In this document: one piece after another, positions 1 through 47,360 of the stretch
Position numbering within the stretch: position 1 is the first letter of the stretch
Layout of the letters: every line of letters begins with the position of its first letter
Origin: Rhodospirillaceae bacterium
GTDB taxonomy: Bacteria; Pseudomonadota; Alphaproteobacteria; Thalassobaculales; Thalassobaculaceae
Assembly (NCBI GenBank): GCA_002709155.1
Contig: PAQA01000021.1
Coordinates: 22,525 to 69,884 of the forward strand
DNA length: 47,360 nt
Direction: 5' to 3'
Notes under the pieces: model-generated
What the model saw: only the letters and a program-made list of their open reading frames with translations
What the model was told of the DNA's origin: nothing
Database searches by the model: none
Translations under genes and position numbers: made by a program

Positions 1-848
1 AAAATACGTTTCATACCCGAAATACCACCGCATTTGGTCACACTCGGTTGAATGTTGTCGACGGCCTCTGCCTCAAAAGCCGATTTAAATTCATGCAATG
101 TCGTCATATTTTCGCCTGCGGAGATCGGCACCCCTTCTGCCCTAACTTCGGCTAATCCAATAAAGTCCTCAGGGGGCCAAACTGGTTCTTCCAACCAATG
201 GAAACCATCATATAGAATTTCCTCAGCAATGGCTTTTGCCTCCGAAACAGTCCAGGGACAGTTTACGTCTAGACATATATTATCCTCTTGTTCAACTGCA
301 TTACGAGCAGCCCTAAACGCTGGAACGGTTACCTCGTGCAGTTTTATAGTTGAATAACCATTCTGTTTTGCTCTCATTACATTCTCAGCAACAGCATCTA
401 TATCCCCTCCGTAACGCATCAAGCTTGCATACTTTTTTAATATGCCACTATCTCCACCCAATAATCTGAAGACAGGCATTCCCGCTCGCTTCCCAGCTAA
501 ATCCCAAAGGGCTATATCAACTGCAGATAGCCCATACATCATCGGGCCCGACCGCCCCAACCCGTGCATAGGCCTCTCTATTTCGTCTATACGTTTCGCG
601 ATGCCTCTCGCATCTTTTCCTAACAGCATAGGGCCAATAATATTATTCAAAACGGCCTCTGTTCCTGGAGCCATAACATGGCCAAATGCCTCACCCCATC
701 CTTCAAGACCATCACTGGTTTTGATCTTCACCATAATGCATTCCATACTCAGCCATGCATCAAGTGAAGGGCGCATTCCTTTTCTTGGGCCTCCTGTCTC
801 AAACGGCAACGATACTCTTATTACCTCAACGTTTGTTATCTTCGTCAT
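1..848 (-). CDS. Mandelate racemase/muconate lactonizing enzyme family protein (enolase superfamily), C-terminus truncated by window edge
   Basis: Open minus-strand frame from ATG at 848 to position 1, absent from the ORF track because it has no stop in the window. Translation MTKITNVEVIRVSLPFETGG...GWGEAFGH...SAVDIALWDLAGKRAGMPVFRLLGG...YSTIKLHE...DVNCPW...WLEEPVWPPED...ISAGENM; GGAG upstream of the start. Confidence 0.9.
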   Translation of the reverse strand, partial: MTKITNVEVIRVSLPFETGGPRKGMRPSLDAWLSMECIMVKIKTSDGLEGWGEAFGHVMAPGTEAVLNNIIGPMLLGKDARGIAKRIDEIERPMHGLGRSGPMMYGLSAVDIALWDLAGKRAGMPVFRLLGGDSGILKKYASLMRYGGDIDAVAENVMRAKQNGYSTIKLHEVTVPAFRAARNAVEQEDNICLDVNCPWTVSEAKAIAEEILYDGFHWLEEPVWPPEDFIGLAEVRAEGVPISAGENMTTLHEFKSAFEAEAVDNIQPSVTKCGGISGMKRI

Positions 849-983
849 TATTAAACTCCAGAAGCGGATAAGATTAAGAAACTCAAAATACTAAAGAGTA
901 ACGCATGGCAGATTATTTTGTAAATAAACCACTACGGTTTACCTTCACATCGCCTTTAGTCTGAGGTATCAATTGTGGAAGGG

Positions 984-1060
984 GGCCCCGTAGCTCAGTA
1001 GGATAGAGCGACAGATTCCTAATCTGTAGGTCACAGGTTCGAATCCTGTCGGGGTCGCCA
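984..1060 (+). tRNA. tRNA-Arg (anticodon CCT), CCA encoded
   Basis: 77 nt cloverleaf: acceptor GGCCCCG/CGGGGTC, anticodon arm ACAGA-TTCCTAA-TCTGT (CCT), T arm with GGTTCGAATCC, terminal GCCA. Confidence 0.95.
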
Positions 1061-1128
1061 CCTTTGTCTAGGTTTTCTGACAGCTTCCGCACACCCTTGT
1101 ATACTTTGATGTTTTTTAGCTAAATTTT

Positions 1129-1187
1129 ACCGTTGCACTTTTCTGCGGTTTTGCAGAATTGCTAAACTGCCAACCGTTGCACTTTTC
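1129..1187. repeat. Pair of 15-bp direct repeats ACCGTTGCACTTTTC (1129-1143 and 1173-1187) flanking a small hairpin
   Basis: Exact repeat read from the sequence, 44 bp period; TTCTGC-GGTTTT-GCAGAA inverted repeat at 1141-1158. Confidence 0.85.
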
Positions 1188-1304
1188 CCCCGACCACATA
1201 ACTAACTGAGTAAAAATAACAAACTCATAAAAGCGATAATTCTTACGTTTCAGAAATTGTCGTTGTGAAAAAAAATTTATTTCAGATTAACAGACAGGGT
1301 ATTA

Positions 1305-1547
1305 TTAGCAGCAACCGCAACTTTTTTTCTTTGGGTGCCTAGATTTCTTCGCTAATTCTCTTTCGACTTTAAACTGCAGCATCCTCGATGCATTCTCTTC
1401 AATCTCAAATGCTTGTTTTTCAAGCTTGTGTTCAAAGTATTCATAGAGACTAGAAAAACCAAACTTTGCCGCTCTTTTTTCTTCGTAAGCTCGGCGACCC
1501 TTTAAGTTCTCTATTTTTTCTAATATCTGCGCGTTTTCCATGGTCAC
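1305..1547 (-). CDS. Small hypothetical protein, charged, with C-terminal CGCC
   Basis: 80 aa ORF, predicted helical/charged, ends KKKSCGCC; no family recognised. Confidence 0.6.
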   Translation of the reverse strand: MTMENAQILEKIENLKGRRAYEEKRAAKFGFSSLYEYFEHKLEKQAFEIEENASRMLQFKVERELAKKSRHPKKKSCGCC

Positions 1548-1696
1548 TTATATTTCTAAAACGTGATAACAAGCAAGAAAAATTTCTTTGTGTCGTGACT
1601 GAGTCTTTACTCTCTTCGATAAAGAGATGTACCTCTCGTCAATATTAAGAATGATCTAAAAAAATTAACCCCTCGTAACATTAAAGGTATGATAGA

Positions 1697-1948
1697 GTGG
1701 TAAAAATCAGCATTAACAGCGACGGGACAGTTATAGTAGCCGATGACAATACAACAATTGGTTATGCTGTAACTGATGCAGCGAAGGCCGAGCTTTCATA
1801 TCTTTTCGTAAACCCAGCATTTAGGCGCCGAGGATTTGGCACTTTACTGTTGAAAGAAGCAGAAAAGATGACTGGTTCAAGCCTCATACCTGCAGAGCCA
1901 ATTTCTCCCCTTGGACGAAAATTCTTTAATCACAACAGTCGTGTTTGA
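1697..1948 (+). CDS. Short GNAT-family N-acetyltransferase (GTG start)
   Basis: LSYLFVNPAFRRRGFGTLLLKEAEKM matches the acetyl-CoA binding motif A (R-x-x-G-x-G/A). Confidence 0.7.
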   Translation: MVKISINSDGTVIVADDNTTIGYAVTDAAKAELSYLFVNPAFRRRGFGTLLLKEAEKMTGSSLIPAEPISPLGRKFFNHNSRV

Positions 1949-3605
1949 TGCGGCAGAAACAGGATACTTGAATTGAGTTGTCGGCAATCTGTTTTGCGTG
2001 ATCTAACTCCAGACGAATAGAGTCAAGATTAGCCTTATCGCCTGATCGCTCACAACACTCCGCGTAGCCAAGAAGGCTCCATATATTAGCCGGATGCTGC
2101 GATGGACGAACAAGCGTATCGTCTAGTCCCAAATCCGCACGATATACCTTAGTTGCTTCGTCTACATGGCCCTGTTCTAGCAAAAGAGCGCCTAACGCAT
2201 GCCGAGGTGGCATCATCCATGACCATGGCTCTGAATAGTTTAGATCATCGTAACACTCGACAGCTTTGCGAAGATTATTAAAAGCAACTTCATAGTTCTC
2301 GCGTCTATATTCAAGCTCACCTGCCAACATTCGTTTGGCAACTTCTAATACATCTTTTGAATCATTATGAAAAATAATCCTTTCTTCTGGTAATGCCAAG
2401 ACCGCATCGTTCAATTTACCTTGTTGTGTGAGGGCTTCATCAATATTTCCAAGAACTGCGTGAGCGATACCCTTTGCGTACTGCCATATTGCATACGTAA
2501 CACAAAAAAGTTTCGGTTCTGATGGCAAAGGCTCATCTAAAATTTCTTGCCACTTTCCAAATCTAATTAACACGTGAGCTTTCATGCTACTGAAAGCCTC
2601 AAGATAATTTACTAAGAATGCGTGATCGCTGTGTAGGTATTCTGGGAGAACAATAGATTGCATTTGTTCAGCAGCACGTATTGCCGGTTCGTACTGACCA
2701 GCAAACATTGCTCCATAAACTTGAAAGTGAAAATTGTGTAGCAGGTAGATGTAGTAAATACCAAGCTCTCTATCTACCGCAAGATACTTTTTGTCTGCTT
2801 CAGCTGCTTCAATGTTAGAGGCTATTACTTTTTCATACTGTCCGCATAAAACATAAATATGTGATGGCATGTGGATCAAGTGCCCAGAGCCGGGGACAAG
2901 CGGCCGCAGTTGGTCTGATGCCAAAAGTGCCCGCTCTGGTTCCGGTGACATTTCCATTATATGAATATAAAAATGTAACAATCCTGCATGAGGGGTATGA
3001 TTATTTTTTTCAATGCGTCCTAGTGCTTTTTCTACAATCTCAATCGCTTCTTCTGTAAACGTTCCCTCAGCTGGTGTACGGTTCTTTAAATCCCAGAGTT
3101 GCCATGGTGTTCGAACGACAAGTGCTTCTGCCGTCAAGGCACAAACATCATAATCATCAGAAAAGTTACGATAAACAATTCGCATTGCATCGGCGTAATC
3201 ATCATCCCATTTTTTTAATTCCTCAATCTCCAATGCTTCATTGGCTTGGAATCTCACAACTAAGGCGTCACACAATGCTTTCTCAATTTCTGACAGAGGG
3301 ACCGTTTCCATGAGCTTTTTAGCTTTCTGGGCGTATTCAAAACATGTTTTGATTGCCTCGGGACGCCCCGATGGAGACATTTTTTCCCAAGGGATATTGT
3401 AATAGGGCCCCGTCGCATAGGCCACACCCCAATAACCCATTACACATTTCGGGTCGAGCTTTATCGCTTTTTCGAAACACCTTATCGCTTCCTTGTGATG
3501 AAATGCATAGCACCAGTTTAATCCTCTGTTAAACCACGTCTCCGCTTCGGACGACTTGGTCGTTATACGACGTGTGTAAGGGCCAAGTTCAAAATAGGGT
3601 TCCAT
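1926..3605 (-). CDS. Tetratricopeptide repeat protein
   Basis: 559 aa; AETWFNRGLNWCYAFHHKEAIRCFEKAIKLDPKCVMGYWGVAYA is TPR-like and similar helical repeats follow. Confidence 0.8.
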   Translation of the reverse strand: MEPYFELGPYTRRITTKSSEAETWFNRGLNWCYAFHHKEAIRCFEKAIKLDPKCVMGYWGVAYATGPYYNIPWEKMSPSGRPEAIKTCFEYAQKAKKLMETVPLSEIEKALCDALVVRFQANEALEIEELKKWDDDYADAMRIVYRNFSDDYDVCALTAEALVVRTPWQLWDLKNRTPAEGTFTEEAIEIVEKALGRIEKNNHTPHAGLLHFYIHIMEMSPEPERALLASDQLRPLVPGSGHLIHMPSHIYVLCGQYEKVIASNIEAAEADKKYLAVDRELGIYYIYLLHNFHFQVYGAMFAGQYEPAIRAAEQMQSIVLPEYLHSDHAFLVNYLEAFSSMKAHVLIRFGKWQEILDEPLPSEPKLFCVTYAIWQYAKGIAHAVLGNIDEALTQQGKLNDAVLALPEERIIFHNDSKDVLEVAKRMLAGELEYRRENYEVAFNNLRKAVECYDDLNYSEPWSWMMPPRHALGALLLEQGHVDEATKVYRADLGLDDTLVRPSQHPANIWSLLGYAECCERSGDKANLDSIRLELDHAKQIADNSIQVSCFCRIKHDCCD

Positions 3606-3745
3606 AACAATTCCTCGTAATTGACCAGTTATTCTGTGTAGATTGTTGAGATCTTAACGGTGTCTAGCACCTTGTCAAATTACAAGCCTATAAATAATTA
3701 AATCTTTTTTTGTTACCTCAAACGAAATTCGCACGATGTATTAGA

Positions 3746-3776
3746 AAAGTCGCGCCGTATAAATCAGAGCGACTTT
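3746..3776. repeat. Inverted repeat AAAGTCGC-N15-GCGACTTT
   Basis: Perfect 8-bp arms at 3746-3753 and 3769-3776, intergenic. Confidence 0.7.
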
Positions 3777-4093
3777 AATAATGGCTGTATAATCTGTCAT
3801 TGGAGCATCGGCTGATGTCTAGTTTCACACTATATTTATCAGCCAAATCCTGGCTTGAAATTGACGGCTTTGACAAACGTTTAAGCGATGGTGATTTCTT
3901 GAAGTGGATCAAATGCTACTTTCCACACCGGACTGACCCAATTTTAATACCACTTATTGCTCACGCATTGACCTTATTAAATACTTTCGACGTAAAACAG
4001 TAACACAATTCTCCCTACCCCTGCTTATCTTAAAGAAATCCAGAACGACAAACTGCCTGTTTAAATTTAGCTAATTGAGTGGTTTGAAATAAC

Positions 4094-4567
4094 TTATTCG
4101 CTATACATTTCTTCCTGTAAAAAGTTTTGTAGACTAACTTTTTCAATTCGCGACTGCTGCGTTTCAATCCAATCTATGTGTTCTTCTGTGTCTTCTAATA
4201 TCGTCTTGAGTATTTCACGCGAAACATAATCCCTAGCCTCCTCGCAAGTCTCAATAGCTGTTTTTAAACAACTTTGATTGGTTAATTCTAATGAAATGTC
4301 CGACTTAAAAATTTCCGGAACGTCTTCGCCAATGCGAAGTTTCCCAAGATCTTGAAGATTAGGTAAAGCATCCAAAAGCAAAATTCTTTCTATCAGTAAA
4401 TCCGCATGTTTCATCTCACCTATCGACTCTTCATAAATCTTCTTACCCAGACGCTCAAAGCCCCAGTCTTTTACCATACGTGCGTGGAGAAAATACTGAT
4501 TGATGGCAGTTAATTCGTTCTTAAGGATAACATTTAATTGCTTTATTACTGATGGATCTGATTTCAT
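4094..4567 (-). CDS. bfr: Bacterioferritin
   Basis: 157 aa; LNVILKNELTAINQYFLHARMVKDWGFERLGKKIYEESIGEMKHADLLIERILLLDALPNLQDLGKLRIGEDV is a classic bacterioferritin N-terminus with ferroxidase ligands. Confidence 0.96.
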   Translation of the reverse strand: MKSDPSVIKQLNVILKNELTAINQYFLHARMVKDWGFERLGKKIYEESIGEMKHADLLIERILLLDALPNLQDLGKLRIGEDVPEIFKSDISLELTNQSCLKTAIETCEEARDYVSREILKTILEDTEEHIDWIETQQSRIEKVSLQNFLQEEMYSE

Positions 4568-4656
4568 TGTTAAGTCCCCCGTTTCCTAACCATAAACATA
4601 GTCTATAATTGGCAAAATGGTAGTCTTAATTTAAAAAAAGTCCAATAAAAACAACT

Positions 4657-4689
4657 AACTAGGAATGATTATCATAATCATTCCTAGTT
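4657..4689. promoter_or_regulatory. 33-bp near-perfect palindrome, Fur-box-like
   Basis: AACTAGGAATGATTAT-C-ATAATCATTCCTAGTT: 16-bp arms around one base; core AATGATTATCATAATCATT resembles the Fur consensus GATAATGATAATCATTATC. Confidence 0.65.
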
Positions 4690-4741
4690 GGGTGTTATGT
4701 CATTTTTTTTACAGATTTTTATAAAAGTATATTCTCGCAAT

Positions 4742-4760
4742 TGACAATCATTCTCATTCA
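4742..4760. promoter_or_regulatory. Second Fur-box-like site
   Basis: TGACAATCATTCTCATTCA (reverse TGAATGAGAATGATTGTCA) resembles Fur hexamer arrays; directly upstream of bfd. Confidence 0.5.
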
Positions 4761-4802
4761 AATTAACGTCAACATATAGTGTCAAAATACGGGTTAAGGG
4801 AA

Positions 4803-5006
4803 ATGTATATCTGCAATTGTAATGGTGTACGAGAAAAAGAAATCCAGAAAGTCATCCACAATGGCGTTAAAACCTGGAAACAAATATTAGCACATTTCGA
4901 TTACGTGCCGTGCTGCGGTCGATGTGAAGATGAAATAAATTGCATGATCGAAGATCACTCCTCCGCTTCGAAAAATATTTCCTTGGAAGAAATAACTATT
5001 CGTTAA
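4803..5006 (+). CDS. bfd: Bacterioferritin-associated ferredoxin (ORF track start 4779; likely start 4803)
   Basis: MYICNCNGVREKEIQKVIHNGVKTWKQILAHF...PCCGRCEDEI: CxC...CxxC [2Fe-2S] pattern of Bfd; adjacent to bfr. Confidence 0.9.
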   Translation: MYICNCNGVREKEIQKVIHNGVKTWKQILAHFDYVPCCGRCEDEINCMIEDHSSASKNISLEEITIR

Positions 5007-5022
5007 AATTAACGGATATTTT

Positions 5023-5262
5023 TCATTCTATGCAGCGGAAATCAGCGCGAAGTTTTTTACCCTCAAAATCAATATGGACTACATTTGCATTATGCCTACG
5101 ACACCAAACTTGAATCCCGATACTGGTAAAGCCGATATCCAATCGAGAGTAATCCTGCAATGATCGGCTATCCGTTGAGCCTAGCCTAAATTCAGCTTCG
5201 CACTTGGAACAAATAACCACTTGTTCAATCGAGTTGTGCAGACCTTCTAGCGTGTTAGTCAT
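5023..5262 (-). CDS. Hypothetical protein with a CxxC motif
   Basis: 79 aa ORF; VVICSKCEAEF, later VWCRRHNANVVHIDFEGKKL. Confidence 0.55.
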   Translation of the reverse strand: MTNTLEGLHNSIEQVVICSKCEAEFRLGSTDSRSLQDYSRLDIGFTSIGIQVWCRRHNANVVHIDFEGKKLRADFRCIE

Positions 5263-5328
5263 AATTTTTCGCTACGTCCAAAAGATTATTGTGAGAGCTT
5301 TGAAAGTTTCCGTTACTTTATCAACAAA

Positions 5329-5523
5329 TTATATCCCTCGAAGAATGCGCGCAATTTCCTTCGCTAATTCAGCTTCTCCAAAAAATGGCGCAGCTTCAAC
5401 GGCTTCAACTAAATGTGTTATGTCACGCGTCGATTGATAGCTTTCCCAACACGAGCGCATAAATTTTTTGAGCTCTTCATCTGTGTTATTAATTAGTTGA
5501 TCCATTAGATCATGCCCTGCCAC
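5329..5523 (-). CDS. Hypothetical protein
   Basis: 64 aa ORF overlapping the preceding minus-strand ORF by 14 bp, as in an operon. Confidence 0.5.
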   Translation of the reverse strand: MAGHDLMDQLINNTDEELKKFMRSCWESYQSTRDITHLVEAVEAAPFFGEAELAKEIARILRGI

Positions 5524-5851
5524 TTGGCGCGAGTATTGTGGTAGCTTTTGTTAAACTGTTCAAAGCGTCATTCAAAAGATTCTTTGTTAAACCTGAAGTC
5601 GTCTCAATTGGGGCGAGAATAATATGCGTTCTAATGGCCAGTGCCATTGAGACACCCTGTAAAACGTCGCCGTTGCTTACATCACCCATTAAGCTGATTT
5701 CTCTATCAATTGTTGTTAAAATAGCAGTGATGAGATTGCTGACATGAACTGGATCCGCAGTTTCATCATGCAACTCAAATTTGATATCTATGATGTCACC
5801 CGACGTTGTCTTGGTTTTATAAGGTAATTTTTTCAACTTCACTCTCCACAT
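5510..5851 (-). CDS. Hypothetical protein
   Basis: 113 aa ORF with coding-like composition; no family recognised. Confidence 0.6.
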   Translation of the reverse strand: MWRVKLKKLPYKTKTTSGDIIDIKFELHDETADPVHVSNLITAILTTIDREISLMGDVSNGDVLQGVSMALAIRTHIILAPIETTSGLTKNLLNDALNSLTKATTILAPSGRA

Positions 5852-6086
5852 TCTAGCGGTATCTATGAGAAAACCTGATGTTCTGTGAGATGAGGTTACG
5901 CTGGTTTTGGTAATCCAGATTACAAACCAACGAGATTTTGCATTTAAAGGATATATTTTTATTTACTTGGGGTTATGGTACGCCATAAGTGTTTATCTGG
6001 AGATTTGTTGGTCCACAATCTGGCATCCAGCGGATCAGCGATTGCTATTTACACTTCATAGCTATGTTGACGAGAGGTCGTTTAAA

Positions 6087-7280
6087 TTGACACAGAATGA
6101 ATTTAAAAATTTTGAGGAATACCTCATTGCGGTTCGCGAATTATCACAAAACGTTCTAAGGCCTGCCGAAAACCGCTTAACGCGCGAAAATGGTATACCT
6201 GACGATTTGACAGCAGCCCTTACAGATATCGGACTTTTTGGAATATCAATCCCAAAAGAGTTTGGTGGTTTTGGTTTTACTATGGAACAGCAGGTTCGTC
6301 TAACGTTCGAATTTTGCCAAGCCTCTTGTGTTTACAGATCACGATTCTCAACAACAATTGGTTTAACATCTCAGGCGATTCTGGATTTTGCCACCGAGGA
6401 ACAGAAGGACAGGTATTTACCGAAAATGGCATCGGGACAATGCACAGGAGCTTTTGCACTCACAGAGACAGAGGCGGGTTCTGACGCGAGTGCGTTGACC
6501 ACAACGGCCAAAAAGAATGGTAACAAAGGATGGCTTTTAAATGGTGAAAAGCGATACATAACTAACGCCCCACAAGCGGATGTATTTTTAGTTATGGCCA
6601 AAACTGAAGAAAACGCAGCAGGCTCGAGCGGGATTTCTGCTTTCTTGGTCGACGCAGATCAACCGGGAATAACAGTTGGCGAGCCTCCAAAGATGCTCGG
6701 TAATGAGGGTAGCCATGCGTGTTATGTCTGGTTTAATGACTGCCAAGTGCCGTTCGAAGCGCTAATTGGGGGCGTTGAAGGCCGCGGACTTAAAGCGGCT
6801 TTGCGAGGTATAAATCATGCGCGACTCCATGTTGCGGCAACTTGTGTTGGACAAGCTATTCGTTTAATTGACGAGATGACTTCATATGCCTCCAAACGGC
6901 AACAGTTTGGAAAATCAATTGGTGAATTTGGCCAAATACAGGCACTTCTAGCGGACAGCCAATCCGAGATGAGTGCTGGAAAAGCGCTTTGTCTAGATTG
7001 CGCCAAGAAATTTGACGAAGGGGCTGAAATACCATTCATCGATATAGCATCCGCAAAATTATTTTGCTCGGAAATGGTTTCTAGGGTCGCTGACCGTGCT
7101 GTTCAGGTAATGGGTGGACTGGGGTATATGGAAGACATGTCTGATGTTCCAAGATTATTCAGAGATGTAAGGCTTTTCAGAATTTTTGAAGGTGCTAGCC
7201 AGATACAACAAACCAATATAGCCAAGGCAATGTTGAAGAATACCCGTTCTCACTCCGCCACCTCGCCGATAAAACCATAA
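6087..7280 (+). CDS. Acyl-CoA dehydrogenase (ORF track start 5907; likely TTG start near 6087)
   Basis: GAFALTETEAGSDASALTTTAKKNGNKGWLLNGEKRYITNAPQADVFLV and QVMGGLGYMEDMSDVPRLFRDVRLFRIFEGASQIQQ are acyl-CoA dehydrogenase signatures; the upstream extension does not look like this family. Confidence 0.9.
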   Translation: MTQNEFKNFEEYLIAVRELSQNVLRPAENRLTRENGIPDDLTAALTDIGLFGISIPKEFGGFGFTMEQQVRLTFEFCQASCVYRSRFSTTIGLTSQAILDFATEEQKDRYLPKMASGQCTGAFALTETEAGSDASALTTTAKKNGNKGWLLNGEKRYITNAPQADVFLVMAKTEENAAGSSGISAFLVDADQPGITVGEPPKMLGNEGSHACYVWFNDCQVPFEALIGGVEGRGLKAALRGINHARLHVAATCVGQAIRLIDEMTSYASKRQQFGKSIGEFGQIQALLADSQSEMSAGKALCLDCAKKFDEGAEIPFIDIASAKLFCSEMVSRVADRAVQVMGGLGYMEDMSDVPRLFRDVRLFRIFEGASQIQQTNIAKAMLKNTRSHSATSPIKP

Positions 7281-7346
7281 GAACAGTTTCCCCCTGATCA
7301 CTTGCTAAAAACCTAAGTCTATTAATACTAGGAATGCGTAAGTCGG

Positions 7347-7814
7347 CTAATTAATGTGCGCTTTCGTCTCGGGTCTCATCTCTATCTCCCTACCCTGTTT
7401 TGCAGCTAACTTTGACAGGTGCGTCTCAGAAAAACCGAGACGTTCCAGTGCTGGCAGCGTATTAGCCACCTCACGATAAACACTTATCAATCCTTTATTC
7501 AAAGTGACAATCGCCACACCTCCGAAAAATGTTCTTGTTTCAGGATAAGCTTTTATCTTTGATTTATAACTGAAAATATAACGACAATATCCAGTCACTC
7601 CATTGGATACTGGATCGTGGATATCCCAGCGAAAATCAGTTGCATCTCTATAAAAGTAGTTATCTATCAAGTCTTCGATATTTTTCCTTCCCTTAAACTC
7701 TCCATAGAAGACATCATCATAAATCCCATCATCGCAAAAACAGTCTGCTACTGCATGGGAGTTACCCTGGCAAACAGATTGTGTAAGTTTCGTAATGAGC
7801 TCATAGAATTCCAT
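7347..7814 (-). CDS. SnoaL/NTF2-like domain protein
   Basis: VADCFCDDGIYDDVFYGEFKGRKNIEDLIDNYF is a typical NTF2-like N-terminal layout. Confidence 0.6.
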   Translation of the reverse strand: MEFYELITKLTQSVCQGNSHAVADCFCDDGIYDDVFYGEFKGRKNIEDLIDNYFYRDATDFRWDIHDPVSNGVTGYCRYIFSYKSKIKAYPETRTFFGGVAIVTLNKGLISVYREVANTLPALERLGFSETHLSKLAAKQGREIEMRPETKAHIN

Positions 7815-7839
7815 GCTATTTTATACTTGCCTTTTAGTA

Positions 7840-8247
7840 TTACTGTCGAGATTTGCCATGGGAAGGAATAGAGTTATCGATGGTGCTCCAGGAGGGCGCA
7901 CTATCACACCAAATATTTGTAATCACCTCAAGACCATCAATATCAGAAAAGAGTCCTGCCTTCCAAATTTTGAGTCCTGGATAGGAGGTCGTTACCGAAA
8001 AAATAGGGCTTCCGCACATTCCGCAAAAATGTCTCTCAAGGCCATTACCACTGTCTGCCGTGTCATTGTATATTTTCGTCTCTCCTTTGGAGAGACGCGC
8101 TCCTTCATCTGTCTTTATTATATTGAAAGATGCCCCTCCACCGCAGGCTTTTTGACAACTCTCACAGTAACAAGCGATTATCTGATCCGGCTTCTCATCG
8201 CTCGTCACTTCAATTGCACCGCACAAACATTTTCCTATAGTACTCAT
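7840..8247 (-). CDS. GFA (glutathione-dependent formaldehyde-activating enzyme-like) family protein
   Basis: CLCGAIEV...CYCESCQKACGGGASF...RHFCGMCGSPIF: the CxC, CxxC and CxxCG zinc pattern of the GFA family. Confidence 0.9.
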   Translation of the reverse strand: MSTIGKCLCGAIEVTSDEKPDQIIACYCESCQKACGGGASFNIIKTDEGARLSKGETKIYNDTADSGNGLERHFCGMCGSPIFSVTTSYPGLKIWKAGLFSDIDGLEVITNIWCDSAPSWSTIDNSIPSHGKSRQ

Positions 8248-8345
8248 TTCAGTCCCTATCGTTAAAGTTTCATGAGATGGAAGTAGATTAACAGAATGCC
8301 ATTATAGATCCATATGTTGTTTTTCAAAATCTTCTATATGTTTGA

Positions 8346-8975
8346 TTATAACTTACAGCTTTCTCTGGAACTTACGTCTTCGTACCAACGCCGAGCGTTA
8401 ATAGCATCTTCTGGTAACTCCAGTTTTATCCACTTCGCAAAATCGATAACCACAAGCAAATCGATATCTGCTATCGAGAAAAAATCACCCGCTGCATAGG
8501 CTTTATTACCGATCAGTGAGTCAACTCCATTTAAAAATCTTTCAACCCTTAATTTTCCGCGCTCTGCCAAGGCTGGAATTTGCTGATAATCAAATGGTCC
8601 GGTAAGAGCTCTGCCTGACATCCTTGGCGCCGAATTTCTTAAAGCCTCAGCCATTGCCACTTGACCTTCCATTTCTATCCGCCATTGGGTATCAGCGACC
8701 ATTCCCCTTTCCATCGCATTTTCCCCCATCAGACTAGGTGTGGGATGAAGAGCCTCTAAATAATTTCTAATGCCGGCCGTACTTGTGTATCGGGTGCCAT
8801 CGTCTAAAAGTAAGACGGGAACCGTACAATTAGGATTAATTTTTTTAAACTCGGATGATAGTTGTTCCTTAGAACCAAGATCAACCTCTATTGTTTCTAT
8901 CTCCAGCCCCTTCTCAGCAATAAAAATTCTCACCCTTCTCGGAGAAGGAGCGGTTCGACAATCATAAAATTTCAT
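8346..8975 (-). CDS. Glutathione S-transferase family protein
   Basis: MKFYDCRTAPSPRRVRIFIAEKGLEIETIEVDL...NPNCTVPVLLLDDGTRYTSTAGIRNYLE: thioredoxin-fold N-domain with cis-Pro, plus C-terminal helical domain. Confidence 0.9.
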   Translation of the reverse strand: MKFYDCRTAPSPRRVRIFIAEKGLEIETIEVDLGSKEQLSSEFKKINPNCTVPVLLLDDGTRYTSTAGIRNYLEALHPTPSLMGENAMERGMVADTQWRIEMEGQVAMAEALRNSAPRMSGRALTGPFDYQQIPALAERGKLRVERFLNGVDSLIGNKAYAAGDFFSIADIDLLVVIDFAKWIKLELPEDAINARRWYEDVSSRESCKL

Positions 8976-9085
8976 TTTCTAGTCTCCTTAGTTCGATGTT
9001 TGATTTGAATTCGTTTCATTTAATTTTTCAGTCCAAGGATCGATTAATTTGCACTCACCTATTGATGTCTAAAATACTATCGGTT

Positions 9086-9868
9086 TTACCATTGGGTCAT
9101 GGCTTCCCTTATGACCTGTGCAAATTTTTTTGGAGCCTCGATAGGTGCACCGTGCGCCAGACCTCTTAAAATTTTTACCTCTGAACCTTTTATTCGCCTG
9201 GATAAAGCATAAGCCATAGACGGCGTCGAGTTAACGTCATTTTCTCCTGTTATTATAAAACAAGGACACTCAATTGTATCAACCGATGGAACGAGTTCTC
9301 GGTCACCAAACACAAAGACCTCATAAGCTTTTTGATAATTCGATAAATTGTTTTCCAAAAGTGTCTGCCGCACACGCGCTAGGATAGGAGGCCTACTATC
9401 TATAAAGGATCCAGTAAACCATCGTTGTATTGCTGGCTCAATAATTCCGTTTAGTCCATTATTTTGAACGCTATCCAGTCGCTTCTCTATAGCCTTTCTC
9501 TGTTCATTATTACGATTGAAAACTGAATGCGTGATAATCAGACCTTTAACCAAGTTAGGATTGTCGATGACAAAGCGCTTTACAACCATTGCTCCCAAAG
9601 AAAAGCCAACAAGTATTGGTTTAACCGGTTGAAACTTTTCAATTAAATTCAGCAACCGCTCTGTAAATTTTTTCAAAGACGTTGTTTCTTCAATATCAGG
9701 GGCTTGACCATGTCCCAAAAGATCGAACGTTACGCAAGTAAACTTCTGTTTCAATTCATTAACGACGGGACACCACATAGACCGATCTAAACCAACGCCA
9801 TGAACGAAGATGATTAATTGCCCCGTCCCAACAGTATTGAATTCAGTTAGGCACAAATTAGGTTCCAA
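9086..9868 (-). CDS. Alpha/beta hydrolase
   Basis: IIFVHGVGLDRSMW (HG oxyanion), GFSLGAM nucleophile elbow, C-terminal LAHGAPIEAP His. Confidence 0.88.
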   Translation of the reverse strand: MEPNLCLTEFNTVGTGQLIIFVHGVGLDRSMWCPVVNELKQKFTCVTFDLLGHGQAPDIEETTSLKKFTERLLNLIEKFQPVKPILVGFSLGAMVVKRFVIDNPNLVKGLIITHSVFNRNNEQRKAIEKRLDSVQNNGLNGIIEPAIQRWFTGSFIDSRPPILARVRQTLLENNLSNYQKAYEVFVFGDRELVPSVDTIECPCFIITGENDVNSTPSMAYALSRRIKGSEVKILRGLAHGAPIEAPKKFAQVIREAMTQW

Positions 9869-9935
9869 TCAAAGCGTTAAAATCAGACAATCGAGACTTT
9901 GCCCAACCAGATGCGATCAACGGCACTCTGTTGCC

Positions 9936-10742
9936 TTAAATATTAGCAAACTGCTTATACAGAAAACCAGAGACAATTTCATTGAACGCGTCCACGTGCT
10001 CCAGTGATGACAAGTGCTGTGCTGGCTCTAACCAATGTAACTCTGAGCCTTTAATAAAATCTGCCATTCGTCTTGATATATGTGTGGGAGCGCCCGGATC
10101 GTCTGGGGTAGCGATTATTAATGTGGGCACATCTATGCTTTTTAACTTATCGTTTGTATCTAAACCACACATGGCTTCACTGATTTTTTTGAATGCCTTG
10201 GGATCAAAACTTTCAAAAGTTGCAGATAAGTATTTATAGCCAGGGATTTCTTTTTCTATCGCGTCTAAGGTAAACCATCTTCGCATTAAGATATCATGAA
10301 CCGATTTGGTGCCGCTCTCTAAAACTTGTTTCGATCTTTCTTCCCATAGTTGGTGCATATCTTCACTGATGAAGCATGTTGTATTGATTAACATTAGAGA
10401 AGCTACACGGTCTGGATACTTTAGGATTAGTGTTTGTGAAATCATACCTCCCATCGAAACACCGCCTAAATGGATCTTTTGAATCCCGAGATGATCCAGG
10501 AGAGCAACAATATCATCAGCGATTTGTGAAAGAGTACACGGTTCATCGTAAAGTTTACTTTGACCATGTCCTGGGACATCAATTATTAGAGAGTTATAAT
10601 CGCTAAACGATTTTTTATGAAAATCCCAATATTTTTTATTAGATCCGAAGCAGTGTATCATGGTTACAGTAGGGTCTGTATTTTTCTGATCAAACTCATA
10701 TGATATTTGAGTGCTGCCTAGATCTAAAACTTCACTTGTCAT
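9936..10742 (-). CDS. Alpha/beta hydrolase
   Basis: IDVPGHGQS, GVSMGGMISQ nucleophile elbow, AQHLSSLEH His. Confidence 0.88.
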   Translation of the reverse strand: MTSEVLDLGSTQISYEFDQKNTDPTVTMIHCFGSNKKYWDFHKKSFSDYNSLIIDVPGHGQSKLYDEPCTLSQIADDIVALLDHLGIQKIHLGGVSMGGMISQTLILKYPDRVASLMLINTTCFISEDMHQLWEERSKQVLESGTKSVHDILMRRWFTLDAIEKEIPGYKYLSATFESFDPKAFKKISEAMCGLDTNDKLKSIDVPTLIIATPDDPGAPTHISRRMADFIKGSELHWLEPAQHLSSLEHVDAFNEIVSGFLYKQFANI

Positions 10743-10800
10743 TAAGTACTCCTCTGTATAAACCCAATAAATATTTTGATATCAAGGATATTCCACACTC

Positions 10801-11838
10801 ATGTTTACGGTACCAGAAACCAATCGTCGGTTCACTCTAAAAACACGACCCGAATCGCTTCCAAGCGACGAAAACTTTAATATAGAAAAATGCGCAATTC
10901 CACCAACCCCTCCAGGAAAACTTCTGATTAAAATTCTCATGGTAGCGTTATCTCCCTGGCAAAATCAAAGAATGAAGGATTTCAAAAATTACACAGAGCC
11001 GTTTAAAATCGGGGAACTGATAGACTGTGACGTGCTAGGCCAAGTGGTTGATGGAAGCGTAGACGGCTATCCCCCCGGCCAGTTAGTCACGGGGCGGTTA
11101 GGATGGCAAGAGTATGCAATAGCATCTCCCGAACAATTAATTGCTATTAGCGCTGAATTCTCGGAAACTCTATGGCTCACGGCCCTAAGTTCTCCTGGCC
11201 TTACGGCGTACTGTGCGCTTGATCTCTTTGGTCGTCCGATGCCGGGACAAACGTTAGTTGTGACTTCAGCAGCAGGAGCAGTTGGTAGTTTCGCAATCCA
11301 ACTCGGAAAACTTGCAGGAATGCGGGTTATCGGCATCACTGGAAATAAAGAGAAAAGTAGGAAAGTTATTGAGCAACTGGGCGCAGACGATTGCCTAGAA
11401 CATAATAATCCTTTATTCGCTCACAATTTAGCAAATACCTGCCCTGATGGAGTCAACTTATTCTTTGATACTCTTGGTGGCGCAATAGGAGACATTGTAT
11501 TTGAAAATTTAGCAAAATATGCTCAAGTAATCATTGTCGGACGAACAATTTCCAATAACAGCGAACGACCTGACCAAGATCCGGTAAATATGCGCCAACT
11601 CTGGGCAAAAGAAGCGAGTATAAAAGGCTTTTCCAGATACTCCTATCCAGAACGATGGGAATTCGCAAGAGAGCGCATGATGGCTCTATGTAGACAGGGT
11701 AAAATCAAAACTATCGACCACATAGTCAACGGTTTTGAGAAAACCCCCTCATCTTTAAAAGACATGTTAAGTGGGAATTGTACGGGCAAAGTCCTTGTCC
11801 GCTATAGTGAAAAATTAGTGAATATTGAGAATGATTAA
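10801..11838 (+). CDS. MDR-family NADP-dependent oxidoreductase
   Basis: PGLTAYCALDLFGRPMPGQTLVVTSAAGAVGSFAIQLGKLAGMRVIGITGNKEK: leukotriene B4 dehydrogenase/curcumin reductase-like MDR signature. Confidence 0.9.
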   Translation: MFTVPETNRRFTLKTRPESLPSDENFNIEKCAIPPTPPGKLLIKILMVALSPWQNQRMKDFKNYTEPFKIGELIDCDVLGQVVDGSVDGYPPGQLVTGRLGWQEYAIASPEQLIAISAEFSETLWLTALSSPGLTAYCALDLFGRPMPGQTLVVTSAAGAVGSFAIQLGKLAGMRVIGITGNKEKSRKVIEQLGADDCLEHNNPLFAHNLANTCPDGVNLFFDTLGGAIGDIVFENLAKYAQVIIVGRTISNNSERPDQDPVNMRQLWAKEASIKGFSRYSYPERWEFARERMMALCRQGKIKTIDHIVNGFEKTPSSLKDMLSGNCTGKVLVRYSEKLVNIEND

Positions 11839-11841
11839 ATT

Positions 11842-12645
11842 ATGAAAATGCAAACGACACATGTGAATGGTATCGATGTCGCCTATCGTTGGGATGGAAA
11901 TAAAAACGGTCCTATAGTGATGATGGCGCACGCAATGGGAACCAGCAACGAGATATGGAACCGACAGATAGAAGCCCTCTCGGATCGCTATCATATTCTT
12001 CGGTATGATTGGCGAGGCCACGGAAAAACTTCAGCACCTCAAGGCCCATACACTCTGGATGAATTTGTGGATGACGCCGTAGGAACGATGAGTGCGCTAG
12101 AACTTGAGAAGGTACACTGGGTTGGTATCTCTACTGGAGGAATGATAGGTCAAGGTGTAGCAATTAAACACCCCGGTAGACTTAACTCCCTAACACTTTG
12201 TAATACAACCTCCCAAAGTAACCCTTGGTATCGAAATTGGGTCGCGGAGAGGCAAGCCGTCGTAAAGAAGTCCGGTATGGTTCCTGTATGGGACATGACA
12301 AAAAGACTTTGGTTTACGGATAAATTTGTCGAGGCCGAAAATGCTGACTATCATAAAATCAAAGACGTATTTATAGCTACTCCCGTTGAAGGATATCTTG
12401 GCGGAACTTCTGCAGTTGCTGACCTAAATTACCTAGACTCACTGGATCAGATAACAACAAATACCCGCATAATCGCCGCTGGAGATGACCCGGTCACTCC
12501 AATCCAAAGATCAGAAGAAATGAATGAACGGATCAAGAACTCAAAATTATTTATTATAGACGGCCAACGGCATTTCTCGAATATAGAATCTCCGAGGGCG
12601 TTCAACAAATTATTACGAGATGGTTTGGATGAAATGGCCAGCTAA
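11842..12645 (+). CDS. Alpha/beta hydrolase (3-oxoadipate enol-lactonase-like)
   Basis: MAHAMGTSNEIW...YDWRGHGKT...WVGISTGGMIGQ...QRHFSNIESP. Confidence 0.85.
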   Translation: MKMQTTHVNGIDVAYRWDGNKNGPIVMMAHAMGTSNEIWNRQIEALSDRYHILRYDWRGHGKTSAPQGPYTLDEFVDDAVGTMSALELEKVHWVGISTGGMIGQGVAIKHPGRLNSLTLCNTTSQSNPWYRNWVAERQAVVKKSGMVPVWDMTKRLWFTDKFVEAENADYHKIKDVFIATPVEGYLGGTSAVADLNYLDSLDQITTNTRIIAAGDDPVTPIQRSEEMNERIKNSKLFIIDGQRHFSNIESPRAFNKLLRDGLDEMAS

Positions 12646-12738
12646 CTTTGTGGGGTTGACAACCTGATATTCAGCCTCACCGCATGGATACTGCCATACT
12701 AATCATCCAAAATTTTATCAATTTCAGGAATGAGTTGA

Positions 12739-14316
12739 TTATTCAATAAACGTTTCCAGGCTTTCTAGCCAATCTGCCTCTTCAGCTGGCTTGTCCCAAC
12801 GAATTCGGTGAACTCTGGGGAATCGCATAGCAACTCCAGATTTATGTCTTTTAGATCTGTGAATACTATCGAATGCTAACTCGATGACTAGTCCTATAGT
12901 AACCTGTCTTACCGGCCCGTAACGTTGTACTGTATTATCTCTCACCCATTTATCTAGATCCTTCAATTCCCCATCAGTAAAACCAAAATATGCCTTTGCT
13001 ACAGGCACTAACTCGGTTTTTTGTTCATGGAGCCACCAAACACCAAACGTGAAATCGGAATAAAAAGATGAACGTCGCCCATGCCCTCTTTGAGCATACA
13101 TCATTACCGTATCTATTATGAGAGGATTACGTTTCCACTTAAACCATCCTGGTTTTGGCCGACCGGCGACATATAAACTTTCCCAAGGCTTTAACATCAA
13201 ACCCTCTAGTCCATATTCCCTGCAGGTTGCATGTAGATCGCTCAAATTTCGATAAATTTTGAAATCTACGAGCTCGGATAAATCCATTCGTTCTAATTTT
13301 TTTTCTTCAACAAATCGTTCTAAACGCAATCTTCTATATTTGAAACTATGAGCTCTAAGATCTTCTTCCCCATCGAATAAAATATCGTAAAGCCGTACAT
13401 GGCATGGAAAGTCCAAAATTAACTTGTCTGAGATTTTTTTTCTATTCAGCCGCTGCTGAAGATCATTAAATGGAGCCACTTTTTTATCTTTTATTACAAG
13501 CAACTCGCCATCTAGCACTCCATTAAATTTTGAAGCTTCTATAATTTCTGGAAAGGAATTAGAAATATCATCACCTGTTCTTGAGAACAGTTTTCGTTCT
13601 TCCGCATTGGCGGCAAGTTGAACTCGAATGCCGTCCCATTTCCATTCAAGCGCATAGTCACTCGGTTTAATCTTTAAAAGCTCTTTTTCCGAAACAGGAT
13701 TTGCCAACATTAAGGGTCTAAAAACAGCTCGATGATCCATAGATGGCCTTGGAATGACCCCTTCAAGCCAGGAGAAAAGTTCCTCAAACGGCACTTCTAA
13801 TGCATGCCAGACTTCTTCAATTTCTGCCACTTCAACATCACCAAATTTGGCTAACGAACTTTTTGCAAGTCGAGCTGATACCCCGACTCGTAACCCACCG
13901 CCCATCAACTTTAATAATGCCCAACGACCATTCTCATCCATAGCGTCCAGCCATTTAGAGATTAGGTCTGGGACTTCTTTTTTCTTTGCCGACATCAGGG
14001 CGTTATAAACATCCTTTAATTCTGGCCACGCTGAGCTTTTAGCATTGGATGGCCACATGAGTGCGGTTGTCTCAGCTAGATCGCCCACGAAATCATATGA
14101 CCAAGAAAAAAGAACCGGATCGGCCCTTTCCGACATAAGTTTTCGAATTATCGCTGGCGTAACATTTGGGAGTTGCAAAGTTCCTGTTAAAGCAGCCAAC
14201 GCTATCCCACGATCCGGATCGGCTGCTTTCTCAAAATAGTTTTTCAGAAGCATCATTTTTGCGTTACGGCTCGATGTATAGATGAGGCTCTCAAGTAGTT
14301 CTGAAAATAACTTCAT
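12739..14316 (-). CDS. ATP-dependent DNA ligase of the ligase/exonuclease/Lhr-like helicase cluster
   Basis: EWKWDGIRVQLAAN (motif I lysine KWDGIR), LDGELLV, EGLMLKP, WFKWKR. Confidence 0.95.
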   Translation of the reverse strand: MKLFSELLESLIYTSSRNAKMMLLKNYFEKAADPDRGIALAALTGTLQLPNVTPAIIRKLMSERADPVLFSWSYDFVGDLAETTALMWPSNAKSSAWPELKDVYNALMSAKKKEVPDLISKWLDAMDENGRWALLKLMGGGLRVGVSARLAKSSLAKFGDVEVAEIEEVWHALEVPFEELFSWLEGVIPRPSMDHRAVFRPLMLANPVSEKELLKIKPSDYALEWKWDGIRVQLAANAEERKLFSRTGDDISNSFPEIIEASKFNGVLDGELLVIKDKKVAPFNDLQQRLNRKKISDKLILDFPCHVRLYDILFDGEEDLRAHSFKYRRLRLERFVEEKKLERMDLSELVDFKIYRNLSDLHATCREYGLEGLMLKPWESLYVAGRPKPGWFKWKRNPLIIDTVMMYAQRGHGRRSSFYSDFTFGVWWLHEQKTELVPVAKAYFGFTDGELKDLDKWVRDNTVQRYGPVRQVTIGLVIELAFDSIHRSKRHKSGVAMRFPRVHRIRWDKPAEEADWLESLETFIE

Positions 14317-15338
14317 GCGCCTTCTTCATCATAACCAATTAAAGACAGTGCTTTAGCTTTGAAGCCCTCTAAGTTCGCTTGATGGATTATAGCTTCCTCT
14401 CGTCCGTGGGTGATCCAGATTTCTGGAGCACCTACTTCATGAAAGGTTTGAAAAAGTTCGTCCCAATCCGCATGATCAGAAATCACCAATGGTAAATCTA
14501 CGTTGCGTTGACGGGCACGTTGTTTAATTCGCATCCACCCTGATGCCATAACGATAACCGGATCGCCAAATTTTCGAACCCACCGATCTGCAATAGCAGA
14601 TGGCGGTGCGATCACAATCTGCCCTTCCAAGTCTAATTTTCCAGTTTTTTTTCTCGAGTCGGGAACAGTAATAATTTCTCCTAAATCTACCCCTTTCTCA
14701 ACATATAAATCACACAGCTTTTTCAGTGCACCGTGAATGAAAATTGCTTGGTGATAGCCAGACTCCCTTAAGAGAGAAATTATTCGTTGCGCTTTTCCCA
14801 ACGCATAGGCACCAACTACATGACAACGATCTGTAAACAAATCTACCGAGTTTAATAATTTTTTTATCTCTAACTGCGCTTTCGGATGTTTGAAGACCGG
14901 TAGGCCAAAGGTCGCCTCCGTAATAAAAACATCGCAATTCACAGCTTCAAATGGGCTACAAGTAGGGTCTCGCTGCCTTTTATAATCCCCTGATACAACG
15001 ACCCGAGCACCCCCATGTTCAATAGCAATTTGGGAACTACCCAAAACATGCCCTGCCGGAGCCAACCAAATTGTGACATCATTTACGGTTAATTTCCTCC
15101 CATATTCAAGTCCATATGGAGACTGACTAAATGCCTCGCCAAAACGCACTTTCATAATTTCTAATGTTTCGGGCGTACCTATAACTTTTTTATGTCCCGA
15201 ACGCGCGTGATCCGCATGAGCATGAGTTACTACCGCCATATCGCTAGCTATATTGGGATCTATAAAAAAATTTCCCGGGACTACAAAAAGACCATTTTTT
15301 GTTACTTTTAACCACTCTTGTGGATTTTTTTTAATCAA
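14313..15338 (-). CDS. Ligase-associated MBL-fold DNA exonuclease
   Basis: VVTHAHADHAR, SGDYKRQRDPTCSPFEAVNCDVFITEATFGLPVF, SDHADWDEL; 4-bp overlap with the ligase gene. Confidence 0.93.
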   Translation of the reverse strand: MIKKNPQEWLKVTKNGLFVVPGNFFIDPNIASDMAVVTHAHADHARSGHKKVIGTPETLEIMKVRFGEAFSQSPYGLEYGRKLTVNDVTIWLAPAGHVLGSSQIAIEHGGARVVVSGDYKRQRDPTCSPFEAVNCDVFITEATFGLPVFKHPKAQLEIKKLLNSVDLFTDRCHVVGAYALGKAQRIISLLRESGYHQAIFIHGALKKLCDLYVEKGVDLGEIITVPDSRKKTGKLDLEGQIVIAPPSAIADRWVRKFGDPVIVMASGWMRIKQRARQRNVDLPLVISDHADWDELFQTFHEVGAPEIWITHGREEAIIHQANLEGFKAKALSLIGYDEEGA

Positions 15339-15352
15339 TCAGTTAATTCCAC

Positions 15353-15943
15353 TCATTCAACAATTCTGGCTTTTTTACCGAGATAACCCCCATGATGCCT
15401 CATTCCGTACTGTTCTCGAGTAACCGATTTTTTCTCCATTAACACCAGAGCTAGGGCGTCCCCTATTGCTGCCATCACAGCCATACTTGCAGTTGGAGTC
15501 ATACCTAACGGGCAAGGTTCTTTTATTACGCCCATATTTATAGTTACGTCTGATAATTCTCTTAATCCAGAATCTGTATGTGAAGTTATTCCAATAACGG
15601 ACCCTATATTCATTCGTCGACTTAATTGAATAAACTCTAATACTTCACGGGTCTTCCCACTCGTTGAAAAAGCAACAATACAGTCGCCTGGCGCAAGCAT
15701 TCCAAGATCCCCGTGCGCCGCCTCCGCCGGATGAATAAAAACAGCAGGTGTGGCCGTCGAACTTAGAATGGCAGCAAATTTATGTGCTACGAAACCAGCT
15801 TTTCCCATACCGGTAGTAATAATCTTGCCTGCGCAGCTTTCAATCAGTTTGACTGCCTTGCCATATGAAGCGTCTATAGAGACCGCCTTTATGGCTTCAG
15901 CTTCAGAATCTAAAATTGCCCGGACCCGGCGTTCAATTTGCAT
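15353..15943 (-). CDS. SIS-domain sugar-phosphate isomerase (KdsD/GutQ-like SIS domain, no CBS domains)
   Basis: GKIITTGMGKAGFVAHKFAAILSSTATPAVFIHPAEAAHGDLGMLAPGDCIVAFSTSGKTREVLE...PLGMTPTASMAVMAAIGDALA; 196 aa, ends after the SIS domain. Confidence 0.9.
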   Translation of the reverse strand: MQIERRVRAILDSEAEAIKAVSIDASYGKAVKLIESCAGKIITTGMGKAGFVAHKFAAILSSTATPAVFIHPAEAAHGDLGMLAPGDCIVAFSTSGKTREVLEFIQLSRRMNIGSVIGITSHTDSGLRELSDVTINMGVIKEPCPLGMTPTASMAVMAAIGDALALVLMEKKSVTREQYGMRHHGGYLGKKARIVE

Positions 15944-16151
15944 TTTATTCAGTCATCTGTTTAAAAATAAATGAAATGAACAATATCGGTTCACTCACTG
16001 GGACGCCAGCCGAAAAACATAAAACTTATTGCTTTCTTTTACTTCACATCTATTCACTTCAGCACAATTAAGTCTTATCTTTAAAAAGAGTGATAAACAT
16101 TAAACAGCAAAACCGATCAAAAGCTATTTATACATCTAAGAGGAGTTAATT

Positions 16152-16943
16152 ATGCCTGATCCCGTTGTTCTTTTAGACGTTGATAAACGCGGCGTTGCAA
16201 CCATCACTCTTAATCGTCCTGAGGTTAATAATGCGTATAATGGTGAGTTTATAAAAGCTATGATTGGAGCTGTCGTCTCTTGTTCTAATGACGATACGGT
16301 TAGAGTTATTGTTATTAGAGGAAACGGAAAACATTTTCAGGCAGGCGCAGATTTAAAATGGCTAAAGGAAATAGGAAAGCTATCTCCGCAAGAAAATATA
16401 GATGTATCCCGCTTAACAGCATCCGCTATCCGCGGTCTCACTGAGGTTATGAAGCCAACGATCGCTTTAGTGCATGGTGGTTGTTTTGGTGGAGGTACTG
16501 GGATAGCAGCATCGTGCGATATTGTGGTGGCAAGCGACGATGCTTTATTTTCAATTACAGAAACCCGATGGGGTGTAATGGCAAGTATCATAGTACCGCA
16601 ACTAAATGCGGCAATAGGGCCTCGCAATACACGACGCTATGCTCTCACCTGCGAAAGATTCGACGCACAAACTGCTTTAAATATTGGCCTAGTCCATCAA
16701 GTTTGTCCAAGTGGTAAACTTGATGACACCGCAGCACCTATCATCGAAAACTTATTACTTGCTGCTCCTATCGCTACTTCAGAAACGAAAAAGGCAACAC
16801 TTAAAGATGCCGGTTTGCTTTTAACTGATGAGTATTTTGAAGAACTTGTCTCCTCCCATGCGGCTAAGAGGCAAACCGACGAGGCCATGGAAGGGCTGGC
16901 AAGTTTTTCCGAAAAACGGAATCCATCTTGGTACCCCTCGTAA
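16152..16943 (+). CDS. Enoyl-CoA hydratase/isomerase family protein
   Basis: GVATITLNRPEVNNAYN, GNGKHFQAGADLKWL, GGCFGGGTGIAASCDIVVASDDALFSITETRWG. Confidence 0.93.
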   Translation: MPDPVVLLDVDKRGVATITLNRPEVNNAYNGEFIKAMIGAVVSCSNDDTVRVIVIRGNGKHFQAGADLKWLKEIGKLSPQENIDVSRLTASAIRGLTEVMKPTIALVHGGCFGGGTGIAASCDIVVASDDALFSITETRWGVMASIIVPQLNAAIGPRNTRRYALTCERFDAQTALNIGLVHQVCPSGKLDDTAAPIIENLLLAAPIATSETKKATLKDAGLLLTDEYFEELVSSHAAKRQTDEAMEGLASFSEKRNPSWYPS

Positions 16944-16997
16944 ATTGGCAACCGTCTTGTTTCTATTTGGTGGAATCCCAAAGAGGCATTTTGTTTT

Positions 16998-19400
16998 ATG
17001 CCAAAAAACTTTATAGAAAATTGGTTTAAGAGGAAGAGCTGGAAACTCCACGATCATCAAATCAAGATGATCCAGAGTGGGGCACTCGGTCTATCAACGC
17101 TGTTAATAGCACCAACAGGTGGTGGCAAAACTTTAGCCGGTTTTTTACCAAGTATTATAGAATTAAATGCAGATCCCAAAAATTCTCTTCACACCATTTA
17201 TATATCCCCACTCAAAGCATTGACAGTTGATGTTGCCCGAAACCTGCTTGAGCCGCTCTCTGAAATGGATCTGAAGATTACTGTGGAAACAAGGACTGGA
17301 GACACGCCTCAATCAAAACGACAGCGGCAAAGAAAATCACCTCCAAATATTCTGTTAACAACACCTGAAAGCCTAGCTTTGTTGATATCCTATCCGGATA
17401 GTGCCACTATTTTTCAAGAGTTAAAATGTATAGTAATAGACGAACTTCACGCATTAGCTCCAACTAAACGAGGGGATCTGCTATCGCTTGCGTTAGCTCG
17501 ATTAAATACCTGGGCGCCGAAGGCCCGAAGAGTAGGCCTTTCTGCGACAATTCCAAATCCAGCGGAGATGGCAGAATATCTATCCTGCGCTCAAACAAGA
17601 AATCCAGTCCAAATTATTGAAGCAAAACCAACGAAAAAACCATCGGTCGAAATATTAATTGGGAACTCCCGGCTGCCTTGGTCCGGACATATGGGAATTT
17701 ATGCTATAAATGAAATATATAGTGCGATTTTAAATCATGAAACAAGCCTAATTTTTGTTAACACGCGTGCGCAAGCCGAATTAATCTTTCAAGCTCTATG
17801 GAAAGTAAATGACAAGAATTTAGCGGTTGCCTTACACCATGGATCCCTGTCGGTTGAACAGAGAAGAATAGTAGAAAACGCCATGGTGAAGGGTGCTTTG
17901 AGAGCAGTGGTAGCGACATCCTCTCTAGACCTCGGTATTGATTGGGCGGCTGTAGATTTGGTCATTCAGATTGGGGCACCTAAGGGGGTCTCGCGTCTGT
18001 TGCAGCGAATTGGACGCTCAAATCATCGCCTTGATGAACCAAGCAAGGCAATATTAGTGCCGGCGAATAGATTTGAAGTGCTCGAATGTCAGGCCGCATT
18101 CAGGTCTGTTCTAGATGAGAATTTAGACGGTGATATTTTAAGACAAGGTGGCCTTGACGTTCTGGCGCAGCATATACAGGGAGTGGCGTGCTCAGGACCA
18201 TTCGATAAAGAGGTTCTTTTCAAAGAAATTCGCAACGCATCCGCCTACAAAGATCTAAGTGTAGAGGATTTCAACTCAGTCATTAGCTTTGTATGTGATG
18301 GAGGTTACGCTCTGAAGACATACGACCGTTATCGTCGCATCAAACTGGGGGATAATGATCTCTATAGAATTGTAGATTCCTCAACTGCGCGACGATATCG
18401 GATGAATGTGGGGACGATTGTGGAGTCAACGACTTTAAAAGTAAAAATGCGAAGAGGCCGATTTTTAGGGGAAGTCGAAGAGTATTTTGCACAAGGACTT
18501 GTTCCCGGTGATACTTTCATATTTGCGGGACGACTGCTGACATTTGAAGGTATTCGGGAAACAACGATCGAGGTGTCCCCCGGCCGCGGGGAGACACCCA
18601 AGGTACCATCATATATTGGTGGTCGATTACCACTATCAAGTAATCTGGCCGAAGGAGTTAGGGATTTAATTCAAAACCCATCAAACTGCCAAAATCTAGC
18701 AGCACCCGTCAAAGAATGGCTCGAGAGACAAGAGCAATTATCGACTTTACCTAAAAGCGATGAACTCTTAGTAGAGATATTTCAGCGAAGAAAACTATTT
18801 TATATGGTAGCGTATAGTTTCGAAGGTCGAAATGCGCATCAAACGCTCGGAATGCTTTTGACACGACGCATGGAAAGGTCGGGTACGCAACCACTTGGTT
18901 TTGTTGCAACCGATTATGCAATCGCTATTTGGAGTTTAAAGCCACCATCAAATATAGAGGATTTATTCGATGAGGATATGCTTGGTGATGACTTAGAAAA
19001 TTGGATGGCCGAGTCTACGGTTCTAAAACGAACATTCAGAGATGTCGCTGTGATTGCGGGGCTAATCGATCGACGGTTGCCTGGACATAAGAAAACTGGA
19101 AAACAGGTAACTTTCAGCTCTGATTTAATCTATGATGTCCTTAGAAAATATGACCCTAACCATATCTTATTGCGCGCCACCCGAGCCGATGCGGCGAGAG
19201 GTTTTACAGACATTCATCGACTTGGAGCACTTTTAAAAAGAATAAAGACTAATATAAATGTTAAATATTTAACAAAGGTTTCGCCTTTAGCCATTCCAAT
19301 TTTGTTAGAAATTGGCAGGGAAAATGTTAAGGGATCCGCAATAGAAGCTTTACTGGACGATGCAGAGGAAGCACTTATTTCCGAGGGGATGGCGTTATAA
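16998..19400 (+). CDS. Ligase-associated DEXH-box helicase (Lhr-like)
   Basis: APTGGGKTLAGFLPSI (Walker A), VIDELHAL (DELH), GLSATIPNP, LLQRIGRSNHR (motif VI). Confidence 0.95.
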   Translation: MPKNFIENWFKRKSWKLHDHQIKMIQSGALGLSTLLIAPTGGGKTLAGFLPSIIELNADPKNSLHTIYISPLKALTVDVARNLLEPLSEMDLKITVETRTGDTPQSKRQRQRKSPPNILLTTPESLALLISYPDSATIFQELKCIVIDELHALAPTKRGDLLSLALARLNTWAPKARRVGLSATIPNPAEMAEYLSCAQTRNPVQIIEAKPTKKPSVEILIGNSRLPWSGHMGIYAINEIYSAILNHETSLIFVNTRAQAELIFQALWKVNDKNLAVALHHGSLSVEQRRIVENAMVKGALRAVVATSSLDLGIDWAAVDLVIQIGAPKGVSRLLQRIGRSNHRLDEPSKAILVPANRFEVLECQAAFRSVLDENLDGDILRQGGLDVLAQHIQGVACSGPFDKEVLFKEIRNASAYKDLSVEDFNSVISFVCDGGYALKTYDRYRRIKLGDNDLYRIVDSSTARRYRMNVGTIVESTTLKVKMRRGRFLGEVEEYFAQGLVPGDTFIFAGRLLTFEGIRETTIEVSPGRGETPKVPSYIGGRLPLSSNLAEGVRDLIQNPSNCQNLAAPVKEWLERQEQLSTLPKSDELLVEIFQRRKLFYMVAYSFEGRNAHQTLGMLLTRRMERSGTQPLGFVATDYAIAIWSLKPPSNIEDLFDEDMLGDDLENWMAESTVLKRTFRDVAVIAGLIDRRLPGHKKTGKQVTFSSDLIYDVLRKYDPNHILLRATRADAARGFTDIHRLGALLKRIKTNINVKYLTKVSPLAIPILLEIGRENVKGSAIEALLDDAEEALISEGMAL

Positions 19401-19435
19401 TAACTAATTCTTTTAACCCCAAATACTTTTGATAG

Positions 19436-20104
19436 ATGTTTGAATTTTATCTCTCTAATACTAGACTTATCGCTGATATATCAGGAGCATTATTCTGGCC
19501 TGAAAAACAGACAGTGATATTTTCTGATCTGCATCTAGAAAAGGGTTCGTGGTTTGCCAAACAAAATATTTTTCTTCCCCCATATGATACCCTGGATACA
19601 TTAAATCGAGTCGAAAAAGTCATAAACTATTTCAAACCATCGCGTGTAATAAGTCTCGGCGATAGCTTCCATGATGACACCTGGATGGAACGTATCTCCA
19701 AAGACCAAATAGCAAAAATTTTAAATTTAACTAATAGCTATGAATGGTTTTGGATCCATGGGAACCATGACCCGTCGGGAGCACCTTCGCTTGGCGGCAT
19801 TAATCTTAATCATTATCTGGATCCTCCACTAACTTTTAGACACGAAGCAAAAAGAGGACTTGCAGATGGCGAAGTAAGTGGACATTTCCATCCAAAAGCA
19901 AAAATAAAGTTAAATAGGAACAGTTTTGCCGATCGGTGTTTTGTAAGTGACGAGAAGAGAGTAATCTTGCCTGCTTTCGGAAGTTTTACTGGCGGACTGA
20001 ATGTTATGGATAAGGCTATATCGAGTTTTCTTCAGGATGACTTTAAAGTTTTTCTACTTGGATCTAAAGTGCGACAATTCCCAAAGATGGCGCTCATCCC
20101 ATGA
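19436..20104 (+). CDS. pdeM: Ligase-associated DNA damage response metallophosphoesterase
   Basis: FSDLHLEKGSWFAKQNIFLPPYDT, SLGDSFHD, IHGNHDPS, GHFHPKAK; adjacent to the Lhr-like helicase. Confidence 0.92.
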   Translation: MFEFYLSNTRLIADISGALFWPEKQTVIFSDLHLEKGSWFAKQNIFLPPYDTLDTLNRVEKVINYFKPSRVISLGDSFHDDTWMERISKDQIAKILNLTNSYEWFWIHGNHDPSGAPSLGGINLNHYLDPPLTFRHEAKRGLADGEVSGHFHPKAKIKLNRNSFADRCFVSDEKRVILPAFGSFTGGLNVMDKAISSFLQDDFKVFLLGSKVRQFPKMALIP

Positions 20105-20120
20105 TGTAAAATATTTTACA
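20105..20120. promoter_or_regulatory. 16-bp perfect palindrome TGTAAAATATTTTACA upstream of the CobW-family gene
   Basis: Read directly; starts immediately after the pdeM stop codon. Confidence 0.5.
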
Positions 20121-20209
20121 ACAAAACGATATTAAGACAGGCACAAAAAGTTTATATTTACATCTGGGATCTTCTCATCAGATGATAATTTATGGCGAGG
20201 TAGCAAGAG

Positions 20210-21283
20210 GTGACTGATAACACGACACAGGATCGGGTGCCGGTTTCGATTTTGACAGGTTTCCTAGGTAGTGGAAAAACCACATTACTTTCAAAATTAA
20301 TGCAAGCCGAGAATATGGATAAAGTCGCTGTAATCATTAATGAATTTGGCGAAGTAGGTATTGATGACGCGCTTGTGGTTAAATCTAACGAAGATACAAT
20401 ATTATTAAATAACGGATGTCTATGTTGTACAGTCCGAGGGGACCTTGTGGAGACAATGCATCGTTTGCATGTTCAACAACAGGACGGGCAAATACCAGAG
20501 TTCAATCGGTTAATCGTTGAAACAACCGGGCTGGCCGATCCAGCTCCGATACTGCATACAATGATGTCCGATCAATTTCTGATATCAAGATACCGGCTTG
20601 ATGGGGTCGTCACTGTGGTTGATGCACATCACGGAATGAGCCAATTTGACCAACAATTTGAGTCTGTAAAACAAGCTGCGGTCGCAGACCGGATCGTTCT
20701 ATCAAAAGTCGATGTCACAGAACCAGAGGATATTGTGAAGGTTAAGGAACGTTTAACAACGATTAACCCAGCTGCTCCAATTATAGAATGTGAACACGGC
20801 GAAATAGATCCGCTTAAATTATTTGATGCTGGATTATATAACCCACTAACGAAAACAGCAGATGTTGCACGGTGGTTAAAAGAAGAAGCATATATGGATA
20901 CAGAGGGACATATTCCAAAACATGATCATGATCACCACCACCATCACCACAGCCATGACGTTAATAGACATGATGATCATATAAAGAGCTTTTCCATTTA
21001 CTTTGATGAACCGTTAAAGTGGGGAAAAATAGCTGGCTCTTTGGATATGTTAGCCCAAACCCACGGAGCTAATATTCTGAGAATTAAAGGGCTCATTAAT
21101 GTAGAAGAAATAGATGATCAACCCGTTGTTGTTCACGCGGTCCAACATATGTTTCATCCACCCGCAAAAATAGATGCATGGCCAACCTCCGACCAACGTT
21201 CGCGCCTAGTTTTTATCGTAAAGGATATAGATAGAGATATCATAGACGGTGCTTTAAATTCATACCTTGCCATGGATTTTTAA
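20210..21283 (+). CDS. CobW/COG0523-family GTPase (putative metal chaperone), GTG start
   Basis: ILTGFLGSGKTTLLSKLM, INEFGEVGIDD, NNGCLCCTVRGDL (CxCC), SKVD, His-rich HDHDHHHHHHSHDVNRHDDH. Confidence 0.95.
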   Translation: MTDNTTQDRVPVSILTGFLGSGKTTLLSKLMQAENMDKVAVIINEFGEVGIDDALVVKSNEDTILLNNGCLCCTVRGDLVETMHRLHVQQQDGQIPEFNRLIVETTGLADPAPILHTMMSDQFLISRYRLDGVVTVVDAHHGMSQFDQQFESVKQAAVADRIVLSKVDVTEPEDIVKVKERLTTINPAAPIIECEHGEIDPLKLFDAGLYNPLTKTADVARWLKEEAYMDTEGHIPKHDHDHHHHHHSHDVNRHDDHIKSFSIYFDEPLKWGKIAGSLDMLAQTHGANILRIKGLINVEEIDDQPVVVHAVQHMFHPPAKIDAWPTSDQRSRLVFIVKDIDRDIIDGALNSYLAMDF

Positions 21284-21400
21284 TTTATAAAGCTATTTTA
21301 GACGAAAGTAATTTACGGTCCCAAATGATTATCAAGAGAAATAAATTGATTTTTCTTAACCGTCCAAACTCATATTCAAACAAAATAGAGGAAGTATAAG

Positions 21401-22018
21401 ATGTTTTATAAACCTGGTTCTCATAGAGAAAATGGATTTAAACGTGATCCATTTAAAGCTTTTGTCTCGCCCAGGCCAATTGGATGGATATCCACTATTA
21501 ATGAACACGGCCAGAGTAATCTCGCTCCCTATAGTTTCTTTAACGCAGTGTCGGCTGATCCACCATGCGTTATGTTTGCCTCAGGTGGTAGAATGGATGG
21601 AAAAGGGAAAAAAGACAGTCAACTCAACGCGGAACAAACCGGCGAGTTTGTGTGTTCTATAGTCGGCCATGATCAACGGGAAGCTATGAACCAAACATCA
21701 ATCCATCTGCCATATGGTGAGGATGAAATGCCAAACGCTGGCCTCGAGGGAGAGGCCTCAGAATTAGTTAAACCTTTAAGGGTAAAAAATGCGCCAGTCC
21801 ACCTAGAGTGCAAGTATATGCAAAGCGTTCAAATGCCCTGTTGGCACGAGGGCCGGGAAAACTGGGTTATTTTTGGAGAAGTTGTTGGCATTCACGTTGA
21901 TCCAAAAATAATTAAAGACGGTCTAGTTGACGTCACACTATATCAACCAGTATCTCGCCTGGGATATATGGATTATTCCGCTGTCACCGAACTGTTTCAA
22001 ATGGACAGACCAGATTGA
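21401..22018 (+). CDS. Flavin reductase-like FMN-binding family protein
   Basis: RDPFKAFVSPRPIGWISTINEHGQSNLAPYSFFNAVSADPPCVMFAS. Confidence 0.9.
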   Translation: MFYKPGSHRENGFKRDPFKAFVSPRPIGWISTINEHGQSNLAPYSFFNAVSADPPCVMFASGGRMDGKGKKDSQLNAEQTGEFVCSIVGHDQREAMNQTSIHLPYGEDEMPNAGLEGEASELVKPLRVKNAPVHLECKYMQSVQMPCWHEGRENWVIFGEVVGIHVDPKIIKDGLVDVTLYQPVSRLGYMDYSAVTELFQMDRPD

Positions 22019-22055
22019 TTAAATATCGCCTAAACGTCTAATTTTATGAATTTTT

Positions 22056-22994
22056 TTATATTTTTAAATGGTCAGGCAGCTCAGCACCTGTCTGACCCGT
22101 TATATTAGTATAATGCTCGACTCTTCTATGACGTGCGAAGTTGAAAATAGTTTGTTTGGGCATATTACAAATATCTATATCGGCAGCGAAGGTCACTAAC
22201 TCATCCTCCAAAGTCGCTGCTTGCGCAACAATTTCGCCAGATGGTTGTACAATACAGGAGCCTCCAATAAGCATACAGCCATCTTCAACTCCAGCCTTAG
22301 CTGTTCCAATGACCCAGCAACCATTCATATAGGCGTTGCTTTGTAGGGTAAGATGGTTATGGAACATCCTTAGGTGGTTTTGTTCTTTCCCGGATGTGTT
22401 CAAATCAGGAGTATTATAGCCTAATACGATAATTTCTGCGCCTTTTAAGCTCATGACTCTATATGTTTCGGGCCATCGGCGATCATTACAAATAGCCATG
22501 CCAATAATGCTTTCATTCTGTCTCCAGACCCCAAAGCCCAGATCCCCTGGCTCGAAGTAACGCTTTTCTAAATGTTGAAATGGTCTTTGAGGCTCATACT
22601 CTGAGTGTCCTGGTAGATGGACCTTCCTGTACTTGCCATTTATTTTACCATTTCCATCGACTAGGATCGCTGTGTTAAATCTTCGACCCTCAGGCGTCAG
22701 CTCAGCGTATCCGAGATAGAAACCTATGCCCGCCTCAGCAGCTGCTTCAAAAAGTGGCCTTGTTGCATTATTGGGCATTTCAGTTTCATACCAATGATCC
22801 ATTTTCGTGACATCTTCCTCATAATAACGAGGGAAAAATGTCGTCAACGCTAGTTCTGGAAAAACTACAAATTGGCAGCCCCGTGAGCTTGCCTGTTTGA
22901 TCATATCTACTAACCGTTTAACACAGCTCTCGCGTGTTTCATCAGGTGATATTGGCCCCATTTGAGCGGCCCCTAAGTTCACAATACGGCTCAT
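22056..22994 (-). CDS. Nitrilase-superfamily amidohydrolase, N-carbamoyl-D-amino-acid hydrolase-like (ORF track start 23012; likely start 22994)
   Basis: FVVFPELALTTFFPRYY (Glu), GKYRKVHLPGHSEYEP (Lys), MAICNDRRWPETYRVMSLKGAE (Cys). Confidence 0.88.
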   Translation of the reverse strand: MSRIVNLGAAQMGPISPDETRESCVKRLVDMIKQASSRGCQFVVFPELALTTFFPRYYEEDVTKMDHWYETEMPNNATRPLFEAAAEAGIGFYLGYAELTPEGRRFNTAILVDGNGKINGKYRKVHLPGHSEYEPQRPFQHLEKRYFEPGDLGFGVWRQNESIIGMAICNDRRWPETYRVMSLKGAEIIVLGYNTPDLNTSGKEQNHLRMFHNHLTLQSNAYMNGCWVIGTAKAGVEDGCMLIGGSCIVQPSGEIVAQAATLEDELVTFAADIDICNMPKQTIFNFARHRRVEHYTNITGQTGAELPDHLKI

Positions 22995-23081
22995 GTTAAT
23001 TCCTCTTATCACTATTCTATTCAGTAGCCTTTTAACTAAACATTTTATTTCGGAAATCTAAATCAATATTTTTATTCATGA

Positions 23082-24545
23082 TCATACTTCATCATCTGTA
23101 GTCATAAATACTGGATCGAAGGGAGTAGGAAGAACACCACGTGGTTTTATGTAATCATAGGGGTCGCGAGCAAGGAACTTTCCCCAACCAGGCTCACATG
23201 TTTCCACTCCGTCATTCCAAACCAATTTTCCTCTAGTAATTGTCGCTGCCGGCCAACCCTGCACCTCCAATCCCTCGTATGGCGTATAATCTGTATCATG
23301 ATGCAGAATATCCTGAGTTATTGTCACCTCTTTTTCAGCATCCCAAATACAAATGTCAGCATCCGCACCAACAGAAATAGTACCTTTCCTCGGGTAGAGT
23401 CCAAATAATCGAGCAGCATTCGTCGATGTCTGCGCTACAAAAGTCTGAAGGTCTATTCTCCCTTTTGAGACGCCCTCTGAAAAGGTAATAGGCATCCTAG
23501 TCTCTAAGCCCGGCACACCATTAGCTATCTGACTAAATGGTGCATTATCTCCCGCCCAAAACTTACCTTCCAATTCATCAATATTATATGGAGCATGATC
23601 AGATGTGACGTTACCAATCGTTCCAAGCCTTACATGATTCCATACTGCTTCTTGATCACCTTCCGTTCTTGGAGCTGGAGAACAAACGAATTTTGCACCT
23701 TCACGCTGGTCACGATCCAGGTCCCGAGCTGTAAGGACAAAATATTGCGGGCATGTCTCGGAAAATATTTTCAAACCCCTTTCCTGGGCTCTCCGTATCT
23801 CTTCCGCTGCTTCCTCACAACTTACATGAAAAATTTGAATTGGAACATCCAATAGTTCTGCTAGCATTATCATTCTATGGGTTGCTTCACGTTCAACCAA
23901 TGGTGGCTTAGCCCACGCGTGATGCTTTGTACTATTTTTATCTGCTGCCAGTAATTTCTCTGTCATGTACATTATAGCATCATGATTTTCCGCATGAACG
24001 CATACCAATGCCTGATTGAGTTTAGCAACTTCAAGGACCCGAAGAATTTCCGCATCATTTAGTCTGTTTCGAGGATAAGTCATAAATAATTTGAGCGATC
24101 TATGCCCAGCTTTTATGAGCTTTGGAACCTCCTCATGTATAACCTCATCACTCGGATCGCTTATGATTAAATGGAAAGAGTAATCTATGCAGGACTGTTT
24201 CGCTTTATCATGATATTCCTCAACAACAGGCGTTAATAATTCTCCTTTTTCTTGAGCAGCAAAACAAATTATAGTCGTTGTTCCACCGCAGGCTGCCGAT
24301 CGGGTTCCACTTTCAAAGGTTTCTGAGTTACGGCCACCGCCACTAGATCTTTGATCAATATGACAATGACTATCTATCCCTCCAGGCATAACATATTTTC
24401 CGGTGGCATCTATTTCTTGAGCGCCAGCAGCAAGGTTTTCGCCTAGTGCAACGATCCGACCACCTTTTACACCAACATCGCATTTAGAAATTTCGGCGGC
24501 ATTTACAACAGTGCCACCACGAATAACCATATCAAAATCGCTCAA
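23082..24545 (-). CDS. Dihydropyrimidinase/D-hydantoinase
   Basis: VMPGGIDSHCHIDQ (metal HxH), RSLKLFMTYP (carbamylated Lys region), CVHAENHDA, IFHVSCEEAAEEIRRA, TSDHAPY. Confidence 0.93.
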   Translation of the reverse strand: MSDFDMVIRGGTVVNAAEISKCDVGVKGGRIVALGENLAAGAQEIDATGKYVMPGGIDSHCHIDQRSSGGGRNSETFESGTRSAACGGTTTIICFAAQEKGELLTPVVEEYHDKAKQSCIDYSFHLIISDPSDEVIHEEVPKLIKAGHRSLKLFMTYPRNRLNDAEILRVLEVAKLNQALVCVHAENHDAIMYMTEKLLAADKNSTKHHAWAKPPLVEREATHRMIMLAELLDVPIQIFHVSCEEAAEEIRRAQERGLKIFSETCPQYFVLTARDLDRDQREGAKFVCSPAPRTEGDQEAVWNHVRLGTIGNVTSDHAPYNIDELEGKFWAGDNAPFSQIANGVPGLETRMPITFSEGVSKGRIDLQTFVAQTSTNAARLFGLYPRKGTISVGADADICIWDAEKEVTITQDILHHDTDYTPYEGLEVQGWPAATITRGKLVWNDGVETCEPGWGKFLARDPYDYIKPRGVLPTPFDPVFMTTDDEV

Positions 24546-24744
24546 AGTCCATCCTCCAAAATAATAGTGATAACAGACAGCATAATTATCTATTTCATGT
24601 TCAAATTACTCGTTATCTATACAGGAGACAAATAATATTCCGAAACCAATAAAAATAATTCTGAGTAAGAAAACTTTTAAATATCTGTTATCTCCAACAC
24701 AAATCTTAATAATAAGACCAAATTAATCGCAGAAGATTCTATGC

Positions 24745-26049
24745 ATGACTTTAATTATTGTTGACCAACACAAGCACCAGAAATTTGATGAAACGTATTA
24801 TCATTCCAATTCTAATCCTGGTCCCATATTTCCTAAATTAATAGGCGAGCATAAAACCGATATTTGTATTATTGGAGGGGGATTAACGGGTATTTCGAGC
24901 GCATTAAACCTTGCAGAAACTGGTCATTCAGTAACTCTTATAGAGGGGATGCGCATTGGAGCGGGAGCATCAGGACGAAATGGAGGTCAAATAGTTCAGG
25001 GTTATAGCTCCGATATTGAAGCCATAATTAAAACGGTAGGGCGGGAAAAGTCACATTTACTATGGTCACTAGCTCAAGAGGCCATTGAGGAAATAGACCG
25101 ACGTATTAGTTTACACGAAATATCTTGTGCGCGACAAGTTGGGTACCTATTTGCGGCGACAAAGAATTCACAGTTTAAACTTCTCAAACGTATCAGCGAA
25201 AAACTTAAGAATACATTCAATTACGAGGCAACATCGGTAATTGAACGAGACACCCTAAAAAACTGGGTTAAAACAGAAAGTTATATAGGTGGACTGTTAG
25301 ACTATGGCAGTGGCCAATTTCACAGTTTGAAATATCTATACGGATTAGCTGAGGCTGCCGCAAATATTGGCGTTCAGTTTTTCGAAAACAGCAAAGCGAT
25401 CCAAATATCGGGCGGAGATACGATTACAGTTACAACCGCTTGTGGCTCTGTAAAAGCGAAAACCTTAGTTGTTGCTGGAAATGCGTATTTGAAAGGTTTA
25501 GACAACACATTGCAAAGAAAAATTAGCCGCGTCACCAGTACCGTAGGCGTCACAACGCCGCTCTCACCAAAGCAAATCAACAGTGTTTTACCCGGCGGCG
25601 TCCCTGTAGCAGATTGCAATAACATATTAGATTACCTCAGAGTCACAGACGATAAGAGATTATTATTTGGAGCAGGTGCCGATTATCTCGGCAGAGAAAC
25701 AAAAAATAAAAAGCGTTTAATTCGGAACCGTATAATGAAGCTGTTTCCGCAGCTTAACGACTTTGATCTGGAATATGTTTGGAACGGTTTTATTGCTGCA
25801 ACCAGAAATCAACTGCCTGAAATTACATGTTCTCAACAAAATATATATATTGCGCAGGGTTTTTCTGGTCACGGTTTAGCGTTAACTGGATTAGCTGGCA
25901 TTCTTATCACGGAAAAAATTAATGGTATTTCGGAGCGGTTTGACATTTTTGCAAGTATTAATCATCAAGATATGCCGAGCTATCCGTATAGGAACCCACT
26001 ATTAATAACAGCTATGCTTATAAATAAGCTTAAGGATCTTTATCACTAA
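24745..26049 (+). CDS. FAD-dependent oxidoreductase (DAO family, gamma-glutamylputrescine oxidase-like)
   Basis: DICIIGGGLTGISSALNLAETGHSVTLIEGMRIGAGASGRNGGQI; C-terminal GFSGHGLALTGLAG. Confidence 0.9.
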   Translation: MTLIIVDQHKHQKFDETYYHSNSNPGPIFPKLIGEHKTDICIIGGGLTGISSALNLAETGHSVTLIEGMRIGAGASGRNGGQIVQGYSSDIEAIIKTVGREKSHLLWSLAQEAIEEIDRRISLHEISCARQVGYLFAATKNSQFKLLKRISEKLKNTFNYEATSVIERDTLKNWVKTESYIGGLLDYGSGQFHSLKYLYGLAEAAANIGVQFFENSKAIQISGGDTITVTTACGSVKAKTLVVAGNAYLKGLDNTLQRKISRVTSTVGVTTPLSPKQINSVLPGGVPVADCNNILDYLRVTDDKRLLFGAGADYLGRETKNKKRLIRNRIMKLFPQLNDFDLEYVWNGFIAATRNQLPEITCSQQNIYIAQGFSGHGLALTGLAGILITEKINGISERFDIFASINHQDMPSYPYRNPLLITAMLINKLKDLYH

Positions 26050-26152
26050 TTTAAATCGACGTTAAACTAACGCTATTTCTTGCGACGGTGAAAATAAAAG
26101 GATATGTTGTTCGTTATGCTTTCGGGTACATAACGCTAAAGAATGTGTTAAC

Positions 26153-27145
26153 ATGATAGATCCTTTTGGTAGAGACATTTCGTATTTACGGGTTTCCGTG
26201 ACCGATCGATGTGATTTTCGATGCACCTACTGCATGTCTGAAGATATGGCGTTTCTGCCCAAAAAAGATGTATTGAGTCTAGAAGAGCTTGAACGTTTAT
26301 GTAACGTTTTTGTGAAGTTAGGAGTAAAGAAACTGCGATTAACTGGCGGAGAACCCCTGGTCCGTAAAAATATAATGAGCTTGATACGAAGCTTAGGACA
26401 TCATTTAGATACGGGCGATCTGGAAGAGCTCACGCTAACGACGAACGGAACTCAACTCCATAGATATGCAATGGAACTGTTCGATTGTGGAGTTAGACGC
26501 GTCAACGTATCAATAGACACATTAGATCCAAAGAAGTTCACTGAAATAACGAGGTGGGGAAAGCTTGAGAATGTATTACGTGGAATCGAAGCCGCGGCTA
26601 ATTCAGGACTAAAAATAAAGCTGAATACCGTCGCCTTACGGGGAACTAACGAGGACGAATTGCCAAACATGGTAAAATGGGCCGGAGAACGCGGTTTTGA
26701 TATTACGATCATCGAAGTAATGCCAATGGGTGATATCGGAACGGAAAACCGAGTAAGCCAATATCTACCCTTATCGATGGTGAGATCAAATTTATCGGAA
26801 CATTTTACACTGAGAGATATAGATTATAAAACAGGTGGTCCTGCTCGTTACGTAGAGGTTGAGGAGACCGGAACGAAAATCGGGCTCATAACGCCGCTCA
26901 CACATAATTTTTGCGAGAGTTGCAACAGGGTGCGGTTAACTTGCACAGGAACACTATACATGTGCTTAGGGCAGGAAGATGCGGCCGATCTTAAAATACC
27001 ATTAAGAAATTCAGAAGGCGATGAAGCGTTAACGAGAGCTATTCATGAAGCTATTTCGAGGAAACCCAAGGGTCATGATTTTATTATAGACAGGAGACAA
27101 AAAAACTCATCAGTCCCAAGACACATGAGCGTGACCGGCGGTTAA
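26153..27145 (+). CDS. moaA: GTP 3',8-cyclase MoaA
   Basis: [22 protein letters not shown] (CxxxCxxC), [35 protein letters not shown] second cluster, C-terminal GG. Confidence 0.97.
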
Positions 27146-27156
27146 TAGCAAAAGAG

Positions 27157-27948
27157 TTATTGGTAATTAAGGATACAGTCATCGCTTAAAGGGAGGAGCG
27201 GTGCAAAATCTCTGGCGGCGTAATATTCAGGTCGAACGAAACTCTCACCTCGATTATCAGTAGCACTTACATTTACATATAGTAATAATCTTCTCAGCGG
27301 AGAGATATTAACGCTGGAACCGTGTACAACTGTCATATTCATTAGAAGTACAGATCCTGCCGGACCCTGTATTGCTTTTAAACCTCGCCTTTCCACCAAG
27401 CGCTTCATTGTAGTTTCGGTAATATCATATCGATATTTTGCTGCTCCATCATGGTCTGCGACTGTGTCGTCAATCACAGCTTCTGAAACAACGCCTTCCA
27501 TGTGAGATCCAGGCACAGCCAATACGGGTGCGTTACATGCATTAACATCATCGAGAAAAACTCCAATCATTATTCCTCTCGCTTCTGGAATGCCGTCCAC
27601 CCGATGATAAGTTCCAAAATCCTGATGCCATTCTACTATCGAACCATTTTGCTGCTTGATATTAATCCGAGATTGATGAACAAAGACCTGGCTGCGCATC
27701 AGCTGCTCCACCGGAAGTAAAAGTCGAGGATGCCTAGTAAGCGCCCCGAAACGTTCGTCAAATAAGTGCATCCCCCAGCATACATGCGGATCACCGTTTG
27801 ACTCCCTGGCTACTTCGGGTCCCGGACGTTGTAAAACCTCCATTGCTGCGGCCTCGAGAATAGATATTTCCCCCTTTGAGAATAGTTCAGGAAGAAGAAT
27901 CCAACCATTTTCATCGTACTCAGAGATTTGTTTTTCAGTAAGGTCCAT
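27157..27948 (-). CDS. Phytanoyl-CoA dioxygenase (PhyH) family protein
   Basis: EWHQDFGTYHR (HxD), GSHMEGV, VHGSSVNISPLRRLLLYVNVSA. Confidence 0.9.
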   Translation of the reverse strand: MDLTEKQISEYDENGWILLPELFSKGEISILEAAAMEVLQRPGPEVARESNGDPHVCWGMHLFDERFGALTRHPRLLLPVEQLMRSQVFVHQSRINIKQQNGSIVEWHQDFGTYHRVDGIPEARGIMIGVFLDDVNACNAPVLAVPGSHMEGVVSEAVIDDTVADHDGAAKYRYDITETTMKRLVERRGLKAIQGPAGSVLLMNMTVVHGSSVNISPLRRLLLYVNVSATDNRGESFVRPEYYAARDFAPLLPLSDDCILNYQ

Positions 27949-27957
27949 TCGATTTTC

Positions 27958-28725
27958 CTAGCGTTTTAATCCATCTAGCATCGTTTTTGTCCCAATTTCT
28001 AATAACAAAAGGTCAAATCCCATTAAGAGAACCTGATAACCATCAGAAATTTTTGTATTTCCTTCATCAGCGGATAGACAAAGACCACCAAGCGCTCGCC
28101 CAGCATCTTTAATTGCCTTTTCCCCTTGTTTAATCGCGGCCTGTACATCGGGATGGTCACGATTACCCACATGCCCCATACTCGCTGCAAGGTCCATTGG
28201 AGCTATAAAAAATACATCAATACCATCAACACCTAAAATCGCATCGATATTCTCTATGGACTCTATATGTTCTATTAATGCGATAATCACGATGTCATTT
28301 GATGCCTTATAATACTCCATTGAATCGCCATTACCCCAACGCATTGGCGCATAGAAAGGCCCCCACCCGCGCTCTCCTTCGGGAGGGTACCGAACAGCTT
28401 TTACGGCGCACTCTGCTGCCTCCTTTGAGGTCACCATAGGGAAAATTATTCCCATAGCCCCGGAATCTAAAACTGGTTTTGTATAACTGATAGATGGCTC
28501 CATCACACGCACCACCGGTGCGCATTGAGTTCCGGCTGTGGCAGTGATCATATGATGACATGATGCTATATCAATTGCGCCATGCTCCATATCAATAAAG
28601 AGCCAGTCAAAACCGGAATTCGAAAGTGTCTGAGCCATATTAACGCTGGGCATACTGGTTAGAATTCCCGCACAAACCTTACCCTGGTTTAAACGTTCAC
28701 GAAGTGGGTTATGCATAGCCCTCAC
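27958..28725 (-). CDS. HpcH/HpaI aldolase family protein
   Basis: FDWLFIDMEHGAIDI, GAMGIIFPMVTSKEAAECAVKAVRYPPEGERGWGP, GIDVFFIAPMDLAASMG. Confidence 0.92.
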   Translation of the reverse strand: MRAMHNPLRERLNQGKVCAGILTSMPSVNMAQTLSNSGFDWLFIDMEHGAIDIASCHHMITATAGTQCAPVVRVMEPSISYTKPVLDSGAMGIIFPMVTSKEAAECAVKAVRYPPEGERGWGPFYAPMRWGNGDSMEYYKASNDIVIIALIEHIESIENIDAILGVDGIDVFFIAPMDLAASMGHVGNRDHPDVQAAIKQGEKAIKDAGRALGGLCLSADEGNTKISDGYQVLLMGFDLLLLEIGTKTMLDGLKR

Positions 28726-28766
28726 CTTTTAGCTCAAAAAATAATTATAATTTTACTGACACTTGA

Positions 28767-29672
28767 TTAATCCCAACTAAAACCTGGCGTGCGTAGATAA
28801 AAATGCAATCCTTCATCTTGAACAACAAAGCTCCGCATCCTTCGATTACCTTGATTATGGTGAGAGTGCAACTCAGCTGCCGGTGTGATCTGTGCAGCGC
28901 CAGTAACCCAAGGAACCTTTTCGTCCTCAATCATGGAGTGGATGCCTTCTCCCTCTATAGCGAGCGTGATTGCAGCACCGTTATGACGATGCGGGCGTTG
29001 ATCACCACCAGATTCCAACGTATTTATAGCGGTATTAATCATCGGTATTGTATTACGACTAGGAGCGGTCGCTGGGGTTGAAAATTGGATTGATACACCA
29101 GATGTCTCCGAAGTTTTCGGACGCTCATAGATTTCCTCTAAATGTTTTTCAATTTCATCATGAGGCCAGTGCACAGTTTCATTTCGCGACTTCCCCTGAG
29201 ATGGCGCCCTCAAATTTTCAAAAGCCAATAAAGGTTCGTTGGTCACGCAGAATAGAATGGCAGAATCTATCGCTTCATGGACGGTTTCATTACCACCCGG
29301 AAAACAAAACACATCTCCCTTTCCCCACGTCACGGTGTCTCCAGCATTAATGCTACTGCCTGTTCCTTGTAAAACATAGAAAACTTCACCAGATGCATTG
29401 AAAGAATGGAACAAACTATCACCAGCGCGTACTTTAACATAGCGCGCCAAGATAGCTGGTATAGTTGCAGGATAAGGTGTCTCTAATGCATCGGAGATAT
29501 CGAGTTCTATTAACCCTGTTTTCCCATCCGGATCATAAGCCTTATCACGTTCCGCCAAAAATTGATGCCGTGGCACACTGGGCCAAGACCAGTTGAAGAA
29601 ATTTTCTGGACTGTTATAAATAGCTCTCTGCTTCTGTTTGATTTGTGTATCATCAGCTGTATCGACGGCCAT
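28767..29672 (-). CDS. Bicupin protein (gentisate 1,2-dioxygenase-like fold); ORF track start 29717, likely start 29672
   Basis: Two cupin halves: SLFHSFNASGEVFYVLQGTG...KGDVFCFPGG and QRPHRHNGAAITLAIEGEG...AQITPAAELHSHHNQG. Confidence 0.8.
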   Translation of the reverse strand: MAVDTADDTQIKQKQRAIYNSPENFFNWSWPSVPRHQFLAERDKAYDPDGKTGLIELDISDALETPYPATIPAILARYVKVRAGDSLFHSFNASGEVFYVLQGTGSSINAGDTVTWGKGDVFCFPGGNETVHEAIDSAILFCVTNEPLLAFENLRAPSQGKSRNETVHWPHDEIEKHLEEIYERPKTSETSGVSIQFSTPATAPSRNTIPMINTAINTLESGGDQRPHRHNGAAITLAIEGEGIHSMIEDEKVPWVTGAAQITPAAELHSHHNQGNRRMRSFVVQDEGLHFYLRTPGFSWD

Positions 29673-29801
29673 ATTCATCCCCCTAATAAATATCCATAAC
29701 AATGATGCTACAGGCAATTGAGGTCTTTGTTAATTGAATTTGCGATACATACTAACAATTACAGAAAAGATCATTTCTGTGTTTTTAAAAGATATTTCCA
29801 A

Positions 29802-32800
29802 TTAATGAAAATCCCGGCTGTTAATACCTGAGCTTATTCTTTTCTCAGGTTTTTGTGGTCCAGAGGGTTCCGATAGATATCCTAAACTTTTTAGTTCGTC
29901 CGCATGAGCAGTCGGCTCTATAAAATTAGAATTGGTTATTTGACTTAATTTGTGGGTCAAATCTTCAAGTCGTTTAACTATTATATGCATTACTTCACCC
30001 TCACGCTGTAATTTGCCTTCAACCCCAAGAAATTTTGCACTCATTATTATATTTCTAAATCGTTCAAATTGACGAGACCAAACAACAAGATTCGCGACCC
30101 CAGTCTCATCTTCTATCGTTATAAATATTATACCTTTTGCAGTGCTTGGCCTCTGACGCACTAATACTAAGCCAGCCAAAAGAACTGGGCTGCCATCCGC
30201 TAAGTTTTCAAGAATTGAGATTGCTTTATAAGAACTCCCCGATAAATCTTCTCTTAAAAGGGCAAGTGGGTGTGATTTAAGAGATAGCTTAAGAGTATTA
30301 TAATCATCTATAACTTCCTCACCTATGCTTGCTATTGGCAATGAAACTTTGGGTTCAGAATGGGATGTTTTATTACTATAGGATTCTTTGTTATGACTGA
30401 ATAATGGAAGTCCACTATCCTTTTCTGTTAAAGAATCAAAAGTAGAATTGGCAATCCCTCTGACAGTCCAAAAAGCTTGTCGTCTTGAGAGCTCCATCGA
30501 CTGAAAAGCGTCCCCACGTGCAAGCAGTTCTAGAGTTGACGATTGAACACCAGCACGGCTGATCAATTCTCGTGGATGAGAATAACCACTCTTCCTATTC
30601 TGTTCTATTAACATTGCATCCTGTTGTCTTAACCCTTTAATTTGCCTTAATCCTAATCGAAGAGCTAATTCCCCATTACTCTGTGGTTCTAAATCACAGT
30701 CCCAGCCAATATAATTTACATCTGGATGTAAAACATTTACTCCATGATCACGAGCATCTCTTACAATCTGGGCGGGAGCGTAAAATCCCATAGGTTGAGA
30801 ATTCAGTAATGCGGCAGCAAATGCGGCAGGCATATGACACTTCATCCAACTGGACACATAGACTAGTAATGCAAAACTAGCCGCATGACTTTCAGGAAAA
30901 CCATAGTTACCAAAGCCCTCAATTTGTCTAAAGCATCGCTCTGCAAACTCGCGTGCATAACCGCGATTAACCATACCTTCGATCATCTTGGCGCCAAGAA
31001 CCCCAATCTTATCTGTCTTCCTAAACGTCGCCATCGCTCGACGTAATTGATCTGCCTCAGAAGGTGTGAATCCTGCTGCAATGATTGCAATTTTCATTGC
31101 CTGTTCTTGAAACAGCGGCACTCCTAATGTTTTTCCTAACACTTGGCGTAACTCTTCGGATGGTAATTCTACTGCTTCGTCACCATTACGGCGCCTGATA
31201 TATGGATGAACCATATCTCCTTGGATTGGCCCAGGACGCACAATAGCAACTTCAATAACCAGGTCATAAAAACACCGTGGGCGCAAACGTGGCAACATCG
31301 CCATTTGCGCACGACTTTCAAGCTGAAAAACGCCTAAAGAATCCCCTTTAGATAGCATATCGTAAACAGATGGGTCCTCAGATGGGACACTGGCAAGGTC
31401 TAAACACCGACCATAGTGGCGATGAATTAAATCAAACCCTTTATGAATACAACTCAACATCCCGAGTGCAAGCACGTCAACTTTAAGAATTCCAAGTGTA
31501 TCAAGGTCATTTTTATCCCACTCAATGACTGTACGTCCTTGCATTGCAGCATTTTCGATTGGAACCAACTCATCAAGGCGATCACGTGTTATTACAAAAC
31601 CGCCAACATGCTGCGATAGATGTCTAGGAAAACCTATTAGTTGATAGGAAAGTTTTAAGACAATTCGGAGTGTTCTGTCTTGTGGGTCAAGCCCTATTTC
31701 TATTAGTCTTTCGTCCTCAATTTCGTCAGAGCTACTAGAGCGTATTTGTCCAGTTAAAGCGACAATAACATTATCAGAAAGACCCATTGCCTTTCCAACT
31801 TCTCTTATCGCGCTTCTATAGCGAAATGTCACTACTGTTGCAGCTATCCCAGCACGCTCCCTACCATACGTTTTATAGATATGTTGAATTACTTCCTCAC
31901 GACGTTCATGTTCAAAATCAACATCGATATCTGGAGGTTCACCACGAGCCTCACTTATAAAACGCTCAAACAATATATCAGACTGGCTAGGATCAACCGC
32001 GGTAATACCAAGGCAGTAGCAAACAGCTGAATTAGCTGCAGAACCGCGTCCCTGACATAAAATATCACGGCTGCGTGCGAAGCGAACCATGTCATAAACA
32101 GTCAAAAAATAGGCCGCATATTTTAATTTATTTATAAGATTCAATTCATATTTTAATTGTTTTTTAACAACAGAAGGAATCCCATTTGGGTAATCTTTAA
32201 ATGGATAACGCTCATTTGCACCTTGCCATGTTTTAATCTCTAACTCTTGTTCTACAGTATTTCCAGATTGCGTTAATACATCTGGGTATTCATAATTTAA
32301 TTCGTCTAAAGTAAACTTGCATCTTTGGGCTATTTCAGCAGTATTGACTATAGATTCAGGATAATTTTGGAATAAACGAACCATTTCAGCGGGCGACTTC
32401 AGATAACGTTCTGAATTAGCCTCAAGGTCAAAACCAACTTGATTAATACTGCATTGTTTTCGTATACACGTCAGTACATCCTGAAGAGGCCGGCGTCCTG
32501 GATGATGGTAAAGAACGTCATTCAACGCAACCATCGGAACATCTGTTGCTTTTGATAAATTAAATAGTGCGTTCAATCTAGACTCATCGTCCCCTTTATA
32601 AATAACTGACGCACCAAGATATAACGACCCAGAAAATAAGCCTCTCCATTCAGTTAAATTTCTAGAAAACTTTGCCTCAACTTCCCGGTTTTTTTCCAAT
32701 AGCCTTGGATTATTGTAAAATCGGGGAGGTAGAACTATTAATATCTGGTCTAATGCATGCTCAATGATATCCTTAAACCATAACTTGCATCTCGATTTCT

Positions 32801-33113
32801 TAGTTCGTCTCTTGCCAATACTCAATAATCGAGTCAAACGGCTATAGGCACTCATATTAGTAGGAAAACATATTAGATCAACGCCATCTTCGGTCTCTAT
32901 ACGACTACCAATAATTCCTTTAATGCCTGAGTTTTTTGCCGCAATGTGGAAACGCACCACTCCAGCTAAAGTATGCTTGTCAGCAATTGAAATCGTTTGA
33001 TAACCAAGTGATATTGCTGTTTCAACTAACTCTTCTGGATGAGATCCACCTTCAAGGAAACTGAAATTACTAATGACACTGAGCTCAGTGTATAAATTTT
33101 TTAACTCACTCAT
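29802..33113 (-). CDS. dnaE2: Error-prone DNA polymerase DnaE2 (ORF track start 33152; likely start 33113)
   Basis: PHP domain YTELSVISNFSFLEGGSHPEELV; CQGRGSAANSAVCYCLGIT; PPDIDVDFEHERREEVIQHIYKTYGRERAG; GVFQLESRAQMAMLPRLRPRCFYDLVIEVAIVRPGPIQGDMVHPY. Confidence 0.97.
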   Translation of the reverse strand: MSELKNLYTELSVISNFSFLEGGSHPEELVETAISLGYQTISIADKHTLAGVVRFHIAAKNSGIKGIIGSRIETEDGVDLICFPTNMSAYSRLTRLLSIGKRRTKKSRCKLWFKDIIEHALDQILIVLPPRFYNNPRLLEKNREVEAKFSRNLTEWRGLFSGSLYLGASVIYKGDDESRLNALFNLSKATDVPMVALNDVLYHHPGRRPLQDVLTCIRKQCSINQVGFDLEANSERYLKSPAEMVRLFQNYPESIVNTAEIAQRCKFTLDELNYEYPDVLTQSGNTVEQELEIKTWQGANERYPFKDYPNGIPSVVKKQLKYELNLINKLKYAAYFLTVYDMVRFARSRDILCQGRGSAANSAVCYCLGITAVDPSQSDILFERFISEARGEPPDIDVDFEHERREEVIQHIYKTYGRERAGIAATVVTFRYRSAIREVGKAMGLSDNVIVALTGQIRSSSSDEIEDERLIEIGLDPQDRTLRIVLKLSYQLIGFPRHLSQHVGGFVITRDRLDELVPIENAAMQGRTVIEWDKNDLDTLGILKVDVLALGMLSCIHKGFDLIHRHYGRCLDLASVPSEDPSVYDMLSKGDSLGVFQLESRAQMAMLPRLRPRCFYDLVIEVAIVRPGPIQGDMVHPYIRRRNGDEAVELPSEELRQVLGKTLGVPLFQEQAMKIAIIAAGFTPSEADQLRRAMATFRKTDKIGVLGAKMIEGMVNRGYAREFAERCFRQIEGFGNYGFPESHAASFALLVYVSSWMKCHMPAAFAAALLNSQPMGFYAPAQIVRDARDHGVNVLHPDVNYIGWDCDLEPQSNGELALRLGLRQIKGLRQQDAMLIEQNRKSGYSHPRELISRAGVQSSTLELLARGDAFQSMELSRRQAFWTVRGIANSTFDSLTEKDSGLPLFSHNKESYSNKTSHSEPKVSLPIASIGEEVIDDYNTLKLSLKSHPLALLREDLSGSSYKAISILENLADGSPVLLAGLVLVRQRPSTAKGIIFITIEDETGVANLVVWSRQFERFRNIIMSAKFLGVEGKLQREGEVMHIIVKRLEDLTHKLSQITNSNFIEPTAHADELKSLGYLSEPSGPQKPEKRISSGINSRDFH

Positions 33114-33124
33114 AGAACTGGTAG

Positions 33125-34720
33125 TCACGAAAATAGTCCGTGTAAATACCAAGATGGTTTTTTCTTACTTTGTTTCATTCGTTCTTTAAACAACCAATAA
33201 CGGCGGCCATCGGAATCTTCAATTCTGAAATAATCGCGTGTCTTATAATAGTCTTCTACGAGCCACCATTCCGAGGCAATGCGTTCAGGTCCATTAGCAC
33301 GTCTGACATTAACTAAGGCATGCCGCCAACGGAATTGAAATGGCAGAGACCGGTTATACTCCGTCAATGGTTCTATATATTCCGGCCTTTGCAAAAGATA
33401 TAATGGACGGACAGTTAAAGTATTTTTAAATGAACTGCTCATCGATTGTGCTATTTTAGTATAATGTAAATTTGAAGAGACTGGAAAAGCAGTTTCAGAT
33501 CGTTCTGGAGAATAACTTTCCTTTAAAGATCTACGGATAACAGAACTAGAGCCAAACCTGTTTACCAACCTATCAACGAGTACTGATATTTCAGAATTGA
33601 TACAATCACTTTGAGATATCAAGTCTGATTGAAGCGGCTGATATATATCAACCTTGGTCGCTTCAAGTGTGATTACATCCACTCCGGAAACTAATATAAA
33701 ATCATCAAATTTTTCGAAAAATAATTTGGAAAATATTGATTTATCACGGCTGTCCTGGCTAGTGCTAACTATTAATTTATCAAGCTGTCCATCAATTCGA
33801 TAAAGTGAAACCTTTAATTCACGTGTACCTAGAGACCTAATTTCTAACTTCTTCATTAAGCGCTCAAGTAGGCATTCAAGCACTGCCAATATAGAACCCA
33901 TGGTAGATATTGGATCAGCTAGAACAAATCTGACTAAGTCTGGTGAATGACTTATCTGAGCTGATATAGGTTCAGCTTCCAATCCCAATGCCTGATCTAA
34001 TCGTCTCCTAACCTCAAGCCCAAACCTTGCTCTCAAGGGCGCTCTAGCGATTGGGAACAATGATTTAATTTGACGCAACCCAACCTTACTCAAATCCTCT
34101 ACCAATGATATAGGTAGCCTTAGTCCAATCAATGGTAAATCTGCGATAGCAGCTTGCTGAGCTCCTGGTTTAATAATCTGAGATGACAGCCCTCCAAAAT
34201 GTGCTAAAGCCCATGCAGCTCCTGGTGTATCGGCAATCACCCCGCGCGCAGTCAATCCAATGTGGCAGAGTCGATCAATAATACTATCAAGAAGTTTTTT
34301 CTCACCCCCAAAAAGATGCGCACATCCAGTGATATCTAACCAAAGTCCTCTTTCCCCTATTTCTTTTCTACTTTCATCAAACGCAACAAATGGCGTGTAT
34401 CGACCACACCAATTTGCTAGTGTAGTTAGTTCCATTTTATCTGTCAGTAGATCTATTTCAGCCACTAATAACTTCGAATGTAACGCTAATGCGTCACTAA
34501 GTGACCACCCGACCGCAATACCTAGTTTTTCTGATATGGGGCAAGTCGCGACAATCGTACGACGTCCATATTCTGTTCGCACAATTACCATAGCATTGGA
34601 AGATAACTTTTCAGCGTCTCGACCTCTTGTTATACGCCTAAGTCGATCCAGAGCTATGTTTGGAAACCAAAGATAAAGAATACGCCGGCCAGCATTTAAA
34701 TGTTCTCTTTTTGTTCTCAT
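33125..34720 (-). CDS. imuB: ImuB-type Y-family DNA polymerase-like protein
   Basis: RRILYLWFPNIALDRLRR N-terminus, WLDITGCAHLFGGEKKLLD, C-terminal EWWLVEDYYKTRDYFRIEDSDGRRYWLF...WYLHGLFS; immediately upstream of dnaE2. Confidence 0.95.
   Translation of the reverse strand: MRTKREHLNAGRRILYLWFPNIALDRLRRITRGRDAEKLSSNAMVIVRTEYGRRTIVATCPISEKLGIAVGWSLSDALALHSKLLVAEIDLLTDKMELTTLANWCGRYTPFVAFDESRKEIGERGLWLDITGCAHLFGGEKKLLDSIIDRLCHIGLTARGVIADTPGAAWALAHFGGLSSQIIKPGAQQAAIADLPLIGLRLPISLVEDLSKVGLRQIKSLFPIARAPLRARFGLEVRRRLDQALGLEAEPISAQISHSPDLVRFVLADPISTMGSILAVLECLLERLMKKLEIRSLGTRELKVSLYRIDGQLDKLIVSTSQDSRDKSIFSKLFFEKFDDFILVSGVDVITLEATKVDIYQPLQSDLISQSDCINSEISVLVDRLVNRFGSSSVIRRSLKESYSPERSETAFPVSSNLHYTKIAQSMSSSFKNTLTVRPLYLLQRPEYIEPLTEYNRSLPFQFRWRHALVNVRRANGPERIASEWWLVEDYYKTRDYFRIEDSDGRRYWLFKERMKQSKKKPSWYLHGLFS
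34702..34716. promoter_or_regulatory. Alphaproteobacterial LexA/SOS box GTTC-N7-GTTC inside the imuB 5' codons
   Basis: GTTCTCTTTTTGTTC (imuB strand GAACAAAAAGAGAAC); the only usable imuB ATG is 34718-34720. Confidence 0.8.
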
Positions 34721-35053
34721 TTAGAATAAATAACAATATTAGGGATAAATGAGAAGGTTTAATAATTTAATTAGAACAAATTTTTTAATTCCACCTATCA
34801 ACTAGTATTACTCGATCATATTATAAGAGTATGAACCTATTAGTTATTGTCATTTCACAAGTTTTCTCGGAAAAGATCTTCTAGCATTTCATCCCCTGTC
34901 CGTTTATCTGAATGCTCCTTAAAAGTTAATTACCCTTAATACTTTGTGCTGAATTCGAACGTATGAAAAAGATATTCTGTACGTACCAACAAACTGGTAT
35001 TAAGTTGAACAAAATGTTAACTCGTTCACTCAATGTCCGTGAGAGGAATAAAC

Positions 35054-36457
35054 ATGCAAATTGATGCAATCCCATCTGATCCCAATGTGCGTGACACGGT
35101 AATTGGCATCTTAAAGCAACGATTTGGCGATCAATTCACGACATCTGATGCTATAAGAGAACGGCATGGGAAAGGCGAGAGCTACCACGATACTGCAGCG
35201 CCTGACGGCGTCTTTTTCCCAAACACTACCGAAGAAGTAGCAGATGCAGTATCGATCTGCGCAGACTATAAATTTCCTGTTATTCCTTTTGGTGTTGGTA
35301 CAGCTTTGGAAGGGCATATTGCAGCCCTTCGCGGCGGCCTATGCATCGACATGTCAATGATGAATGCAGTTCTGGAAGTTAACCCCGAAGACCTGGATGT
35401 AACTGTCCAAGCCGGCGTCACTCGCAAACAATTAAACGAGCACCTTCGTGATACCGGCTTATTTTTTCCTATTGATCCAGGCGCCGACGCCACCATTGGA
35501 GGAATGGCTGCAACGCGAGCATCAGGAACTAACGCTGTAAGATATGGTACAATGCGAGAAAATGTTTTATCGCTTACTGTCGTTACTGCAGATGGCCGTA
35601 TTATCAAGACAGCTAGAAGAGCAAGAAAATCTTCTGCAGGTTATGATCTTACCCGGTTATTTGTTGGATCAGAGGGAACGTTAGGTGTCATTACTGAAAT
35701 AACCCTTAAAGTATTCGGGATACCAGAGTCTATCACTTCTGCTGTCTGCCAATTTGAAGACTTAGAAAATGCAATCAACACCTCCATACTAATAGTACAA
35801 GCTGGGATACCTGTTGCAAGAATGGAATTACTAGATGATGTTCAGATGGATGCATGTATAAAGTATTCAAAGCTTGAAGGTTATGATGCAAAACCTACCA
35901 TATTTTTTGAATTCCATGGCACAGAAGCTAGTGCCAAAGAGCAAGCTGAAACGGTTCAGGAAATAGCAGAAGAGCTTGGCGGGTCTGCTTTTAAATGGAC
36001 AGCGCAAATGGAAGATAGAAATAAACTTTGGCAAGCTCGACACGATGCATATTATGCTGCAATTGCGCTTCGTTCAGGCTGTCAGGGATGGGCGACCGAC
36101 GTTTGTGTGCCGGTGTCTCGTCTCGCCGAATGTATCAATGAGACCAAAGCCGACCTTGAGGGAACCAACCTATTATCTCCACTTGTAGGTCATGTTGGAG
36201 ACGGGAATTTCCATCTACTCTATATAGTTGACCCTGAGAATGCCAAGGAAATGGCAGAAGCACAGGCCCATTCAGACAGAATGGTTATACGCGCCTTAGC
36301 AATGGGCGGCACTTGCACAGGAGAACACGGCGTCGGTTACGGAAAAATGCATTTTCTTCAAGAAGAACATGGAGATTCTATATCATTAATGCGCTCTTTA
36401 AAGCTCGCATTTGATCCAGAAAACATCATGAATCCGGGGAAAATAGTCAATATTTAA
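35054..36457 (+). CDS. FAD-binding oxidoreductase, D-lactate dehydrogenase/glycolate oxidase GlcD family (ORF track start 35033; likely start 35054)
   Basis: PFGVGTALEGH, GLFFPIDPGADATIGGMAATRASGTNAVRYGTMRENVLSL, GYDLTRLFVGSEGTLGVITEITLK, GHVGDGNFH, GTCTGEHGVG. Confidence 0.94.
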   Translation: MQIDAIPSDPNVRDTVIGILKQRFGDQFTTSDAIRERHGKGESYHDTAAPDGVFFPNTTEEVADAVSICADYKFPVIPFGVGTALEGHIAALRGGLCIDMSMMNAVLEVNPEDLDVTVQAGVTRKQLNEHLRDTGLFFPIDPGADATIGGMAATRASGTNAVRYGTMRENVLSLTVVTADGRIIKTARRARKSSAGYDLTRLFVGSEGTLGVITEITLKVFGIPESITSAVCQFEDLENAINTSILIVQAGIPVARMELLDDVQMDACIKYSKLEGYDAKPTIFFEFHGTEASAKEQAETVQEIAEELGGSAFKWTAQMEDRNKLWQARHDAYYAAIALRSGCQGWATDVCVPVSRLAECINETKADLEGTNLLSPLVGHVGDGNFHLLYIVDPENAKEMAEAQAHSDRMVIRALAMGGTCTGEHGVGYGKMHFLQEEHGDSISLMRSLKLAFDPENIMNPGKIVNI

Positions 36458-36501
36458 TAGGAATGTTGGAATTAAAAACTTGGTCATTAAACAGGTATGA
36501 C

Positions 36502-37443
36502 CTAACACGTTTTTTTGATCCAATCCCCAATCCATTTTGAGATATCCGCTGAATTCTCGTCCATCATGAACATATGTGTCGCGCCTGAAAATCCAATCTC
36601 CGGAAGCGAGACGAGTTCCGCTCTCCCACCCACTGAATTAATCTTTTCACATACGATCTGAGTTTCTTTTTTTGCGTCACACCATCGTTCCGACTGTTCT
36701 ATGAAGTCACCCAGTAAAAGTAACCAGGGTTTCCCTTTTATAGTCTCAGACTTTATGTCTTCTAATAATGGCCATCCAGAGGCTTCGGCGCATATAACAG
36801 CCCGAATACAATCACTATTCTCAACGGCTGCCCGAGAACCAAGAAATCCACCCTGACTGTGGCACAATAAAACACAAGGCCCTATTTCTTTTAATGCGGC
36901 ACCAATGCCCCTTATTTGAGCGTTAGATGTAGTGGTCCATCTTGGTACAAACTGTTTTTGAAATGCATCCAATGCTTTCAGTGGAAATCTTTGACCTTGA
37001 AAAGCTGTGCCAGTTTTATAGCCATCCGGAGGTCCAAAACGAAAAATATCCCATGCTTCATCCAATGTTCTGGGTATAGGATCCCCTTCCCATACGCCTT
37101 CCACGGCGCAAAATCCGGAACGACCTCGTTCCACATTATCGATCACGTAAACTGCAAACCCTTGTAATAGAAATTCATTTAGCCATCCCGGACGTCCGTC
37201 AGGTGTTGTTTCCCAACACGCTCCTGTCAAACCTCCTCCGTGCAGAAGCACCAAGGGATAATCAAACTTTTTATTTTTTGGAATAAAATATTGAACATAA
37301 AGTTGCTCTATTAAAAATTTTCCGTTTGGGTCTTGCTCATGCGAGTTAGTTTCAGTGAACCAAATTTTCCTTTTTGGTTTCCCTTTCACCTCAACCAGAC
37401 GCCCTCCAACGTGAAAGCTTCCAAATTTTTCTAATTCATACAT
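36502..37443 (-). CDS. Alpha/beta hydrolase (ORF track start 37485; likely start 37443)
   Basis: VLLHGGGLTGACWETTPDGRPGW, LLCHSQGGFLGSRAA nucleophile elbow, GATHMFMMDENS. Confidence 0.85.
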   Translation of the reverse strand: MYELEKFGSFHVGGRLVEVKGKPKRKIWFTETNSHEQDPNGKFLIEQLYVQYFIPKNKKFDYPLVLLHGGGLTGACWETTPDGRPGWLNEFLLQGFAVYVIDNVERGRSGFCAVEGVWEGDPIPRTLDEAWDIFRFGPPDGYKTGTAFQGQRFPLKALDAFQKQFVPRWTTTSNAQIRGIGAALKEIGPCVLLCHSQGGFLGSRAAVENSDCIRAVICAEASGWPLLEDIKSETIKGKPWLLLLGDFIEQSERWCDAKKETQIVCEKINSVGGRAELVSLPEIGFSGATHMFMMDENSADISKWIGDWIKKTC

Positions 37444-37579
37444 CTTTGAATTACCCAAAGAAATTAAGTGCCACAATATTATCAATCAACCATTTAGTCT
37501 TGGTGGATAACTTGACCCATCATCGTCTGAATAGGATATTCTATATTTTCTTCAACACCAAATATTTAGGAAACAAGAA

Positions 37580-38362
37580 ATGAGATGGGCACGTATTCAA
37601 ATTGAACATAAGATTTCTCACGGCATTGTTGAGGAAGATCAAATTTGTCTTGTCGAGGGTGGAATATTTGACAAGATAAACCTCACTGGTCAAAAAGTCC
37701 CAATAGAGAACGCTAAATTTCTTACGCCGATTGAGCCAAAAACATTCTATGCTGCTGGGTTAAATTATGCAGAGCATGTCATTGAACAGGCTTTAGCTAA
37801 TAATCGCGAACCTAATATTCCCGACGAGCCTCACATAGGTTATCGTGCGAATAACGCTCTCATTGCACATAATGAACCTATCATTAAACCGTCCGATTCA
37901 TCTGAAGAATTTCAGTACGAGGGCGAATTGGTAGCCATAATTGGGAAAGAAGCAAAGAATATATCTGAGGACGAAGCGCTAGATTTTGTATTCGGATATA
38001 CTATTGGAAACGACGTGAGCGAGCGTAAATGGCAACGTGACGATCGGACGATGTGGAGAGCAAAAAATACAGATACTTTTAAACCAATGGGCCCGTGGAT
38101 CGAAACAGATGTAAATCTTGATAAGTTAATCACTACGGTGCGGTTGAATAATATTGAGACGATTTCTTTTCCTACAAATTCAATGATCTTTGGTGTAGCC
38201 CGTTTCATCAGTGCCATGTCACGGTATTTGACTTTAGTTCCAGGAGATATGATTTGGATGGGAACAGAAGGACATTCTAAAAACATGAAAGCAGGAGACA
38301 TATGCGAAATTGAAATAAATGAAATTGGCACACTCCGAAATCCAATTATTCTGGGGAATTAA
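37580..38362 (+). CDS. Fumarylacetoacetate hydrolase family protein
   Basis: FQYEGELVAIIGKEAKNISEDEALDFVFGYTIGNDVSERKWQ, PMGPWIETD, LVPGDMIWMGTEGH. Confidence 0.93.
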   Translation: MRWARIQIEHKISHGIVEEDQICLVEGGIFDKINLTGQKVPIENAKFLTPIEPKTFYAAGLNYAEHVIEQALANNREPNIPDEPHIGYRANNALIAHNEPIIKPSDSSEEFQYEGELVAIIGKEAKNISEDEALDFVFGYTIGNDVSERKWQRDDRTMWRAKNTDTFKPMGPWIETDVNLDKLITTVRLNNIETISFPTNSMIFGVARFISAMSRYLTLVPGDMIWMGTEGHSKNMKAGDICEIEINEIGTLRNPIILGN

Positions 38363-38407
38363 CGAGTCTTTTTTTTCGAACCAAAATCACAAACGGTTCA
38401 GAATAAG

Positions 38408-38431
38408 TTTTAGTCCAATAAAACTAAAACC
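38408..38431. terminator. Possible terminator hairpin between convergent genes
   Basis: GTTTTAGT-CCAATAAA-ACTAAAAC perfect 8-bp arms; AT-rich and without a strong T-tract. Confidence 0.35.
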
Positions 38432-38522
38432 ACTTTTAAAAACTACAAAGAGACTATCCGGCTCTATACTAGATATTCGTCTAAAACGCCTCAATAGACT
38501 GGCGACATTATTACTAAAGGAA

Positions 38523-39350
38523 TTACTTAAAGAGGCTGAGGATATTACCGCTTGCGCTGTTAGCAATACTCGCTGTCTGAGCGGCTAACTGAGACTGAAC
38601 ATTTTGAGATGCTAGTGATACGGTTTCACGACCTATATCGGCATCTACTATCCCGCCTAACCCTTCCGCAGCAAGTTGCTCAAAATTTATTAATTCATCT
38701 TGGCGTCCTTGAATTGCGTTTTGTGCGGACACAAGTGAAGACGCAGCACCTGACAAAGTGGACTGGAACGCAGCAAATTCATTTTCAATTATGGACATGG
38801 GGTTACCAATTTTCGCCTCGTCAGATATAGCAGTCTGCAGAGCGTTCACAGCAGTACCAACTCCACTTTGAGATCCAACAACAAGTTCGTCACCATTTTC
38901 AGAAGATAGGGTCGAGACATCCGATGCATCGGCGCCTATTAAATTCGCTCCATTAAACGAACTGTTAGAGACAAAGCTTTGCGCCTGTTGAAGTAAATTT
39001 CCAACTTCAGACTTTAAAATATCTTTTTGCGCTTCATTATTTGCACCATTAGCCAACTCAAATAACTTGCCTTTAATTTCGACATTCAGATCTGACAAAG
39101 CATTAACCCCAGACAAGCCGGTCGACACAACACCACTCGCACTATTCAATCCTTGATTCAATGCTGACGCGACTTGTATTTTTCCTCGCAATTGTTGAGC
39201 TAACGCAAAGCTGTCTGAATTCGATGATGGGTCTACCCTTAGCCCGGTGGCTAATTTTACTGCCGTTGCAGCAGTGGCTTTTTCCCCCGCATCTACGCTA
39301 CGCAACGATTTAAATAGACTAGCACTGAGATTAACAGGGGTAATTGCCAT
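38523..39350 (-). CDS. Flagellin-like protein (short, no central variable domain)
   Basis: 275 aa; N-terminal KLATGLRVDPSSNSDSFALAQQLRGKIQVASALNQGLNSASGVVSTGLSGVNAL and C-terminal DADIGRETVSLASQNVQSQLAAQTASIANSASGNILSLFK match the flagellin D0/D1 layout. Confidence 0.88.
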   Translation of the reverse strand: MAITPVNLSASLFKSLRSVDAGEKATAATAVKLATGLRVDPSSNSDSFALAQQLRGKIQVASALNQGLNSASGVVSTGLSGVNALSDLNVEIKGKLFELANGANNEAQKDILKSEVGNLLQQAQSFVSNSSFNGANLIGADASDVSTLSSENGDELVVGSQSGVGTAVNALQTAISDEAKIGNPMSIIENEFAAFQSTLSGAASSLVSAQNAIQGRQDELINFEQLAAEGLGGIVDADIGRETVSLASQNVQSQLAAQTASIANSASGNILSLFK

Positions 39351-39540
39351 TTTTCCAACCTTTAGTTTTAATTACTATTATAATTAAAAATTTTGTCCAT
39401 TGCACGGGTAAAAAACTAAGTGAGTCGGTGCGTTAAATCAACTGTATTTAAGCATGATATAAAAAGTTCATTTAGAGTTTTTTATTAGATCCAATTTGCT
39501 AAACTCATGTTAGATTCATTGTACCGGGGACAAAAGCATT

Positions 39541-40422
39541 ATGAAATTCGCGCTACATTTTGGAAATTTAATCTTTCCTTCGCCTCATGCAGCAAAAAAA
39601 CTTGCTTTGGCCGCCGAAGCAGCCGGGTTTGAATCAATCATCGCAGTCGAACATGTCGTCATACCAACCGACTATGAAACTAGGTATCCATACAATGAAA
39701 ATGGACGTCTTCCGGGAAATGCGGATATGCCTTGGCCTGACCCCTTATCTTGGTTAACTTTTATTGGTGGAGTAACGACTAAGCTCCGTTTAATAACAGG
39801 CGTATTGGTTCTACCGCAGCGAAATCCCTTAGTCTTAGCAAAACAATTGGCCACAATCGACCATTTAACCGAAGGCCGTTTAGAATTAGGTATTGGAGTC
39901 GGGTGGTTGAAAGAGGAATTCGAGGCAATTGGAGTGCCGTTTAAACGACGCGGAGCTAGAATGGATGAATACATAAAATCAATGCGAGCGCTTTGGGCCC
40001 ACCAGGATGCAAGCTTCGATGGTGAATTTGTATCTTTTAGCCAAATGAATTGCAGTCCAAAACCATATAACGGGCGTGTTCCAATCATAATAGGAGGACA
40101 TTCTCCTAAGGCTGCTCAGAGGGCGGCCCATCTTGGGGATGGTTTTTTCCCGGCTACAGGAACGCAAACAGATATCTCGCCGATTATACAAATAATGCAT
40201 GAGGAAGCTGAAAGAATTGATCGGGACCCCAAAACAATAGAGCTAACAACTGGTTGCCCTGGCGCACTCCCTGGTTCAAAAGTTGATCCATTATCCGCAG
40301 TTGAAGAAAGAATCGCGGCAGGTGTTGACCGTATAGCGCTGCCAGTTAATGCTTTTTCAGATAATATAGAAGAACAACTCACATCTTTCAGTGAAAATGT
40401 TATCCAAAAAATAAATGGATGA
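39541..40422 (+). CDS. LLM-class flavin-dependent oxidoreductase (luciferase-like)
   Basis: AAEAAGFESIIAVEHVVIP, GVLVLPQRNPLVLAKQLATIDHLTEGRLELGIGVGWLKEEFEAIGVPFKRRGARMDE. Confidence 0.93.
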   Translation: MKFALHFGNLIFPSPHAAKKLALAAEAAGFESIIAVEHVVIPTDYETRYPYNENGRLPGNADMPWPDPLSWLTFIGGVTTKLRLITGVLVLPQRNPLVLAKQLATIDHLTEGRLELGIGVGWLKEEFEAIGVPFKRRGARMDEYIKSMRALWAHQDASFDGEFVSFSQMNCSPKPYNGRVPIIIGGHSPKAAQRAAHLGDGFFPATGTQTDISPIIQIMHEEAERIDRDPKTIELTTGCPGALPGSKVDPLSAVEERIAAGVDRIALPVNAFSDNIEEQLTSFSENVIQKING

Positions 40423-40445
40423 TAAAATTGGATACCGAGCACGCA

Positions 40446-43115
40446 ATGATAGAAAAAAACAATAGTTTCAGAGCCAAAGACCAGCTAACCGTTGGGGCCA
40501 AGTCATATACTTTTTATAATTTATTAAAAGCAGAGAAAAATGGTCTCGTGGGCATCACCAAGCTGCCATACTGCCTCAAAGTACTTTTAGAGAATATGCT
40601 CCGAAAAGAAGATGGAATAAATATAAAGCAGGAGGGTATTAGAACTTTTTCTTCTTGGGTGACGACGGCACACGGGTCCGAAGAGATCAGTTTTTTCCCT
40701 ACTCGGGTTATGGTCCACGATGTATCGGGGATCCCACTACTTGCCGATCTCGCAGCGATGCGGGAAAATATGATCGCATTAAATCAAAACCCAGACCTTT
40801 TAAATCCCATTCGACCTATAGATTTTATTATGGATCATTCGGTCATTGTAGAATTTTCGGGACAGAAGAATGCCGCCAAACAAAATATGCTGGCCGAATA
40901 CACACGAAATGAAGAACGGTATCGCGTAGCTAAATGGGCGCAGAAGGCATTCAAAAACATGCAGGTGATACAACCCGGCCAAGGGATCTGTCATCAAATC
41001 AATCTGGAAACATTAGCCCGAGTAGTTTGGTCTGAAGAAGATAGTGATCACGGCTTAATCGCTTTCCCCGATAGTTTAATCGCTTGTGACAGTCATACAC
41101 CGATGATCAATGCTTTGTCAGTGTTAGGGTGGGGTGTGGGAGGAATAGAAGCACTTTCAGCTATACTCGGCGAGCCTGTAAATTTAATAATGCCTGACGT
41201 TATTGGAATAAGATTAGTTGGAAAACCAAAGGAGGGAATAACCACAACAGATATCGTATTATCGTTGACGCGCGTCCTGCGTGAATACGGCGTTGTACAA
41301 AAATTTACTGAGTTTTTTGGCCCTGGACTTGACGCACTCACTCTCCCAGAACGGGCAACACTGGCAAACATGGCGCCAGAGTATGGTGCAAGTATAAGTT
41401 TTTTTCCAACAGACCAGGAAACGCTGAATTTTCTAAAACTGACGGGGAGAGAAGATAACATACCGCTTGTAGAACACTACAGTAAAGCCCAAGGATTATG
41501 GCGTGACGATACAGTTGAAAGGGTTTATTCGGAAATATTAGAATTCGATCTGGGAAATATAATCGCTTCTGTATCGGGACCCAAGCTACCGCAAATGCAA
41601 GTGCCCTTGGATAAGGCCCACCTGTCAGCATTAGATGCGATCGAGGAAATTGCCCCCGCAAGCCAAAATTGTGCGTTGCACGAGGACGAACGAATACTTC
41701 AAGATGGGGATATTGTGATAGCAGCCATCACCTCTTGCACTAACACGTCAAATCCAATGGTCATGATAGCCGCCGGACTTCTTGCAAAAAAAGCACAGGA
41801 AAAAGGATTAAAGACAAGGCCGTGGGTAAAAACGTCCCTGTCGCCTGGATCACGCGTGGTTGTTGATTATCTCACGCGCGCTGAACTAATGGAGCCGCTT
41901 GAATGGTTGGGTTTTCATGTTGCCGGGTTCGGGTGTATGACTTGTTGCGGCGGGTCGGGACAATTGGACCACTCAATCAGCGCCGACATTCAAAAACGAA
42001 ATCTGAGTGCTGCAGCTGTTTTATCCGGTAATCGGAACTTTGAAGGCAGAATACACCCAGACGTTAAACTTGCGTATTTAGGATCGCCTCCCCTTGTTGT
42101 GGCGTATGCCATACTTGGAAACATTACTAAAGACATCACCTCACAACCACTGGGATATGATGAGCAGAACCACCCCATTTTTCTCAAGGACATCTGGCCT
42201 AGCTCGAAAGAAATAAATGAAGTTGTTTTTAAATACCTTAAACCGGAATTATTTAAAGATGCACAGATAACCTCAACGCAAGAAGATGCACTTTGGAATA
42301 ACGTTTCCTCAAATGAAAAAAGTACCTATGACTGGGATAAAAAAAGTACGTATATTTTGAAACCGCCATTTTTAGAGAAAATAAAAAAATGTAATACACG
42401 AGAAACTATCCATAACGCTGCCATCTTGGCTATCTTTGGTGATAATATAACGACCGACCACATTTCTCCAGGCAATCGAATTTCTATAGATAGCCAGGCG
42501 GGAAAGCACCTTTTGTCTAAGGGTGTAAGACCAGAGGACTTCAGTAGTTACCTGCAGCGACGTGTTAATCATGAGGTTATGATGCGTGGAACATTCGATA
42601 ACGCGCATATCCAAAACGAAATGACCCCTCAGTCTAAAGGCGGATGGACTATACACAGTCCATCTAATGAGCTTACGACCATTTACGAAGCACACTTGCG
42701 CTACGAAGCGGAAAAACGACCATTAATCGTTATCGCTGGCAAGGAATATGGAACAGGTTCATCTCGGGATTGGGCAGCGAAAGGTCCGTATCTTTTGGGG
42801 GTAAGGGCCATTATAGCGGAAAGTTTTGAGAGGATTCACAGAAGTAATCTTATCGGCATGGGAATATTACCGTTGGAATTTCGGGAAGGAGAAACTCGAA
42901 AAACGCTCGGATTAGACGGGACCGAAAAAGTAGATATCTTAGCATCTCAAGATACGATGGATGCAAGAGATTTAATCGATACTCGCTTTATAAAGCCAGA
43001 CGGAGAATTTGTCTCAGCACAGCTCATCTGCCGGCTAGATACTAATAGCGAACTTTCCTGGTTTAAAGCGGGTGGCGTGATGCCGCACATCCTTAACAAA
43101 TTCAAAACCACTTGA
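40446..43115 (+). CDS. acnA: Aconitate hydratase (AcnA type; ORF track start 40419)
   Basis: CDSHTPMINALSVLGWGVGGIEA, SCTNTSNP, GFGCMTCCGGSGQL, NITTDHISPGNRI, GKEYGTGSSRDWAAKGP. Confidence 0.95.
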   Translation: MIEKNNSFRAKDQLTVGAKSYTFYNLLKAEKNGLVGITKLPYCLKVLLENMLRKEDGINIKQEGIRTFSSWVTTAHGSEEISFFPTRVMVHDVSGIPLLADLAAMRENMIALNQNPDLLNPIRPIDFIMDHSVIVEFSGQKNAAKQNMLAEYTRNEERYRVAKWAQKAFKNMQVIQPGQGICHQINLETLARVVWSEEDSDHGLIAFPDSLIACDSHTPMINALSVLGWGVGGIEALSAILGEPVNLIMPDVIGIRLVGKPKEGITTTDIVLSLTRVLREYGVVQKFTEFFGPGLDALTLPERATLANMAPEYGASISFFPTDQETLNFLKLTGREDNIPLVEHYSKAQGLWRDDTVERVYSEILEFDLGNIIASVSGPKLPQMQVPLDKAHLSALDAIEEIAPASQNCALHEDERILQDGDIVIAAITSCTNTSNPMVMIAAGLLAKKAQEKGLKTRPWVKTSLSPGSRVVVDYLTRAELMEPLEWLGFHVAGFGCMTCCGGSGQLDHSISADIQKRNLSAAAVLSGNRNFEGRIHPDVKLAYLGSPPLVVAYAILGNITKDITSQPLGYDEQNHPIFLKDIWPSSKEINEVVFKYLKPELFKDAQITSTQEDALWNNVSSNEKSTYDWDKKSTYILKPPFLEKIKKCNTRETIHNAAILAIFGDNITTDHISPGNRISIDSQAGKHLLSKGVRPEDFSSYLQRRVNHEVMMRGTFDNAHIQNEMTPQSKGGWTIHSPSNELTTIYEAHLRYEAEKRPLIVIAGKEYGTGSSRDWAAKGPYLLGVRAIIAESFERIHRSNLIGMGILPLEFREGETRKTLGLDGTEKVDILASQDTMDARDLIDTRFIKPDGEFVSAQLICRLDTNSELSWFKAGGVMPHILNKFKTT

Positions 43116-43167
43116 TGGTTTGATTTGTTATCGACCATATACCTATTAGTTAACGGTTTTATATCTC

Positions 43168-43197
43168 TTGGCAGTTGCGTTTTGTCTGCGTTATAAT
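43168..43197 (+). promoter_or_regulatory. Candidate sigma70 promoter TTGGCA-N18-TATAAT
   Basis: Read directly, 45 bp upstream of the 43242 ATG. Confidence 0.45.
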
Positions 43198-43241
43198 TCT
43201 AATATACGCATTCTCAATAGTTTTCGAAAATAGGAGTTTAC

Positions 43242-44111
43242 ATGAGTAGCCTGGAAGAGGCTGGGTCACCGGAAAATATGACTAAACCTGTTAAAGTGTA
43301 TTGGCAACCCGGGTGCTCAAGCTGTCTAAAAACGAAGGAGTTCCTTATTGATAACGGGATATCTTTTGAGTCCGTCAATGTTCTAGACGATGAAAAAGGG
43401 TTCGCGGAATTACAATCTTTAGGCATAAAGCTGGTGCCCATTGTCGCAAGAGGCAGCTCTTGGGCAAACGGCGCTGTTTTTAGAGATGTGGCTAAAGTTG
43501 CCGGATTCGAATATGGCGCACATAAAATGCTGGCACCAGAAAGTATAAAAGATAAAGTTTTAATGATTCTCGATGCCGCACAAAGATATCTGCAACAAAT
43601 TCCTGACTCTCAACTTGATGAGGTTTTACCAGGACGCCCTCGTTCGTATAGACAACTCGTCTATCATGTTTTTGACATTCCCAAGGTTTTTTTGGATAGA
43701 GTAGAATATGATGCACCGTACACATACGAAGCACTAAAATCGATTTTGCCAGACACCATGACAACAAAAAACGACTTAATGAATTACGGTGCCAGCAATA
43801 GAGCGCGCTTCCAAACCTGGTGGGAAAGGGAAGGATTTTCTACTGACTTCGAACAGCCGGGAAAAGTTTACTACGGTGATGTCACATTACATGAAGTTTT
43901 GGAGCGAACTGGATGGCATTCCGGACAGCATACAAGGCAAATAATACTAATGCTTCGTGAAAAGTTAGGAATCGAACCCAATGGTCCAATAACAGATTTA
44001 GACTTAAGTGGTTTGCCTTTACCAAAAAATGTCTGGGATAATGAACGCTCCTTTGATGAGGCTGCATTCGCCGAAAAAGCCGAGACTTGGCAAGATGCAA
44101 AGACACGATAG
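43242..44111 (+). CDS. Glutaredoxin domain fused to DinB-like (DinB/YfiT metalloenzyme fold) domain
   Basis: N-terminal VKVYWQPGCSSCLKTKEFLIDNGISFESVNV...LVPIV (CxxC, cis-Pro); C-terminal LVYHVFDIPKVFLDRV ... GWHSGQHTRQIILML gives a DinB-type His triad. Confidence 0.8.
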   Translation: MSSLEEAGSPENMTKPVKVYWQPGCSSCLKTKEFLIDNGISFESVNVLDDEKGFAELQSLGIKLVPIVARGSSWANGAVFRDVAKVAGFEYGAHKMLAPESIKDKVLMILDAAQRYLQQIPDSQLDEVLPGRPRSYRQLVYHVFDIPKVFLDRVEYDAPYTYEALKSILPDTMTTKNDLMNYGASNRARFQTWWEREGFSTDFEQPGKVYYGDVTLHEVLERTGWHSGQHTRQIILMLREKLGIEPNGPITDLDLSGLPLPKNVWDNERSFDEAAFAEKAETWQDAKTR

Positions 44112-44207
44112 ATGTAAAAAGGTGTTTCGGATCAAACGGGTAAATTTTTGTTGTACAAGATAAGAAGGTAAGGCTTCGTAAAATCAAATACAGGCGGATA
44201 TAACTTA

Positions 44208-45578
44208 ATGAAACCAATCAGAATTATGGCAGCCTCAGGGATGCTGGGCTATGGATTTACAGAAGAAGCTTTTAAAAATGGCTTATCAATGGGCCTTGAT
44301 TTAATAGCATGCGACGCAGGCTCAGCTGATCCAGGTCCATATTATTTGGGAAGTGGCACGGCGTTCGTTTCACGTTTAGCGGTCAAGAGAGACCTTGGAC
44401 TAATGGTTAAAGGCGGAGTGGAGGCTGGTGTTCCTGTTTTTATTGGTTCAGCCGGTGGCAGTGGATCTAATCCCCAAGTTGACTGGACATTGGATATTCT
44501 GCGAGAAATATGCGAAGAACAGAATATCACTCCAAAGGTCGTTGTATTGAGGAGTGAGATATCGAAGGAAAAACTAAAATCAAAAATTGAAAAAGATAAG
44601 ATAACACCGCTAGGACCAATCGCTCCGCTGACGATCGATGACGCGGATAACAGTCATAGAGTAGTTGCCATGATGGGGATAGAGCCCTTTCAGGAAGCAC
44701 TTGAAAGAGGTGCTCAAGTTGTAATCGCTGGCAGATCAAGTGACGCAGCCATTTATGCTTCTGTTCCTCTGCGGCTCGGCGCCGACCCTGGACTATCGTG
44801 GCATATGGGAAAGATAATAGAGTGTGGTGCGCAAGTAATTGAGCCAAGAGAAGGTCAGGATTGTGTTATTGGAACTATTTATGAGGACCATTTTACAATT
44901 GAACCCGCACATCCAGACAGACGATGCACGCGGACGCGCGTTGCAGCGCACACACTTTATGAGAACCCCAGCCCTTATCACCTAAAAGAACCGAATGGCT
45001 TGTTAAATACAAAAGCAGCAGTTTTTACGCAAACAGACGATCGAACTGTGAAGGTTTCAGGCAGTCTCTGGGAGCCATCCGATAAATACACCGTAAAATT
45101 GGAAGGAGTAAGAGAGCTTGGCTATCGGACGATATTCATGGCTGGAATTCGTGATCCAATCCTTGTCTCAACGATAAGCGACTTTATACAATCTTGCCGC
45201 TCCCGAATTTCAAAAGATGTTTTGGCCCTAGGCGTAGAAGAAAATGAGTACACGTTGGAAATTAAAGTGTATGGACAAGATGCCGTGATGGGTTCTAACG
45301 AACCCGTAAAAAACAGCCAGGCTCATGAATTAGCGGTCCTTGTGGATGTCATTGCTCCAACAGAGGATATAAGTCGTGCTGTTTGTGCTAAGGCGCGCTA
45401 TAGTCTTCTTCATACAGACTTTCCGGGAAGGATGTGTATTTCCGGTAATCTCGCAATTCCATTTTCCCCATCAGACTTTTCTGCGGGAAATGTTTATGAG
45501 TTTAATATATGGCACGTTATGGAATGCGATAACCCATTAGAGCCTGTTACCATCGAAAAAGTAGATCTTTTCAATTAA
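44208..45578 (+). CDS. AtuA-like (DUF1446) family protein
   Basis: RIMAASGMLGYGFTEEAF, DLIACDAGSADPGPYYLGSGT, GSAGGSGSNPQVDWTL, IAGRSSDAAIYASVPLRLGADPGLSWHMGKIIECGA. Confidence 0.88.
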   Translation: MKPIRIMAASGMLGYGFTEEAFKNGLSMGLDLIACDAGSADPGPYYLGSGTAFVSRLAVKRDLGLMVKGGVEAGVPVFIGSAGGSGSNPQVDWTLDILREICEEQNITPKVVVLRSEISKEKLKSKIEKDKITPLGPIAPLTIDDADNSHRVVAMMGIEPFQEALERGAQVVIAGRSSDAAIYASVPLRLGADPGLSWHMGKIIECGAQVIEPREGQDCVIGTIYEDHFTIEPAHPDRRCTRTRVAAHTLYENPSPYHLKEPNGLLNTKAAVFTQTDDRTVKVSGSLWEPSDKYTVKLEGVRELGYRTIFMAGIRDPILVSTISDFIQSCRSRISKDVLALGVEENEYTLEIKVYGQDAVMGSNEPVKNSQAHELAVLVDVIAPTEDISRAVCAKARYSLLHTDFPGRMCISGNLAIPFSPSDFSAGNVYEFNIWHVMECDNPLEPVTIEKVDLFN

Positions 45579-45593
45579 AAGGGTAAATTGACG

Positions 45594-45905
45594 ATGACTA
45601 AGTTAAGGGATCTGGCAAAAGTTATACGATCAAAAAATGCAGGTGCCTTGTTATTAACACTCGACATCATGTTTGAAGATGAAACCACCTACAAAAAAGT
45701 CTGTAATTCTGGAGCGTTGTCCCCTAGAACCCTGGCGCCTTTGTATAATGTTAGTGATAATCAAATAGAGGTCATACCATTTGATGTAGCGCTTGCCATT
45801 AAGATCACTTTGCCCAGGTCTATCCCTGCAGGGTCACCAGGCGAATCCGACGTCTATGGAGCGCAACAGCACGCCCCATTAATGGATATCGAGATCCCCA
45901 TTTGA
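45594..45905 (+). CDS. DUF4387 family protein
   Basis: LRDLAKVIRSKNAGALLLTLDIMFEDETTYKKVCNSGALSP...FDVALAIKITLPRSIPAGSPGESDVYGAQQHAPLMDIEIP; directly downstream of the AtuA-like gene. Confidence 0.85.
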   Translation: MTKLRDLAKVIRSKNAGALLLTLDIMFEDETTYKKVCNSGALSPRTLAPLYNVSDNQIEVIPFDVALAIKITLPRSIPAGSPGESDVYGAQQHAPLMDIEIPI

Positions 45906-46083
45906 AACACCAAGCAAATCAGCCAACATGATCTGTGTGGCGATTTAATTTTGCCTGCATATACTGCGGCCAGTTTATTTTTATATTAGTAGAGGGCGAT
46001 ACTTGATTATATTGACGCCACTTGATGCTTTGATAATCAGACACTACGTTAGAGGTAGGTAACCTACTGGAGCAATTCGAAAA

Positions 46084-46371
46084 ATGTATGCTATTTTTCA
46101 ACTTTTGGACTCATTAATAAGCCTATATCTTTGGTGTCTTTTTATCTTTGTAATATTAAGTTGGCTGATAAATTTTGGCATTGTGAATACTCAGAACCGT
46201 TTCATTTATTTGGTTATGGACTTTCTTTATAAAATTACGGAACCAGCTCTTCGTCCTATTCGGAGGTTTGTACCAAATTTTGGCGGCATTGATATCTCTC
46301 CAATTATATTGGTTTTAGGGTTAATTTTTGTAAGAAATCTGATCATGGTTGATTTGGTAAAAATGTTTTGA
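46084..46371 (+). CDS. YggT family membrane protein
   Basis: 95 aa; FVILSWLINFGIVNTQNRFIYLVMDFLYKITEPALRPIRRFVPNFGGIDISPIILVLGLIFVRNLI is YggT-like. Confidence 0.93.
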   Translation: MYAIFQLLDSLISLYLWCLFIFVILSWLINFGIVNTQNRFIYLVMDFLYKITEPALRPIRRFVPNFGGIDISPIILVLGLIFVRNLIMVDLVKMF

Positions 46372-46381
46372 TGGTAAATTA

Positions 46382-46395
46382 AAGAGCATGCTCTT
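46382..46395. repeat. 14-bp perfect palindrome AAGAGCATGCTCTT between yggT and folD
   Basis: Read directly. Confidence 0.6.
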
Positions 46396-46464
46396 AGATT
46401 TGTTTTGATTAATAGAATGATTTAAAAAAGAACAAACGAATTGCTGTATAAAAAGGGTTGTTTG

Positions 46465-47360
46465 ATGGCGGATGCAGAAATCATTGATGGAAAAGCATTT
46501 GCAGAGAAGCTGCGATTTAGGATCGCAACCGCCACTGAGATAATAAAAGAACAATATAACAAAAGCCCCGGCCTAGCAGTTGTTTTGGTTGGCGAAGACC
46601 CAGCGAGTGAGGTTTACGTTAGAAATAAGAAAAAGCAGACCATTGAATGCGGCATGACCTCATTTGAACACAAGCTGACAAATGAAATCTCCCAAACAGA
46701 GTTACTTGACCTTATACAAAAACTTAATGCTGATGATCGTGTAGATGGAATTCTTGTGCAGTTACCCCTTCCAGAGCACATCGACCCACAAGCAGTCTTA
46801 GATGCGATTAACCCTGAAAAAGATGTCGACGGCTTCCATGTGGTTAATGCTGGGAAATTAGCAACAGGTGGAGATGCGTTAGTCCCATGTACCCCACTTG
46901 GATGTTTATTAATGTTAAAAGATTATTTTGGTGATCTATCAGGGAAGAATGCCGTTGTTGTTGGAAGATCGAATATTGTCGGAAAACCAATGGCTGCTTT
47001 GTTAACCCGGGAGAGTTGCACCGTCACAATAGCCCACTCACGCACAAAGGATTTACCTTCTGTCTGCAAATCGGCCGATATTTTGATCGCTGCCGTAGGA
47101 AAGGCAGAGATGGTCCGGGGAGATTGGGTCAATAATGAGACAGTGGTGATAGATGTTGGGATAAACCGTATTCCCGCACCTGAACGCGGTGAGGGGAAAA
47201 TGCGATTAGTCGGGGATGTCAATTTTGAAGAAGTAAAACAAAACGCAAAGGCAATCACACCGGTCCCTGGCGGGGTCGGGCCAATGACAATTGCTGTTTT
47301 ACTCAGAAACACGGTGCAAGCGGCCTGCCAACGACGGGGTTGGGACCTGCCAGAACTTTA
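46465..47360 (+). CDS. folD: Bifunctional methylenetetrahydrofolate dehydrogenase/cyclohydrolase, running to the window edge
   Basis: Frame from ATG 46465, absent from the ORF track because no stop lies within the window: [93 protein letters not shown]. Last two bases are TA, consistent with a stop just outside. Confidence 0.96.

Follow-up and report, generated by a model that had tools for sequence, protein, structure and literature searches.

A predicted LexA operator within the first codons of imuB, an apparently leaderless gene, in a small group of uncultured alphaproteobacteria

Can a LexA operator double as the first codons of the gene that it would control? The imuB locus of the window (the whole stretch of DNA that was analysed, 47,360 nucleotides) raises this question. 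An earlier note had read a GAAC-N7-GAAC box at imuB codons 2–7, and the box is indeed exact, running from 34716 to 34702 on the minus strand. The features of the locus are as follows.

33125–34720, minus strand: imuB, encoding a Y-family-like mutasome protein of 531 aa (Pfam DUF6504 at the cut-off, weak IMS, ImuB homology).
29802–33152, minus strand: dnaE2 (imuC), encoding an error-prone DNA polymerase (NCBIfam PRK05672), the putative second gene of the transcript; its ORF overlaps the end of imuB.
34718–34720, minus strand: imuB start codon ATG, with the A at 34720 as the putative +1; the sole in-frame start before the conserved block, kept in 11 genomes.
34702–34716, minus strand: predicted LexA operator GAACAAAAAGAGAAC, an exact GAAC-N7-GAAC directly after the imuB RTGA in 11 genomes.
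34727–34732, minus strand: putative −10 hexamer TATTTA (−12 to −7), at the promoter-score peak.
34750–34755, minus strand: putative −35 hexamer TTCTCA (−35 to −30), with a 17-nt spacer.

Homologues of ImuB were found in 51 of 81 genomes, and those of plasmid relatives are annotated 'DNA polymerase Y family protein' and adjoin imuA and dnaE2. The dnaE2 product scored 1375 bits against PRK05672 (cut-off 939); together with the ImuB homology, this gives the order imuB then dnaE2 expected of an ImuA-ImuB-DnaE2 mutasome. The listed dnaE2 ORF begins at a TTG overlapping the end of imuB (33111–33152), and an ATG at 33113 (MSELKNL), ~12 nt past the imuB stop, looks the likelier start. No imuA was found in the window genome, a 71%-complete metagenome-assembled genome; recA is also missing from this incomplete assembly. 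In all four congeners of the window genome, imuA lies at a separate locus.

The imuB ORF opens with ATG AGA ACA AAA AGA GAA CAT, and GAACAAAAAGAGAAC starts at the second base of codon 2 and ends at the first base of codon 7. The proposal that the operator sits at +1 needs adjustment: counting the A of the ATG as +1, the box lies just downstream of the start codon and spans +5 to +19. It agrees exactly with the alphaproteobacterial LexA consensus GAAC-N7-GAAC (GTTC-N7-GTTC). Matches to this consensus were not in excess of chance, either in the window (three seen, 1.43 expected; 21 of 100 shuffles reached three) or across the whole genome (47 versus 44 for the reversed control). Since the match alone is not significant, the case rests on comparison across genomes. 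The other two matches in the window (6294–6308 and 12526–12540) lie within long ORFs, have spacers unlike those of A-rich LexA boxes and are probably due to chance. The box GAACAAAACAAGAAC occurred 10 times in 58 genomes of the class, versus 0 for its reversed control. The window genome has a lexA gene (G000:C3:8466, above the TIGR00498 cut-off) with its own GAAC-N7-GAAC box upstream, GAACTAAAGTAGAAC.

A search of 80 relatives with ImuB returned 30 loci. Eleven genomes, distributed over four genera (g1, g7, g8 and g11) of the window's family, have an imuB that opens with RTGAGAACAAA. The second GAAC half-site follows at constant spacing, and the box is in frame with ImuB; it is thus conserved at the orthologous gene, with lexA in the genome. 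The start codon is ATG, but GTG in one of the 11. From the first codon to the conserved motif the distance is 36 or 33 nt, in frame in every case. The two 33-nt cases (G001 and G019) belong to different genera and therefore imply at least two independent changes in length by 3 nt, each of which preserved the frame. An alignment of imuB starts had been suggested to see if the box and the reading frame are jointly conserved. They are, across 11 genomes and four genera, with lengths that differ only by 3 nt. These genomes share one ancestor and represent only about four semi-independent lineages.

Within the family, the box-plus-motif pattern was present at 12 loci, namely the 11 and one leadered locus in g4, and it was found in none of 380 sampled genomes of the class outside the family. 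A plasmid-borne ImuB match from Sphingomonas psychrotolerans, which aligns from residue 1, carries no box at its imuB start. We considered whether ATGA might be a mere general flank of LexA boxes and rejected this, as the boxes at imuA mostly have TTA, ATA or AAA before GAAC, although elsewhere in the family RTGA is found ahead of a few boxes as well. One genome of the window's own genus (G003, 91% complete; L124) has lexA together with an imuA that bears a LexA box and no imuB match, possibly through loss of imuB or an assembly gap. We are convinced that conservation, rather than consensus, carries the case for GAACAAAAAGAGAAC as a predicted operator.

Where would transcription of such a gene begin? 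We aligned the 11 upstream regions ungapped on the imuB start codon (columns −45 to −1). Only T−34, T−12 and A−11 were invariant, and these are sigma-70 positions when the start codon is taken as +1. The −35 hexamer is weak in the window genome and reads TTCACA in G002 and G004 and TTGCRT in g7 and g11. We averaged a simple sigma-70 score, which has the drawback of E. coli matrices (textbook frequencies), over the 11 genomes at 90 offsets. It reached its maximum, 3.29, where the −10 element begins at −12; the runner-up scored 1.25, and the offsets had a mean of −3.88 (sd 2.28). Genus weighting gave 4.27 at −12 versus 1.04. In G010, G019, G011 and G014, this offset was the best of the 90 in the single sequence. 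The sole promoter offset common to all 11 genomes is that of a sigma-70-like promoter whose +1 falls on the start codon, which supports the earlier suggestion that transcription begins at or near the ATG. We infer the start itself from this promoter geometry only. The same note had pointed to a TATTCT just before the ATG. This hexamer is present (34728–34723), but as a −10 element it is too close to the ATG, since transcription would then begin within codon 2; the more probable −10 is TATTTA (34732–34727), four bases further upstream, whose position is conserved in relatives.

The translation signals are consistent with such a start. No Shine-Dalgarno sequence precedes imuB in any of the 11 genomes, as had been noted for the window, where the best duplex with the anti-Shine-Dalgarno sequence is +1.5 kcal/mol. 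By comparison, 19 of 32 scored ORFs in the window have a Shine-Dalgarno-like start (−5 kcal/mol or better), versus 26% of random draws. All 11 genes thus combine the absence of a Shine-Dalgarno sequence with a −10 element some 6 nt ahead of the start codon, as leaderless mRNAs do, and in every case little or no structure is predicted for the first 30 nt of the mRNA. We consider it likely that imuB-dnaE2 is transcribed as a leaderless mRNA from a sigma-70-type promoter, with a LexA operator at +5 to +19 in codons 2–7.

The strongest competing explanation accepts a real operator within the ORF and lets transcription start tens of bases upstream, giving a short leader that has no Shine-Dalgarno sequence, with LexA as a downstream block. 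In the window genome, the −12 offset scores 1.7 and ranks seventh of 90, and an unrelated match with its −10 at −58 scores 5.3; the match at −58 outscores −12 in G000, G002 and G004. However, it is absent from the other genera, only −12 scores high across all, and AT-rich sequence yields such matches by chance. A leadered start would also have to do without a Shine-Dalgarno sequence in 11 of 11 genomes. We regard an upstream start as unlikely.

Could translation instead begin at a non-ATG codon nearer the conserved block, with the box in a non-coding leader? Relatives with this layout exist. In g4, which is close to the group, imuB has a box and a Shine-Dalgarno-led leader, and in g2 the box lies upstream of a GGGAG-led start; a GTG is also present at −9 in three of the four g8 genomes. 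Yet the ATG at 34720–34718, directly after an in-frame TAA, is the single in-frame ATG, GTG or TTG upstream of the RRILYLWFP block, as the earlier note had it, and no alternative start is conserved across the 11 genomes. The frame between box and gene was kept despite the 3-nt changes, whereas in the leadered g2 genes box and start are 46, 47 or 48 nt apart and are in frame no more often than out of it, which implies no frame constraint. An alternative translation start is therefore very improbable.

A leaderless imuB with an operator in codons 2–7 raises the question of whether the DNA or the peptide is under selection. In the GC-rich genera g7 and g11, the codons of the box are otherwise hardly used by imuB: elsewhere in the gene, AGA accounts for 2/64, 0/41 and 0/58 and AAA for 0/4, 0/1 and 0/7 in the GC-rich members, and the product of the synonymous frequencies of the box codons is 10^-4.0 to 10^-5.6. 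The residues vary (KR, KQ, NK, KH) where the operator spacer is free to vary, and ImuB homologues without a box at their start also lack the RTKxE N-terminus. That the RTKxE peptide is the selected feature, with the LexA-box resemblance a by-product or chance, would fit the lack of GAAC-N7-GAAC enrichment noted above, but we dismiss it as next to impossible, because the codons are fixed despite plentiful synonyms in GC-rich genomes, the peptide varies at the operator's free positions and the N-terminus is missing from homologues that lack the box there. Since the box in GC-rich members uses codons that are rare in the gene, the operator sequence appears to dictate the N-terminal residues RTK[RQ]E[HQ] and not the reverse, in line with the constraint that had been proposed.

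Taken together, these data suggest the following course of events. Transcription of imuB-dnaE2 would start from a sigma-70-type promoter, with the A at 34720 as its first base. LexA, when bound at +5 to +19, would keep RNA polymerase from opening or escaping the promoter. Upon DNA damage, self-cleavage of LexA would remove the block, and ribosomes would then translate the imuB mRNA directly from the 5′ end, with no Shine-Dalgarno sequence. LexA binding, repression and induction at GAACAAAAAGAGAAC are what we infer from the sequence. CA repeats after the start codon have been reported to enhance leaderless translation (PMC9031893). We tentatively raise a further possibility, which we hold to be rather doubtful: one 15-bp sequence may have three roles, as LexA operator in DNA, as an unstructured A/C-rich downstream enhancer of leaderless translation in RNA and as the ImuB N-terminus in protein. 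If true, the same bases would tune the mutasome at both levels, repression and translation.

How might this arrangement have arisen? On the ImuB tree, a single branch (support 92/88; 94% of bootstrap trees) sets the 11-genome group apart, and the in-ORF box has a single origin. In g1, g4, g7, g8 and g9, imuA is on a different contig from imuB, is leadered and has its own box, which abuts the −10 element (L110–L128); in g2, imuA and imuB are neighbours, each with a box. A plausible path would begin with a split of the cassette, after which imuB acquired a LexA promoter of its own; once the leader was lost, operator and reading frame became fused. Related genera with a leadered imuB form a natural before-and-after series.

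Two other imu loci show related geometries. At imuB of g9 (L013 and L014), an imperfect box, GAACAAATCATGATC, lies in the spacer of TTGACG-N17-CATGAT-N6-ATG (read by eye); this imuB may be leaderless too, with the box elsewhere, in the promoter spacer. At imuA of g6 (L012 621–635; L016 636–650) and g3 (L131, G025, minus strand), the LexA box (GAACAAA..CATGAAC) contains the ATG, which is in frame with ImuA. This is an independent overlap of LexA box and start codon in the same regulon, and these imuA genes may be near-leaderless.

The same 15 bases seem to be both regulatory switch and coding sequence in this group, a conserved and testable case of a transcription-factor site that overprints coding sequence. 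Because the predicted mRNA has no leader, operator, start codon and N-terminal residues would have to evolve as one unit. Such operators can be missed by operator scans limited to upstream regions and by start-site annotation that is blind to leaderless genes.

In Caulobacter, LexA represses an imuA-imuB-dnaE2 operon through the consensus GTTCN7GTTC (PMC12700426). The locus described here shares the operator consensus (on the other strand), the imuB and dnaE2 genes and the repressor family, and the LexA gene is present. In Caulobacter and most relatives, however, the box is upstream of imuA, whereas here it lies within imuB codons 2–7 and imuB is the predicted first gene of a separate transcript. 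A review describes imu cassettes that are split and carry separate SOS boxes (PMC3901139). The separation of imuA from imuB-dnaE2 in congeners and in sister genera, where each of the two has a box, resembles these, but no operator within a coding start is described there. Leaderless translation is normal among alphaproteobacteria: Caulobacter has 375 leaderless mRNAs, with a translation efficiency about equal to that of led ones (PMC4117421), and lexA of M. tuberculosis, itself an SOS gene, has a leaderless mRNA (PMC2897130). As in our prediction, transcription of these genes starts at the start codon, which was measured there; these two papers are not known to report a LexA operator within the first codons. 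In S. venezuelae, dnaE2 has an intragenic LexA site (PMC9380542), so that LexA binds within a damage-regulated mutasome ORF, as is predicted here. The definition used in that paper places intragenic sites >100 bp inside the gene, and no link to leaderless genes is stated. Our search of the open-access literature turned up no leaderless gene whose opening codons are described as containing a LexA box. LexA control of imuABC, split cassettes, leaderless SOS genes and intragenic LexA sites are separately known; what appears new is their combination, an operator conserved as codons 2–7 of a probably leaderless gene, which would be a variant of LexA repression.
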